Assembly: GCA_944383305.1 (NCBI GenBank) | Contig: CALWOZ010000025.1 | Coordinates: 1 to 39,265, forward strand | Length of the DNA: 39,265 nucleotides | Direction: 5' to 3' | From: an uncultured Clostridia bacterium | GTDB taxonomy: Bacteria > Bacillota > Clostridia > Lachnospirales > CAG-274 | In this document: positions 1 to 39,265 of the stretch, piece after piece | Layout: every line of letters starts with the position of its first letter | Numbering within the stretch: position 1 is the first letter of the stretch | The notes under the pieces: model-generated | Databases searched by the model: none | What the model was told of the DNA's origin: nothing | The model's input: only the letters and a program-made list of their open reading frames with translations | Translations under genes and position numbers: made by a program

Positions 1-121
1 AGTTTTAAGGTAGGCATTTCAAGGCGTTACCCTATCATTCTACCTATCGAAATATTAGTTCTCCAAGTCTTTTTTTTATTTAGACTTGTGCGTAACCTTT
101 TAAGTTACGAACGTGTCGCAC
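1..121 (-). mobile_element. 5' end of a probable group II intron (cut by window edge)
   Basis: Read on the minus strand, the helicase gene runs up to position 122. From 121 it changes to GTGCGAC, the conserved 5' start of bacterial group II introns. The next 120 bases are rich in paired segments as expected for intron domain I: GTAAC/GTTAC around 90-107, CAAGTCT/AGACTTG at 63-69/82-88, and GGTAG/CTACC at 9-13/40-44. The 5' exon ends in AAAA, so joining to a 3' exon that starts with C would restore the Thr codon of the helicase GKT motif. The intron reverse transcriptase and domains V-VI would lie outside the window. The identification rests on the 5' consensus, the folding and the exon logic; no RT is visible. 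Confidence 0.72.
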
Positions 122-3100
122 TTTTACCTGCTCCAACTTCGTGGGCTATAAGTGTATTTGAGTTAGAATAAATTACTCTTGCTATTACATTTTTTTGATA
201 ATCTCTAAGCTCTATTTCTGACGACATGTTAGGTAGTTCTAGGTTGCTACCGTCATAAGTTCTAGTTACATAGTTGTTAAATTTTTCGTTGTATATGTTA
301 GTAAGATAATCAACTCTGTTACTATCTCTAAACACCCAGTTTGTAAATTCATTTTTTAACTGCTCTTGCTTTGCTTTTGCAAGCACTGTTTCTTCGTGAT
401 TTATAACATAAACTTTTTTCATCTTGTTAGTTTTCTCATCAAAAACTTCTTTTTTATCGTTTACTTTAACAGGGCGAAGATTTAGCGTATCTTCTATTAT
501 TTCAAGTGCATTTTTCCTTTTTGTACCATATGTTTCAATGCATTTTAAGTTTGTACCACTTTTCTTATTTTCAAGAAAATATTCATTTGCTAACTCATAG
601 TAATTAAGCTTTATATAACTTTTTTGAAAATTTGTAAGCTCCAAAGTTTCATTAATAAAATCTTTATAAATTTCTTTTGGTATCCAAGTTGAACCTAGTG
701 TAAAGCCTATATCTTCTGGCTTTAAAGGTGTCGGTTGCACCTTTTCAAGAGCTTGTACATTTTTTTCAAATTCTGGCAAATGCGTTGCAATATCTTTAGC
801 TAGTAGCAATTTGTCTTTAACATATCCTGTTAAATATTCATCTGCCGTTACATATCCTTCATACTTATTTTCTTCATCATAAAAAGCAGGTTGCCTAAAT
901 ATTTTGTCCCCTAGCTCTTCTATAATTTCATCTTCTTCCTTATGATAAAGTTGCTTCATATAAGAAATATCAACTCGCCCTATATCATTAAGGCAAACTT
1001 TAAGTGCATCGTCTGCATTTTCAATAATTACATTTTGTTTTATTCTTATTGTTGGTTTGTAAAATATATCCGTTTTTTCAAAGTCTTTTGTATTTTTTAT
1101 TTCCTTTTCAATAGATAACAACAAGGGTTGCCCTATATCTTTTGCAAATATTTTTGTATTTTCCTTGCTATTTACATAGCCATATTTTTTAATAAAATCA
1201 TCATAAACTGTGTTTAATTTTTCAATTTTTTCTTTTAGTGCTTTGTCATACTGTTCAATAGTGTAATTTTGTACTACCTGTTCGGAAGTTTGAAAATCAA
1301 TAATATCTCTCAAAGCCGTATTTACATTTATTAAGCCCTTTAATCTTTCACTGTTTTTAGTATCAAAATCTTGTTTAATAAGTTCATTATCTTCTTTAAA
1401 ATATATTTCATCGTCAATTATTCCATATGAAAAGTTTCTAATACTATTATCTTCTATACTTAAAGTCTGTGTATTTTCTTCTATTTCATATTCAATAGGT
1501 TCATAATCAAACTCAATATATTTCATAGCATAATTAAGTATTGAATACAAATCAACATCTTCATAAGGTTTGCAAGCCGTGGCTTTTTCATCTCCATACA
1601 TACCTGCATCAAAAACCATTTTTCCAAGCATCATATGAGAATTTTCAATGAAATACTTATTCATTGGTATTCCGTTTTCATCTTCGCCTATTTCAAGCCA
1701 ACTTGCGTTGTTTTCTATTTCTAAAAGTGGCTCTTTTCTCTTTTTAAAAAAGATTATATCAGATGTAACTTCCGTTCCTGCTATCTGTTTAAAAGCCGTA
1801 TTTGGTAGCCTTATTGCCCCTAAAAGTTCCGCCCTTTCGTTTATATATTTTCTTACACTTATATCCTTTTTATCAAGAGTTCCTTTTGTTGTAATAACTG
1901 CAACAACGCCTTCTGCCCTAACCTTATCAAGCATTTTCGCTATAAAATAATCGTGTATTTTAAAGTTATATTTGTTATAGTCCTTATCATCTATTTGAAG
2001 ATTATTAAAAGGTATGTTTGATATAGCTAAATCAAAAAAGTTATTTTTAAAATTTGTTTCTTCAAAGCCGTTTATTTCAATGTTCGCATTTGGATACAAC
2101 TGCCTTGCAATTCTTCCTGATAGGCTATCAATTTCAATTCCATAAAGGCTTGAATTTTTCATTTCTTTAGGAAGAACAGAAAAGAAGTTTCCTGTCCCCA
2201 TACTTGGGTCTAGTATTCGCCCTTGTTTAAAACCATTAGCCATTAAACAGTTATAAATTTCTTTAATGATTTTTTGTTCTGTATAAAAAGCCGTTGTTGT
2301 AGATTTTTGTGCCGACTTAAACTCATCTTCTGTTAGAAGTTCTTTAAATGTTTTGTATTGTTCTTCAAAACCTATCTTGTTTGGAGTTAGTGCGTTTGCA
2401 AGCCCACCAAAACCATTATATCCTGCAAGTATTTTTTGTTCTTCTGGTGTTGCTAGTCTGTTTTCGGTTTCTAATTGTTTCAAAAGCTTTATTATTTCAA
2501 TATTCGTGTTGCACTTTGTTTTTATCCCACCATCATATAGGTTATGTTCTTCTTCATAAATGTAGTTATTATTTTTCTTATCATCAAGGCTAAAATCTTC
2601 TGTTATTTCATTGTCATAATACTGATTTTCAAAGATTTCTTCATTAAATATATCTTGTGCCATTTGGTCAATTTCATCAGGTATGTTGTAGTCGCCTATT
2701 TCGTCTACTTCTTCTAGTTCATTTTCAAAATCTTCTACATATTCTTCTTGTTTTTCTAAATTTGCTATACCTTCATTTTTAGGTACAAAAAAAGAGCCTT
2801 GTTCTTCTGGCTCTTTAATATTTTCATTTTCTAATTCTTTTAATAAATCGTATATATATTCGATAGGCTCTGCCCTAAAAATTGGATAAGAAACATTTTG
2901 TGGCAATAACTCAACTTCATTTAAAAAATCATTTACTCTATAAATAGTAAAATCTCTATCCCCTAAATTTATTTCTGTACCTATTTTTGATTTTACATAT
3001 TCAATTTTTTCATCTATACTACTTTCTCTATTATCTCCTTGATTGTCATTTCTTCTGCTATTTGGTGTATCTGTGTTAGGTGATTGGCTCTCTCTAGTGT

Positions 3101-4196
3101 CTTGTCCGATGGTGGCATTGGTTGTTTCTCTAAAAGTTGTTGTATTGTTTTTTCCTTGAAGTTCTCTGCCATTTCCTGTATCTCTAGCATTTTCTTGTTC
3201 AGTTCTCCTATCATTACTAATGTTGTTATCTCGTGGCGTTTGTTCTCCGTTAGATATTCCTTCCACATCACCCCATAAGGCACTTGGCTCGGCTCTATCT
3301 CCACTTCCTCCTCCAGTGCCAACATCGGATACCATAGTCCTGTCGCCTCGTCCTCGAAGTACTCTATCTCCCAACCTGTTGGTGTTGTTTCTATCATCGT
3401 TCTCCCTTCTTTCAAGGCTTTCTTCATTGCTTCTTTCAGTTTCTCGTCCATTTGTTAATTCTCCTTTGCGTTCTTTTTCTTTTTCAATTATTTTTACTTG
3501 TATAAAAATCTCTCTTAAAATTTCTCTTGAAATATCTGTTGCTAAGCTTCCCATTTTAGAAAATACTTTCATATCTTTTATACTATCAAAATTTAAGTTA
3601 TTGGGAAAAATATATTCTAAGTTGCATTTTTTAAATAATATATATTCAAGGCAACTTAAAGATATACTGGCTACATCTGATTTTTGCCTGTCATCAATTT
3701 CAAGATTACCTATGTACTCATCTTCTTTTTGAGCTATCTTTTCTACTAATGTATAGTATAAATATTCTCTTATATTTTCATAATTTGTACCATTTTTCTT
3801 ATTAAGATTTTTTACAATTTGAGAGGTATCTTCTTCCTTAATCTCCCATTTGTAATCTAATACCTTTTTATAGCTTGCATAATTCCCATTTGTATTTTTT
3901 AGTTCAAATAAATATTTAAAAGTTGGCTTTGGATTTTCAATTTCTAAAACTGCTAACCCTTTTGTTCCCCTGTTTACATATCTGCCAACTTGGTTATTCC
4001 ATACATCTATTGTCGCTAAAAACTCTGCATCTGAGTTTTGGTTATGGATAAGTACAATGTTATCAAATGGATATTTATTAAATTTTATTGCAGTGTCAAG
4101 CAAACTTTTTAAATCTTCTTCCGTGTTTATGTTATCAAGTGCTTGCCTGTATTGATTTTTTAATTCTTCAATTTTTTGCTTATTTATAGTAATCAC
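122..4196 (-). CDS. ICE-type ArdC/N6-DNA methylase/helicase, 5' exon, interrupted by intron
   Basis: This is the large 'methylase-helicase' protein typical of Firmicute integrative conjugative elements. Residues about 1-110 resemble the ArdC/LtrC N-terminal domain. Residues about 245-400 are a Gly/Arg/Asn/Asp/Glu-rich linker. An N6-adenine methyltransferase core follows, with motif I DPSMGTGNFF near residue 660 and the catalytic-type motif as SNIPF near 720. The last visible segment is the start of a superfamily 2 helicase (LRDYQKNVIARV, then AHEVGAGK near 1350). Relatives continue for many hundreds of residues, so this is only the 5' exon; reading on into the intron meets a stop at 105-107. 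The start is uncertain: GTG at 4196 lies inside the AAAGGAG ribosome site, while ATT (4193) or ATA (4187, 8 nt after it) are better placed but unusual codons. It probably acts on transferring element DNA; this is inferred from family context. Lies downstream of parA-parB. Confidence 0.8.
3014..3451 (-). CDS. TnpV-like protein nested in another frame of the methylase-helicase gene
   Basis: A 145-codon frame on the same strand as the large gene but in a different phase, starting with ATG. A textbook ribosome site, AAAGGAG, lies 9 nt before the ATG. The product is charged, helical and protein-like. Its pattern matches what I recall of the TnpV family of transposon/ICE accessory proteins: WYPMLALEEE, then a YLTENKRHEITTL segment, GELNKKMLEI, a proline break (PMPP), and a C-terminal IAEEMTIKEIIEKV helix. 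The host frame over the same bases encodes the low-complexity linker, where sequence constraint should be weak. GC over 3061-3420 is about 44% by hand count, against 22-27% in two sampled rows nearby (1501-1560, 2581-2640), as expected of a doubly used stretch. TnpV was named in Tn4451-type elements and its biochemical role is not established. The alternative is a chance open frame, but the ribosome site and family pattern argue against it. Confidence 0.68.
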   Translation of the reverse strand: MDEKLKEAMKKALKEGRTMIETTPTGWEIEYFEDEATGLWYPMLALEEEVEIEPSQVPYGVMWKEYLTENKRHEITTLVMIGELNKKMLEIQEMAENFKEKTIQQLLEKQPMPPSDKTLERANHLTQIHQIAEEMTIKEIIEKVV

Positions 4197-4208
4197 TCCT
4201 TTATTTTA

Positions 4209-4233
4209 ACTTGTTCCCCATTGGGGAACAAGT
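4209..4233. promoter_or_regulatory. 25-bp palindrome between parB and the methylase-helicase gene
   Basis: Perfect inverted repeat with 11-bp arms (ACTTGTTCCCC / GGGGAACAAGT; the pairing can extend one more base) and almost no loop. It ends 6 nt before the AAAGGAG ribosome site of the methylase-helicase gene. No T-run follows on the minus strand, so it does not look like an ordinary terminator. The outer halves TGTTCC...GGAACA resemble the halves of chromosomal parS sites, but the total is longer than the 16-bp parS consensus. It may be an operator or a binding site for the neighbouring ParB; that is inference. Confidence 0.6.
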
Positions 4234-4287
4234 TGTGTATATAGCCATTTTCAAGGCATATAGAGTTTTTATGTTACATTTGTGCCA

Positions 4288-5229
4288 CTAGTTTTGGCTA
4301 GTAAAATACATTTCTAAAGCTTTTTCTATAACATCTTCTATTTCTTGTTGTTTGCAATTTTTATCAAAATATTTGCTTGTTATATCGTTGCTTATTTTAA
4401 TGTATTTAGCCCTTGTCCTTTTAGGCTTTTCTTCATTATTTTTTAAATAATATTCAACATTGTCAACATTTAATTTATAGTCTTTATATAGATTTTTAAG
4501 TTTTTCTGCTTTTTCAATATTTATTGAAACACCTTCATTTAACAATGAATTTATTCTACTTTGTATTTTTTCATCTTCTATAAATGAAATGTTATATCCA
4601 ACTCTTATAGGCAATGTTTCATCATCAACTTTGTACAATAAATCTTCGTTAAGTTTAGCTAATCTCATATATCTAGCAACGGTATTTTTTGATAGTGAAT
4701 ATTCATTTCCAACTTTTTCTATATTATACTCACTTTTTTCTGTACCATTTTTCATAAGATTTCCTATCTCTTGTAACAAGTCATTTCTCTTGCCTTGACA
4801 CTTTAAAGCTTTATAATGTTGTTCTAATGTATATGCCCTTTCAGAATGGGACAAATCACTAAATGAACGTTGCATAAAGTTTGTTTCTGTAACAATAAGA
4901 GTTGCTTCTTCCATTGTTAAATCTTCTTTAATTACACAAGGTATTTCATCTAAACCTAATTTTTTACAAGCTTCCACACGATTATGCCCACTTAATATAA
5001 TAAAATCATTTTCATTTTTCCATACAACTATCGGAACGATAACCCCATATTGCTCAATACTTTCTATCATATCTTCAAGCCTTTTACCTGTATAAAGCTT
5101 AAATTTATGATTTGGAAAAGGTTTAAGTAATTCTATTTCAATTTTTTCTGGCTCTCCATATGCTTTAACTTGCCCTGTTGCAAAATTTAACATTGTGTTA
5201 AAGTCATCTAATTCTATTTTGTTATTCAA
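4288..5229 (-). CDS. ParB-family protein of the mobile element
   Basis: ParB/Spo0J-type partition or nucleoid-occlusion-like protein of 313 aa. An N-terminal ParB/sulfiredoxin-fold domain (residues about 28-125) has SGHNRVEACKKLG, equivalent to the GERR-type CTP-binding loop, and TNFMQR, equivalent to ENLQR. A central helix-turn-helix (about 160-195) contains YSLSKNTVARYMRLAKL. The C-terminal 80 residues are basic and charged. The start is TTG, preceded by AGGAG 10 nt upstream, and overlaps the last 8 bases of parA, so the two are probably translationally coupled. The GHNR form (not GERR) is common in plasmid and ICE ParBs. Likely role: maintenance of the circular element, or local regulation through the palindrome just downstream. 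Confidence 0.85.
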   Translation of the reverse strand: MNNKIELDDFNTMLNFATGQVKAYGEPEKIEIELLKPFPNHKFKLYTGKRLEDMIESIEQYGVIVPIVVWKNENDFIILSGHNRVEACKKLGLDEIPCVIKEDLTMEEATLIVTETNFMQRSFSDLSHSERAYTLEQHYKALKCQGKRNDLLQEIGNLMKNGTEKSEYNIEKVGNEYSLSKNTVARYMRLAKLNEDLLYKVDDETLPIRVGYNISFIEDEKIQSRINSLLNEGVSINIEKAEKLKNLYKDYKLNVDNVEYYLKNNEEKPKRTRAKYIKISNDITSKYFDKNCKQQEIEDVIEKALEMYFTSQN

Positions 5230-6001
5230 TTTTCATCATCTCCTGTACTAATTGCTCGTATGCTTTTGATACTGCATTTTCTGGCATATATTCGCATATA
5301 GTTTGTTTATATATATTTGCCTCTGATACTTTCGTACTTCTCGGTATAACTATATCAAAAATATTTATATGTTGTTTAAAGCTTTCATTTAATATCTTTT
5401 TAACTTCTTTAGATGCAATAGTATTTTTAGTATCCATTGTTATCAAAATTCCGTCTATACTTAATTTTCTATTTATATTTTTTATAGTTAAATAGTGTTT
5501 TACAAGTTCTGATAAACCTTTTGCTGATAATATTTCTGCTTGTGTCGGTATAATAAGACTATCTGACGCCATCATAACATTTATCATAGGTGTACCTATT
5601 TGTGGCATACAGTCAATAATTATGTAATCATAATCAATCTTAATTTCGTCTATCAAACTTTGTAAAATATACTCTCTAAAGTTTATGTTACATAAGTTTC
5701 TCTCAAGCGTGAAAAGATTTGAGTTTGCAGGTATTAAATCAATACCTTTATTTTTTATTATGTAATCTTCTTTTGGTGGCAAGCTATCTTTTGTTATAAC
5801 TTTATTTATAAGTGTTGAAATAGTTGTTTCTATTTCGTTAGGATTTTTATCTCCCATTATCATTGTAGAATTAGCTTGTCCATCAAAATCTATTAATAGG
5901 ACTTTCTTATCTTCTTTACCTAATAAATATGCTAAATTGGTTGAAGTAGTAGTTTTGCCAACCCCTCCTTTCTCATTAACTATCGCTATTACTTTACTCA
6001 T
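5222..6001 (-). CDS. ParA-family partition ATPase of the mobile element
   Basis: Walker-type partition ATPase, 259 aa, the usual length for the Soj/ParA branch without an N-terminal HTH. The deviant Walker A motif KGGVGKTT is at residues 11-18. LLIDFDGQANST (switch I region) is near 36-47, and YIIIDCMPQIG (Walker B) is near 125-135. The start is ATG with AAAGGAG 9 nt upstream. It overlaps parB by 8 nt and heads the element's minus-strand run parA-parB-methylase/helicase. Only about 75 bp separate it from the 3' end of the neighbouring deacetylase gene, and that space is filled by a terminator hairpin. I see no convincing promoter there. Confidence 0.9.
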   Translation of the reverse strand: MSKVIAIVNEKGGVGKTTTSTNLAYLLGKEDKKVLLIDFDGQANSTMIMGDKNPNEIETTISTLINKVITKDSLPPKEDYIIKNKGIDLIPANSNLFTLERNLCNINFREYILQSLIDEIKIDYDYIIIDCMPQIGTPMINVMMASDSLIIPTQAEILSAKGLSELVKHYLTIKNINRKLSIDGILITMDTKNTIASKEVKKILNESFKQHINIFDIVIPRSTKVSEANIYKQTICEYMPENAVSKAYEQLVQEMMKIE

Positions 6002-6038
6002 AAAACTCTGCTCCTTTGTAATAATTTTAAAAAATAAA

Positions 6039-6093
6039 AATAAGACTTAATTAAAATCCTTTATTTTTAAGGTATTTTTAATTAAGTCTTATT
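6039..6093. terminator. terminator of the deacetylase gene, at the element/chromosome junction
   Basis: Perfect 18-bp arms (6039-6056 and 6076-6093) around a 19-nt loop. On the minus strand the hairpin is followed by TTTTTATTTTTT, giving an intrinsic terminator for the deacetylase gene, whose last three codons lie in the stem. Confidence 0.8.
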
Positions 6094-6884
6094 ATATCAG
6101 CAACTTCCATATAATAGTTATCTTTATGAATTAATTCTCCTACAGATACAACCTCATATCCCTTTTCTTTTAGTCCTTTTAATATAGTATCTAAAGAATC
6201 TGGTGTATACTCTGCGTCATTATGAAAAAGCATTATAGAACCATTTCCTAAATGTTTATGATTTAACACTTGATTTACTTCATGCTCGACTCCATATTCT
6301 TTCCAGTCTAAACTATCAATATCCCATTGAATTGTATGATATCCAACTTCTTTAGCTGCTTGCAATACAGTGTCATTATATTCTCCAAAAGGAGGTCTAT
6401 ATAAGTCCATATCATATCCCAATAAATCTTTTATTTTATTATGTACTTCCATTATTTCTTTTTTATTTTGTTCTAAACTTATTTGACTTCCATGAGGGTG
6501 TGTATTACTATGATTACCTATTTCGTGTCCTTCTTCATAAATCTTTTTAACTTCTTCTGGATATTTATCAATCCAATAACCACATAAAAAGAAAGTAGCT
6601 TTAACGTTATTATTTTTAAGTATAGTTAATAATTCATCTGTATCATCTGCTCCCCAAGCAGCATCAAAACTTATTGCAACTTTCTTTTCATCTGTATCAA
6701 CACAATATATAGGTAAATTCTTTTTAGCTGGCTGAGGCTGTGCTGAAACTGCCACACTATCAATATTGTTTTGAACAATAGGTCTAAACACATAAACTAA
6801 AGAAAAACAAATACCTATTAATAATATAAAATATTTTATATTATTAAATTTTAATACTTTTAATATTTTTTTTATATTTTCCAT
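6078..6884 (-). CDS. membrane-anchored polysaccharide deacetylase (PdaB-like, sporulation type)
   Basis: NodB-homology (carbohydrate esterase 4) protein of 268 aa. Residues 17-35 form a hydrophobic signal-anchor. The catalytic domain covers about 68-255. Motif 1 is SFDAAWGADDT (72-82), the AAW variant seen in clostridial spore-associated PdaB-like deacetylases instead of TFDDG. Motif 2 is HSNTHPH (125-131, metal ligands), motif 3 RPPFGEYN (163-170), motif 4 near DIDSLDWK (188-195), motif 5 LFHNDA (219-224). Predicted to remove acetyl groups from peptidoglycan or cortex sugars outside the membrane. The start is ATG with AAAGGAGA upstream. It is transcribed alone; its terminator includes its own stop codon. 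A 13/15 match to the CodY box lies about 90 bp upstream. Confidence 0.85.
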   Translation of the reverse strand: MENIKKILKVLKFNNIKYFILLIGICFSLVYVFRPIVQNNIDSVAVSAQPQPAKKNLPIYCVDTDEKKVAISFDAAWGADDTDELLTILKNNNVKATFFLCGYWIDKYPEEVKKIYEEGHEIGNHSNTHPHGSQISLEQNKKEIMEVHNKIKDLLGYDMDLYRPPFGEYNDTVLQAAKEVGYHTIQWDIDSLDWKEYGVEHEVNQVLNHKHLGNGSIMLFHNDAEYTPDSLDTILKGLKEKGYEVVSVGELIHKDNYYMEVADIIRLN

Positions 6885-6970
6885 AATAAATCTCCTTTAT
6901 ATATAATTTATATATAAAAACTTATTATGTTATATAATATTTTATTCTATTTTTAAATATTTTTTATTAT

Positions 6971-6985
6971 AATTTTTAGAAAAAT
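6971..6985. promoter_or_regulatory. possible CodY box upstream of the deacetylase
   Basis: AATTTTTAGAAAAAT matches the CodY consensus AATTTTCWGAAAATT at 13 of 15 positions. It lies between the deacetylase start and the pspC terminator. In such AT-rich DNA a two-mismatch hit is weak evidence, but codY is encoded 2 kb away. Confidence 0.3.
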
Positions 6986-6987
6986 AT

Positions 6988-7042
6988 AATAGCACTACAA
7001 AAATTATATATATTAAATATTTATAAAATTTATAGTGCTATT
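6988..7042 (-). terminator. probable terminator of the comM-to-pspC operon
   Basis: Inverted repeat AATAGCACTA (6988-6997) / TAGTGCTATT (7033-7042), with further AT pairing inside. It lies just after the stop of the last pspC gene. On the minus strand it is followed by an AT-rich tract with a short T-run (TATATTTTTC). Confidence 0.55.
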
Positions 7043-7055
7043 TTTATACTATTAC

Positions 7056-7247
7056 TTAAATTCTATCTTCTTTAGGAATAATAAACGCGCATATAATATA
7101 TGCAATTAATAGAGGTAAATTTACATATCCAAATAAAATAAGAAAAATTACTCTAATTAAGTTTGAATCTTTGTTATAATATTTACCTAAACCACCGCAT
7201 ATACCAGCTAATTTCATATCATAAACACTTCTAGTAAGCTTTTTCAT
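7056..7247 (-). CDS. PspC-domain small membrane protein (second copy)
   Basis: 63-aa protein that is essentially one PspC domain: basic start (KKLTRSVYDMKLAGICGGLGKYY), then NLIRVIFLILFG and a hydrophobic C-terminal helix ending in IIPKEDR. I chose the ATG at 7247 because AAAGGGGG lies 7 nt before it; a longer TTG-started reading would overlap that ribosome site and the upstream gene's stop. PspC proteins are inner-membrane partners of phage-shock/envelope-stress systems; small Firmicute forms are often of unknown partner. It follows the first pspC copy by 13 nt and is the last gene of the operon. Confidence 0.82.
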   Translation of the reverse strand: MKKLTRSVYDMKLAGICGGLGKYYNKDSNLIRVIFLILFGYVNLPLLIAYIICAFIIPKEDRI

Positions 7248-7260
7248 AAATATGCCCCCT

Positions 7261-7467
7261 TTAGTTTTCAATATCTATAATATCAGTTTCAACCGGTATT
7301 ATAAAAGACATTATTAAATACGCTATTATAGGATAAATACCTAAATTTGAAATTAAAAATACAATAAATAATATTCTAACTATAACAGGGTCTATACCAA
7401 AATACGTAGCTAGCCCACCACAAACACCACTTATGACTTGTTGTTTACTTCTATATAATTTTTTCAT
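7261..7467 (-). CDS. PspC-domain small membrane protein (first copy)
   Basis: 68-aa PspC-domain protein: KKLYRSKQQVISGVCGGLATYFGIDPVIVRILF, then a second hydrophobic segment (IYPIIAYLIMSFIIPVE). The domain fills the protein. It lies 65 nt downstream of radC, and its TAA touches the ribosome site of the second pspC. The two copies share the GGL.YF/Y core and IIP end but differ elsewhere, which suggests an old tandem duplication. Likely an envelope-stress membrane protein. A DUF4097/SHOCT-like protein of the kind often genetically linked to PspC (YvlB-type) is encoded 10 kb away. Confidence 0.85.
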   Translation of the reverse strand: MKKLYRSKQQVISGVCGGLATYFGIDPVIVRILFIVFLISNLGIYPIIAYLIMSFIIPVETDIIDIEN

Positions 7468-7532
7468 AAAACCACTCCCATAATATATTTTATATTTTTA
7501 TATTAATATATACGGAAAAGTTTTATTTTTGT

Positions 7533-8234
7533 TTATTGATATCCTAAATTACATAAACCTTTTTTAGCAAAACTAAAACAATCATCACCACAAATAATTA
7601 TATGGTCTAAAACCTTTATATTTACGTGTAATAAAGCGTTTGATATTTGTGAAGTAACTTGAACATCTGCACTAGATGGCTTTTTATTACCATTTGGATG
7701 ATTATGTCCTATTATAACAAATGATGAATTATATAAAAGGGCGTCACCTACAACTTTTTCCATATATACTGGTGAGCTACTTGTAGTTCCATCACTTATT
7801 TTTACAGTTTTTTTAAGCCTTTTATTAAGGTCTAAACATAACATATAAAAGCTTTCAAAAGGCTGTCCTGCTAATATAGCTTCAAAATAGCTATATGCTA
7901 CATTAAAAGAATTAATACAAGTATTATTTTCTTTATCTAAAGCACTACTTAAAAACTTTCTACAAACATGTGGTATCATAGATATTAAAACTGCTGTTGG
8001 TTCAGAAACTTTGCATCTTTTACAAATGTCTTCTGGTTTTGCATTCATTAAAGTATATAAGCTACCATATTCATTTAATAATCTATGTGCAAGTTCATTA
8101 GTGTCTCTTCTTGGTACAGCATAAAAAAGTAAAAGTTCCAACACTTGATGAGGTTCAAAACTGTCTAAATTACTGTCTTTAATAAATCTAGCTCTAACTC
8201 TTTTTCTATGATTTGTGTGTAAATTTTTAGTCAT
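7533..8234 (-). CDS. radC: RadC-like JAMM-domain protein
   Basis: 233-aa member of the RadC/UPF0758 family. Residues 1-95 are the helix-hairpin-helix-type N-terminal region (HRKRVRARF, LELLLFYAVPRRDTNELAHRLL). The rest is the MPN/JAMM domain. The metal-binding motif is seen as GHNHPNG followed by PSSAD: His177, His179, Asp190. Despite the historical name, a role in DNA repair is not established, and the catalytic activity is unknown. Start ATG. It lies 47 nt after codY and 65 nt before pspC, so it is probably part of the long comM-dprA-topA-codY-radC operon. Confidence 0.85.
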   Translation of the reverse strand: MTKNLHTNHRKRVRARFIKDSNLDSFEPHQVLELLLFYAVPRRDTNELAHRLLNEYGSLYTLMNAKPEDICKRCKVSEPTAVLISMIPHVCRKFLSSALDKENNTCINSFNVAYSYFEAILAGQPFESFYMLCLDLNKRLKKTVKISDGTTSSSPVYMEKVVGDALLYNSSFVIIGHNHPNGNKKPSSADVQVTSQISNALLHVNIKVLDHIIICGDDCFSFAKKGLCNLGYQ

Positions 8235-8281
8235 AATTTTACTCCTAAATTTTTATTGGTTTTGTTTGTTTTATTTATGAT

Positions 8282-9058
8282 TTACTTTTTAAACTTATTT
8301 ATTTCTTTTAATAAATATTCATTCACTATCTTTATATATGTTCCTTTCATACCTAAAGAGCGAGTTTCTATAATTCTTGCACTTTCAAACTTTCTAAGTG
8401 CATTAACTATAACAGACCTAGTTATACCTGCTTTGTCAGCAATTTTACTAGCAACTACTAATCCTTCTCCATTTTCTAGTTCATCAAATATGTTTAATAT
8501 AGCTTCTAGCTCAGAATATGATAGAGTAGCTATACAAGATTTTATATTTTCTTTCTTTATTTGTTTTTCAGTTATCTCTAAACTTTTATAATTCCAAATT
8601 AATATACTTAATATAGATGATATATACTCACATAAAACATCTATTTCTTCATTAAATTTAGAATTTTTCTTATAAATAATAACTGTTGCTAATCTTTCTT
8701 TATACATATATATAGGTAAAAATATTCCATATATATTTTTAAGTATATCTCTATCAAATTTTGTTGTATAAAGATTATCTAAAGTTACATTTATTTTTAT
8801 ATCATCAATATGTTCTAGTTGCTTTAAAATTTGTTTTTCCAATATATTTTCATTTGTAAGCTCATTTTTTATAGTAAGAGATGATAATTGATTATTTATT
8901 TCATATAATGAAAGTCCTTCTGTGTCTACTACTATTATGTCTACATCTAATGTTTTGCATATTTCATCTATAAATTTTATCAAAATATTTTCTTGATTGG
9001 ATGCATTTTTAAATATAAAGCCTAAATTTTTTATTATTTTTTTTAAATCTATGCTCAA
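8282..9058 (-). CDS. codY: CodY, GTP/branched-chain amino acid-sensing global repressor
   Basis: 258-aa CodY. The N-terminal GAF domain (to about residue 150), which senses branched-chain amino acids, is diverged. The C-terminal winged helix is nearly textbook: LSYSELEAI, then VASKIADKAGITRSVIVNALRK, then SLGMKGTYIK. In Firmicutes, CodY bound to GTP and isoleucine represses nitrogen, transport, competence and sporulation genes. I place the start at TTG 9058: AAAGGGGG lies 7 nt before it, whereas the TTG at 9079 would overlap that ribosome site. It begins 24 nt after the topA stop. The order dprA-topA-...-codY is conserved in Firmicutes; the xerC-clpQ-clpY genes found between them in Bacillus are absent here. 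Confidence 0.95.
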   Translation of the reverse strand: MSIDLKKIIKNLGFIFKNASNQENILIKFIDEICKTLDVDIIVVDTEGLSLYEINNQLSSLTIKNELTNENILEKQILKQLEHIDDIKINVTLDNLYTTKFDRDILKNIYGIFLPIYMYKERLATVIIYKKNSKFNEEIDVLCEYISSILSILIWNYKSLEITEKQIKKENIKSCIATLSYSELEAILNIFDELENGEGLVVASKIADKAGITRSVIVNALRKFESARIIETRSLGMKGTYIKIVNEYLLKEINKFKK

Positions 9059-9082
9059 TTTAATGCCCCCTTTACTCAATTC

Positions 9083-11188
9083 TTAGTTTTCTTTTTCATC
9101 TTTAGCTAAATAATATCCACAATCATTATTACTACAACAAACTATTTTATTTTTAGTTCCTTTTTCTATTAAAAAGCTATTACATTTAGGACATTTTTCT
9201 CCTGTTGGTTTGTTCCAAGATATAAACTCACATTCTGGATTGTTTTCACATCCATAAAATTTTCTTCCTTTTTTAGTTTTTTTGATTAATACCTTACCAT
9301 TACATTCAGGACAATTAACTCCTGCTTCTTCAAAAAACGGCTTAGCATTGCTACAATTAGGGAAATTAGGGCAAGCCAAAAACTTTCCATACTTACCATA
9401 TTTTATAACCATATTAGCACCACATTTTTCACATATAATATCCGTTTTTTCATCTTCTATTTCTATATGTTCTATTTTTTCATATGCTTGATTTATCATA
9501 TCTTCAAATGGAGGATAAAACTCTCTTAAAATATCTTTCCATTCTACTTTGCCTTCTTCTATTTCATCAAGTTTATTCTCCATATTAGCTGTAAAATCTA
9601 CATTTATTATATCTCCAAAGTTATTTTTTACAATATCATTTACTATTTCACCAAGCTCTGTTGTATAAAAAAGCTTATCTTCTTTAGTAACATAATGTCT
9701 AGAGGTAATAGTAGATATAGTAGGAGCATAAGTACTAGGTCTTCCTACGCCTATTTCTTCTAAAGTTTTTATTAATGTGGCCTCTGTATATCTGGCTGGT
9801 GGTTGAGTAAAATGTTGTAATGGATTAATTTCTTTTAAATCTAATTGTTGATTTAAAGAAATATCTGGTATTAAAACTTCTTTTTCATTTTCATTAGCTT
9901 TTTCTTCATTTTTTTTATATATTTTTAAATATCCTTCAAATTCTAATATAGAACCAGAAACTCTAAAATCATATTCATTAGCTTTTATTTTTATAGTTTT
10001 GGTAACAAACATAGCTGGAGCCATTTGGCTAGCTAAAAAGCGTTCCCATATAAGTTTATATATTTTGTATTGTTCAGTAGTTAAAGAATCTTTTATACTA
10101 TCTGGTGTTCTACTTGTATAAGTTGGTCTTATAGCTTCGTGAGCATCTTGTGTTTTACCTTTAGATTTATACTCTTTTCGCTCTTTAGCAAAATACTCTT
10201 CTCCATAAGTATTATTTACAAATTCTTTAGCTTGTAAATAAGCCTCGTCAGATATTCTAACAGAATCTGTACGAATATAAGAAACTAAACCAACTGTGCC
10301 TTCTCCTTTAATGTTAATTCCTTCATAAAGTTGTTGTGCTATAAGCATTGTTTTAGATGAAGCGTATCCAAAGATTTTTGATGATTCTTGTTGTAATGTA
10401 CTAGTTGTAAAAGGTGGTAAAGGATTTTTTTGTCTTTTTCCTTCTTTTATTTCGTCTACAATAAATTTACTATTTTTTATACTATTTAAAATTTCATTTA
10501 CTTGTTCTTCAGATTTTATTTCTAATTTTTTGTTATTTTTTCCATAAAATTTAGTTTTTAATATTTCATTTTTTTCAGCTTTTAAGCTAGCATCTATTGT
10601 CCAATATTCCTCTGGAATAAAGTTTTCTATTTCTTCATCTCTATCACATATTAGTCTAAGTGCAACTGACTGAACACGCCCTGCACTAAGACGTCTTTTT
10701 ATTTTTTTCCATAATAATGGACTTATTTTATATCCTACTATTCTATCTAATGCACGTCTTGCTTGTTGTGCATTAACAAGATTCATATCTATTTCTCTAG
10801 CTTCTTTTATAGATTTTTGTACAGCAGTTTTAGTTATTTCATTAAAAGTTATTCTATATACTTTGCTATTGCTATTTTCATTTAATTTTAAAGCATATAA
10901 AAGATGCCAGCTTATTGCTTCTCCCTCTCTATCAGGGTCAGTTGCTAAATATATTTTATTAGCAGATTTTGCTTCTTTTCTAAGTTTAGCTAAAAGTTCT
11001 CCTTTGCCTCTTATAGTAATATATTTAGGTTCAAAGTCGTCTTCTATATTTATTCCCATTTCACTTTTAGGCAAATCACGTACGTGACCCATAGATGCCT
11101 CTATTTTATAATTACTCCCTAAAAATTTTTTAAGTGTTTTGGCTTTGGCAGGAGATTCTACAATAACCAAATTTTTTTTAACAGCCAT
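9083..11188 (-). CDS. topA: DNA topoisomerase I (type IA)
   Basis: 701-aa enzyme that relaxes negative supercoils through a 5'-phosphotyrosine intermediate. The TOPRIM domain has Glu11 (VESPAKA) and the DxDxE set at Asp84, Asp86 and Glu88 (DPDREGE). The nucleophile is Tyr304 in VSYIRTDS. RRLSAGRVQSVAL and the GVGRPSTYAPTI segment are typical. The C-terminus has three topoisomerase zinc-finger units: CEKCGANM...CPNFPNC, CPECNGK...CENNPEC and CPKCNSF...CSNNDC. Length and domain order are normal. Start ATG with AGGAGG upstream. It sits between dprA (24 nt) and codY (24 nt) in a probable operon. Confidence 0.97.
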   Translation of the reverse strand: MAVKKNLVIVESPAKAKTLKKFLGSNYKIEASMGHVRDLPKSEMGINIEDDFEPKYITIRGKGELLAKLRKEAKSANKIYLATDPDREGEAISWHLLYALKLNENSNSKVYRITFNEITKTAVQKSIKEAREIDMNLVNAQQARRALDRIVGYKISPLLWKKIKRRLSAGRVQSVALRLICDRDEEIENFIPEEYWTIDASLKAEKNEILKTKFYGKNNKKLEIKSEEQVNEILNSIKNSKFIVDEIKEGKRQKNPLPPFTTSTLQQESSKIFGYASSKTMLIAQQLYEGINIKGEGTVGLVSYIRTDSVRISDEAYLQAKEFVNNTYGEEYFAKERKEYKSKGKTQDAHEAIRPTYTSRTPDSIKDSLTTEQYKIYKLIWERFLASQMAPAMFVTKTIKIKANEYDFRVSGSILEFEGYLKIYKKNEEKANENEKEVLIPDISLNQQLDLKEINPLQHFTQPPARYTEATLIKTLEEIGVGRPSTYAPTISTITSRHYVTKEDKLFYTTELGEIVNDIVKNNFGDIINVDFTANMENKLDEIEEGKVEWKDILREFYPPFEDMINQAYEKIEHIEIEDEKTDIICEKCGANMVIKYGKYGKFLACPNFPNCSNAKPFFEEAGVNCPECNGKVLIKKTKKGRKFYGCENNPECEFISWNKPTGEKCPKCNSFLIEKGTKNKIVCCSNNDCGYYLAKDEKEN

Positions 11189-11212
11189 ATTAATATAAAT
11201 CCTCCTAATTAG

Positions 11213-12349
11213 TTATAAAGCTCTTATATATCTTTGACCTGCAATTTTTTGTATATGTCCTTTAAGCTCTAACATAGTTAAAATATACTGTGCAGTTTGA
11301 ATATTTATATTAGCTTTTAAAATTATTTCGTCTATTGTAACAGGACTTTCTTTTATACAAGCATATACTATTTTTTCATCTGGCGCAAGTAAATTTTTTG
11401 TATTTTCAGATTTTTCTTTAATATTGTCTATATCTGTATTATTATTGTCTATAAAATTATTATCTTTAGAATATTTATAAAGTATACCTAAATTTGATAA
11501 AATATCATCTACATTTGTAACTGGAAAGGCACAATCTTTTATAAGATTATTTGTTCCTTCACTCATAGCGCTGTTTATATTACCTGGTATAGCAAAAACA
11601 TCTCTACCTTGTTCTAAAGCTTGTCCTACTGTTATTAATGTTCCACTCTTTTTAGCAGATTCTACGACTAATATTGCATCACTAATTCCACTTATTATTC
11701 TATTTCTAGTAGGGAAATTGGCAGGATAAGGAGGTGTTCCAATAGGAAATTCACTTATAACACATCCATTATTTGCTATTTCATCTCTAAGTCCTTTGTT
11801 AGATGGTGGATATACTATGTCAAGTCCACAACCAAGGACAGCTATGGTTTTTCCATTTCCGTCTAATGCACCTTTATGCGCCATAGAATCTATACCCATA
11901 GCCATACCACTAACAACTACTACATTATTTTGTCCTAATTCTTTGCCAAATTTATATGCATTCATTGCACCATATTGAGTACACTTTCTAGCACCAATAA
12001 CCCCAACTTTATTATATGTATCATCTGGCATTTCTCCAATTATATACAAGCCTAATGGTGCATCTGGTATACTTTTTAAAAGAGTTGGATAGCTTTTATT
12101 ATTTTGACATATAAAATTTATATTATGTCTATATAGTTCATTAATATATTTTTCTATTATGGCTTCATTTTTAACATCTAAAATATTTTTCACATTTATT
12201 CTGTTTTTTTCACAAAATGTTCTAATGTCAGAAACACTAGCATTAAAAAAATCTTTTGCTGTTTTAAAATGCTCTAAAATCTCTAACTTTTTTCTAGTGC
12301 TTATTCCATCTATTCTAGCAAGCCACATTACATAATTTTCTTCTATCAT
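11213..12349 (-). CDS. dprA: DprA/Smf, DNA-processing protein
   Basis: 378-aa DprA. It binds incoming single-stranded DNA during transformation and loads RecA. An N-terminal SAM/HhH-like region (about 1-90) precedes the Rossmann fold: VGVIGARKCT, VSGMAMGIDSMAHKGAL, IAVLGCGLDIVYPPSN, FPTRNRIISGISDA, then SGTLITVGQALEQGRDVFAIPG. The C-terminus (about 320-378) is the winged-helix domain. Between them is an Asn/Asp-rich linker (NFIDNNNTDIDNI), longer and less complex than usual. Start ATG 12 nt after comM. No other competence machinery (comE, comG, comF) is visible in the window. DprA is widespread in Firmicutes not known to be transformable. Confidence 0.95.
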   Translation of the reverse strand: MIEENYVMWLARIDGISTRKKLEILEHFKTAKDFFNASVSDIRTFCEKNRINVKNILDVKNEAIIEKYINELYRHNINFICQNNKSYPTLLKSIPDAPLGLYIIGEMPDDTYNKVGVIGARKCTQYGAMNAYKFGKELGQNNVVVVSGMAMGIDSMAHKGALDGNGKTIAVLGCGLDIVYPPSNKGLRDEIANNGCVISEFPIGTPPYPANFPTRNRIISGISDAILVVESAKKSGTLITVGQALEQGRDVFAIPGNINSAMSEGTNNLIKDCAFPVTNVDDILSNLGILYKYSKDNNFIDNNNTDIDNIKEKSENTKNLLAPDEKIVYACIKESPVTIDEIILKANINIQTAQYILTMLELKGHIQKIAGQRYIRAL

Positions 12350-12361
12350 AATAAATCCTCG

Positions 12362-13894
12362 TTAAAACATAAACTTTCTATCTAAATTTCTAAGTTGAAC
12401 TGCCTCTGCAATATGTATGACACCAATATTTTGACTTTGTTCTAAATCTGCAATTGTTCTAGCTATTTTTAGTATTTTATGATATGCTCTAGCACTTAAT
12501 TGTAATTTATCAAATACACCTTTTAATATTTCTTTTTCATCATTTCCTAATTCACAATGTTTTTCTATTAAATTAGCTGTCAGTTGTGAGTTAAAATATA
12601 TGCCATCATTTTTGTATCTATCAAGTTGTATCTTTTGAGCATTAATAACTCTATCTTTAATAGTTTTAGATGATTCTGTACTAGAGGTAATTTCCAAATC
12701 TTTATAGTTTACGGCTGAAGCTTCTACTTGTATGTCTATTCTATCTAATAAAGGACCACTTATTTTAGCTAAATATTTTGATATTGCATTTTGAGAACAA
12801 GTACACTTATCAGAATATCCATAAAATCCACAAGGGCAAGGATTCATAGCAGCTACTAACATTAAATTAGCTGGAAATGTCATTGTTCCATTTACTCTAG
12901 ATATGGTAACCTCATTGTCTTCTAAAGGCTGTCTTAATTCTTCTAATACATTTCTATGAAACTCTGGTAATTCATCTAAAAATAATACTCCATTATGGGA
13001 TAAACTTACCTCCCCTGGTTTTGGTACACGCCCTCCACCTACCATAGCAGAATTTGATATGGTATGATGAGGTGCTCTAAATGGTCTTTTGGTAATAAGA
13101 GAGTTTTTATTTTGTAAAATACCAGAAACACTATATATTTTAGTTATTTCTATACTTTCTTCAAAAGATATATCTGGTAATATACTAGGTATTCTTTTAG
13201 CCATCATAGTTTTACCAGAACCTGGAGGTCCTACCATAATGATATTATGCATTCCTGCTGCTGCTATTTCTAAAGCTCTTTTTACATTTTCTTGTCCTTT
13301 TACATCTAAAAAATCTAAATCATTGTTAAGTTCATCTTTTTTAAATAAATTATCAATACTAATATTTATAGATTCTATCTTTTTCTTATTATTTAAGTGT
13401 TGTATTAATTCATTTAAGTTTTTTACACCAATTATATCTACTCCTGATACAAGTCCTGCTTCCTCTATATTTTCATAAGGCACAATAAATTTTTTAATAC
13501 CTGTTTCTTTACCAGTATGAACCATAGGTAATATACCATTTACAGATTTTACTGAACCATCTAATGATAATTCTCCTATTATCATAGTATCTTTAAATGA
13601 GTCTTCTTTTATTACCTCTATACAAGATAATATACCAACAGCTATTGGTAAGTCAAAAGAAGGACCTTCTTTTCTTATATTAGCTGGTGCTAAATTTATA
13701 GTTATCCTTTTAACTGGCATATTTATATCGGAATTTTTTATAGCTGTTCTAACTCTATCTTTAGATTCTTTAACTGCTGAATCTGGCAAGCCGACTATAT
13801 CAAATGCTGGTAATCCTTGACTTATATCTACCTCTACAATTATTTTAAATCCATCTATACCTATTAATGTAGATGATAGAACTTTTGAAAGCAT
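12362..13894 (-). CDS. comM: YifB/ComM-family Mg-chelatase-like AAA+ ATPase
   Basis: 510-aa protein of the YifB/ComM family. The N-terminal Lon-protease-like S5 domain (about 1-165) begins MLSKVLSSTLIGIDGF. The AAA+ module has Walker A GPPGSGKT and Walker B VLFLDELPEF, with the NPCPCGFYGY cysteine motif after it. The C-terminal Mg-chelatase domain ends RNLDRKFMF. In Haemophilus and Vibrio, ComM is a hexameric helicase that drives branch migration during transformation; in Firmicutes the role is assumed by similarity. Start ATG with AAAGGGGGAA upstream. It is the first gene of the operon, behind a good sigma-A promoter at 13926-13954. Confidence 0.93.
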   Translation of the reverse strand: MLSKVLSSTLIGIDGFKIIVEVDISQGLPAFDIVGLPDSAVKESKDRVRTAIKNSDINMPVKRITINLAPANIRKEGPSFDLPIAVGILSCIEVIKEDSFKDTMIIGELSLDGSVKSVNGILPMVHTGKETGIKKFIVPYENIEEAGLVSGVDIIGVKNLNELIQHLNNKKKIESINISIDNLFKKDELNNDLDFLDVKGQENVKRALEIAAAGMHNIIMVGPPGSGKTMMAKRIPSILPDISFEESIEITKIYSVSGILQNKNSLITKRPFRAPHHTISNSAMVGGGRVPKPGEVSLSHNGVLFLDELPEFHRNVLEELRQPLEDNEVTISRVNGTMTFPANLMLVAAMNPCPCGFYGYSDKCTCSQNAISKYLAKISGPLLDRIDIQVEASAVNYKDLEITSSTESSKTIKDRVINAQKIQLDRYKNDGIYFNSQLTANLIEKHCELGNDEKEILKGVFDKLQLSARAYHKILKIARTIADLEQSQNIGVIHIAEAVQLRNLDRKFMF

Positions 13895-13925
13895 ACTATT
13901 CCCCCTTTATATTCCATTTTTATAT

Positions 13926-13954
13926 ATATTAACAGTATTTTAATAATTTTTCAA
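13926..13954 (-). promoter_or_regulatory. sigma-A promoter for the comM operon
   Basis: On the minus strand: TTGAAA (13949-13954), 17-bp spacer, TAATAT (13926-13931), with TGT directly before the -10 (extended -10). The start of comM is about 30 bp downstream. Confidence 0.6.
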
Positions 13955-13975
13955 ATATTTTTTTTATTTTTATAC

Positions 13976-14004
13976 TTGATTATTTATTTAATACAGTATA
14001 TAAT
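13976..14004 (+). promoter_or_regulatory. sigma-A promoter for the antiporter gene
   Basis: TTGATT (13976-13981), 17-bp spacer, perfect TATAAT (13999-14004). The AAAGGAGG ribosome site of the antiporter is at 14031-14038. It is back to back with the comM promoter, with about 20 bp between the two -35 boxes. Confidence 0.65.
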
Positions 14005-14046
14005 CTTTTTTATGTAAACTATTATTTAATAAAGGAGGCTTTTATT

Positions 14047-15003
14047 TTGATTTATATTCAATACTTAATTTTAGTAGGTTTTGTTGTATCATTATCTATT
14101 TTTCTGTCAAAATATGTAGATGCTTTAGACAAAAAAACAAATCTTTCTGGTGCATTTATAGGAGGTGTTTTATTGGCTTCTGTTACTTCTTTACCAGAAT
14201 TTATAACTAGCCTAACTGCTATTTTTGCATTAAATCAACCTGGTCTTGTTCAAGGAAATGTCTTTGGTAGTAACATCTTTAATCTTACAATTTTAGGTGG
14301 GTGTATATTACTATTTTCTAAAAAATTTAAAAATTCTTATATATCTAAAAGTCATTTAATGACAAGTATTTTTACTATTGTTATTTTTATAATATGTTTT
14401 TTAGGTATGAAGTATAATTATAGCTTAAATATAGGATTTTTAAATATTAGCTATGCTTCAATATTAATACTAATATTATATATTGTAAATATTACTAAAA
14501 TGAATGATGATTACTCTGAAGATTTGGATAGCGACAATAATTTAAATTTAACAGTAAAACAAATAATTTTTAGATTTATTATTTTTTCAATTTTATTAGT
14601 TATTTTTAGTATGTTATTAACAAAAGTTACAGATAAATTAAACAGTCAATTAGGTCTTGGTACAACTGTTGGTGGTGCTATATTTTTAGGAATTGCAACG
14701 TCTTTACCAGAACTTACCTCATCTTTTAATCTTGTAAGACTTGGTAATTTTAATGCCTCTTTTGGTAACATAATAGGAAGTAATTTATTTAACTTTACAA
14801 TATTATCTATTGGAGATATATTTTATTCTAAAGGGAATATTTTTTCTCCAGATAAACAAGCAAACAATCTTATCTTATGGGGTATAGTAGCTACATTTAT
14901 AGCTATAGGAACTTTACATACTAAAAAAAGCCAAAAATCTTCTATGTTTTTAGGCATATTAATAATTACTTGTTATATTGCTAGTATACTATTTTCACTA
15001 TAA
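14047..15003 (+). CDS. CaCA-family Na+/Ca2+-type cation antiporter (YrbG-like)
   Basis: 318-aa integral membrane protein of the Ca2+:cation antiporter family. It has the two inverted alpha-repeats: GGVLLASVTSLPEFITSL (residues 39-56) followed by GNVFGSNIFNL, and GGAIFLGIATSLPELTSSF (209-227) followed by GNIIGSNLFNF. The paired SLPE glutamates (Glu51, Glu222) are the expected ion ligands. A hydrophilic acidic loop (about 150-170) separates the halves. It should export Ca2+ or a similar ion using an inward cation gradient. The start is TTG, placed 8 nt after AAAGGAGG. Single-gene unit with its own promoter and terminator. Confidence 0.9.
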   Translation: MIYIQYLILVGFVVSLSIFLSKYVDALDKKTNLSGAFIGGVLLASVTSLPEFITSLTAIFALNQPGLVQGNVFGSNIFNLTILGGCILLFSKKFKNSYISKSHLMTSIFTIVIFIICFLGMKYNYSLNIGFLNISYASILILILYIVNITKMNDDYSEDLDSDNNLNLTVKQIIFRFIIFSILLVIFSMLLTKVTDKLNSQLGLGTTVGGAIFLGIATSLPELTSSFNLVRLGNFNASFGNIIGSNLFNFTILSIGDIFYSKGNIFSPDKQANNLILWGIVATFIAIGTLHTKKSQKSSMFLGILIITCYIASILFSL

Positions 15004-15044
15004 GTTATAAAAAAGATATGATTATCCATATCTTTTTTATAACT
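15003..15044 (+). terminator. hairpin terminator after the antiporter gene
   Basis: Perfect 18-bp arms (15003-15020 / 15027-15044) with a 6-nt loop, beginning at the stop codon. The T-run lies in the 3' arm; no further run of T follows it. Confidence 0.65.
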
Positions 15045-15049
15045 CTATA

Positions 15050-15319
15050 AATAATATTATTCTAATATTATCAGATTGTAGACAAGATAGATAGTAGTCT
15101 TTATATTAGTTTTACATTTTTAATAAAACGCATTTAAAAATTTTAATCACAAGACGGGGCTTTGCCTCGGATTGTGTAAAAAGCTAGATTTTTAGGGGCT
15201 TTAGCCCTTGTACGAGAAAATCAGCTTTTTTACTACTTTAGTCTGGAAAAGATGAATTTTCATCTTTTCAAAAGGCTGTAGACAAAGTCTACAGCCTAAT
15301 AATATTATTCTAATATTAT
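15050..15319. repeat. hairpin cluster between 22-bp direct repeats
   Basis: A 22-bp sequence occurs exactly at 15050-15071 and again at 15298-15319, where it includes the stop and last codons of the VanW-family gene. Between the copies are four hairpins. (1) CACAA...TTGTG with inner CGGGGC/GCCTCG, 15148-15176. (2) 15178-15230, outer AAAAAGCT/AGCTTTTT and GATTTT/AAAATC, inner GGGCT/AGCCC. (3) Perfect GAAAAGATGAA/TTCATCTTTTC, 15246-15269. (4) A terminator-like one at 15273-15297. TGTAGACAA occurs just inside both ends. No open frame of note is present. It could be a decayed MITE-like insertion or a structured RNA gene. Confidence 0.5.
15273..15297 (-). terminator. terminator of the uvrD-to-VanW operon
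   Basis: Perfect 11-bp arms (AGGCTGTAGAC / GTCTACAGCCT) with a 3-nt loop. On the minus strand it is followed by TTTT and lies just downstream of the VanW-family stop codon. Confidence 0.75.
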
Positions 15320-16891
15320 ATCTTCTGTTATAATATTTTCTTCTGTTGATTGTTCTATTATTGGTTCTGTAATTTGTTCTGTAGTTTCTTCCATACTTTC
15401 ATCTGTACTTTCCGTTGTTAGTTCTGTACTATTTGTTATATTACTATCAGTTGTATATTGGCTTATAGTTTCTTCCTCAATATTAATAACTTCTTCTGAT
15501 TTTTTTGTACCTATTAAAACTTCTTCTGTTCTAGGTTTATAATAACTATTGTTTACTAATATTTTTTCTGTAAGTTTATTGTCTACATATACTAATTTAT
15601 ATAATTTATATTTATATCCTTTTAATGGTTTAACCTCAACTTTTTCTTCACCTTCTGGTAAATCGTCTGTTTCTTTAACTATTTTAGGACTAGGCTCAAT
15701 AACTTCTACCAAAGCATTTTCAAAGTTTATATTTCTATTATCAGGACGCTGTTCATATCCATATATATTACATATTACTTCATTTTCTGTAAGATAACTT
15801 TCTATATATATTGGATAGCTAGTAGAATTTTTAAATTTAAAATCTATATAGTCACCTGCTAATGTTGCATCATAACCATAATCTAAATATCCTACTTTTA
15901 AAGAGTGATTTTGCCTTTCTATAACTTCAAGTTCAGAGTATAGTACAGCATTATATAGTGTACTAGAAACTTGACAAACACCTCCACCATATTCGTCTAT
16001 AAATTTTCCATTTAATATAGTTGGTGCTGGCTTATATCCATTTTCCTTAGTAGTTGCCCCAAATTTTTTATTTGTAGAAAATACTTCTCCGGGATATAAA
16101 ATTGTTCCATTTATCCTCTGTGATGCTATTTTCATATTAGTTATCCTATTAACGTCACTTCCACCTTTATTAGTATATTTAGTAGAAAAACTTCCTAATT
16201 TATCTTGGATTTTATTAAGTTCTTGAGCACTATACTTTGGCTTTGTTTCATTAGCTATAATAGATATATTTGCATCACCTTCAAGCATTAATCCCTCTAA
16301 TAAGTTTTCATATGTTTTATCAAAGTCTACCTCTAATCCTACATTGCCATCTTTTACTACAAATATACCATTAGATTTTTCTAGTGTAGCATTTTTAGGT
16401 TCTATGTTTATGTCTTTACATATTTCCTCAAGTTTAGATTTAGCAATATCTTCTTGTATATTTTTACTAATAGATATTTGTTCACCATTTTTATCTAAGG
16501 ATTTTATCTTTTTAATACGTTCTTGTTCAGAGCCTATTCGTCCTATGTTATAAGCACTATCTAAGGCACTTTCTTTATCTAGTATAACGCCAAAATCTGT
16601 TTTATTAAAAACATATTGTTTATCATTATATGTTAATGTTATTTTTTCATTTAATTCTAATTTTTCTAAAGTAGCCTTAGCACTATCTTTAGACATATTA
16701 GAAACATTTATTCCCTGTATATATATATTATTGTATATATTAGGATTATTTAATAGTTTCTTTTTATCTGCTTGACTTGATAAGAATAAAAATCCAGCTA
16801 CTATAAATAAAACTAAAATTATTGTTAATATTATAATTATAGTTAACAATATATTTTTACTTTTTTCATTTTCCAGATTTTTTTTAGCCAA
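15305..16891 (-). CDS. VanW-family cell-wall-associated membrane protein
   Basis: 528-aa protein. A single membrane helix (residues about 14-37) is followed by an extracellular region. Residues about 50-230 resemble the peptidoglycan-binding-type domain found before VanW. The VanW core (about 250-345) contains LYPGEVFSTNKKFG, EYGGGVCQVSSTLYNAVLYSELEVIERQNHS and YDATLA. A G5-like stretch (about 395-460) ends in the YKPRTEEVLIGT type, then an 80-residue Thr/Glu/Ser-rich tail. VanW domains occur in Firmicute envelope proteins and were named from a vancomycin cluster, but their enzymatic role is not established; nothing here indicates vancomycin resistance. Last gene of a five-gene minus-strand operon, 25 nt after the DUF4097-type gene. 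Confidence 0.85.
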   Translation of the reverse strand: MAKKNLENEKSKNILLTIIIILTIILVLFIVAGFLFLSSQADKKKLLNNPNIYNNIYIQGINVSNMSKDSAKATLEKLELNEKITLTYNDKQYVFNKTDFGVILDKESALDSAYNIGRIGSEQERIKKIKSLDKNGEQISISKNIQEDIAKSKLEEICKDINIEPKNATLEKSNGIFVVKDGNVGLEVDFDKTYENLLEGLMLEGDANISIIANETKPKYSAQELNKIQDKLGSFSTKYTNKGGSDVNRITNMKIASQRINGTILYPGEVFSTNKKFGATTKENGYKPAPTILNGKFIDEYGGGVCQVSSTLYNAVLYSELEVIERQNHSLKVGYLDYGYDATLAGDYIDFKFKNSTSYPIYIESYLTENEVICNIYGYEQRPDNRNINFENALVEVIEPSPKIVKETDDLPEGEEKVEVKPLKGYKYKLYKLVYVDNKLTEKILVNNSYYKPRTEEVLIGTKKSEEVINIEEETISQYTTDSNITNSTELTTESTDESMEETTEQITEPIIEQSTEENIITEDIILE

Positions 16892-16916
16892 TATACTTTC
16901 CCTCCAAACATAATTT

Positions 16917-18002
16917 TTAACTTAAAATTATGGTAGAGTTAGTTGTTTCTAAAGATAAATTTAAACTTTTAAATAAGTCATTAGTATGTTCTGTTTTAGC
17001 AATAACTTTATAATCAGTTTTTTCAGAATAAATAAGATTATTTTTTAAAATATTAACTTTTCCAAGAGAAGTTTTAGCGTTTATATTATAATTAATATTA
17101 TCTGTATTTATTTCTATATTTATAGGATTGTTTTGAGTTTCTAATTTCCAGTCATAATTATCAAATAAGTTTAAATAATCGTTTATAACATCTATCTCTC
17201 CATTAAGAACATCAACAGACATATCTTTAATATCCACATTATTTAACTTAACATAATCATTTATATTAGATATTTTTAAACTATTTGCTTTAATATTTCT
17301 AACAATTAATTTACCATTAATATTATTTATATTTATATTTTGTCCTTCAACATTTTCTATTATACCATTGCATTTTGTTGTTTCACAAAATATATTTTCA
17401 AAGTTAATACTGTCTAAAGAAAAATTAGAATTTATAGATGATAAATTTATATTTTTAAAATATTTTTTAGGTACCAACACTTCTATAGAAACTTTTTCAA
17501 AATCTTCTTCTTTAAAGGTAAATATATATTTTTTATTTTCAGAATTATATAAATCTACTGTTTTTGTAGTATCTTTTGGTATATAAATAGCTTTTAAAGT
17601 CAATTTATCACCATTATATCCTTTTAAGACCATTTCACCATTTAAAGATTTTAATTCTATGTTATTATCTTGATCACCTAAAGCAAAATTAAATTCTTTA
17701 CAAAAACTATTTTTGTTACTTGTTGTATTAATATTTTTTATAATATTTTTAACTTCTTTTTCTAACTCACCATATATTTTAGAAGTTTTTTTAGCTAATA
17801 TTTGTGTTGTATTAGTTATTTTGTTCATAATTTTTGTAAAATCTATTGATTGATTATTGTTGTTATTATTGTTGTTGTCATTATTTTGATATGTTTGTTT
17901 GCTTGTTCCTCCCTCTAAAGCAGATAATAATCTGCTAGCTTCATCTGCTGTTATTTCTCCTTTTTCTAACATTTTTAATATTTTTATTCTTTCGTTACTC
18001 AT
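16917..18002 (-). CDS. SHOCT-like plus DUF4097 beta-helix protein (YvlB-type)
   Basis: 361-aa protein. Residues 1-32 (RIKILKMLEKGEITADEASRLLSALE) form the short helical SHOCT-like domain common at the N-terminus of YvlB-like proteins. A poly-Asn stretch (about 41-50) is followed by a helical region (about 55-100). The rest is a DUF4097-type right-handed beta-structure of repeated hydrophobic/Asn strands (SLNGEMVLKGYNGDKLTLKA, NINNINGKLIVRNI, KISNINDYVKLNNV). No signal peptide is seen, so it is probably cytoplasmic or membrane-peripheral. In Bacillus this type sits with PspC homologues under envelope-stress control. Here it is between the acidic membrane protein and the VanW-family gene. Function unknown. 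Confidence 0.78.
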   Translation of the reverse strand: MSNERIKILKMLEKGEITADEASRLLSALEGGTSKQTYQNNDNNNNNNNNQSIDFTKIMNKITNTTQILAKKTSKIYGELEKEVKNIIKNINTTSNKNSFCKEFNFALGDQDNNIELKSLNGEMVLKGYNGDKLTLKAIYIPKDTTKTVDLYNSENKKYIFTFKEEDFEKVSIEVLVPKKYFKNINLSSINSNFSLDSINFENIFCETTKCNGIIENVEGQNININNINGKLIVRNIKANSLKISNINDYVKLNNVDIKDMSVDVLNGEIDVINDYLNLFDNYDWKLETQNNPINIEINTDNINYNINAKTSLGKVNILKNNLIYSEKTDYKVIAKTEHTNDLFKSLNLSLETTNSTIILS

Positions 18003-18073
18003 AAAATCACTCCTTAAAATTTTTATTATCTAATGATACGAAAAAAATTTTATTAAGTTTAGTAATTTTATAG

Positions 18074-20068
18074 TTATTTAATTATTTCATCATAATATAT
18101 TGTCCATTGATTTTCTATATTATTAGCTTTTATCTTATGAGTTTTATAAGAAACTATAATATTGTCATTATCTTTTATTTGTATAGCCTCTTGAACTATA
18201 GCCTCTAAATGCTCTCCATCTAAATTTTTAGATATAATACTAATAGAGCTTTGTTTTTTATCATTAGATAATAAAGAATATTCGTTTATTAGCTTTTCAT
18301 CATTTAAAACTTCACTTGAAAAGCCTTCTATATTTTTAGAATTACTATTTTCTATTCTAGAAATAAATGCGTTACTAATTTGTTCTTCCATTATTTTATT
18401 AGATATAATTTCTCTTTCCATAGTTCTGTTTAAATTAATAGGTAAAACTACATTTTTTTGCTTAATAAGTGCTGATTTAATATTTATTTCTATATCATTA
18501 GATGAAACCATATTTAGTATGTTCATTTGATGGTTATCTAATTCAAAAATAATATCTGTTCCATATATAGCAGATCTTATTTCAGTAGGAGAAATTATAA
18601 TTTCTGTTCCATTACTATTTGTCGCCATAAGTTCTACGTCTAATTTTATCTCTGTACGATTATAGTCATCTGGTCTATTTTCTGTACTAATTGTTGTATC
18701 TTCTGAGTGAAGTACAAGTACATATTTATTATCAAATTTATGTATGCCTTCTAAAAATACTTTATATTTATCAAAATTATATGAAATATTTCCATTATTA
18801 ATACTATCTAATGATATTTTTTTATTAACTAAGTATTTTTTATAAATACTGTCAAACTCTAATATAACATTATTATCAAAGTCTTGAATATTTTTAAAGT
18901 CCATTCTTCCTATAACTTTGTTTTCAATGCTAGTAGATATTGGTTTATCTCCAAGTGGTCCTATATGTATATCCCCTTCTTTAAGCTTTATATAATTTTC
19001 TTCGCCTAATGCTCCGTGTTGTATAGAATAATTTACCTGTCCTTTAGGCTCTATTGTATAGTCAACTCTTGTTGACGTGTCTGAAAATACTGCATAATTA
19101 ATATTTACTGTAAAATCACCAAAATCATTTGTTATTTTACTATTTATATATTTTATTTTTTCATTTTCTAATTTAGTATTAAAATCTAAATTAAATTCTG
19201 CTTTTTCATTAGTAGATATACTTTCAAATGTTAAAATTAAATTTTCTACCTCACTATCAATAGGGTCAAATCTTAATATACTGTATTCTTCATTATAACC
19301 ATCTTGATTAAAATTCAAATCCATAGCATATAAATTTTTATCACTATCTGTAAGAGTAATTCTATAATTTATAGGGTTTATTTTATTTTTAAAATAAAAG
19401 GTTGTATTTAATTGACCTATTTTCATTTTTTCTAATATTAATATTTCATCGTCTATAGATTGTGCCATATCAAAGTATATAGTATTTTTATCACTTGGAG
19501 TATACTTTGATATTAAATTGTCTTTTTCTATTTCATTTTGAATTATAATATTGTTAGCTCTTTTTATTGCTATAATAAAAAATATAGACGTAAATAAAAT
19601 TAAACTTATTAAAACTACTATACTTCCTATAATTAATATACTTGGTTTTTCTTTTTTTGAACTTTTAACAAGCTTTTTAAATTCTTCTTCAGTCATTTCT
19701 TGTTCTATATGACTTTCTTGTATATTTTCTTCTTCAATTGAGGCTTCATCTTCTTCTATATTGTTAAGCCTTTGTATTATTTCCTCGTCATCTACATTAT
19801 TTTTATTATCATAAACAGAAATGTCATTTATAACGTCTGTTTCTATATCATCTATTGATATATTTTCATCTTCTTTCATTAAAAGGTCTAATTCCTCTTG
19901 TGATAAGCCCTCAAATACATCTGTATTATTGTTTATATTAATAATTTCATCTTCAGGAGAATTTAATAAATTTATTATATCTTCTAATTCTTGGTTTTTG
20001 TTTTCATCATCTATTTTTTCTTCATTATCTGATATACCAAATTGTTTTTCTAATTCTTTAATATCCAT
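18074..20068 (-). CDS. single-pass membrane protein with acidic cytoplasmic N-terminus
   Basis: 664-aa protein not recognised as a named family. Residues 1-140 are very acidic (Glu/Asp/Asn-rich, including FEGLSQEELDLLMKED) and probably cytoplasmic. One membrane helix lies at about 143-168 (ILIIGSIVVLISLILFTSIFF), followed by a 495-residue external part of alternating beta-type segments without cysteine pairs. I chose ATG 20068 because TTGGAGG lies 9 nt upstream; a TTG at 20116 would overlap the preceding small gene. Its place between a DUF4044 microprotein and a DUF4097 protein suggests an envelope-related sensor or scaffold, but this is inference only. Confidence 0.8.
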   Translation of the reverse strand: MDIKELEKQFGISDNEEKIDDENKNQELEDIINLLNSPEDEIININNNTDVFEGLSQEELDLLMKEDENISIDDIETDVINDISVYDNKNNVDDEEIIQRLNNIEEDEASIEEENIQESHIEQEMTEEEFKKLVKSSKKEKPSILIIGSIVVLISLILFTSIFFIIAIKRANNIIIQNEIEKDNLISKYTPSDKNTIYFDMAQSIDDEILILEKMKIGQLNTTFYFKNKINPINYRITLTDSDKNLYAMDLNFNQDGYNEEYSILRFDPIDSEVENLILTFESISTNEKAEFNLDFNTKLENEKIKYINSKITNDFGDFTVNINYAVFSDTSTRVDYTIEPKGQVNYSIQHGALGEENYIKLKEGDIHIGPLGDKPISTSIENKVIGRMDFKNIQDFDNNVILEFDSIYKKYLVNKKISLDSINNGNISYNFDKYKVFLEGIHKFDNKYVLVLHSEDTTISTENRPDDYNRTEIKLDVELMATNSNGTEIIISPTEIRSAIYGTDIIFELDNHQMNILNMVSSNDIEINIKSALIKQKNVVLPINLNRTMEREIISNKIMEEQISNAFISRIENSNSKNIEGFSSEVLNDEKLINEYSLLSNDKKQSSISIISKNLDGEHLEAIVQEAIQIKDNDNIIVSYKTHKIKANNIENQWTIYYDEIIK

Positions 20069-20084
20069 TTTCTTATGCCTCCAA

Positions 20085-20198
20085 CTAGTATAATAATGAT
20101 AAAAATGGTATGACAAAACTAAGTAACATAGATAAAATTAATATAATAGATATAATTTGAATTATTAATCTCTTTTGTTCTTTCTTGTTTTTTTTCAT
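20085..20198 (-). CDS. 37-aa DUF4044-type membrane microprotein
   Basis: A short gene that is easy to miss. The product starts MKKNKKEQKR and continues as one hydrophobic helix (LIIQIISIILILSMLLSFVIPFLSLLY). Positive residues at the N-terminus predict an N-in single-pass topology. The pattern (Lys/Gln-rich start, then a helix with LSMLLS) matches small DUF4044 proteins of Clostridia as I remember them. The ribosome site AAGAGGTGA includes the UvrD stop codon, 5-8 nt before the ATG, so translation is probably coupled to uvrD. Its stop lies 16 nt before the next gene. Function unknown. Confidence 0.75.
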   Translation of the reverse strand: MKKNKKEQKRLIIQIISIILILSMLLSFVIPFLSLLY

Positions 20199-20203
20199 AT
20201 TTA

Positions 20204-22060
20204 TCACCTCTTAAACTTTATTAGCTTTTTCAAAAATCTACTAGGTATTACTTTGTTTTCATACTTTGTTTCTAAAATAGAAATATATAATAGCCTTTTG
20301 GCTCTTGTAAGAGCAACATAAAATAATCTTCTTTCTTCTTCTATTTCCATATTACTTTTACTTTTTTCGTGTGGTATAATACCATCTATACACCCTATAA
20401 CAAATACTACATCAAACTCTAATCCTTTAGCACTGTGCATTGTTGTTAAGACAATACCTTTTTGGTTATTTTTACTTTTATATTTTTTATCTATTTCTTC
20501 TTTTATATCTTCTATATGGTCTAAATATGTCAATATATCCGTGTATCCTTTAGAAGATTCTAATATTTCATTTGCTATTTCTAATAATCCTTTTGTTCCT
20601 ATATTTTTAAATGATGCATATTCTTCTATATAATCTTCATATCCTACAATTTTTAAAATATATCTTATAGCATCATAAGCATTTTTCTTTTTTATTTGAC
20701 CTATATGAAATAATAAATCATTCACCTTTTCTAATTGCCACGATTTAAGACTAGTACTACAATATAAATATTCTAAAATTGATTTTTCATTTTTGCATAT
20801 ATCTATTGCATCTGATAACATATTTTTATTTAAAAATCTTTTAGGTTTGTTGGCAATTCTCATAAAAGAAGTATTGTCTAATTTATCTAAAGCCAATTTT
20901 AAATAAGCTATTATATCTTTAGCAATAAAATGGTCATAAATACTAGGTACCTTGTCTTTTAATTGATACTCTATGTTATAATCCATAAACTTTTCTACAA
21001 TAGCCCTTGCTTGTATATTAGTTCTATATATTATAGCAATCTCCTCTAAAGAATAGTCCTTTTTTAAGGCTTCTATTTTTTCTACAATTTTTTTTGCTTC
21101 CTCATAAGCATCATATGCTCTAATTAATATAGGAGCTTTATAGGTTTTATCTGTTCCAACAATGTTTTTATTGTATCTATTGTTATTATCTTCTATTATT
21201 GTATTGCATAAATTAATAATTTGCTTTGTAGAGCGATAATTTGTATTTAGTATTATTTTTTTGGTATTATCAAAATCATTAGGAAATTTCAATAAAAATT
21301 CTGGCTTTGAACCTCTAAATCCATATATACTTTGGTCGTCATCTCCAACTATAAATATATTTTTTTCATTATTTATTAACATTTTTATACATTCATATTG
21401 TACTCTGTTGATATCCTGAAATTCATCTATAAGTATATATTTATATTTATCCTTCCAGAACTTCCTTACATTTTCATCTTTTTTTATTAAGTTATAACAT
21501 TTTATTAACATATCATCAAAATCTATTTTATTGTTTTCTTGTTTAAAATCTTCATACTCTTTAAAAATAATAGAAAAAGTATTGCTGTCTGTATAGTTAG
21601 AATTAAAAAATATAGGATTAATAAGTTCATTTTTTAAAAGAGATATTTCATTTATAATTGCCTGTATAAATTCTTCTTCATTATCAAAAGAAATATTATT
21701 TTTAGATATTATATTTTTTATAATATTAGTCTTTTCGTAATCATTTAAAATATTGTTTAAGTCGTATTTATAGTATGCTCTAATTATTCTAAAAAAATAT
21801 GAATGAAAAGTACCAAAAGTTACATTATAGCTATTGTTACATACTTTGTTAAACCGTTGTTTCATTTCTTCAGATGCAGCCTTTGTAAAAGTTATTACTA
21901 ATATATCATTTGGTAATACTTCTAAATTTTCTATTAAATTTTTTATTCTATATGTTATAACTGTTGTTTTGCCACTTCCAGGACCAGATAAAACCATCAT
22001 AGGTCCTTTATTATGTAAGGTGGCTTCTTTTTGATTTTTATTTAATACTAAATTTGTCAT
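20204..22060 (-). CDS. UvrD/PcrA-like superfamily 1 DNA helicase
   Basis: 618-aa ATP-dependent 3'-5' helicase of the UvrD/Rep type, about 100 residues shorter than PcrA. Motifs in order: Q motif LNKNQKEAT, Walker A SGPGSGKT (residues 25-32), Ia TFTKAASEEM, II LIDEFQDIN, III VGDDDQSIYGFRG, IV LNTNYRST, V TTMHSAKGLEFDVVF, VI EEERRLFYVALTRAKR. The C-terminal extension that in PcrA binds RNA polymerase is missing. A role in repair, replication restart or clearing proteins from DNA is likely; the gene is not close enough to pcrA to name. The start ATG has AGGTGA just upstream. First gene of the operon, behind a good promoter. Confidence 0.93.
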   Translation of the reverse strand: MTNLVLNKNQKEATLHNKGPMMVLSGPGSGKTTVITYRIKNLIENLEVLPNDILVITFTKAASEEMKQRFNKVCNNSYNVTFGTFHSYFFRIIRAYYKYDLNNILNDYEKTNIIKNIISKNNISFDNEEEFIQAIINEISLLKNELINPIFFNSNYTDSNTFSIIFKEYEDFKQENNKIDFDDMLIKCYNLIKKDENVRKFWKDKYKYILIDEFQDINRVQYECIKMLINNEKNIFIVGDDDQSIYGFRGSKPEFLLKFPNDFDNTKKIILNTNYRSTKQIINLCNTIIEDNNNRYNKNIVGTDKTYKAPILIRAYDAYEEAKKIVEKIEALKKDYSLEEIAIIYRTNIQARAIVEKFMDYNIEYQLKDKVPSIYDHFIAKDIIAYLKLALDKLDNTSFMRIANKPKRFLNKNMLSDAIDICKNEKSILEYLYCSTSLKSWQLEKVNDLLFHIGQIKKKNAYDAIRYILKIVGYEDYIEEYASFKNIGTKGLLEIANEILESSKGYTDILTYLDHIEDIKEEIDKKYKSKNNQKGIVLTTMHSAKGLEFDVVFVIGCIDGIIPHEKSKSNMEIEEERRLFYVALTRAKRLLYISILETKYENKVIPSRFLKKLIKFKR

Positions 22061-22096
22061 TATCTCACCTATATAATTTTACTTACTTAATTATAT

Positions 22097-22125
22097 ATTA
22101 TAACTTAATACTCTTTAATCTTCAA
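22097..22125 (-). promoter_or_regulatory. sigma-A promoter for the uvrD-to-VanW operon
   Basis: On the minus strand: TTGAAG (22120-22125), 17-bp spacer, perfect TATAAT (22097-22102), about 37 bp before the uvrD start codon. Confidence 0.7.
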
Positions 22126-22198
22126 GTAATATTTATACTTTTATTATTATATGAACATAATTAAAATTTTTATTGTTTGTTATACAATTTAAGCTAAA

Positions 22199-22230
22199 AA
22201 TAAGGCTGTAAATATACTTACAACCTTATT
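22199..22230 (-). terminator. terminator of lacZ
   Basis: 13-bp arms (22199-22211 / 22218-22230) with a 6-nt loop, one pair being G-U on the minus-strand RNA, followed by ATTTTTAG. It starts 6 nt after the lacZ stop. Confidence 0.7.
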
Positions 22231-22235
22231 TTATA

Positions 22236-25232
22236 TTATTTATCAAATCCTTTTATAGAAAATTTGCATTTTAATCCTTTATCTGTTTTTATTAAAAATT
22301 CATCGTGTGGAATAGCTCCCCAACTATTATCTCCGCCTACTCCCATTTGATGAGAAGATATTTTTAAAACAACCTGATAAGGCTTAGGTAATTCAAATGG
22401 GTGTTTAGCATTTTCTATTTCGTGAGGTGTATAATGTAGTGCACTTATATTTAAACTATCTCCATATATTTTTAATCCTATTCCCTCTTTATTAAAAACA
22501 TTTGCATATCTAGTTTCTGTATGATTGCCACATTCTTGTGGAAAAACATACTTTGAAAAGTTATCTTCTACACTTTTGTTATATATACCTACTTTATATC
22601 CATTTTTTCTATCTTCATATGTTTCTTCCTCACCTTTGCCATACCAAGTAAAGCTATTGTATTCTAAAGGCATTTTTATTATAAATCCAAATTCTGGTAT
22701 GATATTTATATTATCTATTGGTTTCATTTCCATATTTATATCTATTGTTCCATCTCCAAATATTGTATATGTAGCAGAAAGAATATCTTCTTTTAATAAA
22801 GGTACATTATAGTCTATTTTTATAGTTATATTATTTTCATTTTCTTTAACTTCTTTAATACTTCCTTTTATATACATACTACTAGATTTCCATAAAGCAA
22901 GTTTTTGGTGAAGTCCTGCTCCTATGTCATTTTCAATAGGTGCTCTCCAAAAATTAGGTGCTACCACCTCTTCTATTAGTTCTTTATCACCTATTTTATA
23001 AGATATTAATCCACCTTTAACTTTAGAAAATAACATACTAAAATTTTTACATATAATCCCTATATTATTAAAGTCTTCTATTAAAATAGGCTTTTCTTTA
23101 GTATCTTTTTCTATAGTTATTTTACCATAAGATATTTGTCCAAAAGCAACTTCATATCCTTTTTCTGCCCATATTTCATCTTCTTTTAAGTTAATAGATA
23201 CTATTATTGTATATTCTTTATTTTTTTCCATATTAAATACATTATATGGTAATTTATATTCTTTTGTTTCTAAAGGTTTTACGTCTATATTTATAATATC
23301 TTTTCTTATTTCATTACCATTTTCTAATAATACTGCAAAACATTCGTATTTACTTGTATCTAAAAATAAGTTTTTGTTAAATATAGTAAAGCTACTTTCT
23401 TTAACTTTTATAGAAAAATTTTGATAACAATATTTTACTTCAGGCATTTTAGGGGATAATTGCCTATTAGCAAAAACTATACCATTAGCTGAAAAGTCAT
23501 AGTCAGTTGGTCTATCATAAAAATCTCCACCATAAGCTAAAAAAGTTTCTCCATTAGGCGACTTTTTTTCTAAAACTTGGTCTATAAAATCCCATATAAA
23601 TCCACCTTGATATAAAGGTTCTTCTTCTGTAAGTTTTATATACTTGTCTAAACAACCAGTTGAATTTCCCATAGCGTGTGCATATTCACAACAAATAAAA
23701 GGTTTATCTCTATGTTCTTTCAAAAATTCTCTTATACTATCCACACCTGAATACATTTGAGATTCTATATCTGTTGTATCATTAAATCTTCTATCCAATG
23801 TTACACCTTCATAGTGAACAAGTCTTGTATCATCTTTTTCTCTAAATAATTGGCTCATTTTATAAATGTTTTCTCCGCCATAAGATTCATTACCACAAGA
23901 CCATATTAAAACACAACTATGGTTTTTATCTCTTTGCCACATAGAGTTTGCTCTGTCAAGAACTAATGATGTCCACTCTTTTCTATCACAAGGTAAAATA
24001 TAATCATACTTACAATCTAACCAAAACACATTACTCCACGTTCCGTGAGTTTCTAAATTTGTTTCATCAATAACATATATTCCATACTCATCACAAACTT
24101 CATAAAAATATGACTGATTAGGATAATGAGAGGTTCTTATTGCATTTATGTTATTTCTTTTACAAATTTTTATATCCTCTATTATGTCTTCTTTATTAAT
24201 AGCTCTACCATTTTTATAAGAAAATTCGTGTCTATTAACTCCATTAAATACTATTCTTTTTCCATTTAAGTAGATTATAGAGTTTTTTATGACTATATTT
24301 CTAAATCCTACTTTTTGTAAAACAACTTCTTGTAATATATTATCTTCATCATATACACATATTTTTAATGTATATAAATTTGGTTCTTCAGCGCTCCAAA
24401 GTTTTGGATTATTTATATTAAATATTATTAGTTTTTCATTTAAACTTTTTTCTTCTTCTAAAATTTTTTTATCTTTATAATATAATTGTATATTAGCCTT
24501 TGATTTTTCTCCATTTTCTGTAATATGTTCTATATGTAGTTTTCCATTATTAAAACTTTCATCTAATATAGGTTTTATAAAAATATCCTTAATATGCACT
24601 TTAGGCTTTGTATAAATATATACATCTCTAAATATTCCAGAAAAACGCCAAAAATCTTGGTCTTCTAGCCAGCTACCACTACACCATTTAAAAACCTGAA
24701 CTATTATTTGATTTTCACCTTCTACTACATAGTTTGTTATGTCAAATTCTGATGGTGTAAATGTGTCTTCACTATATCCTACAAAGCTATCGTTAATCCA
24801 TAGTGCCATAGCACTTTCAACACCTTGAAAAGATATAATTGTAGGTGTATTTTGGGTATAGTTAGGTATTGTAAAATTTTTTACATATGTTCCAACTGGA
24901 TTAAACTTTTCTGGTATACCTCCTATTTCTACTTTTTCTTTCCCGTCCCACGGATACATTACATTTACATATTGTGGTATGTCAAATCCTTGTAGTTGCA
25001 TATGTGCTGGAACTTGTATAGTATGTTTTTCATAGTCATCAAAATTACCTTTTTCTACTTTCACACTTTTTTCATAATTTTCTGCATAATAAAAGTCCCA
25101 CTCACCATTTAAACTATAAATAAAATCTTCTTTACAGTCTAAATCCTTAAAAAACTTATGACTAGAATGAGCATCTAATCTATTAATGTTAAAAACTTCT
25201 GGATTTTTTAGCCAATTATAATCAAATTTCAT
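22236..25232 (-). CDS. lacZ: beta-galactosidase, glycoside hydrolase family 2 (LacZ type)
   Basis: 998-aa enzyme of the five-domain LacZ architecture. The sugar-binding jelly roll is at about 35-215 (FNPVGTYVKNF, WCSGSWLEDQDFWRFSGIFRDVY). The TIM barrel has NGVNRHEF, RTSHYPN, the acid/base Glu449 in WSCGNES, and the nucleophile Glu516 in CCEYAHAMGN. The C-terminal small-chain domain is complete (WYGKGEEETYEDRKNG, CGNHTETR). It has no signal peptide, so it hydrolyses imported beta-galactosides in the cytoplasm. The start is ATG 25232, 8 nt after TTGGAGG. It is monocistronic with no permease beside it. The LacI-family gene at 27820-28824 is a possible but unproved regulator. Confidence 0.94.
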   Translation of the reverse strand: MKFDYNWLKNPEVFNINRLDAHSSHKFFKDLDCKEDFIYSLNGEWDFYYAENYEKSVKVEKGNFDDYEKHTIQVPAHMQLQGFDIPQYVNVMYPWDGKEKVEIGGIPEKFNPVGTYVKNFTIPNYTQNTPTIISFQGVESAMALWINDSFVGYSEDTFTPSEFDITNYVVEGENQIIVQVFKWCSGSWLEDQDFWRFSGIFRDVYIYTKPKVHIKDIFIKPILDESFNNGKLHIEHITENGEKSKANIQLYYKDKKILEEEKSLNEKLIIFNINNPKLWSAEEPNLYTLKICVYDEDNILQEVVLQKVGFRNIVIKNSIIYLNGKRIVFNGVNRHEFSYKNGRAINKEDIIEDIKICKRNNINAIRTSHYPNQSYFYEVCDEYGIYVIDETNLETHGTWSNVFWLDCKYDYILPCDRKEWTSLVLDRANSMWQRDKNHSCVLIWSCGNESYGGENIYKMSQLFREKDDTRLVHYEGVTLDRRFNDTTDIESQMYSGVDSIREFLKEHRDKPFICCEYAHAMGNSTGCLDKYIKLTEEEPLYQGGFIWDFIDQVLEKKSPNGETFLAYGGDFYDRPTDYDFSANGIVFANRQLSPKMPEVKYCYQNFSIKVKESSFTIFNKNLFLDTSKYECFAVLLENGNEIRKDIINIDVKPLETKEYKLPYNVFNMEKNKEYTIIVSINLKEDEIWAEKGYEVAFGQISYGKITIEKDTKEKPILIEDFNNIGIICKNFSMLFSKVKGGLISYKIGDKELIEEVVAPNFWRAPIENDIGAGLHQKLALWKSSSMYIKGSIKEVKENENNITIKIDYNVPLLKEDILSATYTIFGDGTIDINMEMKPIDNINIIPEFGFIIKMPLEYNSFTWYGKGEEETYEDRKNGYKVGIYNKSVEDNFSKYVFPQECGNHTETRYANVFNKEGIGLKIYGDSLNISALHYTPHEIENAKHPFELPKPYQVVLKISSHQMGVGGDNSWGAIPHDEFLIKTDKGLKCKFSIKGFDK

Positions 25233-25450
25233 ATGGTTTACCTCCAACTTTTTACTTAAACTTTTATATTTTTGATTATATATTATTTTTTATATATTGT
25301 ATAGTTATTTTAATATTTAAAAATACTTTTTATTATATTTTACTAATATAAGTACTACTTTTTTATTAAAATTAACCAATTTTATATATGTATTATTATA
25401 TAATTTTATATTTTATATAACATTATATATTGTTAACACAATTTTAATAA

Positions 25451-25486
25451 TATTGTATTACAATAACTTAAAATTTATGTTATAAT
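25451..25486 (+). promoter_or_regulatory. promoter with overlapping inverted repeat, prepilin-peptidase operon
   Basis: TTACAA (25458-25463), 17-bp spacer, TATAAT (25481-25486) with TGT before it (extended -10). A small palindrome, TATTGT-ATT-ACAATA (25451-25465), covers the -35 box and could be an operator. The rest of 25233-25516 is AT-rich with no gene seen. Confidence 0.5.
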
Positions 25487-25516
25487 ATATAAAAATGTAA
25501 TTATAAAGGTGTTTTT

Positions 25517-26179
25517 ATGTATCTTTTTTTATTAATTGGTCTTATTATAGGATTTATATTAAATTTTATTATATACGTATACTGTAAAGATAAGCTTATT
25601 TTAAAAAATCTGTTTTCTTTAAAAGCTTTAAAAAATAAAAAACTAGTTATTATTGTTTCAGTATTAAATATGATAATCTATTTATTAATATATTATAGAT
25701 TTAATTTATCATTATACTCATTTATATGTGCACTAATATTTTCACTATTACTATGTCTTTCTATAATTGACTTAAAAATTGGTATAGTGCCAGATAGTAT
25801 TAATATTTTAATCTTTATTTTATCTATACCTGTCATATTAATAAATAGAGAACATATTATATACCATATTATAGGTTTATTTTTAATTAGTGTTCCCTTT
25901 TTTTTAATAGCAGTTTTAACAAATGGTATTGGTGGCGGAGATATTAAGCTTTTTGCTGTTACTGGTTTATTTTTAGGTGCTTTACACATATTTTTAGCTA
26001 TGTTTTTTTGTTGTTTATTGGCCTCTATTATCGGGCTTACTTTAAAATATACTAATAAATTAAATACAAAAAATAATAACTCTATACCTTTAGTCCCATA
26101 TATATCTATTGGTGTTATTTTCTCCACACTATATGGAGATTATATTTTAAATTGGTACTTTTCTAAATTCTTTTACTAA
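25517..26179 (+). CDS. A24-family prepilin peptidase-like membrane protease
   Basis: 220-aa polytopic membrane protein of the A24 aspartic protease family. The two catalytic aspartates are visible: Asp85 in SIIDLKIGIVPD and Asp142 in the GGGDIKL signature. The N-terminal cytoplasmic domain of full-length PilD, with its CxxC pairs and methylase activity, is missing; only one short loop (residues 22-45) lies between helices 1 and 2, as in TadV/CpaA/ComC-short forms. Such enzymes cut prepilin leader peptides. Start ATG with AAAGGTG 6-9 nt upstream. The next gene begins 9 nt after its stop. No pilin or pilus ATPase gene is in the window. Confidence 0.85.
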   Translation: MYLFLLIGLIIGFILNFIIYVYCKDKLILKNLFSLKALKNKKLVIIVSVLNMIIYLLIYYRFNLSLYSFICALIFSLLLCLSIIDLKIGIVPDSINILIFILSIPVILINREHIIYHIIGLFLISVPFFLIAVLTNGIGGGDIKLFAVTGLFLGALHIFLAMFFCCLLASIIGLTLKYTNKLNTKNNNSIPLVPYISIGVIFSTLYGDYILNWYFSKFFY

Positions 26180-26188
26180 GGAGGATAT

Positions 26189-27679
26189 ATGAATAATAAA
26201 TCAAAAAAAATTTTTAATGATATTCCTTTAACAGACTTAGATTATAATGGCGTTATTTATGAGCCTAGTGATACAGCTAAAAATCTATATAACAACACTA
26301 CTAATAATATAAATAATATAAAATCTAAACCTAAAATAAAAAAAGCTCCTAATTTTAATTTTTCTATCTTCTTTTCATTTACTATTATTATAGGAGTTGT
26401 AATATTTATATTAGCATTTATGTTAACTTTTTCGTCTTTATCATCTTATATGGGCACTCCAAGTAACAAAACTAATTCTATATCAAATAATGAAATTAAT
26501 ACTGAACAAAACCAACTTGTTTTAGATTCTAATACAGATGAAAATATATTAGGGATTATTAAAAATATAAATTATGATACAAGCATATTTACTTTTACTG
26601 ATATTAAAACAAATAAAGACTATACTCTAAAATCTAAACCTTCGTCTATATTTAAAGATAAATATGATAATATGTTAACTATAGCTGAGTTAAAAATAGG
26701 TACAATTGTAGATTTTTCTTTTGATTCTAGCAATAAACTAAACTATATTAAAGAAAATAGCGATTCTTTTACATTAGAAAATGTTTCTAATGTAAAAATA
26801 AATCTTGAACTTAATAAACTAGATATAAATGATAAAACATTAGAAATAAGCGATAAAGTTATTACATTAAAAAATAATGAACCTTATGAAATATCATCTA
26901 TATCACCTTTAGATATAATTGATATTAAAGGATATAATAATATGGTTTATTTTATAAATGTAAAAAAAGGTAATGGCACATTAAAATTAACAAACAAGCC
27001 TAGCCTTAATAATGCTATAATAGAAATAGACCGTAACATATTTAAGTCTTTAAATGAAATAGATAGTGTAAATCTAGCTGAAGGTAGCCATAAAGTTGTT
27101 ATTAGAAGTGATGATACTCTTTCATTTATTAGAGAAATAGAAATTATAGCTGGTACAGAAACCATTTTAGACTTAAATCAATTACAAAATAAATCTGGTA
27201 CACTAATTATTAAAAGTAATGTAACTGACTATACATTATATGTTAATAATAATATAGAAACATCTAGAGAACCTTTAAACCTAGCATATGGTTCATATAC
27301 TATAAGAGCTGAGAAAGAAGGATATACACCTTTTGAAACACAAGTAAATATAAATTCTTCACAAAACAGTATTAACATTGAACTTGAAAAAATTGAAAAA
27401 ATTGGTGAGATGACTATATCTTCAAATCCTGATAATGCTGAAGTTTTTGTAGACAATGTTCTTGTTGGTTATACTCCTTTAACATATAAATTATCTCAAG
27501 GTGTTCATACTATTACTTTAAAAAAGGACGGTTATAATGACTTTGTATTATCTAGTGTTACTATTAGTGATGAGGAAAGTTCTTTTAATATAACTATGCA
27601 TAAATCACAAAATGACACTTCTGCCACTAGCACTACAACATCTGCCACAGAAACTACTATAACCTCTCCTACTATATAA
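26189..27679 (+). CDS. PEGA-repeat single-pass membrane protein
   Basis: 496-aa protein. Residues 1-52 are a hydrophilic cytoplasmic tail, one membrane helix spans about 57-83, and the rest is external. Residues about 115-250 form a beta-rich region. Three PEGA-like repeats follow: about 260-335 (weakest), about 336-400 (GTLIIKSN...LAYGSYTIRAEKEGYTPFE) and about 405-475 (GEMTISSNPDNAEVFVDN, GYTPLTYKLSQGVHTITLKKDGY). The C-terminus is a Thr/Ser-rich tail. PEGA repeats occur in surface and S-layer-linked proteins. AAGGAGG lies 5-6 nt before the ATG, and the gene is certainly co-transcribed with the peptidase gene. Whether it is functionally tied to a pilus is unknown. Confidence 0.82.
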   Translation: MNNKSKKIFNDIPLTDLDYNGVIYEPSDTAKNLYNNTTNNINNIKSKPKIKKAPNFNFSIFFSFTIIIGVVIFILAFMLTFSSLSSYMGTPSNKTNSISNNEINTEQNQLVLDSNTDENILGIIKNINYDTSIFTFTDIKTNKDYTLKSKPSSIFKDKYDNMLTIAELKIGTIVDFSFDSSNKLNYIKENSDSFTLENVSNVKINLELNKLDINDKTLEISDKVITLKNNEPYEISSISPLDIIDIKGYNNMVYFINVKKGNGTLKLTNKPSLNNAIIEIDRNIFKSLNEIDSVNLAEGSHKVVIRSDDTLSFIREIEIIAGTETILDLNQLQNKSGTLIIKSNVTDYTLYVNNNIETSREPLNLAYGSYTIRAEKEGYTPFETQVNINSSQNSINIELEKIEKIGEMTISSNPDNAEVFVDNVLVGYTPLTYKLSQGVHTITLKKDGYNDFVLSSVTISDEESSFNITMHKSQNDTSATSTTTSATETTITSPTI

Positions 27680-27716
27680 ATTTTTATAATGAATTTTTTA
27701 ATATTTGTATAAAAAT

Positions 27717-27744
27717 AGCTATTCTTATTATTTTTCTTTAATAA
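27717..27744 (+). repeat. dispersed 28-bp repeat, copy 1
   Basis: Matches 29147-29174 at 25 of 28 positions in the same orientation (AGCTATTC.TATTATTTTTCTT..ATAA). It lies 38 bp after the PEGA gene. Function unknown. Confidence 0.5.
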
Positions 27745-27779
27745 CTTTATAATTTTTATCTCAAATATTAATTTTATTA

Positions 27780-27818
27780 AAAAAGCTATATATATTAAAA
27801 TAATATATATAGCTTTTT
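27780..27818. terminator. bidirectional terminator between PEGA and LacI-family genes
   Basis: Perfect 18-bp arms (27780-27797 / 27801-27818) with a 3-nt loop and A-run/T-run ends, serving the convergent genes on both sides. Confidence 0.8.
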
Positions 27819-27819
27819 A

Positions 27820-28824
27820 TTATATATTTTTTACAGACTGTCTTATTATAATATTACCTTCTATTATAGTGTTACCTATTTTATATTCGTTGTTTTTTAT
27901 TTTTCTCAATATATTACTGACACATTTTTTAGCCATTTTGTTTATATCTATTTGTACTGTGGTTATAGGTGGTGTACATATTTTTGCGTGTATATCATTA
28001 TCAAATCCTACTATGGATATATCATCTGGAACATTTATACCTATTTTATTTAAGTACCTTATAAAATAATAAGCAGTTTTATCACTATTACATACAAAAG
28101 CTGTCGGCAAATTTTTAGGCAAGTCAAATTCATAAAAAGCACCATTAATATCTCTATCTGATATTGTAAACTGTGGATTTATTTCAAGGTTATTTTCTAA
28201 TAGCGCTTTGCAGTATCCTAAATATCTATCTAATATACTCATATTAGAGTATATATTACCTACATATCCTATACTTTTGTGTCCATTTTCTATAAGGTAG
28301 TTTGTTATAGCATAAGAACTGTATATATTATCACCTATTATAGAGTCTATTAAAAAATGTCTATCATAGAAATCTAAAAAAATTATGGGTATACCTTGGT
28401 TACAAATAAGTTTAGCATAATTTTCTTCTATTTGTCCTAATACTACTATTGCATCTATTCTCTTATCTAATATTATATTTGGTATACTATTTTCTAGTTC
28501 TTTATTTTTATCTATAACTTCTAATAGTGCATAATAATTATAATCTGCTAAATGTTTTACAATATTATTGTATATAGTAAAATAAAAAGAATTTTCCACA
28601 TCCATATATCTTTGTGCAACAATGACACCTATATTATAAGTATAATTCTCTCTTTTATTTAATGGTATATTACTGATTTTATATCCCATACTTATTGCCA
28701 ATTCTTTAATTTTTTTTCTTAATTCATCACTGACACCTTGTTTATCTGATAATGCTTTAGATACGGTTACTATACTTACACCTAATTTTTCGGCAATGTC
28801 TTTCATTTTTACATTTTTGCTCAT
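27820..28824 (-). CDS. LacI/GalR-family transcriptional repressor
   Basis: 334-aa regulator. The N-terminal HTH is MKDIAEKLGVSIVTVSKALSDKQGVSDELRKKI (residues 6-38), the classic LacI helix pair plus the hinge-side segment. The periplasmic-binding-protein-like sensor domain follows (IGVIVAQRY, IDAIVVLG, IIFLDFYDRHF, YLIENGHKSIGYVG, NVPDDISIVGFDN, PPITTVQ). The effector is probably a sugar. I chose ATG 28824, 7 nt after AAGGGGGG. It is transcribed alone. A target may be lacZ (2.6 kb away) or an unseen gene; no repeated operator common to lacZ and this gene was recognised. Confidence 0.9.
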   Translation of the reverse strand: MSKNVKMKDIAEKLGVSIVTVSKALSDKQGVSDELRKKIKELAISMGYKISNIPLNKRENYTYNIGVIVAQRYMDVENSFYFTIYNNIVKHLADYNYYALLEVIDKNKELENSIPNIILDKRIDAIVVLGQIEENYAKLICNQGIPIIFLDFYDRHFLIDSIIGDNIYSSYAITNYLIENGHKSIGYVGNIYSNMSILDRYLGYCKALLENNLEINPQFTISDRDINGAFYEFDLPKNLPTAFVCNSDKTAYYFIRYLNKIGINVPDDISIVGFDNDIHAKICTPPITTVQIDINKMAKKCVSNILRKIKNNEYKIGNTIIEGNIIIRQSVKNI

Positions 28825-29093
28825 AAGTATACCCCCCTTCAATTCTACTTTAAATTATAACAAATGTTACCAAAATAAGTCAATATATTTATTAAAATTT
28901 AATAATAATATTTTTATTAATTATAAAATTTAGGGCAAAAATCAAAATATTTTAAAATTTATAATATTAAATTATATTAAAATAGCTAATTTTATCAATA
29001 TTTTCATATCTATTTTAAATATTTTAAATAAAATAGTTTTATAATTTATTTTGTATTTAATTAAATTTTTAATTTTAATAAATATCAATTTTT

Positions 29094-29257
29094 TTGATAC
29101 TTTGTATCAATTAGTTTATTTTGATACTTTAATATCAAAATAAACAAGCTATTCCTATTATTTTTCTTCGATAATGTGTTAATTTTATAAATTGCGTATT
29201 GCAATTTTATTTATTTTGACGCTTTGCGCCAAAAAAATGAATTGCGTATTACAATTC
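29094..29257 (-). repeat. run of five small related hairpins in a gene-free region
   Basis: The interval 28825-29400 holds no gene. Inside it are: TTGATAC-TTT-GTATCAA (29094-29110); 13-bp arms GTTTATTTTGATA / TATCAAAATAAAC (29114-29145); TTTTGACGC-TTT-GCGCCAAAA (29214-29234); AAATTGC-GTATT-GCAATTT (29189-29207); and GAATTG...CAATTC (29239-29257). The first three share TTTTGA..C and a TTT loop, and the last two are near copies. Where pairs are imperfect (29214-29234, 29239-29257), only the minus-strand RNA can pair, by G-U. This may be a minus-strand structured RNA or leader, or a decayed repeat. Confidence 0.45.
29147..29174 (+). repeat. dispersed 28-bp repeat, copy 2
   Basis: 25 of 28 positions match 27717-27744, same orientation. 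It lies between the hairpins of the gene-free region upstream of the LacI-family gene. Confidence 0.5.
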
Positions 29258-29339
29258 AAGAATTGCAATATTATTAAAACAAAAATTAAGTTTATAAATT
29301 TTATCTTGAAAAATAAAGTCATAGCTTAATTGAGAGAAT

Positions 29340-29396
29340 AAAAAGACTATAACTACTTTTTAATATTATTATATTAAAAATAGCATAGTCTTTTTT
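29340..29396 (-). terminator. terminator of the priA-def-fmt-metallopeptidase operon
   Basis: Long, nearly perfect stem (arms about 26 bp, 29340-29366 / 29371-29396) starting 4 nt after the metallopeptidase stop and followed on the minus strand by TTTTTATT. Confidence 0.75.
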
Positions 29397-29400
29397 ATTA

Positions 29401-30102
29401 TTAATCTCTTCTATTATTTAAAATAACTAATAATCTTAATAGTTGTAATATACCTGTTAAAGCTGCTGCAACATAAGTTAAGGCTGCCGCACCTAAAACT
29501 TTTTTAGATCCATCTATTTCATTTTTTTGTAAAAATGAATATTCTTCTAACATATCTAACGCTCTTTTAGAAGCATTAAACTCTACTGGTAAAGTTATTA
29601 TTTGAAATATAACAACAGCAGTAAATAAAAATATACCTATTTTTAATAATAAAACACTACTTCCCATAAATCCAAATATTAAACCTATGGTTATCAAAAT
29701 CCAAGATAATCTTGAACTAAATCCTACAATAGGAGCTATACTACTTCTAATAGTTAAAGGCATATATCCAAAGTGATGCTGTATAGCGTGACCAACTTCG
29801 TGTGCTGCTACACTTAAAGAAGCAATACTATTACCATTATAAATATCTTGAGATAACCTTACCACTTTTTTAGTAGGATCATAATGGTCGCTTAGTGTAC
29901 CACCTACTTTTTCTACTGAAACATCGGATATACCAGCTATTTTTAATAATTCTCTAGCAACATCTGCCCCTCTTAATCCTTTGCTAGAAGCAATGCGAGA
30001 GTACCTACTATATGCTGCACTTATTTTCATTTGAGCAATACTAGCAAGAATTATCCCTGGTATTATTATAAGCATTGTAGGGTCAAAAAACATTGGATAC
30101 AT
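29401..30102 (-). CDS. neutral zinc metallopeptidase, YugP-like membrane protein
   Basis: 233-aa membrane protein. HEVGHAIQH gives the zinc ligands and catalytic Glu (residues about 111-119), with a downstream EFNASKRAL helix supplying the probable third ligand. Hydrophobic segments lie near residues 10-28, 135-185 and at the C-terminus. This matches the Zn_peptidase_2/YugP family, whose substrates are unknown. I chose ATG 30102, 8 nt after GGGTGG; the upstream GTG would overlap that site. In Clostridia this gene commonly follows fmt, as here (47 nt). The rsmB-rlmN-prpC-prkC-rsgA genes that often follow are missing; rsgA is at 36922. Confidence 0.88.
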   Translation of the reverse strand: MYPMFFDPTMLIIIPGIILASIAQMKISAAYSRYSRIASSKGLRGADVARELLKIAGISDVSVEKVGGTLSDHYDPTKKVVRLSQDIYNGNSIASLSVAAHEVGHAIQHHFGYMPLTIRSSIAPIVGFSSRLSWILITIGLIFGFMGSSVLLLKIGIFLFTAVVIFQIITLPVEFNASKRALDMLEEYSFLQKNEIDGSKKVLGAAALTYVAAALTGILQLLRLLVILNNRRD

Positions 30103-30149
30103 ATTAAACACCACCCTTTTAATTTTTAATTATAAAAATATTTTAAATT

Positions 30150-31076
30150 TTAACATAATATAATATTTTTTTCAATAGAATGCCCTCTTAAATAATCTGA
30201 AGTTTTCATTCTTTTCCCACCTTTAGCCTGCATTTCTTTTATGATTACAGAAGTATCTTTAGTTTTTACAACAAATCCTTCTTTTTCTATTGAAACTATT
30301 TCACCAATTTTACCATCATATCCTAATACTTCTTCAGCTTCACTTACTTTAAATATTTCATCTTTATATATAGTATAGGCCATTGGCATAGGATTAATAC
30401 CTCTTATTAAGTTTATTATATCTTTAGAAGTATTATCCCAGTTTATATGTCCCATTTCTTTAGTTATCATAGGAGCATATGTAGCTTGACTGTGGTCTTG
30501 TTTTTTTGCATCTACTTTACCTGTTTCTATAAGTTCTATTGCCTTTATAAGAGCTCTAGCACCAACTACACTCATTTTATCGTGTAAAGTTTTATAAGTT
30601 TCTTTTTTGTCTATGACTACTTCTTCTTTCAAAATCATATCTCCAGAATCTAATCCTTTTTCCATATACATAATAGTAACGCCAGTTTTTTCTTCTCCGT
30701 TTATTATAGACCATTGTATAGGAGCTGCTCCTCTATATTTAGGTAACAATGAACCGTGTACATTAATGCAACCATATTTAGGTATACTTAATACCTCTTC
30801 TGATAAAATTTGTCCATAAGCTACTACAACAAATAAATCTGGATTTAAACTTTCTAGTTGTTTTATAAATTCTTCATCTTTAATTTTTTCTGGCTGATAA
30901 ATTTTTTCTATTCCATTATCTAAGGCAAATTGTTTTATTGGTGTATTAACAAGTTTTTTACCCCTTCCTTTTGGTTTATCTGGTTGGGATATAACTGCTA
31001 AAACATTATGATTTTTAATAAGCTCTTTTAAACTTTCTACTGCAAAATCTGGTGTTCCCATAAAAACTATATTCAA
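30150..31076 (-). CDS. fmt: methionyl-tRNA formyltransferase
   Basis: 308-aa enzyme that formylates initiator Met-tRNA with 10-formyl-tetrahydrofolate. The start region has VFMGTPDFAVESL; the folate-binding/catalytic part has INVHGSLLPKYRGAAPIQWSI (catalytic His included) and MEKGLDSGDM. The C-terminal OB-like tRNA-binding domain starts near residue 205 (INPMPMAYT...). The start is TTG 31076, 8 nt after AAGGAG; the GTG at 31085 lies within that site. It follows def by 12 nt: the two enzymes add and remove the same formyl group. Confidence 0.95.
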   Translation of the reverse strand: MNIVFMGTPDFAVESLKELIKNHNVLAVISQPDKPKGRGKKLVNTPIKQFALDNGIEKIYQPEKIKDEEFIKQLESLNPDLFVVVAYGQILSEEVLSIPKYGCINVHGSLLPKYRGAAPIQWSIINGEEKTGVTIMYMEKGLDSGDMILKEEVVIDKKETYKTLHDKMSVVGARALIKAIELIETGKVDAKKQDHSQATYAPMITKEMGHINWDNTSKDIINLIRGINPMPMAYTIYKDEIFKVSEAEEVLGYDGKIGEIVSIEKEGFVVKTKDTSVIIKEMQAKGGKRMKTSDYLRGHSIEKNIILC

Positions 31077-31088
31077 AAAAATCACTCC

Positions 31089-31544
31089 TTATACGTCTTC
31101 TATTGTTCCTTCTACTTTATCTATATAAAGTTCTCCATTAAGATGGTCTATTTCGTGACATAAGGCTCTAGCCATAAATTCCTCACCTTCTACTACTATT
31201 TTATCACCATCTCTATTTAATGCCTCAACCTTACAATAATTAGGTCTTTTAACTTCACCAACTTTACCAGGTACGCTAAGACAACCTTCTTCTCCTAATT
31301 GTTCTCCAGCTGTTTCTATAATTACAGGATTTATAAGTTCAATAAGTCCCTCACCTATGTCTATAACAACAACTCTCCTAAGAACACCTACTTGAGGAGC
31401 AGCTAGTCCCACTCCATTGGCCTCATACATAGTATCTGCCATATCATCTAATAATTCTATTATTTTTTGATTTATTTCTACAACCTCTTTTGATTTCTTT
31501 CTAAGAACTTCATCTGTTGATAATCTAATTTTTCTAAGTGCCAT
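31089..31544 (-). CDS. def: peptide deformylase
   Basis: 151-aa Fe2+/Zn2+ enzyme that removes the formyl group from new proteins. All three motifs are present: [10 protein letters not shown] (residues 44-53), EEGCLSVPG (about 84-92, metal Cys) and CHEIDHLNG (about 128-136, two metal His and catalytic Glu). Length typical of type 1 Firmicute forms. Its AAAGGAGG site overlaps the priA stop. Lies between priA and fmt in the operon. Confidence 0.96.
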
Positions 31545-31556
31545 TTTTATCCTCCT

Positions 31557-33782
31557 TTATTGTATATAGTTTGGATTTAAACTTAATATAATATTCAAAT
31601 TTTTAATATCTACCTTATTTTTTAAAATATTTACACAGTATAGTACAAAGTTTTTAAGCCTTGTTTCATCTTCTGCTTTTATTATTATTTTATACCTATA
31701 TTGTTTATTTACTTTATATATATATGCTTTAGCCACGTCGGATAAATAAAAGTTAGTCTTTTGATTATAATATGTCATAACTTTATGTAAAAAATTTATA
31801 GAATTTATAACTTTTTGTTCATCTTCTCCACATATCATTATAAAAAATATATTAGAAAATGGTGGATAAAACATTATTTTTCTTTCCAATATTTCTTTTT
31901 CATAAAATCCAACATAATCATTATTTTTAGCAAAATTAATACTATAATGGTCTGGATTATAGGTTTGTATAAAAACTTTTCCCTTATAGTTAGAGCGACC
32001 TGCCCTACCAGCAACTTGGGTTAATAACTGAAATGTATTTTCAGCGCTTTTATAATCTCCAGTATTTAAAGTTATATCTGCTGCTATAACACCTACCAAT
32101 GATACTTTAGGAAAGTCTAGTCCTTTGGCTATCATCTGAGTTCCTATTAATATATCTGCCTTATGATTTTTAAAATCATCTAAAATATTTTGGTGACTAT
32201 TTTTTTTAGAGGTTGTATCCATATCCATTCTCATAACTCTAGCATTTTTAAAATATTTTTTTATTTGTTCTTCTATTTTTTGAGTACCTACGCCAAAGTA
32301 CTTTATATATTTAGAGTTACAAGCTGGACAAGTATGTGGTACGCTTTCTGTATTGTTACAATAATGACATATAAGTTTATTATCTTTTAAATGATATGTA
32401 TAACTAACATTACAGTTTTTACATTCCATAACATAACCACACTTTCTACAAGATACGAAAGTAGAATGTCCTCGTCTGTTTAAAAATAAAATTGTTTGCA
32501 TATTTTTTTCAAGATTTTCTTTTATAGCCTCAAAAAGTGGTATACTAAATATGGATTTATTTCCCTTTTCTAATTCTTTTCTCATATCTATTACATTTAT
32601 TTGTGGCATATCTTGATTTATTCTATTATCCATACATACAAGGTCATATTGATTATTTTGTGTTTTATAATAAGTATCTATACTAGGTGTTGCACTACCA
32701 AGAACAAGGGTTGCTCCTGTTAAATTACATATTTTTTCTGCAATTTCTTTTACATTATATTTAGGAGTGCTTTCTGACTTATAAGTGGCTTCGTGTTCTT
32801 CGTCAATTATTATTATACCTAAATTTTCAAATGGTGTAAATATAGCAGATCTGGCTCCAACCATAATAGATATTTCTTGGTCTTTAGCCCTTTTCCATTG
32901 GTCAAATCTTTCTCCGTCACTTAATCTAGAATGTGTTACGCTAACCTTTTCACCAAATCTACCTATAAATCTTTCTACTGTTTGAGGTGTTAGTGATATT
33001 TCTGGTACTAGTACAATTGCCTGTTTACCATTTTTTAAAATATCATCTATTAGTTGTAAATATATTTCTGTTTTACCACTTCCTGTAACACCGTGTAAAA
33101 GTATAGGTTTAGTGCTTTTTTCATTTATTTTTTGTTTTATAAAGTTTAAAGCATTTGATTGTTGTTCACTTAATGTTAAATGTTTGGTTTTATTATAATT
33201 TTCTAAATTTATAGTATTTCTTTTTATTTGTTTTATAGTAATTTTAATAATATTATGCTTTTCTAATGTTTGTATAGGGCTTAAACTTATGCCTAAAATA
33301 TTTTTTAATTCATAAACACTAACATTATCATTTTTTAATAAAAATTGTAAAATTTTACTTTGAGAATTATTTTTAATTAAGATTTTATCAATTAATTCTT
33401 TAATATTAGGATTTTCATAATTTATATAAACATATTTATCTGTTTTATCATTTTTTATTTTAGGCATAATACATTGTAAGCTTTCTGATAGGCTACAATA
33501 ATATTTATTTGACATAAATTTTGCAAGTTCTATCATATTTTCACTAAAAACTGTATATTTATCTGGCAAATTATATATGTCTTTTATATATTTTTCATCT
33601 ATATCTGTTGTATCTGTAAAACCTATTACATACCCTTCTCTTATTCGGTTACCTTTGCCAAATGGCACAAAAACACGCATTCCTATACAAATATCTTTTT
33701 TTATATGATAAGGTATAGAATAATGAAATATTTTATCTAATTTTTCATTTGTTATATCTATTATTATTTCTGCATACTTCAT
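31557..33782 (-). CDS. priA: primosomal replication restart helicase PriA
   Basis: 741-aa superfamily 2 helicase that reloads the replisome at stalled forks. The N-terminal DNA-binding domain (MRVFVPFGKGNR type) covers about 1-110. The helicase core has LHGVTGSGKTEIYLQ (Walker A), IIDEEHE (DEAH-type) and LVLGSATPS. The zinc-binding insert has its eight Cys (CRKCGYVMECKNC, CHYCN, CPAC), then GTQMIAKGLDFP and QVAGRAGR. I place the start at ATG 33782, 6 nt after GGAG. It begins the priA-def-fmt-metallopeptidase run. The gene usually found between rpoZ and priA (coaBC) is absent. Confidence 0.95.
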   Translation of the reverse strand: MKYAEIIIDITNEKLDKIFHYSIPYHIKKDICIGMRVFVPFGKGNRIREGYVIGFTDTTDIDEKYIKDIYNLPDKYTVFSENMIELAKFMSNKYYCSLSESLQCIMPKIKNDKTDKYVYINYENPNIKELIDKILIKNNSQSKILQFLLKNDNVSVYELKNILGISLSPIQTLEKHNIIKITIKQIKRNTINLENYNKTKHLTLSEQQSNALNFIKQKINEKSTKPILLHGVTGSGKTEIYLQLIDDILKNGKQAIVLVPEISLTPQTVERFIGRFGEKVSVTHSRLSDGERFDQWKRAKDQEISIMVGARSAIFTPFENLGIIIIDEEHEATYKSESTPKYNVKEIAEKICNLTGATLVLGSATPSIDTYYKTQNNQYDLVCMDNRINQDMPQINVIDMRKELEKGNKSIFSIPLFEAIKENLEKNMQTILFLNRRGHSTFVSCRKCGYVMECKNCNVSYTYHLKDNKLICHYCNNTESVPHTCPACNSKYIKYFGVGTQKIEEQIKKYFKNARVMRMDMDTTSKKNSHQNILDDFKNHKADILIGTQMIAKGLDFPKVSLVGVIAADITLNTGDYKSAENTFQLLTQVAGRAGRSNYKGKVFIQTYNPDHYSINFAKNNDYVGFYEKEILERKIMFYPPFSNIFFIMICGEDEQKVINSINFLHKVMTYYNQKTNFYLSDVAKAYIYKVNKQYRYKIIIKAEDETRLKNFVLYCVNILKNKVDIKNLNIILSLNPNYIQ

Positions 33783-33847
33783 AATTTTCTCCATTATAAC
33801 TTTAATTAACCAATGATTTAAGGATATAAATATAATTTAACAGTAAA

Positions 33848-33871
33848 AAGTCTTTGATATTACAAAGACTT
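33848..33871 (-). terminator. terminator of the remA-gmk-rpoZ operon
   Basis: Perfect 9-bp arms (AAGTCTTTG / CAAAGACTT) with a 6-nt loop; on the minus strand TTTTTAC follows. It separates rpoZ from priA. Confidence 0.8.
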
Positions 33872-33883
33872 CTATATTAGGTT

Positions 33884-34240
33884 TTATTCATTTATTTCTT
33901 CGTCTAATGTTTCTACTTCCTTGTCTAAATCATATGTTTCTATATCATTAAGGTCAATATCATCATCATTTTTAGGTTGGTTTTCAGGCTCTTTATCAAA
34001 GATTATAACTGTACCTTGACCTTCTGGAACAATTTTAATTTTATCGTGTAATATTTCATCAACAGCCGTAGATAAAGGTTTACCAGGTCTATTTTTAACC
34101 ATAGGTTCATCACCTTCTATAATTTGTCTAGCTCTTTTAGCGGCTGCAATTACTATTGTATATCTACTAGTTACCTCATCACTTTCATCACTATTTTGAT
34201 TTAGTACGTCCATTAACTCTGCATAAGATGGCTTTAACAT
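33884..34240 (-). CDS. rpoZ: RNA polymerase omega subunit
   Basis: 118-aa omega protein. The conserved core is MLKPSYAELM, then SRYTIVIAAAKRARQI, then NRPGKPLSTAVDEI. The last 45 residues are an acidic tail (NDDDIDLNDIETYDL...EINE), longer than in Bacillus but usual in Clostridia. It assists RNA polymerase assembly. It starts 3 nt after gmk, the standard gmk-rpoZ pair. The gene downstream in most Firmicutes, coaBC, is not here. Confidence 0.93.
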   Translation of the reverse strand: MLKPSYAELMDVLNQNSDESDEVTSRYTIVIAAAKRARQIIEGDEPMVKNRPGKPLSTAVDEILHDKIKIVPEGQGTVIIFDKEPENQPKNDDDIDLNDIETYDLDKEVETLDEEINE

Positions 34241-34243
34241 CTA

Positions 34244-34855
34244 TTATTCAACTCCTTCTAAAAATGTATTTATTAAATCTATATGTCTTTTTGCTGACAT
34301 TTTTTCAGTTTTTACTATATCATTTATGCTACATACAGCTTCTTCTACTATATTGTTTATAACAATATAGTCGTATTTATCAATAAGCTTTATTTCTTCT
34401 TTAGCTCTTTTCATACGCATATTTATTTTTTCTAATGTTTCAGTAGCCCTCTTTTCTAGTCTAGCTCTAAGTTCAGTAATATTAGGTGGCGTTAAAAATA
34501 TAAGTATAGCTTCCTTATATCTTTCTTTTACTTGTAAGGCACCTTGAACTTCTATTTCTAATATAACATTTTTGCCTTTTTCTAATTGTTCTTCTACATA
34601 AAATATAGGTGTACCATAATAGTTGCCACAAAATTCTGCATATTCTAACAGTTCATTTTTTTCTATCATTTTTTTAAATTCTTCTGTATTTTTAAAAAAA
34701 TAATGTACACCATCTATTTCGCCTTCTCTAGCTTGTCTAGTAGTTATTGATGTAGATAAGGCATATGATTTATTTTTTATAAGTTCTGATACAACTGTAC
34801 CTTTACCAGCTCCAGATGGTCCAGATACTATAACCAATAGGCCTTTTTTATTCAT
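34244..34855 (-). CDS. gmk: guanylate kinase
   Basis: 203-aa enzyme, GMP + ATP to GDP + ADP. P-loop SGPSGAGKGT (residues 10-19), GMP-binding part STSITTRQAREGE with GVHYFF, then LEYAEFCGNYYGTP and LEIEVQGALQV. Length and order normal. It lies 21 nt after remA and 3 nt before rpoZ. Confidence 0.97.
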   Translation of the reverse strand: MNKKGLLVIVSGPSGAGKGTVVSELIKNKSYALSTSITTRQAREGEIDGVHYFFKNTEEFKKMIEKNELLEYAEFCGNYYGTPIFYVEEQLEKGKNVILEIEVQGALQVKERYKEAILIFLTPPNITELRARLEKRATETLEKINMRMKRAKEEIKLIDKYDYIVINNIVEEAVCSINDIVKTEKMSAKRHIDLINTFLEGVE

Positions 34856-34876
34856 TATTTACTCTCCTTTAAAATT

Positions 34877-35161
34877 TTATTCCATATCACACTCGTATTG
34901 CTCAGAATCATTACTTTCTTTAGTAGCAATTCTATTAGCCATAGTTTCCGGCTGTATAGAAGATAATATTATATGTTCACTATCTGTTATAATGACTGCT
35001 CTTGTTCTTCTTCCATATGTAGCATCAACAAGCCTGCTTTCATCTCTGGCTTCTTGTATAATTCTTTTTATAGGAGCTGATTCTGGACTTACTATTGCTA
35101 CGATTCTATTAGCTAAAACAATATTACCAAAACCAATATTTATAAGCTTTATAGCAGACAT
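34877..35161 (-). CDS. remA: RemA-family (DUF370) DNA-binding regulator
   Basis: 94-aa RemA/DUF370 protein: [36 protein letters not shown] then [16 protein letters not shown] and [13 protein letters not shown], all typical. In Bacillus subtilis RemA is a ring-forming DNA-binding activator of biofilm matrix and osmoprotection genes. Here it is first of remA-gmk-rpoZ, the usual order; yicC, normally upstream, is not present and a divergent SpoIIQ-like gene takes its place. TGGAGG lies 7-8 nt before the ATG. Confidence 0.93.
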
Positions 35162-35191
35162 AAAAATCCTCCATTAAGTTTATTTTTATAT

Positions 35192-35220
35192 ATTATACTA
35201 GAAAATACAAATTATTTAAA
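35192..35220 (-). promoter_or_regulatory. probable sigma-A promoter for remA-gmk-rpoZ
   Basis: On the minus strand: TTTAAA (35215-35220), 17-bp spacer, perfect TATAAT (35192-35197), about 30 bp before the remA start. The -35 box is weak. Confidence 0.5.
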
Positions 35221-35309
35221 GTACTTTTTTATTTTTATTTTAAAAAATTTTTTGATAAAACTGAATAATATTTACAACTAAGTTAATAATAACATTGGAG
35301 GTGTTATTA

Positions 35310-36104
35310 ATGAATAACGATAATAACTTTTTTAAAAAGAATGGATTTTCTATTGCTCTGTGTTCTTTTATAGCTATAGCCATTGTTGCAAGCTTATATT
35401 TTTCTTATAATAACTTTAACAATGAAGATAACAAAATTGCAAAAACAGAAGAAAATACGGCTTTTGAAGCTGTAAATAAAAGTGATGTAAAAAGCTATAA
35501 AGAAACAGAAACTAATACTGAAGCTACTACTTTAAATATTAATGAAAATAAACAAAGCTTAAAAGATACTACGACTACTACTAAAAAAGTAGAAGAACCT
35601 AAAACAGAAACTACTACTAAAGAAACACAAAATACTACTACTGAAGCTAAACAAGATGATAAAATCTTTAGTTTATTTGATGATGAACAAGAAATGTCTT
35701 GGCCTGTTTTTGGAAACATAGTTTCTAAATTTGATATGACTACTTCTGTATACGATAAAACATTAGAACAATATAAAGTAAGTGATTCTATTTGTATCTC
35801 TGCACCTGTTGGTACAGAAGTAAAAGCTAGTGCTGAAGGTATTGTAGAAAATATATTTGTAGATGATGAAATAGGACAAACAGTTGTAATTAATCACGGG
35901 AATGGCTGGGTATCTACATACAGTCAACTAGAAGATAATGTGTTAGTTGCTGTAGGTGATGTTGTTGATGAGGGACAAATAATTGGAAAAGTTGCTAATC
36001 CTTCAAAATATGGCGTTGCATTAGGACCACATTTAGATTTTAAAGTTTTAAAAGATGATACTCCAAAAGACCCAACAGAAATATTATCTCAAACAGCTGA
36101 ATAA
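35310..36104 (+). CDS. SpoIIQ-like membrane protein with degenerate LytM (M23) domain
   Basis: 264-aa protein: membrane helix at residues 13-33, a long Thr/Lys/Glu linker with short repeats (TTTTTKK, ETTTKETQNTTTEAK), then a LytM domain about 128-255. The domain shows SWPVFGNIVSKFD, TLEQYKVSD, ISAPVGTEVKASAEGIVENIF, VVINHGNGWVSTYSQLED and GPHLDFKVLKD. The zinc ligands of active M23 peptidases are lost: HxGxD is SDSICISA, and HxH is HLD, so it is predicted to be inactive. Bacillus SpoIIQ, which links the forespore to SpoIIIAH, is also a degenerate LytM protein of this design, and the WPV.G and LxQY pattern favours that reading. ATG follows TTGGAGGTG by 6 nt. It is divergent from remA. Confidence 0.72.
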   Translation: MNNDNNFFKKNGFSIALCSFIAIAIVASLYFSYNNFNNEDNKIAKTEENTAFEAVNKSDVKSYKETETNTEATTLNINENKQSLKDTTTTTKKVEEPKTETTTKETQNTTTEAKQDDKIFSLFDDEQEMSWPVFGNIVSKFDMTTSVYDKTLEQYKVSDSICISAPVGTEVKASAEGIVENIFVDDEIGQTVVINHGNGWVSTYSQLEDNVLVAVGDVVDEGQIIGKVANPSKYGVALGPHLDFKVLKDDTPKDPTEILSQTAE

Positions 36105-36107
36105 ATT

Positions 36108-36154
36108 ATAACAAAAATAAGTAAAGATATAAAGTCTTTACTTATTTTTGTTAT
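36108..36154. terminator. bidirectional terminator between SpoIIQ-like gene and mgtC
   Basis: Perfect 20-bp arms (36108-36127 / 36135-36154) with a 7-nt loop, A-run and T-run ends, between convergent genes. Confidence 0.8.
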
Positions 36155-36230
36155 TAAAATAAAAATTATAAATCTAATTTTAACTTATCTATTTTTAACA
36201 AATAAAAAATATCTTGTTTTAAATATATTA

Positions 36231-36908
36231 TTATAATTCCTCTATATGTAATACACCTTTCATACACATAACAACTTTTATTATTTCATCACAAGTTAAT
36301 TTTTTCTCACTTTTTAAAGTTGTTATAAATGTTATTTCTTTTTCGTTCATAACATTGTTATTTTCTAACTGAACATTACTTGCTTTTATTTCTCGTCGGT
36401 GTAACTCTCTTATAAATTCACTTAATGAAACATTTCTATCTAATTCTATATAAAGTTCTATTTCTCGTCTACTATATCTTAAATAATAGTCTAATTTGTT
36501 TAAAAGAGTAAGTACTACAAAAACAATAATACCACCTATAACAGCCACTTCATATAACCCTATACCTAAAGTTAAACCAACACAAGCCGTTGTCCAAAGA
36601 CCTGCTGCTGTTGTTAAACCTCTTATTTGATTTTTTGATGTAACAATAATAGTCCCTGCACCTAAAAAACCTATGCCACTAATAACTTGTGCTCCCATTC
36701 TAACAGGGTCTACTCCTTCAAATGTTTGATATACATATTGGTTAGTTATCATAACTATACAAGAGCCCATACAAACTAATATATAAGTTCTAAGTCCTGC
36801 TGGATGATTTTTTAGTCCTCGTTCTAATCCTATAATACCACCTAAAATTACAGCTAATAATATTCTTATTATTGCCGATATTACTGTTAAATCTCGTATA
36901 GTATCCAT
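36231..36908 (-). CDS. MgtC/SapB-family membrane protein
   Basis: 225-aa protein. The MgtC/SapB domain (residues 1-140) has RILLAVILGGIIGLERGLKNHPAGLRTYILVCMGS, MGAQVISGIGFLGAGTII and IRGLTTAAGLWTTACVGLTLG over about five helices. The C-terminal 85 residues are a cytoplasmic ACT-like region (REIELYIELDRN...GVLHIEEL). In Salmonella, MgtC inhibits the F-ATPase and supports low-Mg growth; Firmicute relatives are often simply called MgtC/SapB. ATG lies 13 nt after rsgA and the two are co-transcribed. Confidence 0.9.
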   Translation of the reverse strand: MDTIRDLTVISAIIRILLAVILGGIIGLERGLKNHPAGLRTYILVCMGSCIVMITNQYVYQTFEGVDPVRMGAQVISGIGFLGAGTIIVTSKNQIRGLTTAAGLWTTACVGLTLGIGLYEVAVIGGIIVFVVLTLLNKLDYYLRYSRREIELYIELDRNVSLSEFIRELHRREIKASNVQLENNNVMNEKEITFITTLKSEKKLTCDEIIKVVMCMKGVLHIEEL

Positions 36909-36921
36909 ATTTTGTACCTTT

Positions 36922-37974
36922 CTAATACTTATTTCTGTTCTTATTCTTTATATGCCTAGTCATATTTTTATATTCATTTTTACTACCAAACATTTTTTTA
37001 ATTTTTTCTTTTTCTAATTCTTTAAAATTAAGATTTATATATTTACTTTCTTGTTTTAATTTTAAATAATTTGCGTATCTTTTAGGACAAAGCTTGCCAC
37101 TGTCTATTGCTTGTTTAATTGCACATTGTGGCTCAGTTGTATGTGTACAGTCTGAAAATTTACACATTTTTTCTAAGTCTTTTATATCTAAAAAAGACTT
37201 ATCTAAGTCTTCTACATCTACTGATAGTTCTCTCATACCAGGAGTATCTATAACTACACTTTGATTTTCTAATATAAATAATTCTCTTCTTGTAGTGGTA
37301 TGTCTACCTTTGTCGTCATTTCTAATACCATTAGTTTCTAATTGTTCTCTTCTTAATAAATTATTTATTAATGTAGATTTGCCAACACCAGATGAACCTA
37401 TAAAACAGGCTGTAATTCCATTTTTTAAATATTTTAAAACATTTTTTATAGAATTTTCATCTTTATTAGATATGGTTAAAATGTCTATACCAATAGCTAT
37501 ATTTTCAACCTGATTAACTTTTATTTCTATATCATTACATAAATCATATTTTGTTAATATAATTATAGGAATAGCTCCACTTTCATAACATATGGCAATG
37601 TATCTTTCTAATCTTCTTAAATTAAAATCATTATTTAATGACATACAAATAAATATATAGTCTACATTAGTTGCTAAAACTTCATTTTGACCATTATTAA
37701 TATTTTTTCTTTTAAGTATAGTTTTTCTATCTATTATTTTTTCAATAATAGCATTTCCTGTTTTATCATCATCTCTATCTAATACTACATAATCTCCAAC
37801 AACTGGATAATCTTCTTTACTGTAAGTATTATACATATACTTGCCAGATACTTTTGCTAATACTTCTCTATCATTTACTATAACTTTATATATATCTCTA
37901 TATTGAGAAGATACTCTCCCTAAAATTTGCTCCTTACTTATGTTTTCTTTAATATTTTTTAAATCTAATTTCAT
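36922..37974 (-). CDS. rsgA: ribosome small subunit-dependent GTPase RsgA
   Basis: 350-aa circularly permuted GTPase that checks late 30S maturation. The N-terminal OB fold (about 1-85) ends near GDYVVLDRDD. The permuted motif order is seen: NVDYIFICMSLN, G4 TKYDL, G1 GSSGVGKST, G2 region GRHTTTRRE, G3 DTPGMRE. The C-terminal zinc site is C-x4-C-x-H-x5-C (CKFSDCTHTTEPQC). The basic tail (KNKNRNKY) is usual. ATG follows TTGGAGG by 7 nt. Together with mgtC it forms a two-gene unit behind a structured leader. It is separated from the priA-def-fmt group where rsgA is often found, so it may be a second-type copy. Confidence 0.93.
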   Translation of the reverse strand: MKLDLKNIKENISKEQILGRVSSQYRDIYKVIVNDREVLAKVSGKYMYNTYSKEDYPVVGDYVVLDRDDDKTGNAIIEKIIDRKTILKRKNINNGQNEVLATNVDYIFICMSLNNDFNLRRLERYIAICYESGAIPIIILTKYDLCNDIEIKVNQVENIAIGIDILTISNKDENSIKNVLKYLKNGITACFIGSSGVGKSTLINNLLRREQLETNGIRNDDKGRHTTTRRELFILENQSVVIDTPGMRELSVDVEDLDKSFLDIKDLEKMCKFSDCTHTTEPQCAIKQAIDSGKLCPKRYANYLKLKQESKYINLNFKELEKEKIKKMFGSKNEYKNMTRHIKNKNRNKY

Positions 37975-38090
37975 TTATTATCCTCCAAATATTTTTTTCT
38001 ACATAGGAGGCAAAATTACCTCCTTGTTTACTACAATCTCTTTTATATATAAATTTCTCATAAGACATCATCCTTTCTTTAAAAACATTT
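37975..38090 (-). promoter_or_regulatory. structured rsgA leader with anti-Shine-Dalgarno and small ORFs
   Basis: On the minus strand the leader holds AGGAGG (38024-38019), a spacer, CCTCCT (38010-38005), and then the rsgA ribosome site GGAGG (37986-37982). CCTCC can pair either with the upstream GGAGG (6 bp) or with the rsgA site (5 bp). Two short frames cover it: a 20-codon one (38061-37999, MRNLYIKEI...) with AAAGGA 9 nt before its ATG, and a 39-codon one (38068-37949, MSYEKFIYK...) that overlaps the rsgA start. This resembles a translational attenuator, but which frame is used, if any, is unknown. Confidence 0.4.
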
Positions 38091-38096
38091 TAAAAC

Positions 38097-38125
38097 ATTA
38101 TAACAAATATAAATATATTTAACAA
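38097..38125 (-). promoter_or_regulatory. sigma-A promoter for rsgA-mgtC
   Basis: On the minus strand: TTGTTA (38120-38125), 17-bp spacer, TATAAT (38097-38102) with TGT before the -10. It predicts a leader of about 115 nt before rsgA. Confidence 0.6.
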
Positions 38126-38162
38126 GTATAAAGAAATATATAATAATATATAAATTTTTATA

Positions 38163-38191
38163 TTTACACTTTATTTTAATTAATTTATAAT
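38163..38191 (+). promoter_or_regulatory. sigma-A promoter for manA
   Basis: TTTACA (38163-38168), 17-bp spacer, perfect TATAAT (38186-38191), about 33 bp before the manA start codon. Divergent from the rsgA promoter. Confidence 0.68.
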
Positions 38192-38224
38192 AAGTATATA
38201 AAATTTTTATAGAGGTGATTATTA

Positions 38225-39175
38225 ATGTTTAAATTACAACCAAGTTTTAAAGATTATCTTTGGGGAGGAACTAAATTAAGAACTGTATATGGTAAAGAAT
38301 GTTCTTTAGATAAAGTGGCTGAAAGTTGGGAGCTTTCTACACATAAAGACGGACTTACTATTATTGATAGTGGAGAACATAAAGGAGAAACTCTTCTTTC
38401 TTATGTAGAAAAATACGGTAAAAAAGTTTTAGGGAGTAAATGCACTTTAGATAATGATATCCCTATTTTAATCAAATTTATAGATGCAAAAGACGCTTTA
38501 TCTATACAAGTACACCCTGATAACGAATACGCATTAAAAAATGAAAATGACTTTGGTAAAACTGAAATGTGGTATGTTATAGACGCAGAACCAGATGCAA
38601 AATTAATCTATGGATTTAAAAATGACATAACTAAAGAACAGTTTAAAAAAGCAATAGAAGAAAACACTTTAGAAGAGTTAGTAAATGAAGTTAATGTACA
38701 AGCTGGTGATGTATTTTTCATCACTCCAGGTACAATGCACGCTATTGGTAAAGGCATTGTTATTGCAGAAATTCAACAACGTTCAAATGTAACATATAGA
38801 ATATATGATTTTGGACGAGTTGGTACTGACGGAAAGCCACGAGAACTACATATAGATAAAGCTTTAGATGTTACAAATTTAACTGCATCTAAAAATGCTA
38901 AAAAAGAATACACATTAAATAAATATGATGGTTATGAAAAAGGTAATTTATCAAGTTGTGAATACTTTAATGTAGATTTATTAAATATTACAGAAAATGC
39001 TACTTTAAATTGTGATGATACTTCTTTTAATTGTATTACTCTTTTAGATGGTAACTGTACTATAACTGGTAAAGATACTTTAGATATAAAAAAAGGTGAA
39101 TCGGTATTTATTCCTGCTGGTTATGGAGAATATAAAATAATAGGTAATTGTAAGGCCGTATTATCTACATTATAA
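38225..39175 (+). CDS. manA: mannose-6-phosphate isomerase, class I
   Basis: 316-aa cupin-fold zinc enzyme interconverting mannose-6-phosphate and fructose-6-phosphate. The short Firmicute form starts FKLQPSFKDYLWGGTKL. Metal ligands: Gln95 and His97 in SIQVHPDNEYA, Glu114 in GKTEMWYV, and His172 in TPGTMHAIGKG. The conserved IAEIQQRSNVTYRIYDFGR follows. The C-terminal cupin half (about 240-316) ends with SVFIPAGYGEYKI. ATG with AGAGGTGA 6 nt upstream. Transcribed alone as far as can be seen; the window ends 90 bp after its stop, with an ATTTCC/GGAAAT inverted repeat near 39230-39263 and no clear terminator. Confidence 0.94.
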   Translation: MFKLQPSFKDYLWGGTKLRTVYGKECSLDKVAESWELSTHKDGLTIIDSGEHKGETLLSYVEKYGKKVLGSKCTLDNDIPILIKFIDAKDALSIQVHPDNEYALKNENDFGKTEMWYVIDAEPDAKLIYGFKNDITKEQFKKAIEENTLEELVNEVNVQAGDVFFITPGTMHAIGKGIVIAEIQQRSNVTYRIYDFGRVGTDGKPRELHIDKALDVTNLTASKNAKKEYTLNKYDGYEKGNLSSCEYFNVDLLNITENATLNCDDTSFNCITLLDGNCTITGKDTLDIKKGESVFIPAGYGEYKIIGNCKAVLSTL

Positions 39176-39265
39176 TAATTATCAAATATGTTGAGGTATA
39201 ATACATAGGTAACAAAAAAATATAAAAAAAGATTTCCCTTTGTGGTATAGTAAATTTGGAAATAA

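What the first reader, a model, noticed from the sequence alone, without database searches (positions are those of the whole stretch)
3014..3451. Gene nested out of frame inside the ICE methylase-helicase gene, with its own ribosome site
A 145-codon same-strand frame has an ATG 9 nt after AAAGGAG and a product that reads like a real TnpV-family protein. The host frame here is only a low-complexity linker. GC rises to about 44% (hand count, 3061-3420) against 22-27% in nearby rows, as expected if both frames are used. I know of no description of TnpV as an overlapping gene in this ICE gene family. If it is conserved, the odd Arg/Gly/Asp-rich linkers of these large proteins might exist because they carry a second gene.
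Basis: partly seen in the sequence, partly recalled or inferred. Interest (0 to 1): 0.82.

Follow-up and report, generated by a model that had tools for sequence, protein, structure and literature searches.

The report
Hidden gene inside mobile-element methylase gene
A complete second gene, of the known TnpV family, is written in another reading frame inside the large DNA-methylase/helicase genes of bacterial mobile elements, is kept by selection in many bacteria of one phylum, and tends to be annotated only at the expense of the gene around it, or not at all.

Summary
The 145-codon frame at 3014-3451(-) is a TnpV protein (Pfam PF14198, 53.2 bits, cut-off 27) nested out of frame in a 1363-aa methylase gene. 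Of 81 sequence-distinct relatives of the host gene from the same order, 71 carry a TnpV hit nested just after the N-terminal domain, all 71 in the same frame; two more carry a divergent one by eye. In a phylum-wide sample 25 of 25 hosts have it, as do twelve hosts in public records. In the overlap TnpV is under purifying selection (omega 0.18, 0.15-0.22), while the host's amino acids drift (1.06, 0.90-1.22). Yet the host frame has no stop in 71 of 71, against a mean of 7.4 in 66 standalone TnpV genes. So both frames appear to be used, and the Arg/Gly/Asp-rich linker is largely the frame shadow of TnpV. Of 59 Listeria plasmid rows listed, 57 name the host only. I found no description in the papers searched. 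TnpV's function is unknown; its persistence beside the host gene where not nested suggests partnership. Expression is untested.

The parts
3014..3451 (-). nested tnpV gene, 145 aa
   Evidence: ORF; Pfam TnpV 53.2 bits over cut-off 27; omega about 0.19 in its clade (group 0)
3461..3467 (-). Shine-Dalgarno-like AAAGGAG, 9 nt before the tnpV ATG
   Evidence: sequence; the same motif at 9 nt in the nested relatives L002, L003, L006, L008, L013, L018
105..4196 (-). host gene: ArdC-like N-terminal domain, linker, adenine-methylase part; truncated near the contig edge before most of the helicase
   Evidence: ORF; alignment to intact copy on contig C2
3474..4178 (-). conserved N-terminal domain of the host (profile A1, weak ArdC-N resemblance)
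   Evidence: G000:C25:3474-4178, E 2.0e-65; ArdcN 17.4 bits, under its cut-off of 22.6, in 1 of 6 hosts scanned, L008
1974..2225 (-). methyltransferase motif region of the host
   Evidence: Pfam Methyltransf_31/25, E about 1e-4, under cut-off
4288..5229 (-). ParB-like gene upstream of the host, same strand
   Evidence: Pfam ParB_N 45.2 bits
5222..6001 (-). ParA-like gene upstream of the host, same strand
   Evidence: Pfam AAA_31 167.6 bits; homology to the C2 copy ends near 6101

Best explanation
A conserved dual-coding locus of Bacillota mobile elements. One stretch of DNA encodes (i) a large 'polyvalent' protein (ArdC-like N-terminal domain, linker, adenine methylase, SNF2 helicase) and (ii) in the +1 frame of the linker a complete TnpV protein. 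SHOWN: both frames stay open across distant relatives, always in the same place and frame; TnpV is under purifying selection; the host frame's amino acids in the overlap are nearly neutral but stops are excluded. INFERRED: TnpV is translated by internal initiation at its own Shine-Dalgarno site on the host mRNA, while ribosomes from the host start read the same bases as a flexible linker. INFERRED, weaker: TnpV is a small accessory protein that works with the host protein in element transfer or establishment, and nesting ties its expression and inheritance to it.
For: Pfam TnpV. 71 of 81 hosts nested, 71 of 71 in frame +1, plus two divergent ones by eye; 25 of 25 in the phylum sample, 4 of them already counted; twelve hosts in public records. 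Omegas: TnpV 0.18 (0.15-0.22), host in overlap 1.06 (0.90-1.22), 13 groups; N-domain control: host 0.195, unused +1 frame 0.63. Host-frame stops 0 in 71 of 71, against mean 7.4 in 66 standalone genes of which one, a decayed nested copy, is open. Third-base T before AA/AG/GA codons 0 of 2864 in nested, 489 of 2461 in 65 standalone genes, the decayed copy left out. SD+ATG near the start 47 of 71, against 59 of 1640 control windows and 0.18 by host shuffle. Host and TnpV distances correlate, r = 0.86, 0 of 2000 permutations. tnpV just upstream of the host gene in four of six intact hosts without nesting.
Against: No expression data. SD+ATG by the strict rule is missing near the start in 24 of 71, so initiation may differ or starts may be mis-set. 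Eight of 81 hosts lack a nested frame: two broken or cut, six intact, so nesting is not essential, and it is less common in distant hosts (2 of 9 under score 150 by profile). TnpV copies also live alone (64 of 119 stretches), so a tie to this host is not obligatory. The pairs behind the omegas are not independent within groups, and some hosts are nearly alike. Places were picked by hand.
Confidence: 0.85

Rival explanations
1. Only the host protein is real; the TnpV frame is an accident of linker composition.
For: Annotation of many copies lists the host only (57 of 59 Listeria rows listed).
Against: Pfam TnpV over cut-off; omega 0.18 in the TnpV frame; the same family occurs as standalone genes; host-synonymous shuffles leave TnpV open in a mean 5.7% of trials.
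Confidence: 0.02
2. TnpV is real but the host frame is not read through it: the locus is two or three separate genes and the linker is never translated.
For: Host amino acids in the overlap are near neutral (omega 1.06). Some records list tnpV and no continuous host, although that gene table omits pseudogenes and the Monoglobus host frame is broken inside its N-domain.
Against: Host frame has 0 stops in 71 of 71, against mean 7.4 in standalone TnpV; codon context 0 of 2864. In L. innocua, A. prevotii, Virgibacillus and R. albus records one continuous protein is annotated.
Confidence: 0.04
3. TnpV is made as a fusion by a +1 ribosomal frameshift from the host N-domain at the AAAGGAG region, not by fresh initiation.
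For: SD-like purine runs can promote shifting (recalled); the tnpV frame is host +1 in 71 of 71 nested cases.
Against: In six of seven intact nested copies of the window clade an in-frame stop lies two codons before the ATG (one codon between; L003 is the exception), leaving almost no room; an ATG with SD is present in 47 of 71; standalone TnpV has its own start.
Confidence: 0.05
4. TnpV is an excisionase or recombination directionality factor of the element, and its place in the host gene has no functional meaning.
For: TnpV of Tn4451 was postulated to act in excision by likeness to lambda Xis (PMC3158075, passage); S. suis authors call it a transposase gene reported to be involved in element integration (PMC9815147, passage). 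In this genome two standalone TnpV genes lie about 2 kb from a large serine recombinase gene.
Against: [quoted passage not shown] Co-inheritance with the host and upstream adjacency where not nested are not predicted.
Confidence: 0.25

Closest known systems
TnpV family (Pfam PF14198; Tn4451/Tn6104-type TnpV)
   Same: Same protein family by profile; standalone members in elements with serine recombinases, as in mobilisable transposons (PMC3158075 passages).
   Different: Here the gene is wholly inside another gene, whose frame is kept free of stops across it.
Polyvalent proteins with ArdC-N and the DNA methylase-helicase dyad (Iyer et al. 2017, PMC5512222)
   Same: Host architecture: ArdC-like N-terminus (weak here), adenine methylase, SNF2 ATPase, in conjugative elements (passages).
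   Different: The main text held of that paper has 0 occurrences of 'TnpV' and of 'overlap'; the nested gene is not treated in what I saw.
snf2 gene of ICESa2603/Tn5252-family ICEs
   Same: An S. agalactiae record named for snf2 carries a TnpV-like frame nested at the same place (Pfam 16.2 bits, under cut-off). That it belongs to this ICE family is inferred from its name and PMC12942858.
   Different: The passages seen (PMC12942858, PMC7168690) treat snf2 as one gene and as an insertion target.
Overlapping genes of bacteria (such as the E. coli O157:H7 cases listed)
   Same: Long overlap of two coding frames missed by annotation.
   Different: Several of those listed are antisense or called orphan genes in title or abstract; this is same-strand, of a known family, and spread across a phylum.

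Membership tests
TnpV (PF14198) | profile score over the curated cut-off | tested here: met
   53.2 bits against 27; of three nested frames from public records, L. innocua 28.7 and R. albus 31.5 pass, S. agalactiae 16.2 does not
TnpV (PF14198) | role in excision (postulated) | not testable with these tools
   postulate seen in PMC3158075 passage; no assay possible
Nested overlapping gene pair | both frames open in diverged relatives | tested here: met
   71 of 71 nested copies have 0 host-frame stops; same frame in 71 of 71
Nested overlapping gene pair | purifying selection on the nested frame | tested here: met
   omega 0.18, 0.15-0.22
Nested overlapping gene pair | purifying selection on the host's amino acids in the overlap | tested here: not met
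   omega 1.06, 0.90-1.22; only openness is kept
Nested overlapping gene pair | both products translated | not testable with these tools
   no expression data held
Polyvalent ArdC-N methylase-helicase protein | ArdC-N domain at the N-terminus | tested here: inconclusive
   ArdcN 17.4 bits, cut-off 22.6, in L008; not listed for the other five hosts scanned; 36 of 59 listed Listeria rows are named 'ArdC-like ssDNA-binding'
Polyvalent ArdC-N methylase-helicase protein | methylase and SNF2 helicase in one chain | tested here: met
   C2 sister copy: SNF2-rel_dom 56.4 and Helicase_C 37.8 over cut-off, methyltransferase models under theirs; Virgibacillus host: SNF2, Helicase_C and Eco57I all over cut-off. 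The window copy lacks most of the helicase

The most novel reading that the evidence does not exclude
The TnpV family was born by overprinting inside the linker of an ancestral polyvalent methylase-helicase gene, and the standalone TnpV genes of transposons and ICEs are escaped copies. An escape needs only loss of openness in an unused frame. The reverse, repeated entry of a free gene into the same site and frame, would each time need removal of about seven stops. On the TnpV tree, nesting ancestral with no return needs 16 escapes; free ancestral with no escape needs at least 17 separate nestings (22 with the midpoint root). The tree does not settle the root.
Probability: 0.4. Interest if true: 0.88.

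Novelty: new variant of a known kind. Interest (0 to 1): 0.82.

Why it matters
Long same-strand nested genes of a recognisable family, kept across a phylum, are to my knowledge very rare in bacteria. This one sits in a common gene of conjugative elements (host N-domain in 97 of 295 genomes of one order at E 1e-10, a looser set than the full-length hosts), is annotated either instead of its host or not at all in the records I opened, and explains a puzzling linker. It supplies many natural replicates for testing overlap theory, and it means that insertions or knock-outs in such 'snf2' genes may hit two proteins.

Tried and rejected
Rejected: accident of composition (homology, omegas, shuffles); host frame untranslated (stops); recent or local oddity. 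A single nested clade of TnpV was tested and is not supported: 14 changes on the tree, at least 9 forced by starred branches, 46.5 expected by shuffle. Direction of origin stays open.

Led nowhere: NCBIfam; PDB sequence search, 0 matches; PHROG family without function; viral contigs with the window protein, none, and with one other TnpV protein, none; plasmids with the window protein, none; phages with the window protein, one weak record, not opened. A motif-based classification failed and was replaced by a profile.

Literature: nine searches. Six papers were opened as passages only (PMC3158075, PMC3783163, PMC12942858, PMC7168690, PMC9815147, PMC5512222); all others were seen as listings. None that I saw describes a nested tnpV; subscription papers are mostly not held.

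Limits: fetched places were picked by hand from the listings (both capped), mostly the higher-scoring ones, so nested-to-standalone proportions are not unbiased. Hosts were counted as distinct if their N-domain sequences differ; some are nearly alike. Five of 86 hosts were dropped for under 700 nt downstream; of these, three show a nested TnpV hit in the part seen and two had too little sequence. Pairs over 35% different were dropped from the omegas. From, ten of 163 records were opened (the nine with at least 80% coverage, one of them through hit H32, and one with 52%), plus one Listeria record with 40%. Of 36 records, 20 have 'TnpV protein' under the match; I opened three directly and two more through, so for most I did not see whether the gene is nested. 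Of 47 phage records one was opened.
Full report
OBSERVATION. The 145-codon frame at 3014-3451 on the minus strand is as described: ATG at 3449-3451, AAAGGAG at 3461-3467. It lies in the ORF 105-4196, whose reading there is a low-complexity stretch. GC is 0.45 at 3151-3450 against 0.25-0.26 beside it. The product is a TnpV protein: PF14198, E 3.5e-14, 53.2 bits, cut-off 27. The window copy of the host is cut short near the contig edge: bases 124-6101 match contig C2 of the same genome at 93-95%, the first ~120 do not. The C2 copy is intact, 2367 aa, with SNF2 and Helicase_C domains.

OWN GENOME. Five places related to the frame: the window, C2 (98%), C57 (83%), and two on C15 at 52% and 33%. 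The first three are nested in long host frames; the C15 pair stands alone, about 2 kb from a large serine recombinase gene.

BREADTH, FROM TnpV. TnpV occurs in 121 of 295 genomes of the order. In 129 loci I found 119 distinct TnpV stretches: 53 nested in a long same-strand frame, all 53 in the same relative frame, 64 standalone, 2 partial. The places were picked by hand, so this ratio is not an estimate.

BREADTH, FROM THE HOST. A profile of the host's N-terminal domain (A1, built from 14 nested hosts) matched 97 of 295 genomes. From the loci I gathered, 86 hosts distinct in sequence have a full-length domain, 81 of them with at least 700 nt after it. Of these 81, 71 have a TnpV hit inside the host frame, all 71 in frame +1, beginning 2 to 230 nt after the domain; 69 of 72 with a domain score of 150 or more, 2 of 9 below it. 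The other ten: L177 and L179 hold, in the same place and frame, an ORF that resembles TnpV by eye and that the profile missed. L007 is a decayed copy in which both frames are broken, and L183 is cut short. L173, L194, L180, L188, L182 and L193 are intact without a nested frame, and their linkers are different. In four of these (L173, L180, L182, L193) tnpV is a separate gene just upstream of the host. In a phylum sample 15 of 398 genomes have the domain at E 1e-25; 25 of 25 hosts have TnpV nested in frame +1, four of them already counted.

PUBLIC RECORDS. Nested in frame +1 in Virgibacillus, Monoglobus, Cohnella, Subdoligranulum, Streptococcus agalactiae, Aerococcus tenax, Anaerococcus prevotii and Ruminococcus albus plasmid records and in a faecal contig deposited as phage (nine hosts), in two more Subdoligranulum plasmids and in Listeria innocua. 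Because the profile includes L177 and L179, the weak S. agalactiae, Aerococcus and Anaerococcus hits lean on them; by Pfam alone S. agalactiae scores 16.2 (under 27), while L. innocua (28.7) and R. albus (31.5) pass. The Aerococcus host frame is short (436 aa) and the Monoglobus one begins inside the domain, so these two hosts look broken. The Listeria frame is in 95 Listeria plasmid records; of the 59 listed, 57 have a host product under it, one 'hypothetical protein' and one 'TnpV protein'. The same bases are 'TnpV protein' in CP044431.1 and lie inside 'SNF2-related protein' in NZ_MZ127845.1. In Virgibacillus, Anaerococcus and R. albus only the host is listed. In Cohnella TnpV is named, an antisense 'hypothetical' is called over the host's N-domain, and no host is listed; the plasmid gene table omits pseudogenes. 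TnpV as such is often annotated: 20 of 36 rows, most of them not opened and likely standalone. In IMG/VR contigs, of ten loci six are nested and four standalone; two of the six are identical sequences.

SELECTION. In 37 close pairs of 13 groups, rates were counted by effect in both frames and bootstrapped over groups. TnpV omega is 0.18 (0.15-0.22); host omega in the overlap 1.06 (0.90-1.22). In the N-domain control the host has 0.195 and the unused +1 frame 0.63. Median identity over 71 hosts: N-domain 0.29, TnpV 0.30, host linker 0.19. So the amino acids of the linker are nearly free, but its frame is not: host-frame stops are 0 in 71 of 71, the third frame has a mean of 14.6, and 66 standalone TnpV genes have a mean of 7.4 stops in the host-equivalent frame, one being open, the decayed copy L007. 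By TnpV-synonymous shuffles the host frame stays open in a mean 7.4% of trials, with a maximum of 48% for one copy, so openness in any single copy is weak evidence; it is the 71 together that count. The same fact by codon context: a third-base T before AA, AG or GA in 0 of 2864 nested cases and 489 of 2461 standalone ones. Linker composition correlates with the same-frame shadow of standalone TnpV (0.78), less with the other shadow (0.29). Hence the Arg/Gly/Asp-rich linker is mostly what TnpV looks like one frame over.

EXPRESSION SIGNALS. By a strict rule, SD plus ATG in the TnpV frame near its start occurs in 47 of 71, against 59 of 1640 windows elsewhere in the same hosts and 0.178 under host-synonymous shuffles. 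A looser rule, choosing among starts, finds one in 53 of 53; that is not a fair test. GC of the overlap exceeds that of the N-domain in 69 of 71.

HISTORY. Host and nested TnpV distances correlate (Mantel r 0.863, 0 of 2000): they travel as one locus. On a 139-row TnpV tree nested and standalone need 14 changes. With only escapes allowed, 16; with only nestings allowed, at least 17 over all internal roots. Same site, same frame and the need to purge stops make many separate nestings unlikely, so I favour old nesting with escapes, but the root is not known, and few columns leave many forks unresolved.

FUNCTION. The host resembles polyvalent proteins (PMC5512222, passages), proposed there to enter the recipient with the DNA and protect it. 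[quoted passage not shown] The frequent company of the host gene, nested or just upstream, points to a partner or regulator of the host protein. This last step is inference.

NOVELTY. The family, the host type and bacterial overlaps are known; their combination, its breadth and the nearly free linker are, in the papers I could search, not described.

Noticed in passing
window 1-123: The contig edge does not match the otherwise near-identical C2 copy; the host helicase is lost there, by truncation, junction or misassembly.
   Followed up: partly
window 6751-7050: GC falls to 0.123, the lowest 300-base window of the first 12 kb.
   Followed up: no
L126 2244-3606: A standalone TnpV ORF of 218 aa begins with a segment that resembles two tandem ORFs just upstream by eye: a TnpV fused to a repeated N-terminal unit.
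   Followed up: no
L240 (G000:C15): Two adjacent standalone TnpV genes (52% and 33% to the window's) about 2 kb from a large serine recombinase gene, Tn4451-like in content.
   Followed up: partly
L242 7783-8346: An antisense 'hypothetical protein' (WP_248551618.1) is annotated over the host N-domain in Cohnella, probably spurious.
   Followed up: partly
S. suis IMEs (PMC9815147 passages): Cargo elements that carry a TnpV gene insert into the snf2 gene of ICEs, a gene of the kind that carries a nested TnpV here; the coincidence is unexplained.
   Followed up: no
L239 2431-9531: The intact host ends in DUF6908 and DUF4314 domains.
   Followed up: no
L125 2335-6999: This host, also with a nested TnpV, has MutS_I, DUF3991 and Toprim_2 domains between linker and methylase, so host architectures vary behind the same nested gene.
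   Followed up: no
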